A stretch of DNA of 47,939 nucleotides from Phormidium sp. FACHB-1136. Lineage in GTDB: Bacteria; Cyanobacteriota; Cyanobacteriia; Phormidesmidales; Phormidesmidaceae. Location: positions 1 through 47,939 of the forward strand of contig NZ_JACJRS010000043.1 in assembly GCF_014697375.1 (NCBI RefSeq), in the 5' to 3' direction. Each line of letters opens with the position of its first letter. The first letter of the stretch is position 1. The position numbers were made by a program, and so were the translations under genes. Shown in pieces: positions 1 through 47,939 of this stretch. The notes beneath the pieces were generated by a model. That model made no database searches. It was given only the letters and a program-made list of their open reading frames with translations, and was not told where the DNA came from.

Positions 1-69
1 GAGCCAACTTTGATTCAATCCCATCCCAACTACCAGACCCTCCTGAACTACGGGGTTATCGCCGCATAG
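1..69 (+). CDS. 3' end of an unidentified CDS (partial)
   Basis: Frame 1 is open from the first base to a TAG at 67-69 and encodes 22 residues ending in NYGVIAA. Its composition looks protein-like, but 22 residues are too few to name a family. The following 139 bases hold no gene, so this is most simply the tail of a gene that starts outside the window. It could also be a chance open frame. The product is not recognised. Confidence 0.35.
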   Translation, partial: EPTLIQSHPNYQTLLNYGVIAA

Positions 70-208
70 ACTGGGATCACAGCCTCCTAAATCTGTCCGG
101 AGTGTTGTCTATGGAGTCTTGCCAAGCACTACAGAGTAATCGCCCCCTAGCTGTAAATTTTACGCAAGCTAGCCATCACAGTTTTTTGATTACATTCAAT
201 TAAAGTTT

Positions 209-3082
209 ATGAAGACTTATCCGCATAAATGCGTAGGCTTAGCAGTATCCTTTGACAGACATTTACTTAAAATGACCCAAGGTGGAGCTAAAAAATTGCA
301 GGGTGGTCAGCATCTCCATAGCCGGATGCGGCCTTGGAGTTGGGATCAGGCCATTGCCGCCGTGGCCCAACAGATCCATCAATCTCGCGATTTGCCCACC
401 CTTTGGCAGACCATTCTGGAGTCGATGCGGTGGCTTTTGGACTGTGATCGGACCTTGGTCTATCAGCTTTCGCCGGATATGGCGGGCCGGGTGGTTGCGG
501 AGGCGGTGCGGGATCCGCAGTGGTCTATTTTGGATCAGGTGGTGCAGGACACCTGTTTTGAGGCGGACTGGCTGAAGGGTTACACAGATCAGCGGGTGTG
601 GGCGGTCAGCGATGTGGCCCAGGCTCAGCTCACCCCGTGCCACGCCGAGTTTTTGGCGGAATTTCAGGTGAAGGCAAATTTGGCGATTCCGGTGCGGTGC
701 GAGTCGCGGCTGTGGGGCTTGTTGATTGCCCATCACTGCACGACCCCTCGGCCCTGGCCCCAGGAGGACGTGGCGGGCCTGCAACAGATGGCCCTCTATG
801 GCGGCATTGCCGTTCAGCAGGCGAGTTTAGCGGCGCAACTCTATGAGGCCAAGGCCCAGTTGGCAATCCAGGCCCAGGCAGAGCAGGGGCCAAACCGCGA
901 TGAACGGCTGCGGCTGGCGGCGATTGTGGATTCTTCCCAGGAGGCCATTCTCAGCAAAACCCTGGCGGGCATCATCACCAGTTGGAATCCGGCGGCGGAG
1001 CGGCTCTACGGCTATACCGCCCAGGAAATTATTGGCCAATCGGTAAACCGCCTGATTCCGGTGGATCGCCGCCCTGAGGAGGCCCAAATTACCCAAGCCC
1101 TGGCCCAAGGGCAGCGCATCGAACCCTACGAAACCCAACGCCAGCACCGGGATGGTCGCATCCTGGATGTGTCTATGACGCTGTCGCCCATTTTTGATGG
1201 GGAGGGACGGGTGATTGGCACCTCGACCATCGCCCGCGACATCACGGATAGTCGGCAGATTGAGCTTGACCTGAAAGCTGCCAAGGAACAAATTGATCTC
1301 GTCCTTCAGGCTTCTTCGGAGGGGTTCTCAGATTGGGATTTAGTCACCAACAAGATTTATTTTTCACCTCAGTTTAAGGCCATGCTAGGCTATGCCGATC
1401 ACGAGTTTGAGAACTCCCTAGAAATGTGGAATTCCGTGATTCTCCCAGAAGATGGCGAAGCGTCCTGGCAACTTTTAGAGGATTATAACAATGGCAAAGT
1501 GGATCAGTTTTCTATCACCCAGCGGTATCGTCACAAAAATGGCTCCATTATTCATATTCTGACTCGTGCCATCCATCTTAAAAATGCCCAAGAGCAGATG
1601 ATTCGAATTGTGGGTAGCTACCTCGATATTACCTCCTTGGTGACCACTCAGGAGGCCTTAAAAAAATCAGAAATACAGCTAGCTAGTGTCCTGAATAGTT
1701 CTCTGGATGGCATCATGGCCTTCCGTTCGGTACGTGATTGGCAGGGGAGAATCGTTGACTTTGCATGGCTGCTGAGCAACCCGGCGGCCTGTAATATGGT
1801 AGGCCGTTCCGGGGATTATTTAATCGGTAAACGCCTGCTGGAGGAAATGCCAGGAAACCGTGAGGAAGGGTTGTTTGATGGCTATGTTCGCACCGTGGAA
1901 ACCGGAGAACCCTACCAGCGAGAGTTTTACTATAACTACGATGGCGTTGAGTCTTGGTTTGAGGCGGTGGCCGTTAAATTAGAGGATGGTTTTTCCGTGA
2001 CCTTTCGTAACGTGACAGCCCTGAAACAATCGGAACAGGTGCTCTGCCAACTCAATGCTGAACTGGAAAATCGGGTGGCAGATTTAGCCCAGCGCCACGC
2101 CGAAATGGTGACGCTGAATGAGATTGGCGACTTTCTTCAGGCGGCGGCCACGGTGGAAGAAGCCTGCGGCACGATTGCAAATTTGGTGGAGGATCTGTTT
2201 CCCCATTGTGCCGGGGGCATTTTCATTACCCGCGAGTCGAACAATCGCCTAGAGAATATCAGCCGCTTTGGGCCATCTCTGCCTTCCCAAGCAGCCTTTG
2301 ATCCGCACCATTGCTGGGGGTTGCGGCGAGGCCAAATTCACCATGTGGAGGCAGATCGGGCTAGCCTGCGCTGCCAGCATATTCCTGCCGATGCAGCCCT
2401 AGGGGCGACCTTCTGCCTTCCCATGATGGCCCAGGGTGAAACCTTGGGGTTGCTCTACATCGCTGCCGAAACCGCCGCCGCCCTGGATGAATCGAAGCAA
2501 CAACTAGCCCGCACCCTGGCTGAGCAGGTAGGTATGGCCATTGCGAACCTCAAGCTGAAGGAAACCCTGAAGCACCAGAGCATTCGCGACCCCCTCACCG
2601 GGCTGTACAACCGCCGCTACCTGGAGGAGGCTTTAACCCAAGAAATGGCACAGGCCGAGCGCAACTCCCACAGTATCGGCGTAATTATGCTAGATATCGA
2701 CCATTTCAAACGCTTAAACGACACCTTTGGCCACGATATCGGCGATTTTGTCCTGCAATGGGTGGCCAAGCTGCTGCGAGACAATGTGCGTAAATCCGAT
2801 ATCGTCTGTCGCTACGGCGGCGAAGAAATGACCGTGATTCTACCGGAGGCCACCCTGGCCGAAACCGTTGCCCGTGCTGAGCATCTGCGCCACGTCCTCA
2901 GCCAGTTGAATCCCCACCACCGGGGCCAAAGCCTGGGAATGCTCACGGCTTCCTTTGGGGTAGCGGCTTTCCCAATCCACGGCAACACCCCCGCAACCCT
3001 GATCAAAGCCGCCGATACGGCCCTCTACCAAGCCAAAGACGCCGGACGGAACCAGGTCTTAGCCGCCCAAGGCATAACCTGA
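209..3082 (+). CDS. Candidate cyanobacteriochrome GAF / PAS / GAF / GGDEF diguanylate cyclase
   Basis: Multidomain sensor of 957 residues predicted to make cyclic di-GMP. In order: a phytochrome-like GAF (about 46-205), three PAS domains (about 230-350, 355-475, 483-610), a second GAF (about 632-780) and a C-terminal GGDEF domain (about 785-955). The GGDEF signature is GGEEM (870-874), preceded five residues upstream by RKSD, which fits the RxxD product-inhibition site, so the cyclase looks active. GAF1 has D114-T115-C116-F117, matching the DXCF motif, and P143-C144-H145, matching the canonical bilin-binding Cys-His; the flanks (FQVKANLAIPV, LWGLLIAHHC) are typical of cyanobacteriochrome-type GAFs. 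No signal peptide or membrane segment is seen, so it is probably cytoplasmic. The ATG at 209 lacks a clear ribosome site; downstream in-frame ATGs (residues 22 and 40) would keep every domain. Domain calls are firm; bilin binding is inferred. Confidence 0.9.
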   Translation: MKTYPHKCVGLAVSFDRHLLKMTQGGAKKLQGGQHLHSRMRPWSWDQAIAAVAQQIHQSRDLPTLWQTILESMRWLLDCDRTLVYQLSPDMAGRVVAEAVRDPQWSILDQVVQDTCFEADWLKGYTDQRVWAVSDVAQAQLTPCHAEFLAEFQVKANLAIPVRCESRLWGLLIAHHCTTPRPWPQEDVAGLQQMALYGGIAVQQASLAAQLYEAKAQLAIQAQAEQGPNRDERLRLAAIVDSSQEAILSKTLAGIITSWNPAAERLYGYTAQEIIGQSVNRLIPVDRRPEEAQITQALAQGQRIEPYETQRQHRDGRILDVSMTLSPIFDGEGRVIGTSTIARDITDSRQIELDLKAAKEQIDLVLQASSEGFSDWDLVTNKIYFSPQFKAMLGYADHEFENSLEMWNSVILPEDGEASWQLLEDYNNGKVDQFSITQRYRHKNGSIIHILTRAIHLKNAQEQMIRIVGSYLDITSLVTTQEALKKSEIQLASVLNSSLDGIMAFRSVRDWQGRIVDFAWLLSNPAACNMVGRSGDYLIGKRLLEEMPGNREEGLFDGYVRTVETGEPYQREFYYNYDGVESWFEAVAVKLEDGFSVTFRNVTALKQSEQVLCQLNAELENRVADLAQRHAEMVTLNEIGDFLQAAATVEEACGTIANLVEDLFPHCAGGIFITRESNNRLENISRFGPSLPSQAAFDPHHCWGLRRGQIHHVEADRASLRCQHIPADAALGATFCLPMMAQGETLGLLYIAAETAAALDESKQQLARTLAEQVGMAIANLKLKETLKHQSIRDPLTGLYNRRYLEEALTQEMAQAERNSHSIGVIMLDIDHFKRLNDTFGHDIGDFVLQWVAKLLRDNVRKSDIVCRYGGEEMTVILPEATLAETVARAEHLRHVLSQLNPHHRGQSLGMLTASFGVAAFPIHGNTPATLIKAADTALYQAKDAGRNQVLAAQGIT

Positions 3083-3103
3083 CTACCCCGCTATCGACGG
3101 TAG

Positions 3104-3122
3104 GGGCGCGGTTGCCGCGCCC
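3104..3122. terminator. GC-rich hairpin between convergent genes
   Basis: Perfect 8-bp inverted repeat, GGGCGCGG / CCGCGCCC, with a TTG loop. It lies 22 bases after the diguanylate cyclase stop and just beyond the stop of the convergent formamidase. No T-run follows, so it is either a bidirectional transcript-end hairpin or a dispersed palindromic repeat. It resembles the hairpin at 7502-7520, which also follows TAGG or precedes CCTA. Confidence 0.45.
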
Positions 3123-3139
3123 ATCCCATGCAATGCCAA

Positions 3140-4168
3140 TCAATCCGAATTGAGCACCAATTCCGGCGGCAGTTCTTCCCCTTTGTACCCACGGGTGGGA
3201 ACCGGAAAGCCGCAGGAGGTACCGTCGGTGTGGATCACCTGATCCTCCCAGGGCAGGCGATAGGCTCCATCTACCATGTCCTGCATGTAGGTGTAGGGGC
3301 AGTCTTGGGCACCGCCTTGCACCGCCACATAGCCCCGGTGGCCAAATTGGTAGATGTTGTTCTCCACGCCCCAGTGGATGCGGGCCTCGCGCACCAGGTC
3401 GGGCCGCACTTCAGCGGTGATGATTTCGTCGGGGCGGTGGCTGCCCATCACCAGGGGCACACCGTCAAAGTTGACGATCATGCCTTCGCCCATGGAATCA
3501 AAGCTGCCGTCGCTGCCGCACATGCACACCGAAGCTGTCACCATCAGGTTACAGAAGGCATTGGCCTGGTTGGTAATCTGCCAAGAATGGCGAATGGGGG
3601 CCGTGTAGCCTGCGGTGCGAATCATGATTTCGGCCCCTTTGTAGGCGCATTCCCGCGCCATTTCCGGGAACATGCCATCGTGGCAGATAATCAGCGCAAT
3701 CTTGCTGCCGTTGGGGCCATCGCAGACGGGGATGCCTAGATTTCCAGGTTCCCAGGGTTCTACGGGCACCCAGGGATGCAGCTTGCGGTAGTAGAGCTTC
3801 AGTTCTCCGGTGTTGTCGATGATGAGGCCGCTGTTGTAGGGGTTGCCGTCGGGGTTGTATTCCATAATCGAAAAACAGCCCCAGATGTCGTTGTCGATGC
3901 AGGCTTGGCGAAAAGCGGCGACCTCTGGGCCATCCAGCCGACACATAATCGCTGGGTTGGTGTCCATGGAAAGCCCATGCAGGGAATATTCCGGGAACAC
4001 CACCAAATCCATGGAGGGCATATTGCGGCGGGCTTTGCCGACCATCTCGCAAATCCGCTGGGTTTGGGCCGCGAGGTCTTCCGGCGTAACCACCGTGGGC
4101 AACTGCAACTGCACCATCCCCAGCACCACCCCATTGGGAGATTTGTTGAGACCACCCAGTCCGCTCAT
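3140..4168 (-). CDS. amiF: Formamidase, nitrilase superfamily (AmiF-like)
   Basis: Predicted to hydrolyse formamide to formate and ammonia in the cytoplasm, supplying nitrogen. The sequence follows the Helicobacter AmiF pattern closely: start MSGLGGLNKSPNG, catalytic Glu in FPEYS, Lys in YRKLHPW, nucleophilic Cys in ICHDGM, and the C-terminal ENNIYQFGHRGYVA and LPWEDQ segments. The frame is open to 4303, but the start at 4168 is preferred: it gives 342 residues, close to the usual 334, and has GAGGT seven bases upstream; the extra 45 residues resemble nothing in the family. It lies 151 bases downstream of the CmpR-type regulator on the same strand, so co-transcription is possible. Aliphatic amidase is the alternative, but the sequence fits formamidase better. 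Confidence 0.87.
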   Translation of the reverse strand: MSGLGGLNKSPNGVVLGMVQLQLPTVVTPEDLAAQTQRICEMVGKARRNMPSMDLVVFPEYSLHGLSMDTNPAIMCRLDGPEVAAFRQACIDNDIWGCFSIMEYNPDGNPYNSGLIIDNTGELKLYYRKLHPWVPVEPWEPGNLGIPVCDGPNGSKIALIICHDGMFPEMARECAYKGAEIMIRTAGYTAPIRHSWQITNQANAFCNLMVTASVCMCGSDGSFDSMGEGMIVNFDGVPLVMGSHRPDEIITAEVRPDLVREARIHWGVENNIYQFGHRGYVAVQGGAQDCPYTYMQDMVDGAYRLPWEDQVIHTDGTSCGFPVPTRGYKGEELPPELVLNSD

Positions 4169-4319
4169 GCCTTTGACCTCGAAACGACAGCCTTCATCTT
4201 CCACCGGGGCTGATCCCGTCACTGTAGCCAATGCAACGATATTGGGGGCCGTATGCTGCGCTACTGATGGGTTGACTGACCGATTAGGAACGCGAATTCC
4301 CAAGGTCTTAGCAGATTCC

Positions 4320-5333
4320 TTAGCCCTTAACCGTTAGCTTTTCGGGGGTCGCGGCCCCACCGTTGGCGGGGTTGATGACCCCTGAGGCGGTGGCGAGTTG
4401 GGCCGAATAGTGGCTAATACCGGGGAGGCATTTTTCCACCATGGCGTGGCTTTCTTCGAGGAGGTAGGTCAAAAAGGCTTGGGAAACCACGGACAGTTGC
4501 TTACCCGCCAAACTGGCCACATACCAATGGCGCTCGATGGGGAAATGCTCGATATCAAGGATGGCGAATTCGCCGTTAGTGCCCTCGGAAATGATCGTGT
4601 GGAGGGACAGCACAGATACCCCTAATCCTCCGGCAATGGCCTGTTTAATGGCTTCATTGCTGCCCAGCTCCAGGCGCACTTTTACACCGACATCATGCTC
4701 GGCGAAGAGTTTTTGTACGGCGTGGCGGGTGCCCGAACCGGGTTCTCGCATGATGAACTGTTCGCCATTGAGGGCTTGGATGGGCACCTTGGTTTTGCCC
4801 GCCAGGGGATGGTCCTTTGGCCCAATCACCACCAGGGGATTTTCTAAAAAGGGATGAATGTTCAAGTCGGGCTGCTCTGGCGGCGAACTGATGATGTAGA
4901 GATCATCGTCGTTGTTGGCCATGCGCTCCTGGATATTTTGGTGGTTGGTCACCTTGAGGGAAATATCAATGCCGGGGAAGCGTTGGCAGAATGGCCCCAG
5001 CAGCCGGGGCACAAAGTATTTCGCAGTGGTGATCACAGCGAGGCGGAGTTGGCCCTGTTTCAGCCCCTTCAGGTCTGAGATGGCCATCTCAAATTGATCG
5101 AGGCCACTAAAGATTTCTTGGCAGGTTTCTAACAGTTTTTGGCCCGCTTGGGTGAGATAGAGGCGTTTGCCGATTTGCTCAAAGAGGGGCAGACCTACCG
5201 CCTTGGTGAGCTGCTTTACCTGGATAGAAACCGTGGGCTGGGTGAGGTAGAGTTCTTCCGCAGCGCGGGTAAAGCTGCCGTGGCGGGCCGTGGCTTCAAA
5301 CACTTTGAGCTGGTGTAGCGTGGCATGGATCAA
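4320..5333 (-). CDS. cmpR: LysR-type regulator, CmpR/RbcR-like
   Basis: LysR-type transcription factor. The N-terminal helix-turn-helix (ATLHQLKVFEATARHGSFTR, then LTQPTVSIQVKQL) and the effector domain (ITTAKYFVPRLLGPF, EPGSGTRHAVQKLF, LGSNEAIKQAIAGGLGVSVL) closely match cyanobacterial CmpR, which activates bicarbonate-transporter (cmp) genes under low CO2. No cmpABCD or rbc genes are in the window, so the target is inferred. The TTG at 5333 is chosen as start: GGGAGG lies seven bases upstream and the N-terminus (MIHATLHQLKVFE) then aligns with family members; a further upstream TTG at 5357 is less likely. The C-terminus has an extra tail (roughly residues 302-337) beyond the usual end. It is divergent from patD and has a candidate operator at 5389-5407. 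Confidence 0.82.
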   Translation of the reverse strand: MIHATLHQLKVFEATARHGSFTRAAEELYLTQPTVSIQVKQLTKAVGLPLFEQIGKRLYLTQAGQKLLETCQEIFSGLDQFEMAISDLKGLKQGQLRLAVITTAKYFVPRLLGPFCQRFPGIDISLKVTNHQNIQERMANNDDDLYIISSPPEQPDLNIHPFLENPLVVIGPKDHPLAGKTKVPIQALNGEQFIMREPGSGTRHAVQKLFAEHDVGVKVRLELGSNEAIKQAIAGGLGVSVLSLHTIISEGTNGEFAILDIEHFPIERHWYVASLAGKQLSVVSQAFLTYLLEESHAMVEKCLPGISHYSAQLATASGVINPANGGAATPEKLTVKG

Positions 5334-5388
5334 CGTTCTGCCTCCCTGGTGGGCCAACGGACTTTTCTATAGAGCTGATTCTATCAAA

Positions 5389-5407
5389 TTATTGGCATAT
5401 GTCATAA
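5389..5407. promoter_or_regulatory. Candidate LysR-type operator between cmpR and patD
   Basis: A near-palindrome TTATTGGCATATGTCATAA is centred on CATATG in the 92-base divergent intergenic region. Its TTA..TAA ends and dyad symmetry fit LysR-type binding sites, which regulators of this class often use to control their own gene. Base-level support only; the spacing differs from the TTA-N7/8-TAA boxes reported for CmpR. Confidence 0.4.
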
Positions 5408-5425
5408 ATATTCTATGATTTTACG

Positions 5426-5839
5426 GTGATCTCCAGTCCTATATCAATGCCTTCACCCAGTCAGACCTTCCAGGCGTACCTCTCTGTCTTGATCGCCCTC
5501 TGCCAGGGGACAAACCCCGATGTGAGGGAGTTGCAGGGGAGATTCCTGACGGTTCAGCAATGGTTTCAGCAGCAGATCTTGCCCCTAGCCACCGACAGCC
5601 ATCCCGCCCTTCAGCCCCTGATCACAGAGATGAACCGCACCCTTCGGTTGGTAGCCATGGATGTGGCCTTTTTGCAAACCGCCCGCCAGCCTATCACTCG
5701 CCAGCAGCGGCAGCGGCAGATGTTGACCAAACTTGCGCAGATTGAAACCTTTGCCACCTCGATCCAGCAAGCCCTTGATGGACAAAAAAGCCCCGAACCT
5801 TCAGGCCAGGGCTTTGATCAGGCATCCTCTAACGATTAG
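5426..5839 (+). CDS. patD: PatD-like heterocyst-frequency control family protein
   Basis: Protein of 137 residues (130 if the ATG at 5447 is used instead of the GTG at 5426). The core (ELQGRFLTVQQWFQQQI, EMNRTLRLVAMDVAFLQTAR, TRQQRQRQM) follows the PatD pattern of a short all-helical cyanobacterial protein. In Anabaena PatD influences heterocyst frequency; homologues also occur in cyanobacteria that make no heterocysts, so the gene alone does not show differentiation. No signal peptide or membrane segment. It diverges from the CmpR-type regulator and converges on the binding-protein gene. Family assignment is from pattern memory, with moderate certainty. Confidence 0.68.
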   Translation: MISSPISMPSPSQTFQAYLSVLIALCQGTNPDVRELQGRFLTVQQWFQQQILPLATDSHPALQPLITEMNRTLRLVAMDVAFLQTARQPITRQQRQRQMLTKLAQIETFATSIQQALDGQKSPEPSGQGFDQASSND

Positions 5840-5923
5840 ACGAATCCTCAGTAGGGCCATGCCAAATTCGAGTTGGCAACTTCCGATGACCTACCGAACA
5901 AACCGGAGGGGCGAGGGCTCCTC

Positions 5924-7015
5924 CTAGGGCATCCGATCCGCTTGGGGAGGCAGGAAGCTGGGGTCAAACACGGCCTCAACGCTGGGCGTGGTGGTAAGGC
6001 CAAAGCCCTCCGTGACCTGGGCAATGGTGGCTTCTAGACGCTCTGGATCTACGCCACCGAGGCCAATGGTGGCGGTTTCTGGCCCGGTGAACAGGCGCTC
6101 TATGGCAATCTGCATCCGCTCAGCCTCGATGGTGGTGTCAAAGAGTTCGTCATCGGCGTACTCAGTCACCACGGCCAAGGCGGCTTCGGGGTCAGCCAGG
6201 GTGTCCTTTAAGCCTTTGATGTAGGCAGCCACAAAGCCCCGCACCACCTCCGGGTTGGCTTCCAAGAACTCCTTACGCACAATTAGGGCGTTGCCATAGA
6301 GGTCTAGGCCATGGTCGTTGTAGTAGAACACATTGAGGTCTTCCTGGGGCAGACCTAGCTTCTGGTTCAGCACAGGCAGGCAGGAGATGGAGAAGCAGGA
6401 GATGCCATCTGCGTTATTTTGGGCCAGCATACTTTCCCGCAGTTGGGGTTCCACATTCGTCCAGGTCACGCTGTCGGCCTCTGCGCCTACTTCCTTAGCC
6501 AGCACGGGCCACAGTCGCCGTGGCCCATCCCCCGCCGGAGCCGCCAGATTAGCCCCACCCAGCTTGGCGGGTTCGCTGAACTCAGAATCGGCCTTGGTGA
6601 CAATCACAAAGGGGGAACGGTTGAACTTAATCGCTACCGCCACCAGTTGTTGATCGGGGTTTTTCTCGTTGAATTCCATCATCGAGTACATATCCCCTTC
6701 GCCGATATCGTACTGTCCGGCGGCAACTTTGGTGATCGAATCGGCGGAACCAAAGCCGCGCTCGAAGGTGACATCAAGGCCTTCTTCGGCAAAATATCCC
6801 TTCTCTAGGGCAATGGCGAGGGGCGCATCCACCCCCTGAAACAGCCAAGACAGGGTGAACTTAACCGGGGTGAGGTCTTCGGTGCTGGGCGCGGCGGCTT
6901 CGGTGGTGGTCTCTGCGGTATCGGTGGTTGTCGCCTCTGGGGTGCCTGCACAGGCAGCCAAGGTCAGAGAAGCGGCCAGCAAAAGCGAACCCAGAAGGGG
7001 GCGAAATGGGGTCAT
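5924..7015 (-). CDS. NMT1/THI5-like ABC transporter substrate-binding lipoprotein
   Basis: Exported lipoprotein of 363 residues. A signal peptide ends in the lipobox LTLAAC (lipidated Cys near residue 21), followed by a Thr/Ala/Glu-rich linker. The body (VKFTLSWLFQGVDAPLAIAL, KGYFAEEGLDVTFERGFGS, KVAAGQYDIGEGDM) is typical of the NMT1/SsuA-like solute-binding fold, which serves uptake of sulfonates, pyrimidine thiamin precursors, riboflavin or similar small molecules. No permease or ATPase gene lies nearby, so it is an orphan here and the ligand cannot be named. The ATG at 7015 directly precedes the signal peptide. It converges on patD and sits near the formamidase; a shared role in scavenging nitrogenous compounds is speculation. 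Confidence 0.85.
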   Translation of the reverse strand: MTPFRPLLGSLLLAASLTLAACAGTPEATTTDTAETTTEAAAPSTEDLTPVKFTLSWLFQGVDAPLAIALEKGYFAEEGLDVTFERGFGSADSITKVAAGQYDIGEGDMYSMMEFNEKNPDQQLVAVAIKFNRSPFVIVTKADSEFSEPAKLGGANLAAPAGDGPRRLWPVLAKEVGAEADSVTWTNVEPQLRESMLAQNNADGISCFSISCLPVLNQKLGLPQEDLNVFYYNDHGLDLYGNALIVRKEFLEANPEVVRGFVAAYIKGLKDTLADPEAALAVVTEYADDELFDTTIEAERMQIAIERLFTGPETATIGLGGVDPERLEATIAQVTEGFGLTTTPSVEAVFDPSFLPPQADRMP

Positions 7016-7162
7016 TGTTCAACGATCTCCGTTACCAAAACGTGACTAAAAACCTTAACCTAATCTAAATCTGGTTCTAGATATAGAGGCTGTATGCGGA
7101 GAAATGAGTAGCCTGGGCTACGGATTCCCCCGCAGGGGTGCGGTGCCTGAGCCCAAACCCTA

Positions 7163-7435
7163 CTAAGGGGCGGGTTGTTCGGGAACACCGATCAGGTTGA
7201 AATGGTGCATCACCCACACCACGCCCGTGGCCGTGAGGGCACCGATGATCAGGCCCGTGCCCAGCAAAATGAGGAAGGCCCGCTGAAGGTCGCGCTTCAT
7301 GCCGGGGCTGGGGGCTTCCGTGGAAGGCTGTTCTGGGTTTTCCGGGCCTTTGGGCAGGCGATCCGCTAGGGGGGTGGGAGGGCGAGACCCATGGGTAGCG
7401 TCGTCGGCATCGGGGAACAGGGAGGGATCGGTCAT
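7163..7435 (-). CDS. Small single-pass membrane protein, cyanobacterial hypothetical
   Basis: Protein of 90 residues. About 45 hydrophilic Pro-rich residues (TPLADRLPKGPENPEQPS) precede one transmembrane helix (AFLILLGTGLIIGALTATGV) and a short tail, VMHHFNLIGVPEQPAP. The layout of a charged KRDLQRA segment before the helix and a short tail after it suggests a conserved membrane anchor with its N-terminus in the cytoplasm. It is on the same strand as, and downstream of, the SpkG-like gene, but a 160-base gap holding a palindromic repeat separates them, so operon membership is doubtful. Function unknown. Confidence 0.6.
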   Translation of the reverse strand: MTDPSLFPDADDATHGSRPPTPLADRLPKGPENPEQPSTEAPSPGMKRDLQRAFLILLGTGLIIGALTATGVVWVMHHFNLIGVPEQPAP

Positions 7436-7465
7436 GGGGAGATCCGGTATGGGGGCAGAGGGGAG

Positions 7466-7527
7466 ACTAAATCCGGCTGGTTTATTCCCGGTATCATCAG
7501 CGGGCGAGGAGACCTCGCCCCTACGGT
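7466..7527. repeat. Dispersed palindromic repeat, copy 1 (partial)
   Basis: Shares ACTAAATCCGGCT, then GGTATCA, then a GGGCGAGG-AGA-CCTCGCCC hairpin (7502-7520) and CCTACGGT with the element at 35640-35775, with a 3-base insertion. The outer inverted repeats seen in that copy are missing, so this is a core fragment. It lies between the SpkG-like gene and the small membrane protein, where the hairpin could end transcription. Confidence 0.65.
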
Positions 7528-7595
7528 GGGTCAGGCCAGAAAGCGGGGTATTCCAGGGGGGAAATGGCCTTTCCCATCACCGCCCTAAAGTAGCC

Positions 7596-9431
7596 CTAAA
7601 AGACTAAATCTAGACCGAGGCGAGCCAAATCTAGGCTGTAGAGGCGGCTGTGATCGCCATCGGGCACCGCCCAGAGAAACTGACTGGGGGATCGCTGCAC
7701 CATGGCCGTGGGACAGGGCAAGTCGGTGACCCGGTTAATAATTTGCCCTTCCTCGTTCATCAGCGACAGGTGCCCCTCGGTGTCGAGGAGGCCATAGCCC
7801 ACGGAGGTTTCAAAAATCCAGCGCGGTTGGATGTCGGCTCGGTAGCGCACCATCCGCAGCGGTTTGAGATCGACCACAAGCAGTGACTGGGGCTGATCGA
7901 CCTCCAGGGCCAAATAGCGGTAGGGACGGCGAGTGGGCACCAGGTTATAGAGGGGCACAGGCAGCGAGACTGGCCCTAGGTAATGCCCCCGCCGAGTGAC
8001 CAGATAAACAAAGGTCTTTTGCGGTTGCTGCACCACCAGCCCTAGATGACGGGTATCGAGGGCTTGCAGGGCGACAATGCGGCCCTCGGCGATGGGGATA
8101 GACACTCGGCAGGCCGCTGAGATTTTAACGGGAGCCTGGGACGGACTGCGCAGATGGCGGATGAGGAGATCGGCGGTGGCGGGCTGGGGCTGTTGGACGG
8201 TGGCAAACCAATGCCCGTTGGGGGCCACGGCCACCTGGATGGGGCGGGTTTCCTGGGCGATGCGACCTAACCCGTGGGAAATGGAGAGGAGGTGGAGGGA
8301 GGTGGGGGTGGTCAGCATCCCCCCCTGGGGAATGGGGACAAATCGCTGCACTGGCCCAGAGAGCGTAAAGCCCTGGGTGGGGCCAGGGGGGGCAGAAATC
8401 CCCTGCTCTGGCCAGTGGTAAAACCAAACGTGATCCTGGTGGGCGGTGATCAGCAGGCGGGGCTGGGTCGTGGACGTATCGTCCGGGGTTGGGGGTTGAG
8501 GATCGGGAACGGGCAGGGAGGTCAACCCCATCACCGTGATGGGATGGGGCATGGCCACCCAGGGCAGATCGGGGGCGGGCACCGCATCGGGCAGCACCTT
8601 TCCCCCCAGGGGCATGGCCGCAATTTGCCCCGTTTGGCAGGCTTGGTAGACTTGCCCAATGGCTTGGCGCATGGCCTGGGCACTTTGGTAGCGTTTGGGG
8701 GCCAGCTTTTGGAGCGATTGGGCCACCACCGCCCGAATCGGGGCAGGCAAATCCTCAGGAATGTCGGGGACTTGGTTCATATGGGCCACCATCAACTCCA
8801 TGGGCGTACCTGAAAAGGGGCGTTTGCCCAGCAGCATTTCGTAGAGGATAACCCCCACGGCATAGAGGTCGGAGGTGAGGGGGTGCTGGTTGTAGAAGCG
8901 CTCTGGGGCCATGTAGGCGGGCGATCCGGAATGGCCCATTTGCGACTCATTCACCTCCTGGCTGAGGCGGGCGATGCCAAAATCAGAAATTCGCGCCACC
9001 CAGCCCCGTGGGGTGAGGGTGAGTAGAATGTTTTCGGGCTTGATATCACAGTGCACAATGCCCTGCTGGTGGGCGTGGGCCAGCCCCGATAGAATATCCA
9101 GCACCAAGCCCAGCATCTCCTCCCAAGACAGCACAATGTCGCTCTCCAGGATGGATCGCAGGGTGCCCCCCTCGCAGTAGTCCATCACCAGGTAGCGCCC
9201 ATTGGCGGAATGCTCTAGGGCTTGGCAGGTAACGATATTGGGATGCTCTAGGCTCAGCAAAAACCGTAGTTCCCGCAGAAACTTGTGGGTTGGGAACCGA
9301 TCCTTATGCAGATACTTGAGAGCCACCATCTCACCCGTTGTGCGGTGGATGGCGCAATAAACCTGACCAAACTGCCCGTGGCCCACCAGCCCAAGCAGTC
9401 GATAGTGGGATCGTCGGATGGGGCGGGTCAT
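7596..9431 (-). CDS. spkG: Ser/Thr protein kinase, SpkG-like (slr0152 type)
   Basis: Eukaryotic-type protein kinase of about 611 residues. The kinase domain fills roughly residues 8-265: glycine loop GHGQFGQV, VAIK-type Lys in MVALKYL, catalytic HCDIKPEN, DFG, and APE. The residue before the catalytic Asp is Cys, not Arg, so it is a non-RD kinase. A linker rich in Pro and Thr leads to a C-terminal half of repeated beta-like segments that may form a propeller. No transmembrane helix is seen. The ATG at 9431 is preferred over the GTG at 9437. It is the last gene of a V4R operon, 13 bases after the upstream stop, matching the position of slr0152 (SpkG) at the end of the Synechocystis slr0144-slr0152 operon. 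A role in photosystem II assembly or high-light signalling is inferred from that locus. Confidence 0.82.
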   Translation of the reverse strand: MTRPIRRSHYRLLGLVGHGQFGQVYCAIHRTTGEMVALKYLHKDRFPTHKFLRELRFLLSLEHPNIVTCQALEHSANGRYLVMDYCEGGTLRSILESDIVLSWEEMLGLVLDILSGLAHAHQQGIVHCDIKPENILLTLTPRGWVARISDFGIARLSQEVNESQMGHSGSPAYMAPERFYNQHPLTSDLYAVGVILYEMLLGKRPFSGTPMELMVAHMNQVPDIPEDLPAPIRAVVAQSLQKLAPKRYQSAQAMRQAIGQVYQACQTGQIAAMPLGGKVLPDAVPAPDLPWVAMPHPITVMGLTSLPVPDPQPPTPDDTSTTQPRLLITAHQDHVWFYHWPEQGISAPPGPTQGFTLSGPVQRFVPIPQGGMLTTPTSLHLLSISHGLGRIAQETRPIQVAVAPNGHWFATVQQPQPATADLLIRHLRSPSQAPVKISAACRVSIPIAEGRIVALQALDTRHLGLVVQQPQKTFVYLVTRRGHYLGPVSLPVPLYNLVPTRRPYRYLALEVDQPQSLLVVDLKPLRMVRYRADIQPRWIFETSVGYGLLDTEGHLSLMNEEGQIINRVTDLPCPTAMVQRSPSQFLWAVPDGDHSRLYSLDLARLGLDLVF

Positions 9432-9444
9432 AGCCACGCGATTC

Positions 9445-10107
9445 TCAGCCCTGCTGCACTAAGGCTTGCATAATACTTTGGTGGGATTGCCCATTGGCCA
9501 CCAGGGCGGCGGCGGGTTGTAGGCGCTTTCCTAGCCCCAGCACAAAGCGGTTGGCATCATCGCCTCGGGTGGTGCAGCTCGTTTGCACACAGGTCAGCTC
9601 GCGCCCGGTCAGTTGGCTAAAGAAAATTTCTAAAATGCCCCGATCCAGATCGGCGGAGGGGGTTTGGCTGGCGGGGGCGGCGGCGGTAAAGGGGGAGTGG
9701 GTAATCTCAATACTCAGAAACCCCTGATCGCGGTAGGTAATATCAAGCTGAATTTGGCCCCAGCCGTGGGTCTTCCAGCACTGCTGAAGGGATTGCAGAA
9801 ACTCAGCCATAGAGAGGTTGGCGAGGGGTTGGCTGTAGTAGTCGGCCAGTTCTTCGCAGAAGCGGGCATAGAAGTTCTTGCCCCACCAGCGACCACAGTT
9901 GTACAGCACCAGCTTTGAGGCTTGGCCCGTTTCCTTTTCCAGTCCGGCATAGATGGCTTGCAGCAGCGGTTCTGGAATGGCGAGGAGGCGATCCCCCCGG
10001 CGGTTTTCCAGCAAGCCTAGCTCAGTAGATCCGCGCACATAGAGATCCTGGGCAAAGTAGTTGCCCGGTAGGCGACCATCAACAAGTAGATCGGCAACGG
10101 AGACCAT
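9445..10107 (-). CDS. V4R-domain protein, slr0147-like
   Basis: Protein of 220 residues with a C-terminal V4R (4-vinyl reductase) domain, a small-molecule-binding fold. Family features include NCGRWWGKNFYARF and, near the C-terminus, LTCVQTSC followed by RFVLGLG. The paralogue at 11145-11828 has three aligned Cys (177, 182, 190); here the first two are kept (173, 178) but the third is Asn186. Second V4R protein of the cluster, between the slr0146-like gene and the kinase, as slr0147 is in Synechocystis. Probably cytoplasmic; a tetrapyrrole or other ligand and a role in photosystem II assembly are inferred from the family and locus. Confidence 0.78.
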   Translation of the reverse strand: MVSVADLLVDGRLPGNYFAQDLYVRGSTELGLLENRRGDRLLAIPEPLLQAIYAGLEKETGQASKLVLYNCGRWWGKNFYARFCEELADYYSQPLANLSMAEFLQSLQQCWKTHGWGQIQLDITYRDQGFLSIEITHSPFTAAAPASQTPSADLDRGILEIFFSQLTGRELTCVQTSCTTRGDDANRFVLGLGKRLQPAAALVANGQSHQSIMQALVQQG

Positions 10108-10205
10108 AGGATTGATTCCCTCACAGGTATGGTGGACGGGGATGGGGGGACGGGTTCAGACCAGCCTGACTCCCAGGGGAGACCAGAGCAAACGGCCCAG
10201 GGAGC

Positions 10206-10727
10206 CTAGAGCAACCCCGCCAGGGGATCGAGTTCTGGCACCGCCGCCGCTGGCACTGGGGCCGAGGAGGCATGGCCCAGCATCAAATCGCGAGCCTTGG
10301 TCATCCCTGGTTTCAGCAAGTTCATCTGGGCCGGGGTCAGCACCTTGGCCAGTTGTTGTTCCAGCAGTTGAAACAATTGCTGATCGAGAGCCTGGGTTTC
10401 GTGGGCCTGCACCATCTCCGGTAGCCACCCCTGCAACCGTCCTTCCACAAAGGCGCTGTCGTCGAGCAGCATGGCCATGGCCACGTAGCGCAATGCCATC
10501 AGGCCATGGCGCACACTGCGTTCCACCTTGGCCTCCGGTTCCTGGGTGCGCTGCTGAAGGGCGTCGGCAATGGGCTGCATAATGGCGATTTCCTGATCGC
10601 GCAGGATGCGATACACCGCAATGCGCTCCGGGATTGAGCTCACGTACTGGCTCAACATCGTCAGGGCGTTGGCATCGAGGTAGGGTTTCTCAGCGCTTTC
10701 AAACAGGCTGTCGAGTTTGAACGTCAT
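10206..10727 (-). CDS. slr0146-like protein with phycobiliprotein-type fold
   Basis: Protein of 173 residues, all helical by composition. The segment ERIAVYRILRDQEIAIMQPIADAL followed by LMALRYVAMAMLLDDSAFVE and LQGWLPEMVQAHE resembles the globin-like helices of phycobiliproteins (RYVTYAILAGDSSVLDD-type motif). There is no cysteine anywhere, so it cannot bind a bilin covalently, and the C-terminal tail is Ala/Pro-rich. The ATG at 10727 is preferred over 10742 because AAGGA lies seven bases upstream. It is the third gene of the V4R/SpkG cluster, equivalent to slr0146. A non-pigmented scaffold or sensor role is inferred; the fold resemblance is by eye. Confidence 0.68.
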   Translation of the reverse strand: MTFKLDSLFESAEKPYLDANALTMLSQYVSSIPERIAVYRILRDQEIAIMQPIADALQQRTQEPEAKVERSVRHGLMALRYVAMAMLLDDSAFVEGRLQGWLPEMVQAHETQALDQQLFQLLEQQLAKVLTPAQMNLLKPGMTKARDLMLGHASSAPVPAAAVPELDPLAGLL

Positions 10728-10740
10728 GGTCCGATCCTTC

Positions 10741-10776
10741 AATGAGGCGTGAATGAGGCGAGGCGTGAATGAGGCG
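10741..10776. repeat. Short repeats ahead of the slr0146-like gene
   Basis: AATGAGGCG occurs three times, at 10741-10749, 10752-10760 and 10768-10776, with an extra AGGCG between the second and third copies. It lies in the 97-base leader between the short-repeat protein gene and the slr0146-like gene and looks like slippage. Confidence 0.7.
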
Positions 10777-10824
10777 TGCAGGGCAGAAGACTAGGGACTA
10801 AGGGGGCCGATGCGGGCCATGGAT

Positions 10825-11148
10825 CTAGCCAAACAAGCTAGAGAAATCGTCTAAGGTGAGATCGTCACTGGGGGTGTCGGTGGTGGGGGCCGGAGCCTCC
10901 ATGGGGGCAATGGGCACGCCGATGGTGGGCTTGCCCTCCCAGGACATCATCTCGAAGAACTGGCCGACGGTCATTCTCAGAGGCGAGTCGCCCCCCAGCC
11001 CAGAACTGGCCGTGCCGCTAGTGCTATCGGCCCGGTGGGTGATCATGCCGTTCCAGTTCACCCCTTCAAAGAAGGCTTGGACGGTTTCCTTCATCCAGGG
11101 GTGGGGGCTATTGTGGCCATTGGTGGCGGTTAGGGTCGCGGAAATCAT
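10825..11148 (-). CDS. Small slr0145-like protein with duplicated FFExxxW motif
   Basis: Protein of 107 residues with no known domain. Two related segments are visible: VQAFFEGVNWNGM (about residues 23-35) and VGQFFEMMSWEGKPTIG (about 61-77), each with an FFE..xW.G core, joined by a Ser/Thr/Gly linker. The C-terminus is acidic and ends DDFSSLFG. Its start codon overlaps the stop of the upstream V4R gene by four bases, so the two are translationally coupled. It corresponds in position to slr0145. Soluble; function unknown, probably a partner of the V4R proteins. Confidence 0.7.
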   Translation of the reverse strand: MISATLTATNGHNSPHPWMKETVQAFFEGVNWNGMITHRADSTSGTASSGLGGDSPLRMTVGQFFEMMSWEGKPTIGVPIAPMEAPAPTTDTPSDDLTLDDFSSLFG

Positions 11149-11828
11149 GCGCCACCTTCCCCGGCCCGTAGGCGCTTCTCAATGTCGCGGGCGTTGGCCC
11201 CTTCGTTCATCCAGAAGGCGGCGGCGTCAATGCGTTCGCGGCCCCCCAGCAGGAATTTGCAGTAGGTTTCGCCCATGGAATAGCACTGAATCTCGATGCA
11301 ACTCAGTTGTTTGCGCACCATTTCGGTGAAAAATCCGGCAAACAGCCCCGCATAGATATGGCAGACGGGCTTACCCACATCTCCTAGGGTACGGGCCACC
11401 GCCGAATCGAACAGGTTGATGAACATAAAGCCCTGCTTACGGTCGCTCATGTCTACCTCCCAGCGGCCCCAGCCTTGGGAAATGAAGGGCCACCACCAGG
11501 TTTCTAGCAGGAACATCAGGTTGGCTCGCCGGGGGCTCATGGAAAATTCCTTCTCAAACCAGCGCTCAAAGTGCAGGGAGTCCAACTTACCCCACTCCAG
11601 GCCCACGGTATACATGATGGCGGCGGAGGCATCTCCCACTTCCTCCTGAAGCCCCTCCAACAGACCAATGATGAAGTCTTCACTGGTCAAGACATTGCGG
11701 GTGTCGTTCCAGTCTGTGATGGTGCCTTGATCGGGATTGAACTGGAAAAAATCCTTGAGCGCATAGTGGTTATGCTTCTTCGGAAATTTTTGGTGCAGAC
11801 GGTGGGCGGTCTCTGGGGTCATAACCAT
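11145..11828 (-). CDS. V4R-domain protein, slr0144-like
   Basis: First gene of the operon, 227 residues. The N-terminal part (HHKFPKK-like start, NHYALKDFFQFNPDQGTI, ITDWNDTRNVLTSEDFI) leads to a V4R domain ending in LSCIEIQCYSMGETYCKFLLG, which has the three-Cys pattern C177, C182, C190 of V4R proteins. It matches slr0144 of the Synechocystis slr0144-slr0152 (PAP) operon, whose products support photosystem II assembly. The ATG at 11828 is used; an ATG two codons on is equally possible. Expression presumably begins in the long intergenic region shared with psaE, so common light control is plausible but not shown. Confidence 0.78.
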   Translation of the reverse strand: MVMTPETAHRLHQKFPKKHNHYALKDFFQFNPDQGTITDWNDTRNVLTSEDFIIGLLEGLQEEVGDASAAIMYTVGLEWGKLDSLHFERWFEKEFSMSPRRANLMFLLETWWWPFISQGWGRWEVDMSDRKQGFMFINLFDSAVARTLGDVGKPVCHIYAGLFAGFFTEMVRKQLSCIEIQCYSMGETYCKFLLGGRERIDAAAFWMNEGANARDIEKRLRAGEGGA

Positions 11829-12343
11829 GATCTATCCAGCCTTGAAGGACGGTTCTCACTGCTATAAGTAATGTGCCCACGCAGGGCCAGAATTAACAGG
11901 GGTTTTAATCATTATTGATGCTAACGCCCAATCTCCCATTCCGACCAATGCCTCAGAGTGAGGGGTATTTGGCGATCCCAGCCCCTTGCCCGTCCCCAGG
12001 TCATCCCCCATCTGACACAAAACTTATCGCGACCTGCCAGACTTAGCCCCCGGATGGCCCCCGCCCCCGCCCACCCCTCACATGGGGCAAACCCTAGTCA
12101 GATCACCCCGGATGCATGGGATTGGCCACCCGCTGCGACGACCTAGGGATCCAAACCTTGATGCTGCAACAAAACTTAAACCCCGCTGTCCCACGGGAAC
12201 TGTGCAGTCGTAGTAATCTGTTGAACGTGGAAGTCAACCCTATTGAGGTTCTCGCTCGGTTCTTGTCGGTAGACCAAGACCAGTCAAGGGTTTGAACCTT
12301 AATAGATTGTCATAAATACTTGGTTTTCAAGAGGGCATTATTT
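11829..12343. promoter_or_regulatory. Divergent promoter region of V4R operon and psaE
   Basis: 515 bases without a convincing gene. It must hold the promoters of the minus-strand V4R operon and of psaE. The psaE-proximal 150 bases are AT-richer than the rest and contain GAGGG nine bases before the psaE ATG. No clear HLR1-type direct repeat was recognised. Confidence 0.6.
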
Positions 12344-12547
12344 ATGGTTCAACGCGGTTCTAAGGTTCGGATTCTCCGCAAAGAGTCCTACTGGTATCGG
12401 GATGTGGGTACCGTGGCCACCATTGACCAAAGCGGCATCAAGTATCCCGCCGTGGTTCGCTTTAGCAAGGTGAACTACTCTGGCATCAACACTAACAACT
12501 TTGCACTCTCTGAACTGGAAGAAGTGGAAGCGCCCAAGGGTAAGTAA
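12344..12547 (+). CDS. psaE: Photosystem I reaction centre subunit IV (PsaE)
   Basis: Small stromal-side subunit of photosystem I, 67 residues, which helps dock ferredoxin and supports cyclic electron flow. The SH3-like fold is visible as [20 protein letters not shown], then [20 protein letters not shown] and ALSELEEV. The ATG at 12344 gives [12 protein letters not shown], the family start; the TTG at 12320 would add eight unrelated residues. A long untranslated leader is likely because the upstream gene diverges. Monocistronic by spacing: 252 bases separate its stop from fpg. Confidence 0.97.
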
Positions 12548-12799
12548 GCTTATCCCCGGATGGCGTCCCACGCTCACGATTACCCCATCACCCTTGCAGC
12601 CCACGCTCTATCCCACCCTTGGCCGATGGTCTCGGTGGGGCTGAGCTAACGCTGTAGGGGTGTTGTTTTTGAGAGGGGCAACCTGAAGGCGAGCCGATGG
12701 GGAACCCTTGCCCCTGCGGGGTTGGGGCAGGAGGGTGGAATTTGGATGGAGCCTAGGGTTAGGATCAACCTGGTTAAACCTTGTCTGCTGGAGAATCCT

Positions 12800-13648
12800 G
12801 TGCCCGAACTGCCGGAAGTTGAAACCGTTCGCCGGGGGCTGAATCGCGTTACCCTGCATCGGTCTATCGTAAGGGGTGATGTGTTGTTGGCCCGCACCCT
12901 CGCCTATCCCGACCGCCCAGAGGCATTTTGGGCCGGACTGGTCAACACCCATCTCACCGATTGGCAGCGGCGGGGCAAGTATTTACTAGGGCAGTTGGCT
13001 CAGAACGATGGCAAAGCAGCGGGCTACCTGGGGGTGCATCTGCGGATGACCGGACAATTGCTCTGGGTCGATCCGATGGAACCCGTGCCCACCCATTGTC
13101 GAGTGCGGTTTTTTTTAGCCGATCACCACGAACTGCGCTACATCGACCAACGTACCTTTGGCCGTCTGTGGTGGGTGCCGCCCGACCAGGAGCCCGCGTC
13201 GATCATCACCGGACTGCAAGCCCTGGGGCCAGAACCCTTTGACGAAACTTTTTCCCCCACCTACCTCAAGCAACGCCTTGCCCACAGCCGCCGCCCGATC
13301 AAAAACGCCCTGTTGGATCAATCCCTGGTGGCGGGCATCGGCAACATCTACGCCGACGAAGCTCTGTTCCTCAGCGGTCTGCGCCCCACCGTGCTCTCTT
13401 GCCAAACTGGCCCCCGCCGCCTTGCCCAACTGCACCAAGCCATCCTAGACGTGCTCACCACCAGCATCGAATCCGGCGGCACCACCTTCAGCGACTACCG
13501 CGATATCTACGGCGTCAACGGCAACTACGGCGGCGTTGCCTGGGTCTACGACCGAGAAGGACAACCCTGCCGCCGCTGCCAAACCCCCATCCAGCGCATC
13601 AAACTAGCCGGACGGTCGGCCCACTACTGCCCCCAATGCCAGCGGTAG
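12800..13648 (+). CDS. mutM: Formamidopyrimidine-DNA glycosylase (MutM/Fpg)
   Basis: Base-excision repair enzyme of 282 residues that removes 8-oxoguanine and formamidopyrimidines and nicks the abasic site. The GTG at 12800, with GGAG six bases upstream, gives [14 protein letters not shown], whose exposed Pro is the catalytic nucleophile followed by the essential Glu; the 26 residues upstream in the same frame are not family sequence. Other hallmarks are the catalytic Lys in [24 protein letters not shown] (helix-two-turn-helix) and the C-terminal zinc finger with Cys pairs CRRC and CPQC. Length is normal. It is followed by ndhO on the same strand. Confidence 0.96.
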
Positions 13649-13673
13649 AGGCGATACAATCAGGTAGCGCACT

Positions 13674-13718
13674 GATTGCGCCGACTGCGTCGATTGCGTC
13701 GATGACACCGATTACACT
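13674..13718 (+). repeat. Nine-base minisatellite upstream of ndhO
   Basis: Five consecutive 9-base units can be read: GATTGCGCC, GACTGCGTC, GATTGCGTC, GATGACACC and GATTACACT. The first three are nearly identical and the last two have drifted. The array fills half of the 98-base gap between mutM and ndhO and could change promoter spacing. Confidence 0.7.
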
Positions 13719-13746
13719 CATTATTCAGAACCATCCAGGACAGACC

Positions 13747-13965
13747 ATGGCAGCCACTCTTAAACGCGGTGATTTAGTCAAAGCCCTGCGAGACAAACTG
13801 GAAAACAGTCTCGAAATCCAGGCCAGCGATCCTCGCCTTCCCCCCTACCTGTTTGAAACCAAAGGGGAAATTGTGGACATCAACGACGACTATGCCCTCG
13901 TCAAGTTTGGCCATGTGCCCACCCCCAACATCTGGCTGCGGCTCGACCAATTGGAGAAGGCTTAA
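13747..13965 (+). CDS. ndhO: NAD(P)H-quinone oxidoreductase subunit O (NdhO)
   Basis: Small peripheral subunit of the cyanobacterial NDH-1 complex at the thylakoid membrane, 72 residues. It matches the family throughout: [19 protein letters not shown], then [39 protein letters not shown] and DQLEKA. The ATG at 13747 with AGGA six bases upstream is the family start; the open frame extends back into mutM but is not coding there. NdhO takes part in cyclic electron flow and respiration and is reported to destabilise the complex. Confidence 0.94.
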
Positions 13966-14016
13966 CCCAGTTACCCAACCCCATCGCCCAACCCTAGCTA
14001 GGAGTGTGGTCACACC

Positions 14017-14919
14017 ATGCCGACCGATGCGACGTTTCCTCCAGACCTGCTCAAGGGCGACCTTCTGCGCCTAGTGCCCATCGATCTTGATACAGCGGAC
14101 TCCCTCGGCCCGATCACCGAGGTCTGGGTCGATCCGCGCCGTCATCGGGTGATTGGGGTGGGCTGTGGGGGTGGGTTGGGCCGTCGCAGTACTCGATTCC
14201 CGTGGGTTCGGGTGCTGTCGATTGGTCACGATGGCCTGGTGCTGAGGGGATCTATCCCGCAAACACCCGATCCAGAAGACACCGCCCTAGAGGACGGGAT
14301 AGCCCTCGGCGAGGTCGAAGTGTGGTCTGACCACGGAGATCGCCTGGGGCACCTGATCGACTATCGGTTTTCCCCCAGCGATGGGGCCATTCTGCAATAC
14401 CACTTCAGCACCACGGCCCCTCAGGACTTAGCCCCCGGTCTCTATGCCATCCCGCCGGAATCCGTGATCAGTCTGGGCCGTCGCCGTATGATGGTGGCCC
14501 ACACCGCCCTCGCCCAAGCCAACCGTTTAGGCGATCCTGTGTCACCCCATGCCGCCACGTCCCGATCTCCCCTAGAGGCACTGCCCCTCGATCAGGTGAT
14601 GGATCACCTCCCCGACCCTAAACAAACCTGGGACGCCACCCTCGATAAAACCCGCCAAGCCCGCGCCCAACTGTCCGAGCAGTGGCAGGAACAAGGGCAC
14701 CGTCTGCAATCGGAGGCCCAGCAGCGCCTAGGGCATTGGCTAGGAGATGTGAAAAAGCGCACCCGCCACCTGCGCCACCAGATTCGGGAAACGGTTTCCG
14801 ATGTCACCGCTGGTCTGCCTACCCCACCCCAAACGCGGCAGAAAACGCCCCCACCCATTATTGATGTGGATGCCACAGAACTCTGGGAAGATGACGCTCC
14901 ACCGCCGCCTAGCCACTAG
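14017..14919 (+). CDS. PRC-barrel domain protein
   Basis: Protein of 300 residues. Two PRC-barrel-like segments are visible: about 12-75 (DLLRLVPIDLDTADSLGPIT, VWVDPRRHRVIGVGC) and about 95-165 (GEVEVWSDHGDRLGHLIDYR, YAIPPESVISLGRRRMMV). The rest is a charged helical region rich in Gln and Arg (QARAQLSEQWQEQGHRLQSE) that may form a coiled coil, then a Pro-rich tail ending in an acidic patch. No membrane segment. PRC barrels also occur in RNA processing and photosynthetic proteins; the role here is unknown. It follows ndhO by 51 bases and may be co-transcribed. Confidence 0.75.
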   Translation: MPTDATFPPDLLKGDLLRLVPIDLDTADSLGPITEVWVDPRRHRVIGVGCGGGLGRRSTRFPWVRVLSIGHDGLVLRGSIPQTPDPEDTALEDGIALGEVEVWSDHGDRLGHLIDYRFSPSDGAILQYHFSTTAPQDLAPGLYAIPPESVISLGRRRMMVAHTALAQANRLGDPVSPHAATSRSPLEALPLDQVMDHLPDPKQTWDATLDKTRQARAQLSEQWQEQGHRLQSEAQQRLGHWLGDVKKRTRHLRHQIRETVSDVTAGLPTPPQTRQKTPPPIIDVDATELWEDDAPPPPSH

Positions 14920-14993
14920 AAACCGCTGCCAGGAAAATTTCAGGCTGCGGAGACTTGGCGATCTACAGGCAGGGATTGGGCGATCTACGGAAC

Positions 14994-15086
14994 CTAGGTG
15001 CGACTCGATCCGGTTGAACGCCTAGACCACCACAGCAGCACACCATACACCAAGAGCAAATAGGCTACGGCCAGAACGGGAATCAT
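14994..15086 (-). CDS. Possible 30-residue single-helix membrane protein
   Basis: ATG frame of 30 codons: a hydrophobic stretch IPVLAVAYLLLVYGVLLWW, then SRRSTGSSRT. This layout, a single helix followed by positive residues, is that of the tiny membrane subunits of photosynthetic and NDH complexes, but it matches none that I can name. The frame can be extended to a GTG at 15104. No ribosome site is visible for either start, which weakens the call. It would be convergent with the PRC-barrel gene. Confidence 0.33.
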   Translation of the reverse strand: MIPVLAVAYLLLVYGVLLWWSRRSTGSSRT

Positions 15087-15183
15087 CAAAGTAGTGGTAT
15101 TCACGGCGATGACAGTCACAACGGATGAGTGAAATAGGGAGGAGCTAAGCAACAGCACAGAACTCAACTCAGGGAGGTCACCT

Positions 15184-15261
15184 ATGGCCCGTTATCACCG
15201 TTATTGCAACGCCCAGAACTTACCGATTTCTCTGCATCGAAAAATCAGCCTGCGAAGATAG
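15184..15261 (+). CDS. 25-codon micro-ORF with strong ribosome site
   Basis: ATG at 15184 is preceded by AGGGAGGT with five-base spacing, the best ribosome site in this stretch. It encodes a basic 25-residue peptide (MARYHRYCNAQNLPISLHRK, five more residues). An imperfect hairpin follows at 15288-15326. It may be a leader peptide, a small protein or chance; there is no recognisable family. Confidence 0.35.
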   Translation: MARYHRYCNAQNLPISLHRKISLRR

Positions 15262-15287
15262 CAATGATCACAGGGTTGCCCAAAATC

Positions 15288-15326
15288 AGCCTCAGGGTCT
15301 TGGCAATGAACGCCAGACCTCAGGCT
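15288..15326 (+). promoter_or_regulatory. Imperfect hairpin downstream of the micro-ORF
   Basis: AGCCTCAGGGTCTTGGC and GCCAGACCTCAGGCT can pair with a few bulges around a short loop. The left arm shares AAAATCAGCCT with a second copy at 15240-15250. No T-run follows. Could be part of a small RNA or an attenuator-like structure. Confidence 0.35.
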
Positions 15327-15843
15327 CCCTTGAGCGCATAGCACCTATGAGTTGTAGCGGCATTTATCCATCGCATGAAACACCTGACAACCTAAGGACA
15401 GTCTGCACTGCCGCAAATACGGCTGAGACCGACGAGCACTTAGATCGCAACGCTGGCAACCCGTGGCTGAAACACCCAAAAGCTACCCAATATCAGGTTG
15501 ACGACAATGGAAAAATAAGAAACCTAAGCCGCTTACTTTGGAAAAGTCTTACTTTGTATCCTAACACGCGATTCCCTCACTGGGAGCGACATTGAGGAAT
15601 TCGATGCCAGGTATTGATCAGGGTTGGATATCCCATTAGATATGGCCTAAATTGAGGGGTGGAACTCTCCACGGATCGTGCTTTTTTCCCATTTTGACGG
15701 ACTTTAGGGAATAACCCCCGAATCTGGGCAAAATTGCCTCCACTAAAATCGAGGCGCAATCCCACCACATCTCCAGGGGTTAGCTTAAAATAACGGTAGA
15801 CTATGTTAAAAAACGTAACTATATTCGCCTCCCTCGGCTGTCC

Positions 15844-16815
15844 ATGACTTCAGTAACCTCCCTTTTCGCGCCGGTTGAGACCGATCTTGACCTCCTCACC
15901 CACAACCTCAAGGGGTTGGTGGGGGCACGGCATCCGATTCTGTCCGCCGCCGCTGAACATCTCTTTGGGGCCGGGGGCAAGCGTCTTCGTCCGGCCATTG
16001 TGCTGCTGTTGGCTAAAGCCACCATGGCCAATCAGGAGATTACGCCGAAACATCGACGACTGGCCGAGATCACCGAGATGATCCACACCGCCAGCCTAGT
16101 ACACGATGACGTGGTGGACGAGTCTAGCGTGCGGCGGGGGGTGCCTACCGTCCACAGTCGGTTTGGCAATCGCATTGCGGTGCTGGCGGGGGATTTTCTC
16201 TTTGCCCAGTCCTCTTGGTACCTGGCCAACCTGGACAACCTGCGAGTGGTAAAACTGCTGTCCCAGGTGATTATGGACTTGGCTGAAGGGGAAATTCAGC
16301 AGGGGCTGAACCGCTTTGATACCAGCCTTTCCATTGAGGCTTATCTCGAAAAGAGCTATTTCAAAACAGCCTCATTGCTGGCCAATAGCGCCAAGGCGAC
16401 GGGGGTGCTCAGCGATATTTCCGAAGTCACCATTAACCAGCTCTATGCCTACGGTCGTCACCTGGGGCTGGCCTTCCAAATTGTGGACGACATCCTCGAC
16501 TTCACCAGTTCCGACGAGGTGCTGGGCAAACCCGCCTGTTCCGACCTCCGTAGCGGCAACCTCACTGCCCCCGTGCTCTACACCATGGCCGAGCAACCCT
16601 TCCTCGCCACCCTGATTGAACGGGAATTTGCCGAGGCTTCAGACTTTGACCAGGCCATTGAGCTAATTCACCAGGGCAACGGCATCCAGAAATCGCGGGA
16701 TTTGGCGGCAGAGCAGTCCCGTCTGGCGGTGGAATGTTTGGCTTCCCTGCCCCCCTCGGCGGCCAAGCAAGCCCTCCAGGATATTGCCGACTACGTGCTG
16801 CGGCGGGTATTCTGA
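15844..16815 (+). CDS. sds: Solanesyl diphosphate synthase (trans-polyprenyl synthase)
   Basis: Long-chain trans-prenyl diphosphate synthase of 323 residues that adds isopentenyl units to make the nonaprenyl side chain of plastoquinone. The family motifs are present: GGKRLRP near the N-terminus, first Asp-rich motif DDVVDE (preceded by SLVH), GDFLFAQSS, and second Asp-rich motif DDILDF followed by GKPACSDLRSGNLTAPVLY. The ATG at 15844 is at the right distance from the first motifs but has no strong ribosome site. Normal length for cyanobacterial Sds. Fructokinase follows by 31 bases on the same strand. Confidence 0.93.
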   Translation: MTSVTSLFAPVETDLDLLTHNLKGLVGARHPILSAAAEHLFGAGGKRLRPAIVLLLAKATMANQEITPKHRRLAEITEMIHTASLVHDDVVDESSVRRGVPTVHSRFGNRIAVLAGDFLFAQSSWYLANLDNLRVVKLLSQVIMDLAEGEIQQGLNRFDTSLSIEAYLEKSYFKTASLLANSAKATGVLSDISEVTINQLYAYGRHLGLAFQIVDDILDFTSSDEVLGKPACSDLRSGNLTAPVLYTMAEQPFLATLIEREFAEASDFDQAIELIHQGNGIQKSRDLAAEQSRLAVECLASLPPSAAKQALQDIADYVLRRVF

Positions 16816-16846
16816 GCCCTAGGGCAACCCTTTACCACCCTGTACC

Positions 16847-17827
16847 ATGGCCCCACAGGTCGTTTGCTTGGGCGAGGCGCTGATTGACCGGATTTTTGAC
16901 CGTCGCGAGGGTCAAAGTCCTGAGGTTCCCTTTTGGGCCGACCACCCCGGCGGGGCTCCGGCGAATGTGGCGGTGGCCCTAGCTAAGTTGGGCACCCCCT
17001 CAGCCTTGGTCGCCTGCCTGGGCACCGACCCCCAGGGGCAGCAGGTGGAAGCGGCTTTGCAGGAAGCTGGGGTGGACTGTGCCGCGTTGCAATGGACATC
17101 GGCCCACCCGACCCGTGTGGTGCTGGTGAACCGAGATGCCCAGGGAGAACGCACCTTTGTGGGGTTCAGCCTGCCCGACCCCAGCCGCTTTGCCGATGCC
17201 TACCTAGAGGCTGAGCAGATTGACTTCGCCAGCTTTGAATCCGCGCAATACCTCGTCATGGGTACCCTGGGGCTGGCCTACGGAAGCCTGGGACAGAGTA
17301 TGCGAACCGCCTGGGCCTGGGCCAAGCAGAACGGCGTCATCACCGTGATTGACCTCAATTGGCGACCGATGTTTTGGCCCCAACCAGAGCAGGCGATTCC
17401 CCTAATCCAGACCTTTTTAGCTGGGGTAGATATTCTCAAGCTGAACCGGGAGGAGGCAGATACCCTGTTTCAGACCGATCAGGTGGAGGCGGTTCAAGCG
17501 CGTCTATCGGCCAAATTGGTACTGCTGACCGATGGGGCCAAAGGGTGCCACTACGCCACCGCCACCCTCAGCGGCTACGTCCCAGCCTATATTGTGGATT
17601 GCGAAGACAGCACTGGGGCGGGAGATAGCTTTCTCGCCGGATTTCTCCACCAACTGACCCATCAAGGAATGGATCTCTTGGAAAATGAAGATCCCTTGCG
17701 ATCCGCCGTGCAGTATGCCAGTGCCGCCGGAGCGCTTACCGCCACCCAGCCCGGAGCCATGACCGCCCAACCCAACGCCAGAGCCGTGGAAGCGTTTCTG
17801 TACCTCCACAATCAACTGATGACCTAG
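16847..17827 (+). CDS. Fructokinase, PfkB-family carbohydrate kinase
   Basis: Cytoplasmic sugar kinase of 326 residues, probably phosphorylating fructose with ATP. PfkB features are clear: CLGEALIDRIFD at the N-terminus, HPGGAPANVAVALAKLG, NREEADTLF and the signature DSTGAGDSFLAGF with the catalytic Asp. The GEALID and GGAPANVA motifs fit the fructokinase branch better than ribokinase or adenosine kinase. In cyanobacteria fructokinase takes part in sucrose and glycogen-related carbon flow. It follows sds closely. A MITE-like element lies immediately downstream. Confidence 0.88.
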   Translation: MAPQVVCLGEALIDRIFDRREGQSPEVPFWADHPGGAPANVAVALAKLGTPSALVACLGTDPQGQQVEAALQEAGVDCAALQWTSAHPTRVVLVNRDAQGERTFVGFSLPDPSRFADAYLEAEQIDFASFESAQYLVMGTLGLAYGSLGQSMRTAWAWAKQNGVITVIDLNWRPMFWPQPEQAIPLIQTFLAGVDILKLNREEADTLFQTDQVEAVQARLSAKLVLLTDGAKGCHYATATLSGYVPAYIVDCEDSTGAGDSFLAGFLHQLTHQGMDLLENEDPLRSAVQYASAAGALTATQPGAMTAQPNARAVEAFLYLHNQLMT

Positions 17828-17840
17828 GACAATCCAGGAA

Positions 17841-17995
17841 AGATCGGTTCAGCAATTCTCAGTATGACTAGGCTGGCGAATAAAATACCGCTCAGGCTGA
17901 GCTGTGAGCCTGTCGAACAATCGAAGCCTTTTCACCCTTCGACAGGCTCAGGGCGAACGGCCAATTTGCCAAAATGAGAATTGCTGAGATCGGTT
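17841..17995. mobile_element. MITE-like element with 9-base target duplication
   Basis: A 137-base element (17850-17986) has perfect 12-base terminal inverted repeats, CAGCAATTCTCA and TGAGAATTGCTG, and is flanked by a perfect 9-base direct repeat AGATCGGTT (17841-17849 and 17987-17995). Inside is a second inverted repeat, GAGCCTGTCGAA (17906-17917) with TTCGACAGGCTC (17938-17949). It has no coding capacity. Inverted ends plus target duplication are the marks of a non-autonomous transposon moved by a transposase encoded elsewhere. Confidence 0.82.
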
Positions 17996-18069
17996 AGATC
18001 GCCTGGTTTCTCTGCTCAATGGCGGCTACCCACATTCCATAATGGGGGTGAACGCGGTGGAGCAAATCC

Positions 18070-18537
18070 ATGGGACAGGAAATTGAGCGGAAATTTTTAG
18101 TCGTCAACCATCACTGGCGTACCGATGACCCCGGCCAGCGACTGCGCCAGGGCTATATTCCCACCCAAGATGCCCGCACCGTCCGGGTTCGGGTGGTGGG
18201 AGAACAGGGCTATCTTACCCTAAAGGGGCCATCAGTGGGGATGGTGCGCCCAGAATTTGAGTACCCGATTCCCCTAGAGGATGCCGAGACAATTTTGTCT
18301 ACCCTCTGCCAGCCGCCGCTGATTGAAAAGCAGCGTTATCGCATTCCCCTGGGCGATGTGGTGTGGGAGGTGGATGAGTTCTTTGGGGCCAACGCAGGGT
18401 TAATCGTCGCCGAAGTGGAACTAGCTTCTCCTGATCAGCCCGTGCCCCTGCCCGATTGGATTGGGGAAGAGGTGACCTATGATCTACGCTATAGCAACTC
18501 CAACTTGGCCCGCCAGCCCTTTACCGAGTGGAGCTAG
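18070..18537 (+). CDS. CYTH-domain protein (probable triphosphatase)
   Basis: Protein of 155 residues forming a single CYTH (triphosphate tunnel) domain. The N-terminal signature EIERKFLV carries the ExExK metal-binding motif, and later charged strands (RVRVVGEQGYLTLKG, EFEYPIPLEDAE, IEKQRYRIPL, WEVDEFFG, AEVEL) are those of a tunnel-fold enzyme. Bacterial single-domain members usually hydrolyse inorganic triphosphate; adenylate cyclase activity is less likely. The ATG at 18070 has GGAG eight bases upstream. It converges on cruG. Confidence 0.9.
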   Translation: MGQEIERKFLVVNHHWRTDDPGQRLRQGYIPTQDARTVRVRVVGEQGYLTLKGPSVGMVRPEFEYPIPLEDAETILSTLCQPPLIEKQRYRIPLGDVVWEVDEFFGANAGLIVAEVELASPDQPVPLPDWIGEEVTYDLRYSNSNLARQPFTEWS

Positions 18538-18570
18538 CTTAGATCACGAACACGACTCTCCAGATCGTCG

Positions 18571-19812
18571 CTAGGCCGAGTGATTGGGTGAGGTAGAACG
18601 TGAGTCGGAGGCTGGGTATTGCCGTCCACGCCACTGAGTAGGACGTTGCCAGGACGACAGGGCAATGCGATAGACCGCCGCTACATCGGCCAAGGGAGAC
18701 AGCCAAAAGGCCCATTTCCCGGTGGCGTCATTGAGGTCATAGGCGGATAGAACAGCAGCCTGCATCCCAAAGCGAATGAAGAGTAGAGATGTGTTGATCG
18801 CTAACAGCAGTTGCAGAGTCAAAGACCATTCGGTGATCGGTAGTTCCTTCACCGCAATCAATAAAGGTGTCAGCAGCCAAGGAAGCCCTTGCACTAGGGC
18901 CAGAAAAGCGACATCCCACCAGGTTTGCTCCGGGGTGGCGGCATCCTTGAGATCGAGGGAGCGACCCCATTCTTGCCAGGTTTCGGCGATTCCTTCGTAC
19001 ATCCGCACCTTCAGCAAGCGGCTACCGTCCCAAAAGCCCACCTTGGCCCCCTGGGCAGCGGCATTTCGGGCTAGGGTCACGTCATCGCAGAAGGAGGCAC
19101 GGGCGGAACTGTAGCCATCGAGGGATTCCAGCAGGGATCGCCGCACCATGAAGCACTGCCCATTGGCCATCACCCGCTGGGGCTGGGAACCTCGATTTCC
19201 GGCGGGGCCAAAGCGATAAATTAGGGTCATCAGCAGGGCGGGTTGCAGCCACATTTCCCCAGCGGTTTTGAGAATGAAACGGGGAGCGAGGGACACCAAA
19301 TCGTAGCCTTCCCGATCCACGGTCTGCACCAAGGCAGCGATCAAGCCGGGTTGGGGTTGGGTGTCGGCATCAATGCCCAAGACCCAGGTGCTAGCGGGGG
19401 AACTGTGGCGAAAACCGTAATCGAGCGCCCAGGGCCGTCCTACCCAGCCCGACGGTAGCGGATCGTCGGTGAGTAGCCGTATCCGTGGATCTTGGCGTTG
19501 ATAGGTGGTCACCACATCCTGGGTGCCATCGGTGGAACGACTATCCACCACCAGCACCTCCCGCAGTTCGTAGCCTTGGCGAGTCAGTCCCTCCAGGCAG
19601 GGGGCAAGGCGATGGGCTTCATTTAAGGTAGGTACGACCACCGAAACCGTTCCCAACTCCTTGAGGGTAGCGGATTGGGGAGCCAAGGGTGGCCTACGCA
19701 AAGGGCCAGTCACCAGTCGCGACAGCAAGACCAGCACCATGGGCAGTTGCAAGGCCAGCAGCACTAGGGCCAAACCGCTCAGCCAAGGGAAGGAGAATAA
19801 TGCATCGAACAA
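18571..19812 (-). CDS. cruG: Carotenoid 2'-O-glycosyltransferase CruG
   Basis: Membrane-bound family-2 glycosyltransferase of 413 residues. An N-terminal helix (SGLALVLLALQLPMVLVLL) is followed by the catalytic domain (VSVVVPTLNEAHRL, VLVVDSRSTDGTQDVV, the DxD-type GIDADTQPQPG) and two or three helices near the C-terminus. It lies directly downstream of cruF, the arrangement found in cyanobacteria, where CruG adds a sugar to the 2'-hydroxyl of myxol to make myxoxanthophyll. The cruF stop and this start are 66 bases apart. Family-2 membership is certain; the CruG assignment rests on neighbourhood and topology. Confidence 0.85.
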   Translation of the reverse strand: MFDALFSFPWLSGLALVLLALQLPMVLVLLSRLVTGPLRRPPLAPQSATLKELGTVSVVVPTLNEAHRLAPCLEGLTRQGYELREVLVVDSRSTDGTQDVVTTYQRQDPRIRLLTDDPLPSGWVGRPWALDYGFRHSSPASTWVLGIDADTQPQPGLIAALVQTVDREGYDLVSLAPRFILKTAGEMWLQPALLMTLIYRFGPAGNRGSQPQRVMANGQCFMVRRSLLESLDGYSSARASFCDDVTLARNAAAQGAKVGFWDGSRLLKVRMYEGIAETWQEWGRSLDLKDAATPEQTWWDVAFLALVQGLPWLLTPLLIAVKELPITEWSLTLQLLLAINTSLLFIRFGMQAAVLSAYDLNDATGKWAFWLSPLADVAAVYRIALSSWQRPTQWRGRQYPASDSRSTSPNHSA

Positions 19813-19878
19813 CGGACAAAACTCCCATAGGACTTGGAGGGCTTAGGAACCTAGGACTGAGATTGGAGGTTTAGCACC

Positions 19879-20805
19879 TTACTTGAGGGCCGCATTAGCG
19901 GGCGGGGTAATGGACGGATCAAGGGCTGCATCCCCATCGATATCCCCTTGGTTGGCGGTGCGCCAGCAGAGAATGGCCGGAATCAGCCCGGTGATCATCC
20001 CCATGGCGATGGGCACATAGAACCCAGCGGCGAGGCTCATCACCATGGCAAAGGTGAAGTTGCCAATGTAGACAATCAGAGGAATTGTTACGGACTTGGG
20101 CGGCTCTAACCGCACACCCAAAACCCGCCAGAGGGACAAGCCAACGGAGATAAAGACCACCCCGGTACCCAGCCAACCCGCAAAGTTTTGGTAGGGCATC
20201 CCAAAAAAGGCACCGGGTTCATGCCAGTACCAGAAGGGCAGTGCGGTTTGACTCATGGCTGGATCGAGGACAAAATCCCAGGAGGTGAGCAGCACAGAAC
20301 CCAGGAAAATCGCCCCTAGAGAACGCAGCCAGCCGTAGCTCGACTCGGCCTGGGCGGATTGAGACCCAGTGGCCTTCAAACCACTGCGGGCCAAAAGGTA
20401 GGAGGACAGCCCTAGGTAAAACCAGGAAAGGGGAATAGTGAAGGGTACGAGTCCGCCAATCTTGTAGCCTAGGCCGTTGAGGTAGCTGTAGTGGCCGAAG
20501 GGAAAGCCCGTGCTGGTACCCAATAGTTCGCTAGATAAAGAGACGCCAATGGCCGCCGCCGCGAAGGCCAAAACCGCCTTCAGCCCCAGGGTGCGATAGC
20601 CGTAGAGCGCCATGGCCACGGTGCCCAGCAAAATGTAGCCAACGCCGCCCCCGGCCATACTCCAGCGGAACATCGTTTGTCCGGCGGGTAGGTATTCCAG
20701 GATGCCGGGGTGAGGCACGACCCAGAGTAATCCGGCCAGCCCAAAGGCCATGGCCACCAAATGTCCGTAAAGGCAATAGCGTTCAATCGTCAAAAGGCGT
20801 GTCAT
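19879..20805 (-). CDS. cruF: Gamma-carotene 1'-hydroxylase CruF
   Basis: Integral membrane protein of 308 residues with about seven helices, of the carotenoid hydratase/DUF422 type. Recognisable stretches are GTSTGFPFGHYSYLNGLGYK, VPFTIPLSWFYLGLSSY, TSWDFVLDPAMSQTALPFW and GMPYQNFAGWLGTG. CruF adds water across the psi end of gamma-carotene, giving the 1'-hydroxyl needed for myxol glycoside synthesis. The ATG at 20805 is the only good start. It is first in the cruF-cruG pair and probably shares one promoter in the 20806-21062 intergenic region with the divergent GNAT gene. Confidence 0.9.
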   Translation of the reverse strand: MTRLLTIERYCLYGHLVAMAFGLAGLLWVVPHPGILEYLPAGQTMFRWSMAGGGVGYILLGTVAMALYGYRTLGLKAVLAFAAAAIGVSLSSELLGTSTGFPFGHYSYLNGLGYKIGGLVPFTIPLSWFYLGLSSYLLARSGLKATGSQSAQAESSYGWLRSLGAIFLGSVLLTSWDFVLDPAMSQTALPFWYWHEPGAFFGMPYQNFAGWLGTGVVFISVGLSLWRVLGVRLEPPKSVTIPLIVYIGNFTFAMVMSLAAGFYVPIAMGMITGLIPAILCWRTANQGDIDGDAALDPSITPPANAALK

Positions 20806-21062
20806 GGTGAATCTCAGATACCGCTTGCAGAATGGGGAAGTGGGCCGTGGAGCGATTGACTAAATACCAACCAATGATGAAATCGTGCCTCAAATTATAA
20901 GTTTTGTAAACGGTCGCCTTGGGAAATCGAGCTACTTCGCTCCAGATTCGGTGTGTCCGTAGCCTCCCCTGGAGCCTGGAAACGGGGAGCGGTCGGGGCC
21001 ATGTGAAAATTTGGAAAAACGGCTAAGATAAGCTCAATAATTGGTCTCCTACGGTCTTGGTT

Positions 21063-22283
21063 ATGGCCCGCATGACGACAACTGGCCCAATGCTCACGGT
21101 GCGGCCATTGCAGTACCGCGATCTTGACGATCTCATGCAGTGGCAACCCGAAGACATGGATGCGGGAGACGATAGCTTGTCCTCGGCCTCGGTAGTGTCC
21201 TGGCTGGATCATCAGCGCCGATGGTATGCCCCCCTCAAGCTTTTAAGCTGGATGCCCAGTCCAGTTGCTCAATCCTCCCTCACCTTTGTGGCCGAGCGTC
21301 AGGGTTGCCTGGTGGGCTTCATTCAGGTGGCTTCCTTCAACCGCACCCGTAGTACCTGGCAGGTGGAACGAGTGGTGGTCAACCGCGCCGTGGCCGCTAA
21401 GCTCATGATAACGGGCTATATGGATGTGGGGTCGCGCCTGCTGCGCCACTGCTTTGAGGCGGTGTGGGAAGCACGTACTTGGATGCTGGAGGTCAATATC
21501 AACCATAAGACCGCCCTTTCCCTCTATCGCTTCAACGGCTTTCAGCCCCTCGCCCAAACCACCTATTGGTCGCTAATGCCGGAGGCCATTGCCACCCTAG
21601 CCCAGCGGGAGCCCGATTTACCGAATCTGCTGCCCGTGAGCAATGCCGATGCCCAACTGCTGTACCAGCTCAATACGGCTTCCATGCCACCCTTGGTGCG
21701 TCAGGTGTTTGATCACCAAATCCAGGACTTCAAAAGCGGGGTGATTGGGACTGCCAACGCCACCGTAGATCGGCTGGTAAACAACCTGGAAACGGTCAGC
21801 GCTTACGTCTTTGAGCAGCAGCGCAAGGCCGCCATTGGCCAGTTTCAGCTCACCATCTCCCGCGATGGCCGCCAGCCCCACACCGCCGAACTCACGGTGC
21901 ACCCAGCCTACACCTGGCTCTATCCAGAGCTGATGATTCAGATGGTGAAGATTTTGCAGCCCTTCCCGGCCCAGCCCCTGCATCTCACCTCGCGGGACTA
22001 CCAGCCGGAGCGGGAAGAATGTCTGGCCCAGATGCAGGCCGTTCCGGAATCCCACACCCTCTTGATGTCGCGGTCGGTGTGGCACAAGGTGCGGGAAAGT
22101 AAGCCGATTTCCCTGGAAGGGCTGCAATTGTCTGATGTGCTCACAGGGTTGCAACCCGCCGCGAAGCCTATTCCTGGACGCATGACCTGGGCTGCGGATC
22201 TGCCTCCCAATCCCACGACTTCCCCCGACAGTGCCGAGCCTCCGGTCATTCGGCCCCAGCCCCCAGAAACCTCGGAGATGTAG
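21063..22283 (+). CDS. GNAT-family N-acetyltransferase, cyanobacterial
   Basis: Protein of 406 residues. The N-terminal half (about 10-165) is a GNAT acetyltransferase domain, including LTVRPLQYRDLDDLMQWQPE, a central V/IERVVVN-type strand and SLYRFNGFQPLAQTTYW, the usual C-terminal GNAT strand. The remaining 240 residues form a conserved but unnamed extension ending in a Pro-rich tail. The ATG at 21063 is chosen over the TTG at 21057. It stands 33 bases before ruvX, a neighbour order I have seen in cyanobacterial genomes. Substrate unknown. Confidence 0.75.
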   Translation: MARMTTTGPMLTVRPLQYRDLDDLMQWQPEDMDAGDDSLSSASVVSWLDHQRRWYAPLKLLSWMPSPVAQSSLTFVAERQGCLVGFIQVASFNRTRSTWQVERVVVNRAVAAKLMITGYMDVGSRLLRHCFEAVWEARTWMLEVNINHKTALSLYRFNGFQPLAQTTYWSLMPEAIATLAQREPDLPNLLPVSNADAQLLYQLNTASMPPLVRQVFDHQIQDFKSGVIGTANATVDRLVNNLETVSAYVFEQQRKAAIGQFQLTISRDGRQPHTAELTVHPAYTWLYPELMIQMVKILQPFPAQPLHLTSRDYQPEREECLAQMQAVPESHTLLMSRSVWHKVRESKPISLEGLQLSDVLTGLQPAAKPIPGRMTWAADLPPNPTTSPDSAEPPVIRPQPPETSEM

Positions 22284-22316
22284 GTTAACAATTGTGGTTG
22301 GGCGAGGAACGTTGGC

Positions 22317-22745
22317 TTGACTCAGGAAATTTCGGCATTGGGCCTCGACATTGGCCGCAAGCGCATCGGTGTGGCGGGTTGTGATCGGTTGGGGTTGATG
22401 GCCTCTGGCTTAACAACCCTCTACCGCCAGTCCTTTGATCAGGTGGTGGCGGAACTGGCGGAACTGGTGCAGGAGCGACAGGTGGCGGTATTGGTGATCG
22501 GGTTACCTCTGACTGTAGCCGGGGAAGAGGGTGCCCAGGCTAAACAGGTGCGGCGCATGGCCACGGGCCTCTCCAAAGCTCTGAACCTCCCGGTGGTTTA
22601 CATCGACGAACGATTTACCTCCCTGGAGGCGGAGGAACTGATTCGGAACCAGGGGGGATCGGTTCGGGAGGACAAAGGACTGGTGGATCGCAAGGCGGCG
22701 GCGCTGATTTTGCAGCGCTGGCTAGATGAACGGCAACGGACGTAA
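22317..22745 (+). CDS. ruvX: Putative pre-16S rRNA nuclease / RuvX (YqgF)
   Basis: RNase H-fold nuclease of 142 residues. Family motifs are GLDIGRKRIGVAGCD (first Asp), VLVIGLPLTVAGEEG, YIDERFTSLEAEE and DRKAAALILQRWLD (catalytic Asp near the C-terminus). In E. coli YqgF trims the 16S rRNA 5' end; Holliday-junction resolution is an older annotation. The start is TTG at 22317 with GAGGA eight bases upstream; no ATG lies near. First of a run (ruvX, DUF3727, mltG, yqeG, then proB) that is common in cyanobacteria. Confidence 0.92.
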   Translation: MTQEISALGLDIGRKRIGVAGCDRLGLMASGLTTLYRQSFDQVVAELAELVQERQVAVLVIGLPLTVAGEEGAQAKQVRRMATGLSKALNLPVVYIDERFTSLEAEELIRNQGGSVREDKGLVDRKAAALILQRWLDERQRT

Positions 22746-22777
22746 CAGGATGGGATATCCTGATAACACTGTTTTTT
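22746..22777 (+). terminator. Weak terminator-like hairpin after ruvX
   Basis: CAGGAT (22746-22751) pairs with ATCCTG (22757-22762) over a 5-base loop starting directly after the ruvX stop; a T6 tract lies nine bases further. The stem is short, so it may only partly end transcription before the DUF3727 gene. Confidence 0.35.
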
Positions 22778-22835
22778 AACGCTCCCTGTTCGTTTTTTTG
22801 CAATTTGTCCACCCAGAATCTGTAGAGTAGCCTCC

Positions 22836-23399
22836 ATGGCGGACGAGACCCAATCCTTTGACGACTCAGCCGTTGTCCTCACGGATGACACAGGCCGCTT
22901 TTTGCCCTGTCAGGTGGAGCAGCGCTTTGACCTAAATGGCCGTGAGTACTTGCTGCTGCTGCCCCTCGATGCCCCCATTGAAATCTTCGTGTGGCAGGAG
23001 GAGGACGATGAAGAGGTGCTGATGGACATTGAGGAGGAGGATGTTGATCAACTCTTCCCCACGGCCAAGGCGGTCTTGGCCGAGCAAAACCTGCTACTTC
23101 AGCGCACCGCTATCACCCTCACTGCCGCTGGAGAACTGCCCGATGTTGATGAGGAAAACTGCCTCACCCTAGAACTGGACGAGGTGGACGATACCGGGGA
23201 GCCCATCACGGAGGAGTTTCAAATCTTGGCTACCTGCTTCCACGATGACCAGGAATACACCCTCTGCACCCCCGTGGAGCCGCTGCTGATCTTTGCCTAT
23301 CGCACCGCCGCAGGCACTCTGGATATCGTCACCCCAGAGGAGTTTCAGGCCATTCGCGGTAGCCTAGAAGAAAAGCTGTTTGATTTAGATGATGAGTAG
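22836..23399 (+). CDS. DUF3727 (DUF1292-like) acidic protein
   Basis: Very acidic soluble protein of 187 residues. The N-terminal part (VVLTDDTGRFLPCQVEQRF, REYLLLLPLDAPIEIFVW) and a similar later part (ENCLTLELDEVDDTGEPITE, EYTLCTPVEPLLIFAYRT) suggest two related DUF1292-type beta modules joined by a Glu/Asp-rich linker (EEDDEEVLMDIEEEDVD). The cyanobacterial family is DUF3727; its biochemical role is unknown. It lies between ruvX and mltG, as in other cyanobacteria. Confidence 0.8.
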   Translation: MADETQSFDDSAVVLTDDTGRFLPCQVEQRFDLNGREYLLLLPLDAPIEIFVWQEEDDEEVLMDIEEEDVDQLFPTAKAVLAEQNLLLQRTAITLTAAGELPDVDEENCLTLELDEVDDTGEPITEEFQILATCFHDDQEYTLCTPVEPLLIFAYRTAAGTLDIVTPEEFQAIRGSLEEKLFDLDDE

Positions 23400-23477
23400 A
23401 TAATCGGGGATGGGTTCGATCTCAGGGTGATTGCTACCCAGGGCACTGATGACGTATAGCAACGTAATCCCAAGGCG

Positions 23478-24545
23478 ATGACGAAAGGTTCAAAGTGGTC
23501 AAAGTGGGGCTTTTTGGCGCTGGTGGTGCCCGTGGCAGCGGGGATCGCGGCTTGGCAGGGGTGGGCCTGGTGGAGTTGGGCCACAAGCCCTGTGGTGACG
23601 GACGCCACCGAGCAAGGTGCCGATCAAACTGTCCAGATTCAAATTCCCCCCGGCACATCGGGCCAGCAAATTGGCCAAGACCTAGAGGCGGCGGGCTTAA
23701 TTCGGTCGGCCCTAGCCTGGAAGTGGTGGTCTCGCTGGCAGGTGCGGCAGACCGACGGGGGCGGTTTCCAAGCGGGCACCTACGCCCTAGCCCCCACCAG
23801 TTCCATGACCGACATTGCTGAAACCATTTGGACGGGGCAGGTGGTGCAGACATCCTTCACCATTCCCGAAGGCTGGAACCTGCGCCAAATGGCCGCATAC
23901 TTCGAGCAGGAAGGCTTCTTCTCCGCCGAGGAGTTTCTAGCGGTAACCGAGGAAATTCCCCGTGATCGGTTTCCGTGGCTCCCCGACGGCCTTCCTCACC
24001 TGGAGGGCTTTTTGTTCCCCAACACCTACCAACTCCCCGCCGAGGGCATCACCGCCACCCAGGTACGGGACATCATGCTTAAGCAGTTTGAGACCTTGGC
24101 TCTGCCCCTCTACGACCCCAGCGCCATCGATCTTTCTCTGCTAGAGTGGGTCACCCTCAGCAGCATTGTGGAAAAAGAATCCGTGGTGGAAGAAGAACGG
24201 GGTACGATTGCCGGGGTGTTCACCAATCGGCTGGAGCAAGACATTCCCCTGGGGGCCGATCCCACCGTGGAATACGGCCTCGGCATTACCCAAACCCCAG
24301 AGCAACCGTTGACCTGGGCACAGGTAGGCACCCCCTCGCCCTATAACACCTACATCAACCCCGGCTTGCCGCCCACGCCCATTGCCAGCCCCGGTCAGGC
24401 TAGCCTGGAGGCCGTGCTCAACCCTGAGGATACCGAGTATCTCTTCTTTGTGGCCCGCTACGATGGCACCCATGTCTTTAGCCGCACCCTGGCGGAGCAT
24501 GAAGCGGCCAAGAATACCATTCGCGAAACGTTTAATAACAACTAG
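23478..24545 (+). CDS. mltG: Endolytic transglycosylase MltG
   Basis: Inner-membrane peptidoglycan enzyme of 355 residues that cuts nascent glycan strands and ends their elongation. One N-terminal transmembrane helix (FLALVVPVAAGIAAWQGW) precedes a LysM-like region (IPPGTSGQQIGQDLEAAG) and the YceG/MltG catalytic domain: FTIPEGWNLRQMA, LPHLEGFLFPNTYQLP, LSSIVEKES with the catalytic Glu, YNTYINPGLPPTPIASPG and EDTEYLFFVAR. Length and motifs are normal. The yqeG gene follows 30 bases downstream. Confidence 0.95.
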   Translation: MTKGSKWSKWGFLALVVPVAAGIAAWQGWAWWSWATSPVVTDATEQGADQTVQIQIPPGTSGQQIGQDLEAAGLIRSALAWKWWSRWQVRQTDGGGFQAGTYALAPTSSMTDIAETIWTGQVVQTSFTIPEGWNLRQMAAYFEQEGFFSAEEFLAVTEEIPRDRFPWLPDGLPHLEGFLFPNTYQLPAEGITATQVRDIMLKQFETLALPLYDPSAIDLSLLEWVTLSSIVEKESVVEEERGTIAGVFTNRLEQDIPLGADPTVEYGLGITQTPEQPLTWAQVGTPSPYNTYINPGLPPTPIASPGQASLEAVLNPEDTEYLFFVARYDGTHVFSRTLAEHEAAKNTIRETFNNN

Positions 24546-24575
24546 CGGGATTCAGCCTGATGGTGGGGCTTGGTG

Positions 24576-25106
24576 ATGGTCTGGTCTAGCCTGTTTGAAC
24601 CGAACCTGGTGCTGGGGGGCAGTGTGTTTGACCTCTCCCCCGATCTCATGCGTCGCCACAATCTTAAGGGGTTGATCCTCGATGTGGACGATACCCTGGT
24701 GCCCCTGCGGCAGGCTGAAAGCGACCCCGATCTGGCGGACTGGATGGCCAGTATCAAAGCAGTGGGCGACGTTTGGTTAGTTAGCAACAACGTCAACAGT
24801 AGCCGCATTAAGCGCATTGCCACTCCCCTGGAGGTGCCCTATCTCACGAGTGCGGGTAAGCCCTCTCGTCGCAAGCTCAAGCAAGCCCTGGAGGCCATGG
24901 CTCTCCCCCCGGAACAGGTGGCGATGGTGGGAGATCGGTTGCTCACCGATGTGTTGGCGGGCAATCGCCTGGGGCTCTTCACCATTTTGGTGGATCCCAT
25001 GCCGACCCTAGATCAGGATCGCCCGCGCCACTCCTGTCTGCGCACCCTGGAGATCGCGATGCTCAGGCTGGTGGGCGTTTCCCTAGAGATCCCACCGCCG
25101 TCCTAG
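24576..25106 (+). CDS. YqeG-family HAD IIIA phosphatase
   Basis: HAD-superfamily phosphatase of 176 residues. Motif I is LDVDDTLVP, motif II is WLVSNN, and motif III/IV is the TSAGKPSRRKLKQAL Lys plus MVGDRLLTDVLAGNRLG, the order typical of YqeG/PGP-like phosphatases. In plants and cyanobacteria relatives dephosphorylate phosphatidylglycerophosphate, which fits the need for phosphatidylglycerol in thylakoids, but the substrate here is inferred. The ATG at 24576 is used; GTG (24573) and TTG (24570) are in frame just upstream. Confidence 0.87.
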   Translation: MVWSSLFEPNLVLGGSVFDLSPDLMRRHNLKGLILDVDDTLVPLRQAESDPDLADWMASIKAVGDVWLVSNNVNSSRIKRIATPLEVPYLTSAGKPSRRKLKQALEAMALPPEQVAMVGDRLLTDVLAGNRLGLFTILVDPMPTLDQDRPRHSCLRTLEIAMLRLVGVSLEIPPPS

Positions 25107-25543
25107 CCTATCTGACGGCCTAAGTTTCCTAGCCAAGCCCGTGGCATCTCAATCCCGTGGCCAATTCGTGGCACCCGCCCTTCGGCTGGACTTCAAATAT
25201 TTTTGTAACGAAATACCAAGATGCTTCATAACGACGGGGAAAACGTTAGGGAGGAAAACATAAAGAAAAGATTACGGATTCCCCTAGGCCCGAAAAGTGG
25301 CGCGATAATTGAGAAAGATAAATAAAGGTCACACCTAATAAAGACCTTTAAGTTCAATAAACCCTTTAATAAACTCCTTCTGGGTGTCGGTTATCTCGGT
25401 AACTGGCACCCAAATTTTATTGGAAGCCCTGTTCCCAGGGCAACGGGCATCCTTCAGGGCATTCTCAGGGGCAATCGGCCTGATAGACCAAGCTGGATAG
25501 GTGAGGGCGTAGTATCGAAAGGGATCATGAGCAAAAGGAATCT
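25107..25543. promoter_or_regulatory. Long leader region before proB with two hairpins
   Basis: 437 bases without a convincing gene. Two inverted repeats stand out: AAAGGTC/GACCTTT (25324-25349) and a longer hairpin with GGGTG/CACCC and GTTA/TAAC arms (25382-25411) followed by an AT-rich tract. An ORF of 34 codons at 25221-25325 has no ribosome site at its ATG. The region most likely carries the proB promoter, a leader RNA or an unrecognised small RNA. Confidence 0.45.
25382..25411 (+). terminator. Hairpin followed by AT-rich tract upstream of proB
   Basis: GGGTG (25382-25386) pairs with CACCC (25407-25411) and an inner GTTA pairs with TAAC around a short loop; AAATTTTATT follows. It resembles an intrinsic terminator or attenuator 130 bases before proB and would end any transcript entering from 25.2-25.4 kb. 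Confidence 0.45.
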
Positions 25544-26671
25544 ATGACGGTGAGTGCGGCACAAACCCTGGTGGTCAAAATTGGCACGTCCAGCTTGGCG
25601 GGGCCGGGGCTGGGGCAATTTGCCCTGTCTACCTTGGCGAGTTTGGTGGAAACCCTGTGCCTGCTGCGGAGCCAGGGGCATCAGGTGGTGCTGGTGTCTT
25701 CGGGGGCGGTGGGGATTGGCTGTCGGCGGTTGGCCATGGCCGAACGCCCCAAGACGTTGGCCATGAAGCAGGCCGTGGCGGCGGTGGGCCAAGGGCGGCT
25801 GATGCGGATTTATGACGACCTGTTTTCGGCCCTAAACCAACCCATTGCCCAGGTGTTGCTCACTCGCAGCGATTTGGCCCAGCGTTCCCGCTATGTCAAC
25901 AGCTATCGCACCTTTCGGCAGTTGCTTGCCCTGGGGGTGGTTCCCATCGTCAACGAAAACGACACGGTGGCGGTGGAGGAACTGAAGTTTGGCGATAATG
26001 ATACGCTCTCGGCCTTGGTGGCCAGCCTGATTGGGGCTGACTGGCTATTTATTCTCACCGATGTGGATCGGATCTACTCCGCCGACCCCCGGTCTAACCC
26101 TGATGCCCAGCCCATTTCCCTGATTGAAGACCTCGATACACTAAAAGCCTTGAAGGGGGCGGCGGGGGGCCAAGGCACGACCTGGGGGACGGGGGGCATG
26201 GTGACCAAACTGGAGGCGGCCCAAATTGCCACCACGTCGGGGGTACGCACGGTGATCACGAACGGTAAGCAGCCGGGAAATATTCTGCGGGTACTGCAAG
26301 GCGAAGCCGTGGGAACTCAGGTGGTGGCCCAACCCCGCCCCAACCGAGGCCGTAAGCGCTGGATTGCCGCCAGTTTGCCCCCCAATGGACGGCTTTATGT
26401 GGATGAGGGCGCGGCCAAGGCCATTCTGGGCCGGGGCAAGTCGCTGCTGGCGGCGGGGGTTACCCAGGTGGCGGGGGAGTTCCAACCCCAGGATGCGGTG
26501 CAGCTTTGTACCCCCGATGGAGAGGAAATTGCCCGTGGCATCGTCAACTATGGCGATCAGGATCTAAAACGGATTATGGGGCGACATTCCGACGAAATTC
26601 CCCAGATTTTGGGCTACGTTGGGGCCGATACCGTCATCCACCGAGATAACCTGGTCGTCCTCAAGCCCTAG
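25544..26671 (+). CDS. proB: Glutamate 5-kinase
   Basis: First enzyme of proline synthesis, 375 residues, phosphorylating glutamate to gamma-glutamyl phosphate with ATP. The amino-acid-kinase domain ([74 protein letters not shown]) is followed by a C-terminal PUA domain (from about residue 280, [20 protein letters not shown]). The ATG at 25544 has AAGGA five bases upstream. Feedback inhibition by proline is usual for the family. Confidence 0.96.
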
Positions 26672-26754
26672 GACGATCCTCGTCTAGATTCACCGCGATC
26701 CGCCGTCTCCGGTTAACCGTTCCATCCCAGGTCTGTTCCTATTCCCCATCCCCT

Positions 26755-27543
26755 ATGAACGCCATCCCCTCCTCCCCAAAGTCTGGTCTTGGCTGGGCCA
26801 TCGGCACCATCGTCGCCATTGTCGCCACCCTGGCCGTCAACACCCTCTCCAACCTGTACCCACCAGGGGGGCAAAACGTGGGGGAAATTTCCAACACCGT
26901 CCTCGCTGGAGTGCTGATTACCCCGGCTAACTATGCTTTCATCATCTGGGGCGTGATTTACCTGGGGTTAATCGCCTACGCCGTCTATCAATTTCATCCA
27001 GGGCGGCGCACCGACCCCAAAATTCAGCGGGTCAACCAATGGCTGATCCTCGCCTGTGTGGCCCAGGTGGTTTGGATTTTCCTGTTTACCTTCCAGTGGT
27101 TCGCGGCATCTATCCTGGCCATGCTGGTCATTTTGGGATCGCTGATTCAGATCTACCTCACCCTCGCCATGGGCCGATCCCGAACCTCCCGCCAGCGGCG
27201 ATGGATGGCCCACATTCCCTTCAGCCTCTATCTAGGCTGGATTGCTGTCGCCACCATCGTCAACATTGCCGCCACCCTCTACGCCGCCAACTGGGGCGGC
27301 CTAGGCCTCAATCCCCTGCTGTGGACAATCGTGATGATGGGCGTCGCAATTCTGTTGGGGGCGGTGGTGCTGTGGCAGCGGCGGGATGTCACCTTTGCCC
27401 TGGTCTTCATCTGGGCACTGGGGGCCATCGCTCAACGTCACGCAGATCAGCCCGCCCTGTGGATGACGGCCCTGGGGGGAATGGTCATTTTGGCCCTAGG
27501 CAGCTTGTGGAGCCTAGGCCGTCCCCGTCTGGGGAAATCCTAG
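26755..27543 (+). CDS. TspO/MBR-related tryptophan-rich membrane protein
   Basis: Polytopic membrane protein of 262 residues with about eight helices, rich in Trp (FIIWGVIYLG, VVWIFLFTFQWFA, YAANWGGLGLNPLLW). It is annotated in relatives as tryptophan-rich sensory protein, distantly like TspO, which binds tetrapyrroles; classical TspO is about 160 residues, so this is an extended relative. The N-terminal segment ITPANYAFIIWGVIYLGL is the strongest match. Nothing in the sequence fixes its ligand. It follows proB by 83 bases on the same strand. Confidence 0.65.
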   Translation: MNAIPSSPKSGLGWAIGTIVAIVATLAVNTLSNLYPPGGQNVGEISNTVLAGVLITPANYAFIIWGVIYLGLIAYAVYQFHPGRRTDPKIQRVNQWLILACVAQVVWIFLFTFQWFAASILAMLVILGSLIQIYLTLAMGRSRTSRQRRWMAHIPFSLYLGWIAVATIVNIAATLYAANWGGLGLNPLLWTIVMMGVAILLGAVVLWQRRDVTFALVFIWALGAIAQRHADQPALWMTALGGMVILALGSLWSLGRPRLGKS

Positions 27544-27619
27544 CCTAGGGTAGGATCGTCAACCCTTAGGTCCCTGATCGGTTGTCAATAGGTCTACGCT
27601 CCTGGGAGGAAAGCATCGG

Positions 27620-28480
27620 ATGGGATCACGACTCGCCGCCATTGCCACCGCCTTCGACAATGTCTACAGCGGCTGGATTTTGTGGAATTTGTTCCTCGCC
27701 TTTGTACCGTTGCTGCTCAGCTTTTGGCTGTTTCGCCCCCGTGCCCTTCCCCGCCGTTGGTTTCAGCTATTGATAGGAGTTGTGACCGCCATCGGGGTCA
27801 TCGGGCTTTGGACTAGGGTGCCCAATGTGCTACGAACCTGGGGCCAAACCCTCGGCAATGCCCTGATAGGAGACATCAGTGCTCTCCTGCGATTGAGTTG
27901 GCTAGCGGTAGTGCTGCTGCTGGTGATAGGGCTGTGGCAGTGGGGGCTAAGTCCGAGGGATACGCGCCGTCCTTGGCTGTGGTGGCTGGGGGTAGTGGTG
28001 TTCATCGCCTTTTTGCCCAATGCCCCCTACGTCCTCACCGACATCATCCACCTCATTCGCGGCACTCGCACTGGCGCTAGCCCGACCTGGGTGATTGCCC
28101 TTGTCTTTGTACCCATCCACATCACGGCGATTGTTCTAGGGTTTGAAGCCTACGTGATTTCCATCCTCAACGTGGCCTACTACCTAAAACAACAAGGGGC
28201 CAAAGCCTTCATTTTGCCCATGGAACTCACGATGCACGCCCTCTCCGCCATTGGCATTTACCTAGGCCGCTTCATCCGGTTCAATAGCTGGGACTTGGTG
28301 ACCGGGCCTCTCGATGTCCTCACCGATACCCTGAATATTCTCACCTCTAAGCGACCCCTGGCCGTCGTCATCGTCACCGTTGTGATTTTGACCGTACTGT
28401 ATTGGCTGATGAAGCAAATCACCCTAGGGCTAAAGCTACGCATCCACTACGCCCGCCAAGGCATTGATGCCCTCAGCTAG
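27620..28480 (+). CDS. DUF1361 membrane protein
   Basis: Polytopic membrane protein of 286 residues with about seven helices, matching DUF1361: NLFLAFVPLLLSFWLF near the N-terminus, the loop FLPNAPYVLTDIIHLI, and LYWLMKQITLG near the C-terminus. The ATG at 27620 has GGGAGGA nine bases upstream. Function unknown. Downstream, 28481-28766 holds a partial copy of a dispersed repeat. Confidence 0.8.
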   Translation: MGSRLAAIATAFDNVYSGWILWNLFLAFVPLLLSFWLFRPRALPRRWFQLLIGVVTAIGVIGLWTRVPNVLRTWGQTLGNALIGDISALLRLSWLAVVLLLVIGLWQWGLSPRDTRRPWLWWLGVVVFIAFLPNAPYVLTDIIHLIRGTRTGASPTWVIALVFVPIHITAIVLGFEAYVISILNVAYYLKQQGAKAFILPMELTMHALSAIGIYLGRFIRFNSWDLVTGPLDVLTDTLNILTSKRPLAVVIVTVVILTVLYWLMKQITLGLKLRIHYARQGIDALS

Positions 28481-28667
28481 ACCTTCAGGCACTTTAACGG
28501 CTCTCAGGTTCCTAGTTATAGGCGTTTTTGATCAGAACGAGACCGCTTAAGCGTCTACAGCCCTAGCCCAGCAGATCCTGAATTGTCTCAAAGTTAGTCG
28601 GAATGACTATAACTGCCAAAACGAATCGGCAACGTAGTCCCAGGGTGGGCTCGGTGCATCCTTTCAT

Positions 28668-28745
28668 GCCAACTCCGAGCCAGAAGACTCCGATTCCCAG
28701 GCCGACAAACCTGAGGGGTGAGGAGGTTTCGCCCCTGCGATGGGA
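28668..28745. repeat. Dispersed palindromic repeat, copy 3 (partial, inverted)
   Basis: Matches the reverse complement of one arm of the 35640-35775 element: CCAACTCCGAGCCAGAAGA, then CGATTCCCAGGCCGACAAAC, are shared almost exactly, followed by a diverged GGGGTGAGGAGGTTTCGCCCC hairpin. Its terminal inverted repeats are lost. It sits just beyond the stop of the YbaY-domain gene. Confidence 0.65.
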
Positions 28746-28766
28746 TGGAACTTGGGGTGCCCAGGC

Positions 28767-29990
28767 TTAGCGGCGGACGGGATCTACGACGACTTCTACT
28801 TGGTTGGGGTTACCTTGGCTAATGACCGGGAAACGGCGGGTGTTGATGAATTGTAGTTCGCCATCGATGGTGATGCGGGCCTGCACGGCGTAGGTCATGC
28901 GGGGATCGATTTGGTCGGGGTTGTAGATCAGTTCAAAGGGGATGGGCACTTGCCGTCCGCCGGTGACGATACTTTGGCTGGCCAGGGTGATGGCGGGGGC
29001 ATCGGCGCGGCTAACGTCCACCAATTGCACCTCTAGGATGGCATTGGGGGGCAGGGCGATGCGGGGGCGATAGGTTACCGTGCCTGTAACTGTGGCCAGA
29101 TCGGTTTGCTCCACATTGTTCACCTCAAAGGTTTGAGCACCATTGGGGGCGATGCTAATCTGCACCGAGGAGACTTCCCCGGTGCCGCTGTATCGGTATT
29201 GGATGCCGCCTACAGAGGAAATGGCCACCGCCCGTCCGCCATCTACCGCTAGGCGACCCGTTCTGCGATTAAACACATTGATGTAGGGCTGGCTCTCTTG
29301 GGTGAACACCCGCACGGCATAGGTGGAGGTGTTGGTGAAAACAAGGGTGCCGTCAGGAACGCCGCCAGGAACCCGCTCTGGAGTAGGCAGTTGGGCTAGT
29401 TCGCTGAGAATGCCGCCATCGGCCACAAAGGTGCGGTTAATCACCTCGGTTTGGGTGAGCTGGGACAGGAAAAGGCGTTGGTCACCAATGGCCATGGGAC
29501 CGTTCATCATAATCCGTTCCCCCAGCGGCACTGGGTTGAGCGCTTGAGCCGATCCATCAATATCCATCAGGGCGACCACATAGGTGGAGAGGGATGTACC
29601 GTCCTCGGAGATCACGCCCAGAATCACCGCTGCATCATCCTTGTCGTCGCCATTGAGATCCCCAAAGGCCATCCAGCCCGGTTCGTTGGCCAGGGCCACG
29701 CCCCAACCCTCTTCGGCCCCATACTGGCCGTTTGTCAGGGTAATCTCGGTATACATAGCGTCTTGTACCCCGGTGGTGGGTACCAGGTAAGTCCCATTTT
29801 GGACGGTTTCCCAGCGATGACACCAGGCTCGTTTGGCTGGGCTAAACACCTCACGGGTGAGGCAGTTGTGCCATTCTGCCTCCATTTGGGCGCGGGCGAG
29901 TTGGCCAAAGTCCATCGCGCCGAGGCCAAGCCCTAGGGCCAGTAGCCCCAGTCCTGGTTTAATCCCACGGATTAGCGTATGTTTTGTCAT
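28767..29990 (-). CDS. Exported protein with C-terminal YbaY/YscW-like domain
   Basis: Secreted protein of 407 residues. An N-terminal signal peptide (TLIRGIKPGLGLLALGLGLG, cleaved near ARAQ) leads to a region with an FG-GAP/EF-hand-like Asp loop (GDLNGDDKDDAAVIL) and then a C-terminal YbaY/YscW-type beta-sandwich (about 295-405): VTGTVTYRPRIALPPNAILE, VQLVDVSRADAPAITLASQ, PIPFELIYNPDQIDPRMTYA. The C-terminal domain is common in envelope lipoproteins; joined to this N-terminal half it looks cyanobacteria-specific. No lipobox, so periplasmic or extracellular. Function unknown. Confidence 0.72.
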   Translation of the reverse strand: MTKHTLIRGIKPGLGLLALGLGLGAMDFGQLARAQMEAEWHNCLTREVFSPAKRAWCHRWETVQNGTYLVPTTGVQDAMYTEITLTNGQYGAEEGWGVALANEPGWMAFGDLNGDDKDDAAVILGVISEDGTSLSTYVVALMDIDGSAQALNPVPLGERIMMNGPMAIGDQRLFLSQLTQTEVINRTFVADGGILSELAQLPTPERVPGGVPDGTLVFTNTSTYAVRVFTQESQPYINVFNRRTGRLAVDGGRAVAISSVGGIQYRYSGTGEVSSVQISIAPNGAQTFEVNNVEQTDLATVTGTVTYRPRIALPPNAILEVQLVDVSRADAPAITLASQSIVTGGRQVPIPFELIYNPDQIDPRMTYAVQARITIDGELQFINTRRFPVISQGNPNQVEVVVDPVRR

Positions 29991-30282
29991 GGGGTCACCT
30001 CACATCCACAGCATCAAGGGCGGTCTCATTTCTTTGCGGTCATCCCCACTGTACTGAGTGGGAGCCTCCCGGCGACGGAAGTTACGGTTTTAGTAACGAT
30101 TTCATGGGAAGGGGGCGCACCTGATGGTTGGGCTATTCAGGAGGACGAAGGCCAGACCAAGGATCACGATCAGGGCTGCTGGGGTCGGAACGCATCGACG
30201 GACACACAAGATTATGGTGTGGCCCCGCAAGCTGCGTTATCATCCAGATTACATAGACTGATAGGCTATATCGAGGATTGCA

Positions 30283-31692
30283 ATGCTGGAGGGGTCAATA
30301 CTGCAACGGTTGGTAAAGGGCCGCACCGAGCCTGAGACCACTCCCCTCAATTATGGGGTGTACTACAAAAATACCCTGGTAGCCCTATGCCACGCCCTCG
30401 AAGACTTCATTTTGACCGCTGATTCTGGCAATGCCGCCCCCCTCGTGATCACAGCGTTTCAGCGGGGAAAGTGGTATCTCGAAGAAGCCGAACGCTATGC
30501 CGACCTTGCCGATCGGTCTGAGCAGATTGTGATTATGGCCTCCCCGGAGGCAGGGTTCCACGAACACCCTACCAGCCAGCGCCCCAATGTGGCCCTAGTA
30601 GACTTGGCCGATAGTGACCCGGTGGCCCAGGAATGGCATCTGATGATCCTGTCGCCCACCTACAGCGCCATGGTGCTGTGCCAAGAGCTTTCCGAGGCCG
30701 ACTATGGCAAGGCTGGAACTCCCAGCAACGACCTAGAGCGCAAATTCTACGGCTTTTGGACCTTCGATGCGGCCCTGGTCTGTCAAACGGTGGAATTGGC
30801 CCTTGATCACATCGGTCAATACAATCCTGTCCTCCAGGCTCAGATCACCGAGCAACTGACCACCCTTCGCCAGCGCACCCCCACCCAGGCTTGCCCCGAC
30901 GCCGCCACTGTGGGCCGCACCGTCACCCAGGTGGTGCAATATCTGCAAACCAGCCGCGATGACCTCAAGGGAAGCTTGGCGTTTAGGCTGGCGGATGACC
31001 TGGATCAAAATTTGGTCTCCAACGAGCTTCAGGCGTTTCTGCGCATGGCCCAACTGGTGGATCTGATCGACCCGATCAACCCCCTAGCGGCCAGCGAAGT
31101 GGTGGCCCTGATCGATATGATGGGCCAATTGCTGGATCTTCCGGCTTGGCAAATTCAACGCCTCCGTCTGGCCGGGATGCTGCACCGCATTGCCCCCATG
31201 GCGGATACCTCCACCCTGGTCAGCGAAGCCCCCAGTTGTCCTCTGGTGGCCGAAGTCCAAGCCCTGCGACTGATGCCCCGGATGCGGGCTGTCGCCGCCA
31301 TCATTACCCACCAAAACGAGCGCTGGGATGGCCAGGGCTATCCCGCTGGGCTGGCCGGAGATAGCATTCCCCTAGAGTCCCGTCTGCTGGCCCTGGTGGC
31401 GGAGTTTCAGCGCCAGGTAGCCCTGACTCGACACCGCCAATCCACCGCCGAAGTCGATCCTGATCCCGACGCGACCCTAGTTTCTCTCTCCGAGGTGTTG
31501 GCCCGTTTCCAGCAGGAGGCAGGGCAGCGCTGGGATCCTAAACTGGTGGAAATGCTAGGTCTGATGGTGATGGGGTTGCAGCAGGGCATGAGTCTGCCCT
31601 CCATTCCCACTAGAATTACCCTGGGGGCTGGCTTGCTGAACCCCGAAGTCGCAGACGCGGCGACGGTCTTTACTGCGCCTGTGCTGTCCTAG
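30283..31692 (+). CDS. DICT sensory domain protein with degenerate HD-GYP-like region
   Basis: Protein of 469 residues. The N-terminal half (about 1-190) is a DICT domain (TLVALCHALEDFILTA, LVITAFQRGKWYLEEAERYA, MILSPTYSAMVLCQELSE, FYGFWTFDAALVCQTVELAL), a cyanobacterial sensory module linked to light signalling. The C-terminal half contains HQNERWDGQGYPAGLAGDSI, which matches the GYP part of HD-GYP phosphodiesterases, but the HD part reads LHRIAP instead of LHDIGK, so a metal-binding Asp is gone. It is probably a c-di-GMP-related regulator without catalysis. GAGGA precedes the ATG by five bases. Confidence 0.72.
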   Translation: MLEGSILQRLVKGRTEPETTPLNYGVYYKNTLVALCHALEDFILTADSGNAAPLVITAFQRGKWYLEEAERYADLADRSEQIVIMASPEAGFHEHPTSQRPNVALVDLADSDPVAQEWHLMILSPTYSAMVLCQELSEADYGKAGTPSNDLERKFYGFWTFDAALVCQTVELALDHIGQYNPVLQAQITEQLTTLRQRTPTQACPDAATVGRTVTQVVQYLQTSRDDLKGSLAFRLADDLDQNLVSNELQAFLRMAQLVDLIDPINPLAASEVVALIDMMGQLLDLPAWQIQRLRLAGMLHRIAPMADTSTLVSEAPSCPLVAEVQALRLMPRMRAVAAIITHQNERWDGQGYPAGLAGDSIPLESRLLALVAEFQRQVALTRHRQSTAEVDPDPDATLVSLSEVLARFQQEAGQRWDPKLVEMLGLMVMGLQQGMSLPSIPTRITLGAGLLNPEVADAATVFTAPVLS

Positions 31693-31797
31693 CCTTGGCA
31701 CCGTTACTGGGGTGGGTGCATCCCGGTCATCCGGCTGGTTTAATGTTGTCAATCTGCCTTCTGCCTCACTGTTCTTTCTGCCCCCTCCTGCTGAGTG

Positions 31798-32457
31798 ATG
31801 TCCCCTGTGCCTACCGACTCTCTTGACCTAGCGGCCCTCAAGGCCGGAAAGCTGCGCCATCTGCCAGGGGCGGACTTGGCGGATGAGGATCTGGCTGGGG
31901 CGGATCTAGCCGGGGTTCAGTTGCCGGGGGCGAATTTAGTCGGGGCCAACCTTAGCCGTGCCAACCTGGCCAAGGCTCACCTGGAGGGGGCGAACCTGAT
32001 GGGGGCCAGTCTGGTCGGGGCCGATCTACGGGCCAGCCTGTGGGGGGCGAACCTGATGCAGTGTGATCTATCGGGGGCCGACTTGCGGGGAGCCAATCTC
32101 CGGGGGGCGAACCTGATGGGGGCGCGTTTTGGCGGCGGCAGCTTGGCCGGGGCTTTCCTGAATGGCTGCACCCTCACCGGGATAAACCTGCAAGGGGTGG
32201 ATCTGCGCGGGGCCGATCTGCGCGGGGCCAACCTCAGCGAGGTCAACCTGAAGGGGGCGGATTTATCAGGGGCCGACCTGCAAGGGGCCAGACTGGCCAA
32301 TGCCAACCTGGAGGAGGCCGACCTGCGCCAAGCGAACCTGTCTGGAGCCGCTTTGACCGGAGCGAATTTGCTCTGTGCCGATCTCAGCCAAACCCGCCTA
32401 GAGGGGGCCAGCATGACTGGAGCTTGCCTAATTGGCACTGTCCTGGATGGGGCTTAG
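31798..32457 (+). CDS. Pentapeptide-repeat protein
   Basis: Protein of 219 residues made almost entirely of A(D/N)LXX pentapeptides, for example ADLAGVQLPGANLVGANLSR and ADLRGANLRGANLMGARFGG, which predicts a quadrilateral beta-helix. A short non-repeat N-terminus (about 25 residues) precedes it. Such proteins are abundant in cyanobacteria; roles range from DNA gyrase mimicry to thylakoid functions. No signal peptide. The ATG at 31798 directly follows a GTG at 31795. It converges on sasA across a palindromic intergenic repeat. Confidence 0.9.
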   Translation: MSPVPTDSLDLAALKAGKLRHLPGADLADEDLAGADLAGVQLPGANLVGANLSRANLAKAHLEGANLMGASLVGADLRASLWGANLMQCDLSGADLRGANLRGANLMGARFGGGSLAGAFLNGCTLTGINLQGVDLRGADLRGANLSEVNLKGADLSGADLQGARLANANLEEADLRQANLSGAALTGANLLCADLSQTRLEGASMTGACLIGTVLDGA

Positions 32458-32498
32458 CCCTTTCTCGTCACCCAGAATCATTAGATCGAAAAGACGAC

Positions 32499-32544
32499 GG
32501 TAGGGTAGGCATCCTGCCTGCCAGGGGACAGCCAAGATGGCTGT
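32499..32544. repeat. Palindromic repeat between convergent genes
   Basis: Two adjacent hairpins: AGGCA-TCC-TGCCT (32507-32519) and ACAGCCA-AGA-TGGCTGT (32528-32544). This arrangement of small palindromes is a recurrent intergenic repeat in cyanobacterial genomes and here lies between the convergent pentapeptide-repeat and sasA genes, where it may also end both transcripts. Confidence 0.55.
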
Positions 32545-32597
32545 TCTACAATGGGGTTGGTGATGGGTTTGTGCTCTACTGAGGATTCGGTGTTCCC

Positions 32598-33776
32598 CTA
32601 GGCTCGATAGACAGGCAGGGTGAAGTAGAAGGCGCTTCCCTCGCCGGGGACAGAATCTACCCAAATTTGGCCATAGTGGGCGCGAACGATGCGCTGACAC
32701 AGGGCCAGCCCTAGCCCGTAGCCCTCCTGGGTGGCGTCGCGCTGGAGCCGAAAGCTTTCCTCAAAGATGGTGTCGCGGTTTTCCACGGGAATCCCTGGCC
32801 CCGTATCGATTACCCCCACCTGTACCTTTTGGGTGGTGCGATGCAGGGCGGTTAGGGAGACATTGCCGCGTTCTGGAGTGTATTTAATCGCGTTGTCGAG
32901 CAGATTACTGATCACCCGTTTCACCTGGCTGCTGTCGGCATAGACGGGGGGCAGATCCTTGGGCAATTCGGTGGTGAGGTGGAGGGACTTCGCCTGAAGC
33001 CGATCCTGCGCCTCTTCCAGCACATCGTCACAAAGGGCCACTAGGTTGATCTCCTGGGGATGGATTTGCAGATCCATGGAGGCTCCCCTGGCGGTTTTGA
33101 GAATGTCGGTGATCATCCGGTTGATGGCCCGCACTTGGGTTTTGGCGTGTTTCAGCAGTTGGCCTGTCAACTCAGGACTGAGGCTGAGCTTGCGCCGCTG
33201 GTTGGGGGCATAGCCCAGTTCTAGGGTTTCAATGGCAATGGAGGCGGCGGTGAGGGGGTTGCGCAGATCGTGGGCCATCATGGCAATAATCCGATCCTTG
33301 AAGCGCAATTGGGCCTCTAGCTCTTCTTTAATTTGGTTGAGGCGAAAGATTTCGTCGGACAGTTTAATCAGCTCCGCAGAGTGGGTTAGTTGGCCGTTAA
33401 TGTCCGCCAACTCCAGATCGAGGGCATGATTCTCCAGGGAAGGCTCCACCTCATACCCTATGGGCTGGTGTTCTTGCTGCCAGCGAGGCCACCAATGCTC
33501 TAGCTGGCTGACAATATCACTGCCCGCTAGGAGTTGCTGCGGCAAAGGCGAGACCTTCACCAAGGACGGGCTAGCCACCAGCTTATAGTGCTCGGCGAGG
33601 TAGGGCTGTTCGCCAATATCCACCACATCGAGGTGGAGCTGAAACCGATCCTCCAGGGTTTTCAGGTATTGCCGGATTTGCTGCACCTGCTTAGCCAAAC
33701 TAGGGCGCTTGTCGATAAACAGTAAGAGCTTCAGCGGCACCCGACCCTGTTCTAACCTATCGGAGGCAATTTCCAT
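32598..33776 (-). CDS. sasA: Circadian output histidine kinase SasA
   Basis: Sensor kinase of 392 residues that reads the KaiC clock state and phosphorylates the regulator RpaA. The N-terminal KaiB-like domain (about 14-95) is unmistakable: LKLLLFIDKRPSLAKQVQQI, VVDIGEQPYLAEHYKLVASP, SLVKVSPLP. A dimerisation/phosphoacceptor segment follows (MMAHDLRNPLTA, His near 169) and an ATPase domain with DNAIKYTPE, DTGPGIP and GYGLGLALCQRIV. The frame is open to 33920, but the ATG at 33776, with GGGAG upstream and the family's normal length, is the likely start. No kai genes or rpaA are in the window. Confidence 0.94.
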   Translation of the reverse strand: MEIASDRLEQGRVPLKLLLFIDKRPSLAKQVQQIRQYLKTLEDRFQLHLDVVDIGEQPYLAEHYKLVASPSLVKVSPLPQQLLAGSDIVSQLEHWWPRWQQEHQPIGYEVEPSLENHALDLELADINGQLTHSAELIKLSDEIFRLNQIKEELEAQLRFKDRIIAMMAHDLRNPLTAASIAIETLELGYAPNQRRKLSLSPELTGQLLKHAKTQVRAINRMITDILKTARGASMDLQIHPQEINLVALCDDVLEEAQDRLQAKSLHLTTELPKDLPPVYADSSQVKRVISNLLDNAIKYTPERGNVSLTALHRTTQKVQVGVIDTGPGIPVENRDTIFEESFRLQRDATQEGYGLGLALCQRIVRAHYGQIWVDSVPGEGSAFYFTLPVYRA

Positions 33777-34380
33777 CGCGTCTCCCTTCCCTGGACTGCG
33801 CCACTCATCCTGACTGAAGAATAGGCTATTGTGAGCCCATAACGCCATACATAGCCTAGCCTGAGCGGGTGGGGCGAAATGGTTCAAGGTCAGCATTTCT
33901 ACCGTTCCCACGAATCTCACCTAGGGCTGGGGCCTGGGCGAGGTTTCTCTCCCAGGTATGACGCCAAACCTCCCTAGGGGAAGATGGACTGCGGTGGAAC
34001 TTCCCTGACAATTTAGGAGGTGGCACCCTAGCCCTTTAGGAGCCTAGCCACTGCCCCTATAACAAAACCATGCCCAGGGAATAACCCCAGAGGCGCTGAG
34101 TATTCAGCTCGTAAATGTAGGCAATAGCGGGTTCAACGTCCTTGCTCAGAGCCCTTATTCAAAGAGTTGTTACGGTCAGGACGGATTCTCCCATGGGGAT
34201 CAAGCGGGTCTACTACATTGAATTTAGGGGCTTTAAACTTAGGATTCTTTGAGGATTCTTGAGCTGGGAAGCTTCAATCTGGAGGCTAAAGTTAGCACCG
34301 CCTAGGCCAAAACGGGCCGAATATCAGCCTACTTTATAAAACTCAACAATCAGGCTTAACCATTTAAGGAGGGACATCAA
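33777..34380. promoter_or_regulatory. Divergent intergenic region with direct repeats
   Basis: 604 bases between sasA and a small exported protein gene. It has an inverted repeat CCTGGG/CCCAGG (33933-33956) and, near the downstream gene, two direct repeats AGGATTCTT at 34241-34249 and 34252-34260 with 11-base spacing, the spacing used by OmpR-type response regulators. No gene was recognised. Confidence 0.45.
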
Positions 34381-34959
34381 ATGATCGCACCCATCACCCT
34401 AACCAGATCATTGTTGTCTCCGCTCCATTGGCTGAAGACCAGCCCCCGCGTTTTGGCTGGCACGATGGCCGCCTCTGCCCTTGCCCTAGGGCTTAGCCTA
34501 GAGGCCCAGGCCCACTACGACCAATGGGTATCCCAGGCCCAATCCCCATCGGTGGCCGCACCCGCCTTGGCCCAGCAAGCTCCTCGTCCGTTCCCGGCTC
34601 CGGGGCAATATCTCTTTGGGCAGGCCTCCCAGCCCGACCAGCTTGGCCATGGCTACATTGTGCTGGAAAGCAACGGCCAGGATATCTATGGAGCCCTCTA
34701 TTTTCCGGGTTCCTCCTTCGACTGCTTCCAGGGACGGGTGGAGAACAACGCCCTCGCGATGACCATCACCGACAGCTATAGCCAAGAGATCTACCCTTAC
34801 GCCATTGCCCTAGTGCCCCAAAGCGCCATTGCCACGGAGCAGATGGGCCATACGACCGTCCCCCTTAATCTCGACGGCTTCCATGCCCTCGATCACCTCA
34901 CGGAGAACGACCTGCGCATGCTGAATACCTGCAAGGCTGACCTGATGCCCGAATCCTAA
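34381..34959 (+). CDS. Exported cyanobacterial hypothetical protein
   Basis: Protein of 192 residues with an N-terminal membrane or signal segment (RVLAGTMAASALALGLSLEA) followed by a Gln/Ala/Pro-rich linker. The body has PGQYLFGQASQPDQLGHGYI, VLESNGQDIYGALYFPGSSF and a conserved-looking DCFQGRVENNALAMTI, with LRMLNTCKADL near the end; two Cys could form a disulfide. AAGGAGG lies eight bases before the ATG, an excellent ribosome site, so expression is probably strong. No family is recognised. Confidence 0.65.
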   Translation: MIAPITLTRSLLSPLHWLKTSPRVLAGTMAASALALGLSLEAQAHYDQWVSQAQSPSVAAPALAQQAPRPFPAPGQYLFGQASQPDQLGHGYIVLESNGQDIYGALYFPGSSFDCFQGRVENNALAMTITDSYSQEIYPYAIALVPQSAIATEQMGHTTVPLNLDGFHALDHLTENDLRMLNTCKADLMPES

Positions 34960-35083
34960 GCCTCAGCCTCGGTTGGCAGGACAGGGGAAGCCCCCTGGGT
35001 TAAGCCATTTGGTTAACCAGTTAACTGTTGTAAACCAAGCGCTATCCTATTCTGAAAGCCAACCCACTTTTGTCGCAGGCAGC

Positions 35084-35521
35084 GTGAACGCATCAGAACA
35101 GGCCAACAGCATCGAATTCGCCAGCAAAATCGCCACCGTGGTCGGGTTATTTAAGGGCGAATTTCCAGACCTGCGGGTCGATCTCAAACCCTGGGCCAAT
35201 GATCGCGAAACTCGCGACTTGGTCGATCCCGATTCTATTGATCTGGGATTTCACTTTCCGGGGGTGAGCCGTCTCTTTCGCTGCCGTAGCCTGTTGGTGC
35301 AAATTCGCCTCCATCCCGACCCCGACACCGACGAACGGCGCGTAATCGGCCTAGAGGTGGCTGGATTTGACCATCGCGGCAAACAATGGACTCTCTCCAC
35401 CATCGACAATTGGGCCTTTGCGGGGCAAGCTGCCCCCGATCCCACCTGTGGCGAGCGACTGAAGCAATGCTGTCGCCAAACCCTAGCCCTCTTTTCTAAC
35501 CCCACCCAGGGGGCTAACTAG
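35084..35521 (+). CDS. Cyanobacterial hypothetical protein
   Basis: Soluble protein of 145 residues starting at GTG 35084 (MNASEQANSIEFASKIATVV). The frame is open to 34973, but the extra 37 residues are unlike the rest. The core (GEFPDLRVDLKPWANDRETR, DLGFHFPGVSRLFRCRSLLV, RRVIGLEVAGFDHRGKQWTL) is compact and charged. No domain is recognised and the ribosome site is weak. It follows the exported-protein gene by 124 bases; co-transcription is possible. Confidence 0.58.
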   Translation: MNASEQANSIEFASKIATVVGLFKGEFPDLRVDLKPWANDRETRDLVDPDSIDLGFHFPGVSRLFRCRSLLVQIRLHPDPDTDERRVIGLEVAGFDHRGKQWTLSTIDNWAFAGQAAPDPTCGERLKQCCRQTLALFSNPTQGAN

Positions 35522-35639
35522 CCTCTTCCCTATCGGTGACAGACCGCCGCTGAAGACACCCGAAATAGGCCCTAGCGATCTTCCATGGCCTACTCCATCC
35601 ATAGCGGTTCTCTGATGGATGAGATTTATCTCTCCGCCT

Positions 35640-35775
35640 ACAAACAAGGGGCTTAATACTAAATCCGGCTTACCTTACCCACGGTATCAGCGGGCGAGGA
35701 GACCTCGCTCCTACGGTTTGTCGGCCTGGGAATCGGGATCTTCTGGCTCGGAGTTGGTATAAGCCCCTTGTTTGT
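35640..35775. mobile_element. MITE-like element, full copy of a dispersed repeat
   Basis: A 136-base element bounded by perfect 16-base inverted repeats, ACAAACAAGGGGCTTA (35640-35655) and its complement (35760-35775), with a further few paired bases if one indel is allowed. The core carries ACTAAATCCGGCT, a GGGCGAGG-AGA-CCTCGCTC hairpin (35692-35710) and a segment shared with 28668-28715. Partial copies occur at 7466-7527 and 28668-28745. It has no coding capacity; no target duplication was identified. Confidence 0.72.
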
Positions 35776-35812
35776 GTCGCATCGGCTTGAAATCCGCGAT
35801 ATCCCCCGTGAA

Positions 35813-38800
35813 TTACTCCGGCTTTTGCTCCGGCATCATGCACTTGTCGGAGTCGCAACCAGCGGGGCCAGCTTCGATCAGATCTCCGGCATCGTACATC
35901 GCCAAGGCCGAGTGAAAGTCTGCCGTGCCACGACGGGCTTCGACCTTCTGACTTTCGGCCTCGTAGGTGGCCTTGTCAATCGGCTCGAAGGGCAAACGGG
36001 GGAAGGTTTGCAGGTCGTCGAACCGAGCCAGCAGCGCCGCCGAAATGTAGCCCTCGTCGTTTTGGATAGCCTGGTAGATCCGCTCGCCCAGGGCTTCCAG
36101 TTCCGGCTCTCGGAACTCGATGGTGGCCGAGGTGTTGTGGGTGGTGTAGTGCTTCTGCACCTGCATGTAGAAGTCGAACTGGGCCGCCGCCGTGAATTTT
36201 TCGATGGCGATTTCGTCCGCACCGGGCAGGTTGGCCCAGGGCACTTCTACCGGAATTTCCACCAGCCACTCGGTACAGCGCGGGTCGAAGGGATCGTTCA
36301 GCAGGTTGCCGTTCTCATCCTTGTCGGACTGGGAGGGCACCACGGAATAGCCGTAGTCAATGCAGGCCATGGCTACAGGGTCATTCTTGCGGAAGGTGAT
36401 CCGCCGCAAAAAGCGCTGGGCCTTGGGCGGGTGCCAGCCAGGGGAGGCCCCCGTCAGCAGCGATTTCGTCCCCGCAGGCTGCACGGTGGTACAACGGTTG
36501 GGCCGCTTCAGCCCGTGGCGGTCGCAGTAGTCCCACACCACCCAATGGACGATGTCCTTCCAGCGGGTCAGGTAGTCCTGCTCCTTTTGCTTGAACTCTA
36601 GCCCCTGCATGGTGTCGGGCCGTCCTGCCTCCCACCAGCGCAGCCAGTCTACGCCGAAAGCCTGTACAAAGAAGTCGAACAGCCCGGTGAAGGACACGCC
36701 CACGATGGGGTCTTCCAAACGCGACTTTTGGTAACGCGGCTCGTTGAATTGGTGATTCAACAGCACCGCCACCGACAGCGCCGCCGAGGTAAAGGCATCC
36801 TCTTGATCCTGAAGATTGCCAGGATCAAGCTGGTTGAGATGGACTTCGGACAAATTGCACTGCCCCGTGAGGGTGCCACCAAACACGCCCTTGTGGAATT
36901 CTGACTCGTTGAAGCAGAAGCTATCGTGCTGTCCGGGCAGGGGCTCCACGGAACGAATCACCTGCCACTTACCCTTGGCCTTGGGGGCATGGCCTTTGGA
37001 GGTATCCACCCGCTGGCAGGGAATGGCAGCACAATCAGTAATTTGCAGATACCACAGATCCTTTTGCCGTACTCCCAGGTTGGTTTTGCTGCCAGCCTTG
37101 GCCGCGAGGTTAATGGAGGAACGGATGCCACACTTCAGCAGCAGCAGGTACAGGCGATAGGCCCGATCATAGTCGGAAACGTAGAGCCGCACGCCACCGG
37201 AGGAAGTTTCCGAGCCATCGGCATCAATCAACCCAGCGACGAAGTGCAGAATGCCCTCGCGATTCCAGCCCGCCAGCACATCTAGAGCTTGGGCTTCAGC
37301 CTTGAGGGCGCGTACCTGTTCAGGGTCAAAGTTGTCCTGGAAGCCCGTGTAGAGCAAGCAAGGGGTTTCGGGATTTTCGGCGTAGTAGCGCAGCTTGCCA
37401 GAGGTGCGTCCAGCCAGGGCTAGGCTTTGGTAGCTCTTGGCTCCATAGAGGCGCAACTGAAGCTGGGGCTTACCGTTAGACTGGCACAGGGAACCATCCC
37501 CCACCAGTTGTCCCAGGGTGTAGGCCCAGGTGGGATCGACAAATTCGCCGTCGCGGTAGTCAATCTGGAACGGCTCCGTGTGTAGGGCATAGGGATGGCT
37601 GTCGAGGCGATCACTCAGTTCCTCGGTGGTCAGTTCGGTGTAGGTGCTGCTAAAGCGATCTCCCACAAAGAAGCGGTGCTTGCCCGTCACATCCAGCCAA
37701 GTACCATCGCCAAAGGTAACGCGATACATCTGGCGATTTTGCCCCGTTTGCACAGGTACTACCGGGCTCCAGCGACGACCGTTCCACACCTCCACCGTCT
37801 GCCCCACGAGGGACTGAATCGGGTGGAGTCCGTCACGGGTGATCATCAGGGTAGAACCCGCTACACAGTGGAAATTGGATCCTAAAATTTCTCCACAATT
37901 GTGAGCCACTAGGCCGTTAGCATCGAACCGGGCGGGGCCAGGAACCGTACAGTCGTAGACCGCTTCTACACCATCGGGCACAACGCTGGACACCGTAGCC
38001 GTAAACCGTTCTCGGTTGGGGCGGCGCTTGTATTGCCCCAAAACCTCAGCCAACTTTGCGGCCTTAGCAGGTTCTTGGAAACCGATTAGCTCGGCAAAAA
38101 CCTGAAGGTTATCGTTGGCGATCACCAATTCATGCTGGGTTTGGCAGAAATAGGGGGCAGGTTCCCGATTGGCATCGGGCAGTTCACGATAGCCCTCTGA
38201 GCGCCGCTCTTGGTAAATCGTCGCCACAATCCCCAAACGACCTAGCATCCGCTGTACCGCTTGCAAGTTCGCTAGGTTGCTTTGGGCCAGCCGCACGCTA
38301 ATCCCCTTAGCCTGACTGCCCTGGACGCTGCCATCGGCATCAAACAACCCTTGCAAAAAGCCCTGATAGAATTCGTAGCTGCCCTGTTCAATGGCGGCGG
38401 TGATCACCTTATGGCCAGGAGTGATGCCAAATTCTGCCGCGAGACTGGCCAATCCGGCTGAGTTCACCACCCGATGCTTGAGCTGGCGATGGTAATGGGC
38501 CGCTGCGGTGCGACGTTCGTAACCTACGGCAGTTTGCAAGAGGGCAATGGCGTGTTCACTCATTTCCTCCTGGGATTCGCCCCAGAAGCGCAGCAGAGCC
38601 GAATCGTTCCACTGGGTTTTGGTTAAGCTGCCATCGCCTACCAGGTTCCCGATTAACCAGCCCGCTTCCTGGGTGCCCTTTCCATCCCAGGGTTGTAGCC
38701 CCCGGTGGTTGTGCAGCAGGATACGATCTCCGGGTTGTAGAGTTTCGGCCTCCACCCATTCGGTGTATTGAGCCTTTTGGGTTTGCGCCGTCACTTTCAG

Positions 38801-40111
38801 AACTTTGTGGTTCCCGGTCAAACGCAGGCTGTGCCCCTCGGTAGTGCTGAGTTTGAGGACAGGCTTGGTGCCGGAATAAAAGAAACCCTCAGCGGTGGTG
38901 CTGAACAGTTCCCCGTTGACGTAGGTACTGTGCTGCTGACCGATCAGATCCTTGACCTGACGGGGGCCATCACCCGTAGGCACCCAGGTATCTACCGTCA
39001 CACAGGGGTTCAGGCCGTAGCGGTCATCCGCCCCTGCCCGACGTTTGGCCTCCCCAGCCCACTGAATTGCGCCCTCGCCAGAATAAAACTGTTTCCGCAC
39101 CGAGTCTACACAGTCCTGAAGGCTGGGCTTTTCGTGGAAGACGCGGGTGTGGTTGGCCATCCGCAACACGTCCCGTTCGGGGTCGATGCGCCAGTTGCCC
39201 TCGGCGTCTTGCTGCCAGAGATTGTCCTTGGCACCCGCCGCTAGTTCGTCGTTGCTGTCGAATTGGCGCATTCCGGCACTGCGTCTGATGTTCCCAGCCA
39301 CCACACAGGCCGCAGCTTCGTCGATGAGCAGACAGCACTCGACGGAATTGAGTTGGCGACCGAGGGCTTTGTTGAGGATATTGGCGCAGCGGTCGTAGAG
39401 CAGCGATAGGCGGATGGGGTTGGCGACGCCGCCGAAGCCCTTGAGTTTTTCCCCGGCGGGGCGCACGTCGCTGAGGTCGATGGTGACTTCGACGGTATCG
39501 GTGAAGCGCTCATCGGTGGAGAGTTCCAGCAGGGTTTGGTAGGACTGCACCCAGCCCTGGCGGCTGTCGCCTACTCGGATGTTGACCTGGTTGCCGTCGA
39601 TGGAAATTTCGGTGATTTCGCGACGGTCGGCGGCGGGGGTGGTGCCAATGTCGCCGCCCATGGTGACGTTGAGGCGGTTACGGATGGCGGGAATTTGGTT
39701 GATGTATTTGGGTTCCAGAATTGCCCCGGTGCCGCAGCCCATCATGGCCAAGTCCATCATGAGGCCAAAGGCGCGCCAGTCTACGACGTTGGTGCTGGTG
39801 CAGTTGTAGGCTCCCGAAAAATTCTCAGGCTGTTTGCTCCAGGCAGTGCCGCCCACCCATAGCCAACGACCGGAGGGCAGGGCTTTTACCTGGCGCTGCA
39901 TTCGGCTCAGGAGGGCCATCTCTTCATCGGTGAGGTTGCCCAGTTCCTTCAGCCCCTCCAGGGTGCGATCACAGACTTGATCCCAGGTTTCCCGTTGTCC
40001 CGGCACTACCTCGCCTCGACGGCTATAGGTGCGGTAAAACACCGGAAACGCGGCAGGAGCGGCGTCGGGAAACGGCCCTTGCTGCCGAGTACGGGGGACT
40101 TCTTGAACCAT
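35813..40111 (-). CDS. nrdJ: Class II ribonucleotide reductase (NrdJ) with two inteins
   Basis: Adenosylcobalamin-dependent ribonucleotide reductase precursor, 1432 residues. Removing two inteins (370-738 and 749-1084) leaves about 727 residues, normal for the cyanobacterial enzyme. Extein landmarks are AYNCTSTNVVDW near 101-112, AACVVAGNIRRSAG, the active-site loop NP-CGEILGSNFH-CNLSEVHLNQ rebuilt from three pieces, AGTKSLLTGASPGWHPP and the C-terminal redox pair CDSDKC. By comparison with Thermotoga NrdJ, N368, C739 and E741 form the catalytic N-x-C-x-E, so no active site exists until intein 1 is spliced out. No stop interrupts the frame. Its job is dNTP supply with vitamin B12. The 5' region contains interleaved inverted repeats. 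Confidence 0.96.
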   Translation of the reverse strand: MVQEVPRTRQQGPFPDAAPAAFPVFYRTYSRRGEVVPGQRETWDQVCDRTLEGLKELGNLTDEEMALLSRMQRQVKALPSGRWLWVGGTAWSKQPENFSGAYNCTSTNVVDWRAFGLMMDLAMMGCGTGAILEPKYINQIPAIRNRLNVTMGGDIGTTPAADRREITEISIDGNQVNIRVGDSRQGWVQSYQTLLELSTDERFTDTVEVTIDLSDVRPAGEKLKGFGGVANPIRLSLLYDRCANILNKALGRQLNSVECCLLIDEAAACVVAGNIRRSAGMRQFDSNDELAAGAKDNLWQQDAEGNWRIDPERDVLRMANHTRVFHEKPSLQDCVDSVRKQFYSGEGAIQWAGEAKRRAGADDRYGLNPCVTVDTWVPTGDGPRQVKDLIGQQHSTYVNGELFSTTAEGFFYSGTKPVLKLSTTEGHSLRLTGNHKVLKVTAQTQKAQYTEWVEAETLQPGDRILLHNHRGLQPWDGKGTQEAGWLIGNLVGDGSLTKTQWNDSALLRFWGESQEEMSEHAIALLQTAVGYERRTAAAHYHRQLKHRVVNSAGLASLAAEFGITPGHKVITAAIEQGSYEFYQGFLQGLFDADGSVQGSQAKGISVRLAQSNLANLQAVQRMLGRLGIVATIYQERRSEGYRELPDANREPAPYFCQTQHELVIANDNLQVFAELIGFQEPAKAAKLAEVLGQYKRRPNRERFTATVSSVVPDGVEAVYDCTVPGPARFDANGLVAHNCGEILGSNFHCVAGSTLMITRDGLHPIQSLVGQTVEVWNGRRWSPVVPVQTGQNRQMYRVTFGDGTWLDVTGKHRFFVGDRFSSTYTELTTEELSDRLDSHPYALHTEPFQIDYRDGEFVDPTWAYTLGQLVGDGSLCQSNGKPQLQLRLYGAKSYQSLALAGRTSGKLRYYAENPETPCLLYTGFQDNFDPEQVRALKAEAQALDVLAGWNREGILHFVAGLIDADGSETSSGGVRLYVSDYDRAYRLYLLLLKCGIRSSINLAAKAGSKTNLGVRQKDLWYLQITDCAAIPCQRVDTSKGHAPKAKGKWQVIRSVEPLPGQHDSFCFNESEFHKGVFGGTLTGQCNLSEVHLNQLDPGNLQDQEDAFTSAALSVAVLLNHQFNEPRYQKSRLEDPIVGVSFTGLFDFFVQAFGVDWLRWWEAGRPDTMQGLEFKQKEQDYLTRWKDIVHWVVWDYCDRHGLKRPNRCTTVQPAGTKSLLTGASPGWHPPKAQRFLRRITFRKNDPVAMACIDYGYSVVPSQSDKDENGNLLNDPFDPRCTEWLVEIPVEVPWANLPGADEIAIEKFTAAAQFDFYMQVQKHYTTHNTSATIEFREPELEALGERIYQAIQNDEGYISAALLARFDDLQTFPRLPFEPIDKATYEAESQKVEARRGTADFHSALAMYDAGDLIEAGPAGCDSDKCMMPEQKPE
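36860..37867 (-). other. Intein 2 of NrdJ (residues 749-1084)
   Basis: Self-splicing protein insert of 336 residues between extein residues FH and CNLSEVHLN. It starts with Cys (CVAGSTLMITRDG) and has block B TGKH and two LAGLIDADG motifs, TLGQLVGDGSL and VAGLIDADGSE, both with the catalytic acid, so the homing endonuclease may be active. The C-terminal block reads FGGTLTGQ before the +1 Cys: the last residues are Gly-Gln instead of the usual His-Asn. Boundaries were set by joining the flanking RNR sequence. Confidence 0.9.
37898..39004 (-). other. Intein 1 of NrdJ (residues 370-738)
   Basis: Self-splicing insert of 369 residues between GLNP and CGEILG. It starts with Cys (CVTVDTWVPTGDG), has block B TGNH, LAGLIDADG motifs LIGNLVGDGSL and LQGLFDADGSV, and ends with the canonical GLVAHN before the +1 Cys. 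That +1 Cys (739) is the predicted radical-bearing Cys of the reductase. Both catalytic endonuclease acids are present. Confidence 0.93.
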
Positions 40112-40168
40112 GGGAGTAGCCTTTCGCGCAGGGATGATTGACCAGTCAACTATGATAGCGAAGATCGT

Positions 40169-40254
40169 CCACCGGGGCGATATAGTGTGCTACCGCCCGT
40201 ATGGAACCCTGCATGACGCTACATCTAGCCCCGGTGGGCAGCACTGTACGGGCG
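40169..40254 (-). promoter_or_regulatory. Interleaved inverted repeats upstream of nrdJ
   Basis: Two inverted repeats overlap in pseudoknot order: CCACCGGGGC (40169-40178) with GCCCCGGTGG (40228-40237), and CGCCCGTA (40194-40201) with TACGGGCG (40247-40254). They lie in the 258-base gap between serS and nrdJ, 58 to 143 bases before the nrdJ start. They may form alternative or pseudoknotted RNA structures in the nrdJ leader. No B12-box consensus is visible. Confidence 0.5.
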
Positions 40255-40369
40255 CACGGTCATATGCCCAAACCCCAATGCCTTATACCGTTATTTGGGT
40301 GGATGAACTAATCTGCCCGTTGGGAACCGGGACGATGGGATTCGGGTTTGATATTGCAAACGGTGGGTC

Positions 40370-41656
<1,287 letters not shown>

Positions 41657-41764
41657 TTAGAATTCGCCCACTAGCGCCCCCTGGGCCTAGCCAATAGTTC
41701 AGAATATCAGGAAACGTAAAAGGCGTGAGAACGGGAATAGCCGTTGCAGCGGGACGGCGCTCAG

Positions 41765-42550
41765 TTACTTAGGCCACCACTGGCGGTAGGGAACGGGAGA
41801 CTGGGCCACTAACCGTTCGACCTGGAACCGAAAGGGCAGCAGTAGCACCAAAGGCCGTGCCCCCCGCCCAATCACCGGGGTAATGGTGAGGGCCAGATCG
41901 AGTGCATAGACCCGAACTGGAGGAGGCACACTGAGTAAACGGTTGGGGTCAACTAGGGGCATGGCCACTTGGAGCAGTTGGGTGTCGGGATTGAGGCTAA
42001 AGCAGTCTTCGCTGGTGGCCACGGCGCTCAGCAGTTGATTGGGGTTCACCACGCTGACCACCTGGGGCAGGCCCAAATCCATCCGGGTGCCGGGGGTGTG
42101 GCGAATCACGCGGCGGGCCTGGTTGTTCATTTGGGTAAAGGAACTGCGATCCCAATCCACCGCGACCTGAAAGGCTTGGGTTTGGTTCAACACCTGCACC
42201 GTTAGCCCTAGCAACGGTTTGAGGGGCTGCGGCCCCTGGGGAAGCACCTGTACGGCAATCAGGCCATCGGCCTCTGAAGGCAATCGGGCCTCTGGGCGTC
42301 GGGCGGGCGGGGTGAGGGTCATCCCCATCTGGGGTTTAAGGGGGGGCGGCAACGCTGTCTCCACTTGGCCCAAATCTGCCGAAAGCCCCTGGCGCGTAAG
42401 CTGATCCGCCAAGGCACGGCCTAGGGAATCGGGATCGGGGATAAAGGCCACCCGATCCTCTAGGTCAGCCTCGACGGCCAGTACCATTTGGTAAACCAGG
42501 TAGCCAATACAGATGAAGTAAATGGTGAGTAATACAATATCGAGTCCCAT
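41765..42550 (-). CDS. Membrane-anchored cyanobacterial hypothetical protein
   Basis: About 261 residues. One N-terminal transmembrane helix (LDIVLLTIYFICIGYLVYQM) anchors a periplasmic or cytoplasmic domain of about 230 residues with many short beta-like segments (VVSVVNPNQLLSAVATSEDC, QLLQVAMPLVDPNRLLSV). No domain is recognised. The start is uncertain: ATG at 42550, GTG at 42553 or 42580, and a TTG between them are possible. It lies upstream of serS on the same strand with a 111-base gap. Confidence 0.6.
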   Translation of the reverse strand: MGLDIVLLTIYFICIGYLVYQMVLAVEADLEDRVAFIPDPDSLGRALADQLTRQGLSADLGQVETALPPPLKPQMGMTLTPPARRPEARLPSEADGLIAVQVLPQGPQPLKPLLGLTVQVLNQTQAFQVAVDWDRSSFTQMNNQARRVIRHTPGTRMDLGLPQVVSVVNPNQLLSAVATSEDCFSLNPDTQLLQVAMPLVDPNRLLSVPPPVRVYALDLALTITPVIGRGARPLVLLLPFRFQVERLVAQSPVPYRQWWPK

Positions 42551-42580
42551 CACACCCCGGATCGGCAACGCCCTTGACAC

Positions 42581-42888
42581 CTCCCAGGCCAGTCATCGGT
42601 GGCGATCCCAACCCTTGGCTCCTAGGTTTCCCCGCTGACCTAGGCTAGGGTTCCAGCGGTCGCAACAATCAGCGTTATTCTGAAGAAGGTCAGTTCAGCC
42701 TAGATTAGTTTGAGAGGAACGTCCTGAGGGAACCTACTGTACACTGAAAAGCCGGGAAATACAGAGGTTCCTAGGATATTGAGGCCCGTAGAAGGCGTTT
42801 GAAAAGCGTTTGCTACAGCCCCTAGGGCTTTTCAAATATCCTCTCAAGGTTAGGTCGTCGTTAACAAGGCAAGGGGAACGCTATTTCT
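42581..42888. promoter_or_regulatory. Divergent region with a structured leader before the ParA gene
   Basis: About 300 bases without a gene. Nested inverted repeats lie near its right end: TTGAAAAGC (42799-42807) with GCTTTTCAA (42827-42835), and GGATAT (42774-42779) with ATATCC (42836-42841). This structure sits 48 bases before the ParA/MinD start and may form a leader hairpin. Confidence 0.45.
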
Positions 42889-43644
42889 ATGGCGCAAATT
42901 ATTTCGGTTCACTCCTATCGAGGCGGCACGGGTAAATCGAATACGGTATCCAACTTGGCCGTGATTCTAGCCCAAAAGGGCTATCGAGTTGCGGTGGTGG
43001 ATACGGATATTCAGTCCCCTGGGGTGCATGTCCTGTTTGGGTTTAGCCAAGACAGCATTCAGTCCTCCTTGAACGATTATCTCTGGGGCAAGATCGATGT
43101 CAAAGACGCCGTTTACGATATTTCCCATCTGCTGACCAGCGGCCAAGGAGGGGGGCTGTTTCTGCTGCCCTCCAGCATTAAAACTAGCGACATCGCCCGC
43201 GTCCTACGAGAGGGCTACGATGTCAACCGACTCAACGACGGCTATCGTAAGGTGATTCGAGACTTTAAGCTCGATTATTTGATCATTGATACCCACCCTG
43301 GGCTCAACGAAGAGACCTTGCTGTCCATCACCATTTCTAACGTGCTGCTGTTGTTGCTGCGGCCCGACCAGCAAGACTACCAGGGCACCGCCGTCACCGT
43401 GGATGTGGCCCGCAAACTCCAGGTGGAAAAGCTGCTGATTGCGGTGAATAAAGCCCCCGACGTGTTCGACTTTGATGAACTCAAGGCCAAGGTGGAGGCC
43501 ACCTATCAGGCCACGGTAGCGGGCATCATTCCCCACTCCGATGACTTGATGATCCTGGCCAGCGGCGGCATCTTTGCCCTCAACTACCCCGACCACCCCG
43601 TTACCCACGTCTTGGAATCGGTTGCTGAAGCACTGATTCAGTAG
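42889..43644 (+). CDS. ParA/MinD-family ATPase
   Basis: Deviant Walker ATPase of 251 residues. The N-terminal P-loop is YRGGTGKSNTVSNLA, followed by the switch I region VAVVDTDIQSPGVHVLFG and the switch II region DYLIIDTHPGLNEETLLS. The acidic, hydrophobic body and ASGGIFALNYPDHPVTH end fit the ParA/MinD group that positions cellular cargo or divides the nucleoid. No ParB, MinC or MinE lies beside it and there is no obvious C-terminal membrane-binding helix, so the partner is unknown. The ribosome site is AAGGGGA, 11 bases upstream. Confidence 0.82.
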   Translation: MAQIISVHSYRGGTGKSNTVSNLAVILAQKGYRVAVVDTDIQSPGVHVLFGFSQDSIQSSLNDYLWGKIDVKDAVYDISHLLTSGQGGGLFLLPSSIKTSDIARVLREGYDVNRLNDGYRKVIRDFKLDYLIIDTHPGLNEETLLSITISNVLLLLLRPDQQDYQGTAVTVDVARKLQVEKLLIAVNKAPDVFDFDELKAKVEATYQATVAGIIPHSDDLMILASGGIFALNYPDHPVTHVLESVAEALIQ

Positions 43645-43674
43645 CCCATTCCGAAAAAGAGGGCTTTGGGCATT

Positions 43675-43709
43675 CAGAAGCCCAGTTTTCCATGGAAACC
43701 GGGCTTCTG
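43675..43709. terminator. Bidirectional hairpin between ParA gene and pgk
   Basis: Long inverted repeat: CAGAAGCCC (43675-43683) pairs with GGGCTTCTG (43701-43709), and the inner GTTT/AAAC plus TCCATGGA continues the stem. It sits 30 bases after the ParA stop and 11 bases beyond the pgk stop, the right place for a shared terminator of two convergent genes. Confidence 0.75.
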
Positions 43710-43719
43710 GGGTTGATCC

Positions 43720-44925
43720 CTAGGCTTCGTCTAGGGCCGCAATGCCGGGGAGTTCCTTGCCTTCCAGCAGTTCCAGGCTGGCACCGCCTCCGGTGGAAAT
43801 GTGGCTCATTTGCTCGGCCACGCCCACTTTTTCCACCGCCGCCACAGAGTCGCCGCCGCCGATGATGGTGGTGACGCCTTGGGGGGTGAGTTCAGCGAGG
43901 GTATGGGCGATGGCTTCGGTGCCCGCCGCAAACTTATCGAACTCGAACACGCCCATGGGGCCATTCCAGATCACAGACTTGCACTGCTTCAGGGCGTCTT
44001 GGAACACCTTCACCGAGTCGGGGCCGATGTCCAGACCCATCCAGCCGTCGGGGATGGCATCCACGCTGACGGTTTGAGAGTCGGCATCGGCAGCGAACTT
44101 GTTAGCCACCACGACATCGGTGGGCAGCAGTAGGTCAACGCCCTTTTCCTTAGCCTTAGCTTCTAGGGCTTTGGCCAGTTCCAGCTTGTCTTCTTCCACC
44201 AGGGAGCCGCCGACACTGAGGCCACGGGCTTTGTAGAAGGTGAAGATCATGCCGCCGCCGATCAGTAGCTTGTCTACCTTATCCAGCAGGGTTTCGATCA
44301 CGCCGATTTTGCTGGACACCTTAGAACCGCCGATAATCGCCGCCAGGGGCCGCTGGGGGTTTTCGATAGCCGCTTGCAGGTATTGCAGTTCCTTCTCGAT
44401 CAAATACCCGGCCACGGAGGGACTGAGGTACTGGGTCACACCTTCGGTGGAGGCGTGGGCACGGTGGGCGGTACCAAAGGCATCGTTCACGTAGAGGTCG
44501 GCGTTGGCGGCGAGAGCCTTAGCGAAGTCAGGATCGTTGGCCTCTTCCCCGGCGTAGAAGCGCACGTTTTCTAGCAGGGCCACTTGGCCGTTGCTCATGC
44601 CATTCACGGCGGCGGCTACGTCGTCACCAATGCAGTCGTCGCACTTGATCACATCTTGGCCCAGCAGTTCACCTAGGCGCTTTGCCACGGGGGTGAGGCG
44701 CATGCTGTCTACCACCTGGGCCTTGGGACGACCAAAGTGGCTGGTCAAAATCACCTTGGCCCCTTTGCCCGTCAGGTCTTGGATGGTGGGCAGCGCAGCC
44801 CGAATGCGGGTGTCGTCGGTGATGTTGCCTTGGTCATCCAGAGGGACGTTGAAATCCGCTCGTACCAACACCCGCTTCCCTTCGAGATCGGCAGCGGTTA
44901 GACTGGCCACAGATTTTTTGACCAT
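43720..44925 (-). CDS. pgk: Phosphoglycerate kinase
   Basis: Glycolytic and Calvin-cycle enzyme of 401 residues that transfers phosphate between 1,3-bisphosphoglycerate and ADP. Motifs present are [20 protein letters not shown] at the N-terminus, [51 protein letters not shown] and the C-terminal [13 protein letters not shown] and [20 protein letters not shown]. The length is standard. GGGAGG lies nine bases before the ATG. Confidence 0.98.
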
Positions 44926-45149
44926 AAGAAGAAACCTCCCAAAAACGGCGTAAGAGCTTTGTTAGCGTTGTTTATTACGTTATGCGGCGGGATGGCAAAA
45001 GCGGGCTAAACCTTGTCTAAGGTAGAACTTAGCAGGCTAGGACTGCCTAACCAACCTCCGGTGTCTGTCGTAATATTTACCTAATCGACGCCATTATTCT
45101 ACCGGAGTCCGAGTTCCCTTTTGATGTTGATCTGACCTAGGGATTGGCC

Positions 45150-45554
45150 ATGTTTAAGATCGTTCTCTTCCCCATCGACATGAGTGCCGAGGCGCAGCAG
45201 GCAAGCCCCAAGGTGGCCGAACTGGTGAAGTTCCACCAAAGCCGCCTAGTGCTGCTCTCGGTGGTAGAACCCGTGGCCCCCGATGCCACTGGCGATCAGC
45301 AAACCTCCCCGGAGGCCGTCGCGGCGCTGCTGGGTCAGGCCAAGGATGTGTTTGCCCAGCAGGGCATCGACTCTGAAGTGATTGAACGGGAGGGCCAACC
45401 CGCCTTTGTGATCTGCGACGTGGCCGACGAACTCAATGCCGACCTGATTGTGATGGGCTGTCGCGGCGTGGGCCTGATCGAAGACATCCAGGCCGAAAGC
45501 GTCACCACCCGCGTTATCAACCTCTCCCCCTGCCCCGTGCTGATTGTGCCCTAG
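45150..45554 (+). CDS. Universal stress protein (UspA family)
   Basis: Soluble protein of 134 residues with the Usp alpha/beta fold. The start FKIVLFPIDMSAEAQQASPK, the middle RLVLLSVVEP and the ending LNADLIVMGCRGVGLIED and SPCPVLIVP are typical, with the ATP-binding-type G-x-x-G loop as GCRGVG. It can be read from TTG 45144 or ATG 45150; the ATG is preferred. Divergent from pgk. Stress role inferred from the family. Confidence 0.87.
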   Translation: MFKIVLFPIDMSAEAQQASPKVAELVKFHQSRLVLLSVVEPVAPDATGDQQTSPEAVAALLGQAKDVFAQQGIDSEVIEREGQPAFVICDVADELNADLIVMGCRGVGLIEDIQAESVTTRVINLSPCPVLIVP

Positions 45555-45660
45555 GGATTTCCTAGCGGGTGCCATCCAATCAGCTCAAACGCTCGTTTTC
45601 TCATCTGTTAATTTTTTGGGGCGGTGGGTATCCTAAGACTGCAAGCAACCATTGCGGCCC

Positions 45661-46029
45661 ATGAAAATCCTTCTCCTATCAACGGCCATCGCCCTAGCTG
45701 TGGCTCAACCTGCCTACAGTCAATCTGTGATGACCTGCCAGGTGATTGACGATTACATCCCTGTCGGTCGAACCTTTCCGATAGACAATGACCCCGCCTA
45801 CCTTGATGGATCTACCCCTGGAAGTCGGGTTAACGTTAGAACTGGGCCAGGAACCGAGTACGAGGCTATTGCCTACGGTCTGGTGGGCGATGCTGTCCAG
45901 GTCATCGGCCAAGCCTTCAGCACCACCTGCGATACCTGGGTGAGGGTAAGATTCCCAATCTCAGGCCAGATCGGTTGGATACGCAGTGACTTTATTCGAC
46001 TTCACTACCAGAGAGGTTGGTGGACTTAG
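45661..46029 (+). CDS. Exported SH3b-domain protein
   Basis: Secreted protein of 122 residues. A signal peptide (MKILLLSTAIALAVAQPAYS) is followed by a bacterial SH3b domain with SRVNVRTGPGTEYEAIAYGL and TWVRVRFPISGQIGWIRSDF. Two Cys (CQV and CDTW) could form a disulfide. Such domains usually bind cell-wall peptides. The ATG at 45661 starts the signal peptide; a TTG at 45652 is further upstream. It is the last GC-rich gene before the AT-rich segment. Confidence 0.83.
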   Translation: MKILLLSTAIALAVAQPAYSQSVMTCQVIDDYIPVGRTFPIDNDPAYLDGSTPGSRVNVRTGPGTEYEAIAYGLVGDAVQVIGQAFSTTCDTWVRVRFPISGQIGWIRSDFIRLHYQRGWWT

Positions 46030-46057
46030 CCTGCCTTTGTTCCGTGACCACGATTAT

Positions 46058-46077
46058 TTTTGACAAGGTCGTCAAAA
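46058..46077. promoter_or_regulatory. Palindrome upstream of the RelE-helicase gene
   Basis: Perfect 7-base dyad TTTTGAC / GTCAAAA with a 6-base spacer, 37 bases before the preferred ATG at 46114. The TTGAC half could also be a -35 element. Such palindromes upstream of toxin-type genes are often operators, but no antitoxin gene is seen here. Confidence 0.45.
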
Positions 46078-46113
46078 TCATTCTCGCAATTACTGATTAA
46101 GGTGCAAACCAGA

Positions 46114-47655
46114 ATGCCATACGAAATAGCTGTAAAGAGTTCCTTCTGGCATGATTTATTCGGCCTTCAACAGGGGATTTTAAAGACTGCATCTAAAAAA
46201 ATAAAAGTCTTAGAAAGAGATCCAATTTCAGCAAATGGAGATGCAAAAAAACTAGAAGGATTCTCCAATATTTATCGTGTCAAAGTCGGAGATAACTATC
46301 GTATAGTTTACGGTGTAAGCAAGAGAATTGTTCAGCTTTATGGAATAGGTCATCGCAATAAAATATATAACAACCTAAGTATACCTGAGAAATTTATTCC
46401 GCTAGAAGATCGCGATATTGAGGATGCGGAAGGAATCTTGGCATCTAACGAACAAGTAGTCAGCAAACCAATGCCCAGTCAAGATTCTACTCCACAAGAC
46501 ACTATAGAAATCTCTGAAAACATACTGAAACAAATCAACATTTCAGAAGAACACTGGGCAGTTTTGACTGCTATTAAAGATGAAGATGAATTAATGGACG
46601 CGCCAGTTCCAGTTCCTGTCCTGCAAAGACTTATAGAAAGGTTATATCCTAGGTCAATCGATCAAGTTCTCGAACAACCTAGCTACATATTGCATGACAT
46701 AGATGATCTTAGTCAATACTGCGATAAAGATGTGATTGATCTTTTACTGTGGCTCGACCCAGAACAGGAAAGGCTTTTAGATGTTGACATAGATGAGCCT
46801 ATTTTAGTTCGTGGTGGCCCCGGCACTGGAAAATCAATCATGGCTATTTATCATATCAAGAGACTGGTTGATCAAGGAAAGTGTCCAATTTTACTTGCAA
46901 CACATAGTAGTTCATTTAGTGCCTATGCGAAACAGCTTACCGAACGTTTACTAGGGCAGTCTGTCGAAAAGCTTGGGATAGAAATAAAGACTATAGAATC
47001 TCTCGTTTGTGAGTATTTTTATCAGTATCGGGAAAACCCAGATTGTCCGAGTAATGAAATGGAGATGAATCTCTTAAAAGAAGCCATATCCATTTGCAAG
47101 TCTCAGATTCTCAGGAATGTTGGAGCCTTAAAGTGGAATATCAGTCACGATAAAGTCAAAAGACTAGGATACGATTATATTCTTGAAGAAATACAGGAAG
47201 TCATAGAGTCATGTTGTTTAGAGAGGGCGGATTATCTGACTCTAGATCGACGAGGACGCAGAATATCTATTGGTCTGAGAGAGCGTAATTTCCTTTGGGA
47301 TTTGACTCAGGTATGGCATTCTCTTTTAAGAGAGAAGTCCTATTTTACCAAGGGATTAATCAATGCAAAAGCACTGGAATTAGCGCAAGGAAATGATCAC
47401 AAGAAATATCAGTATCTTGTTATAGACGAAGCACAGGATCTCTCACCTGTAAGATTTAAATTCTTATTGGAATTAATCGAATCAAAAAAGAATGTATATG
47501 TAACTGCCGATGAAGCACAGGCAATTTATACAAAAGGATTCAGCTGGCGAGAGATATATAATACTTTGAACACGAAAAAGATACTTAACTTAAATTGCAA
47601 CTTCCGTAATACTGAGCAAATATCTTCTGCTTGTTCTAAGCTGTTAGTCATCTAA
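46114..47655 (+). CDS. RelE-like domain fused to UvrD-type helicase, truncated
   Basis: Protein of 513 residues. Residues about 1-88 form a RelE/ParE-like toxin fold (WHDLFGLQQGILKTASKKIK, KKLEGFSNIYRVKVGDNYRI, LYGIGHRNKIYNN). After a linker comes a UvrD/Rep-type helicase: Walker A GGPGTGKS (234-241), Walker B VIDEAQD (436-442), VTADEAQAIYTKG (motif III region) and LNCNFRNTEQI (motif IV). It ends at SACSKLLVI, lacking motifs V and VI and the rest of domain 2, next to an IS630-type transposase gene, so it is probably broken by insertion. It is clearly more AT-rich than its neighbours, which suggests horizontal acquisition. The ATG at 46114 starts the RelE fold; a TTG at 46060 is less likely. 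Possible defence or stress role, inferred. Confidence 0.78.
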   Translation: MPYEIAVKSSFWHDLFGLQQGILKTASKKIKVLERDPISANGDAKKLEGFSNIYRVKVGDNYRIVYGVSKRIVQLYGIGHRNKIYNNLSIPEKFIPLEDRDIEDAEGILASNEQVVSKPMPSQDSTPQDTIEISENILKQINISEEHWAVLTAIKDEDELMDAPVPVPVLQRLIERLYPRSIDQVLEQPSYILHDIDDLSQYCDKDVIDLLLWLDPEQERLLDVDIDEPILVRGGPGTGKSIMAIYHIKRLVDQGKCPILLATHSSSFSAYAKQLTERLLGQSVEKLGIEIKTIESLVCEYFYQYRENPDCPSNEMEMNLLKEAISICKSQILRNVGALKWNISHDKVKRLGYDYILEEIQEVIESCCLERADYLTLDRRGRRISIGLRERNFLWDLTQVWHSLLREKSYFTKGLINAKALELAQGNDHKKYQYLVIDEAQDLSPVRFKFLLELIESKKNVYVTADEAQAIYTKGFSWREIYNTLNTKKILNLNCNFRNTEQISSACSKLLVI

Positions 47656-47939
47656 ACTGCGTATAATACATTAAAATTCTGGAATAAGCCATGGGAGTCA
47701 GAAACTATCTAACGTCAGAGGAAAAGCAAGAGCTTCAGAAGCAGTTGAAGTTCCATGAACACCCTGACATTCGAGAGCGCATTCTAATACTACTACTGCG
47801 CAATGACGGCAGGACTCAACAAGAGATCGCGGACTTAATCGGATGCTCCTTGCGGAAGGTGGCCTACTGGAGCACCCATGGAGATCCGAGCAAGTTAGAT
47901 AGTTTGATCGATGACCGAATGAAAGGCAACTATCATAAG
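47656..47939 (+). mobile_element. Left end of an IS630-like insertion sequence (partial)
   Basis: Sequence between the truncated helicase and the window edge that includes an IS630-like transposase start. The helicase frame ends at TCTAAACTGCG, near the likely element boundary; IS630 elements insert at TA. The true left end and inverted repeat cannot be fixed because the right end is outside the window. Confidence 0.6.
47691..47939 (+). CDS. IS630-like transposase, N-terminal fragment
   Basis: The frame from ATG 47691 runs open to the end of the window (83 codons). It reads MGVRNYLTSEEKQELQKQLK, then ERILILLLRNDGRTQQEIAD, a helix-turn-helix (QQEIADLIGCSLRKVAYW) and DSLIDDRMKGNYHK. This is the standard N-terminal DNA-binding region of IS630/Tc1-type transposases; the DDE catalytic domain lies outside. 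It immediately follows the truncated RelE-helicase gene on the same strand. Confidence 0.77.
   Translation, partial: MGVRNYLTSEEKQELQKQLKFHEHPDIRERILILLLRNDGRTQQEIADLIGCSLRKVAYWSTHGDPSKLDSLIDDRMKGNYHK

Follow-up and report, generated by a model that had tools for sequence, protein, structure and literature searches.

Two endonuclease-bearing inteins ten residues apart in the active-site loop of a cyanobacterial B12-dependent ribonucleotide reductase

The DNA analysed here (the window) is a 47,939-nt stretch from Phormidium sp. FACHB-1136 (contig NZ_JACJRS010000043.1 of assembly GCF_014697375.1). Its minus strand carries a gene for an adenosylcobalamin-dependent ribonucleoside-triphosphate reductase (RTPR) that is interrupted by two inteins. 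The ORF scored 735.3 bits with the RTPR model TIGR02505 (cut-off, 340.05) and was also matched by Pfam and NCBIfam intein and LAGLIDADG models. Its parts are listed below, with residues numbered on the precursor and a slash marking the junction between an intein and its extein.

35813..40111, minus strand: whole precursor ORF (1432 aa), a class II ribonucleotide reductase of the RTPR type interrupted by both inteins (from the ORF and profile matches)
39005..40111, minus strand: N-extein, aa 1-369, ending ...YGLNP (from alignment to relatives)
37898..39004, minus strand: intein 1, 369 aa, aa 370-738, at site LNP/C, from Cys1 to His-Asn, with a LAGLIDADG endonuclease
37868..37897, minus strand: middle extein, CGEILGSNFH, aa 739-748, ten residues
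37895-37897, minus strand: first Cys of the middle extein, aligned with radical C408 of 1L1L
36860..37867, minus strand: intein 2, 336 aa, aa 749-1084, at site NFH/C, from Cys1 to Gly-Gln, with a LAGLIDADG endonuclease
36857-36859, minus strand: first Cys of the C-extein (aa 1085), aligned with C419 of 1L1L
35813..36859, minus strand: C-extein and stop codon, including the C-terminal CDSDKC

Once both inteins are removed, the remaining 727 aa can be aligned over their full length with intein-less relatives (88.6% identity over 727 aa with L006). The empty sites are exact, and the intein-less relatives align straight through both junctions. Relatives with one or both inteins have identical junctions, LNP/C and NFH/C, or variants such as DFH/C. 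A first-pass annotation had placed the inteins at residues 370-738 and 749-1084 with just CGEILGSNFH between them; alignment with intein-less NrdJ genes bore out these borders exactly, and nothing at either junction spoke against them. The two sites are 30 bp, or ten residues, apart. The profile scores, the 24 further aligning intein 2 sequences (a 25-row alignment) and the predicted fold of intein 2 exclude chance as the source of the arrangement, and at the level of sequence the two-intein RTPR is confirmed as real. The window gene and most genes of the same genus lack a ~40-residue segment just upstream of RYGLNP (at extein residues 362/363) that is present in many other cyanobacterial RTPRs.

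Each intein immediately precedes one active-site cysteine. Once spliced, N368, C739 and E741 form the motif N-x-C-x-E. Natural intein-less relatives match residues 406-410 and 419 of the L. leichmannii RTPR (1L1L), that is, N-x-C-x-E and a second loop Cys. Aligned through them, the +1 Cys of intein 1 falls at C408, the thiyl radical Cys, and that of intein 2, residue 1085, at C419, a redox partner Cys. The first of these had been predicted as the radical Cys and does align there; the second, as the +1 residue of intein 2, had been missed. Both cysteines are present in 102/102 loops, a count that is no measure of conservation since the search pattern itself demanded them. In the precursor, the Cys1 of each intein occupies the place of the active-site Cys that it precedes, and the predicted polypeptide is shown to have no continuous active site. 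Because both inteins stand directly before needed cysteines, excision of both would be required before the enzyme works, and we infer, as had been proposed earlier, that the precursor is enzymatically inactive.

Both inteins have features of class 1. For intein 1 these are C1, block B LTGNH and the end ...AHN/C; for intein 2 they are C1, block B VTGKH (T..H) and the +1 Cys. The end of intein 2 is TGQ, with neither a penultimate His nor a C-terminal Asn. The borders and endonuclease of intein 2 had been recognized from the start, but its Gly-Gln end had been overlooked. Among cellular copies at this site, 17/24 end in TGQ and 7/24 in Gly-Asn, and two phage relatives end in TYQ and TFQ. Each intein contains two LAGLIDADG motifs (GDG and DADG) with their acidic residues, at positions 124 and 224 of intein 1 and 124 and 217 of intein 2 (intein numbering), the presumed catalytic ones. 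Motif inspection confirmed the claim that both residues are kept in both inteins, and with these intact neither endonuclease appears dead by homology.

The structure predicted for intein 2 from the 25-row alignment A3 had a pLDDT of 87.1 and a pTM of 0.89, with pLDDT below 50 at the last three residues, the Gln end among them. In VIA-align, the model matched the TliVMA intein (Z 22.7, rmsd 3.5, 296 residues) and PI-PfuI (Z 22.1, rmsd 3.6, 304 residues); it also matched the Ssp DnaB splicing domain (Z 15.4, rmsd 2.0, 122 residues). So modelled, intein 2 has a Hint fold with a nested endonuclease. The intein 1 model was poor (mean pLDDT 66.9); PF14890 and TIGR01443 match this intein by sequence. 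Passages of a review describe natural Gln-ended inteins that splice, as well as inteins without a penultimate His (PMC4031507). Examples given there are the PolII inteins of Pyrococcus abyssi and Methanoculleus marisnigri, which have a Gln end and splice slowly, and the ribonucleotide reductase (RNR) intein of Chilo iridescent virus, in which Gln supports better splicing than Asn (PMC4031507). The latter, set beside intein 2 by its description, shares the C-terminal Gln. Since such natural splicing inteins have been described, intein 2 was classed as a probable Gln variant of class 1.

The genome assembly consists of 260 contigs (completeness 99.99%, contamination 3.02%) and gave zero matches to PF02867, PF00268 and PF13597, which were positive in 11/14, 7/14 and 6/14 control genomes, respectively. 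PF02867 misses the window's own RTPR and could miss another diverged class II enzyme, so this null speaks against ordinary class I and class III enzymes, not against every conceivable RNR. TIGR02505 matched two pieces across the genome, both from this RTPR gene. The RTPR is the sole recognized ribonucleotide reductase of the genome. As no class I or class III profile matched, splicing is probably essential to the cell.

We surveyed 388 genomes of the class, 25 of them being other genomes of the window's genus. The intein 2 profile matched 46/388 genomes at E ≤0.001 and gave full-length matches at E <1e-120 in 24. Named carriers of intein 2, found by two short patterns that miss more distant copies, are Nodosilinea sp. 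BSH.14, Leptolyngbya sp. DLM2.Bin27 and DLM2.Bin15, Limnothrix sp. CACIAM 69d, cyanobacterium MS008 and Gloeomargaritales VI4D9. The intein 1 profile matched 123 genomes, many of them weakly through other inteins. A gene matching the RTPR extein hosts intein 1 in 59/388 genomes (58 if G089, where the gene encodes a different RNR, is left out). In nine further genomes (G045, G065, G104, G112, G115, G145, G220, G252 and G264), it occupies the matching NP/C of a reductase with no match to the RTPR extein. Both inteins occur together in 13/388 genomes. In the window's genus, the gene is uninterrupted in 16/25 other genomes. Across the survey, the RTPR family has four intein sites, after extein residues 277, 369, 379 and 509.

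Relatives of the inteins were also found in phages. Two IMG/VR contigs, L096 and L103, which differ at one base in 11,116, encode an RTPR with both inteins, 24 residues apart, and a third (L093) has an intein 2 relative without intein 1. These phage inteins are homologues at homologous loop positions, with 50% (intein 1) and 46-48% (intein 2) identity; the phage genes differ in their exteins (~23-29% identical), in the 24-residue middle extein of L096 and in the TYQ and TFQ ends. Contigs L097-L102 have an intein 1 relative (32-47% identical) and, over the available stretch, nothing related to intein 2 at the corresponding site, the L099 contig being cut off. Matches on L094, L095 and L104 were partial or weak. 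The L097 RNR ORF has a further intein-like start at aa ~91, away from both loop sites. Among 50,697 named phage records, 304 match intein 2, all with <60% identity (<28% among the 30 matches listed), and 25 match intein 1, with ≤27% identity; all closer phage relatives came from IMG/VR and none from these named records. The first-pass annotation had called the pair an extreme case of targeting conserved active-site DNA. Comparison with relatives upheld the conserved target and not the rarity, as the pair also occurs in other genomes of the survey and in one phage RTPR gene. That interpretation as a whole stood in its borders, radical Cys, acidic residues and active-site placement, and was incomplete or is softened here elsewhere.

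The same loop receives other insertions. A second intein of 362-365 aa lies exactly at the intein 1 site in four genomes (G154, G216, G255 and G267; loci L165, L166, L167 and L168), starts with CHAGDTLV or CHSGDTLV and is distantly similar to intein 1 (66-78 bits). Intron-like inserts of 748 nt (G014), 479 nt (G041), 246 nt (G129) and 247 nt (G235) lie 6 nt or two codons past the intein 1 site, where they separate the Gly codon of NPCGE from its Glu codon; the loci are L038 (in G014), L048, L176 and L180. Two of these four genomes have intein 2 and none has intein 1. The inserts have a U before them and a G at their end, as at group I-like splice points, and Rfam returned no group I or II intron match for them at gathering or at E ≤5. 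The group I label follows from these splice-point bases and from a group I intron described, in the part of the source available, in an RNR gene of Nostoc punctiforme (PMC12702839). The L038 insert contains an apparent broken ORF. In G014 (L038), which is closely related to the window, and in G048 (L051/L052), two ORFs encode the RTPR, the break falling in the variable loop immediately upstream of RYGLNP; the G048 halves are ~84 kb apart. In five more genomes of family f16 the C-half begins likewise; at L157, L158, L162, L172 and L175, C-halves alone were found. With an ATG of its own in the C-half, the arrangement resembles a genes-in-pieces enzyme and not a split intein.

The arrangement in the window is very probably the product of two independent mobile inteins that homed separately into the active-site loop of a B12-dependent RNR, 30 bp apart, each able to splice itself out. 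Each intein would consist of a self-splicing Hint domain with a nested LAGLIDADG homing endonuclease. Translation would yield one 1432-aa precursor. Going by what is known of the family, both inteins would leave it through class 1 (Cys-type) splicing of the usual kind: after attack by the +1 Cys, the final residue of the intein, which is Asn in intein 1 and Gln in intein 2, would cyclise, and the exteins would be joined. Joining would restore N-P-C-G-E and F-H-C-N, and hence both loop cysteines. Each endonuclease would be expected to cut alleles without its own intein, which would then be copied in by recombination; low dN/dS, a patchy distribution and the retained acidic residues suggest such homing. 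Among the points against this explanation are that intein 2 is without the canonical His-Asn end and that the endonuclease parts may persist for folding or splicing.

Selection was compared between the parts of each intein by dN/dS (NG86), with borders between endonuclease and splicing parts set by us. Between the window and its nearest relative, G021, values were 0.072 (endonuclease part) and 0.038 (splicing part) for intein 1, and 0.099 and 0.030 for intein 2. Endonuclease values across all comparisons that gave one were 0.024-0.335 for intein 1, where dS was saturated in one or both parts in 3/11 comparisons, and 0.055-0.176 for intein 2. The acidic pair of intein 2 is intact in 24/24 cellular and 2/2 phage copies. 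For intein 1, at least one acidic residue is lost in 9/55 complete RTPR-hosted copies, four in genomes with both inteins (G050, G059, G338 and G374) and five with intein 1 alone (G090, G094, G138, G192 and G349); the difference in loss between intein 1 and intein 2 has a P value of 0.051. Further intein 1 copies are frameshifted or cut off (G077, G143 and G376). Selection on the endonuclease parts suggests, short of proof, that they cut.

It is unlikely that the inteins are now immobile and that the endonuclease parts are kept solely since splicing needs them structurally. A polB intein whose endonuclease domain is needed for splicing appears in part of one source (PMC10643990), and the absence of any decayed copy among 24 of intein 2 is what structural need would predict. 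However, intein 1 copies with shrunken or dead endonucleases retain splicing motifs at lengths of 273, 290, 309, 313 and 316 aa (G059, G090, G349, G050 and G338, respectively), and so the endonuclease part seems dispensable for intein 1. Furthermore, intein 2 DNA is 83-84% identical across families where exteins are 71-75% identical (the window against G050 and G059), an excess that points to horizontal movement, and parsimony on the best tree, weak branches included, gives 32 presence changes for intein 1 and 17 for intein 2.

We regard as quite improbable a second alternative to separate homing, in which the pair is a composite mobile unit whose inteins home together, one endonuclease being able to carry both across 30 bp. 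Raw co-occurrence is high (intein 1 in 59, intein 2 in 24 and both in 13 genomes; Fisher odds ratio 8.2, P value 4e-6) in a test made without phylogeny and with all 388 genomes counted as possible hosts. On the extein tree, however, the inteins show no association: among 13 independent pairs with contrasting intein 2 states, intein 1 differed the same way in 3.0, the opposite way in 2.9 and was unchanged in 7.1 (averages), the rows having been picked largely for carrying inteins, which biases against association. Acidic residues of intein 1 are lost in 4/13 genomes with both inteins, where intein 1 could move only with help, but this is not significantly commoner than in those with intein 1 alone (5/42; P value 0.19). 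Neighbouring MCM inteins, moreover, co-homed very inefficiently in experiments, by the excerpted account (PMC10643990).

The nearest relatives of the inteins point the same way. Intein 1 (splicing part) is nearest to a copy in a genome without intein 2 for 6 of the 13 genomes with both inteins (G002, G059, G068, G151, G347 and G374), with ties for G324 and G338, and intein 2 is nearest to a copy in a genome without intein 1 for 7 of the 13 (G067, G068, G095, G151, G324, G347 and G374), although for G067 and G095 that genome is G048, which may have lost intein 1. DNA identity between the window and G002 is 82% in exteins, 75% in intein 1 and 88% in intein 2. G059 has an intein 2 that is 83% identical to the window's, with exteins at 71-73%. 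It shares intein 1 with its sister G088, which is without intein 2 (N-part 90%, C-part 80%; exteins 92-94%), and the endonuclease parts of these two copies are 58% identical, the G059 part being decayed. A shared history of both inteins against the exteins was thus not found as a general rule, since the histories differ in several of these 13 genomes. G050 does fit: relative to the window's lineage its intein 1 splicing part is 89-91% identical and its intein 2 91%, with exteins at 75-76%, so both inteins are nearer to that lineage than its exteins are, a pattern compatible with joint transfer.

Most likely, then, the pair was built by separate, mostly stepwise arrivals and not as one composite element, and in several lineages intein 2 most likely reached alleles already holding intein 1. 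In the window and G021, both inteins look to have been inherited together, and either may have come first there.

Two candidate signals of intein movement were set aside, the first of them for G059. In the intein 1 tree, G059, G050 and G338 stand beside the window and G021, as joint transfer might produce, but all three have decayed endonuclease parts; the grouping of G059 is a probable long-branch effect, as DNA segments put its intein 1 nearest to that of its sister G088, and joint transfer may still hold for G050. The AT-rich middle extein common to the window, G021 and G013 (29 or 30/30 bases) looked foreign, as a co-conversion tract might, but intein-less G012 differs at just 4/30 bases and intein-less G004 is equally AT-rich.

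That the intein pair is instead a regulated post-translational lock on DNA-precursor synthesis, of benefit to the host, is very doubtful: both +1 residues align with active-site cysteines, no other RNR was recognized in the genome, and the C-terminal Gln of most intein 2 copies can go with slow splicing (PMC4031507), but most genomes of the genus have an uninterrupted gene, presence is patchy, and the Chilo iridescent virus intein prefers Gln to Asn. Hardly more credible is a two-step form, suggested by both +1 nucleophiles being redox-active enzyme residues, in which intein 1 would withhold the thiyl-radical Cys and intein 2 the redox partner Cys, and a redox- or metal-responsive order or rate of splicing would set dNTP supply.

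Liu and colleagues reportedly described, in 2003, multiple inteins in an RNR gene of Trichodesmium, which, judging by the paper's title alone, is likewise a case of several inteins in one cyanobacterial RNR gene. A phage nrdA gene with two putative inteins is on record (PMC3653736, in part); likened by description, it too has more than one intein per RNR gene, but it is a class I gene of a phage. Inteins have also been reported, in the sections available, in an Aquifex R2 gene, where one separates metal-ligand residues (PMC8772380), and in Thermosynechococcus nrdJ, as type II inteins (PMC9403480). Because RNR genes with multiple inteins are already on record, this kind of element is known. A literature search, with most subscription papers outside it and sources partly covered, yielded no recognized description of endonuclease-bearing inteins ten residues apart, each before an active-site Cys. 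By their sequences, the elements are ordinary in kind and unusual in placement.

The closest parallel in behaviour, as far as the excerpts go, comes from the neighbouring MCM-a and MCM-d inteins of Haloferax, which also have endonucleases and lie near each other in a functional core region, and whose double state is thought to arise stepwise (PMC10643990). With working endonucleases, they enter single-occupied alleles and hardly enter empty ones (PMC10643990). They belong to another gene and another domain of life, and activity was measured there but is deduced here. The RTPR pattern is in line with this stepwise model of interference between neighbouring inteins. If both endonucleases cut, the window would hold two live homing elements separated by 30 bp, which would put mutual homing hindrance to a demanding natural test. 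The RTPR loop may also serve as a compact model for several parasites sharing one indispensable target, because in relatives it also hosts the second intein and the intron-like insert, and intein relatives occur in phage genes.

Further intein motifs were observed in the same genome (L210-L213; G000:C37:2998-5394, G000:C34:10392 and G000:C213:11398), in DnaB (two), DnaE and ThyX, all of them DNA-synthesis genes. The DnaE motif is the N-terminal half of an intein, of the type known from split DnaE; ThyX also gave weak nuclease-family matches. A distant intein 2 relative ending in TGQ occurs at GVNL/C or GGNL/C in L188, L189 and L190; the host gene may be a class I large subunit, with the site before a possible N-L-C-x-E radical Cys. 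In G042, a contig that gave a weak RTPR-like match also carries a cobalamin riboswitch (RF00174, 60.4 bits; L055:3643-3787, plus strand).
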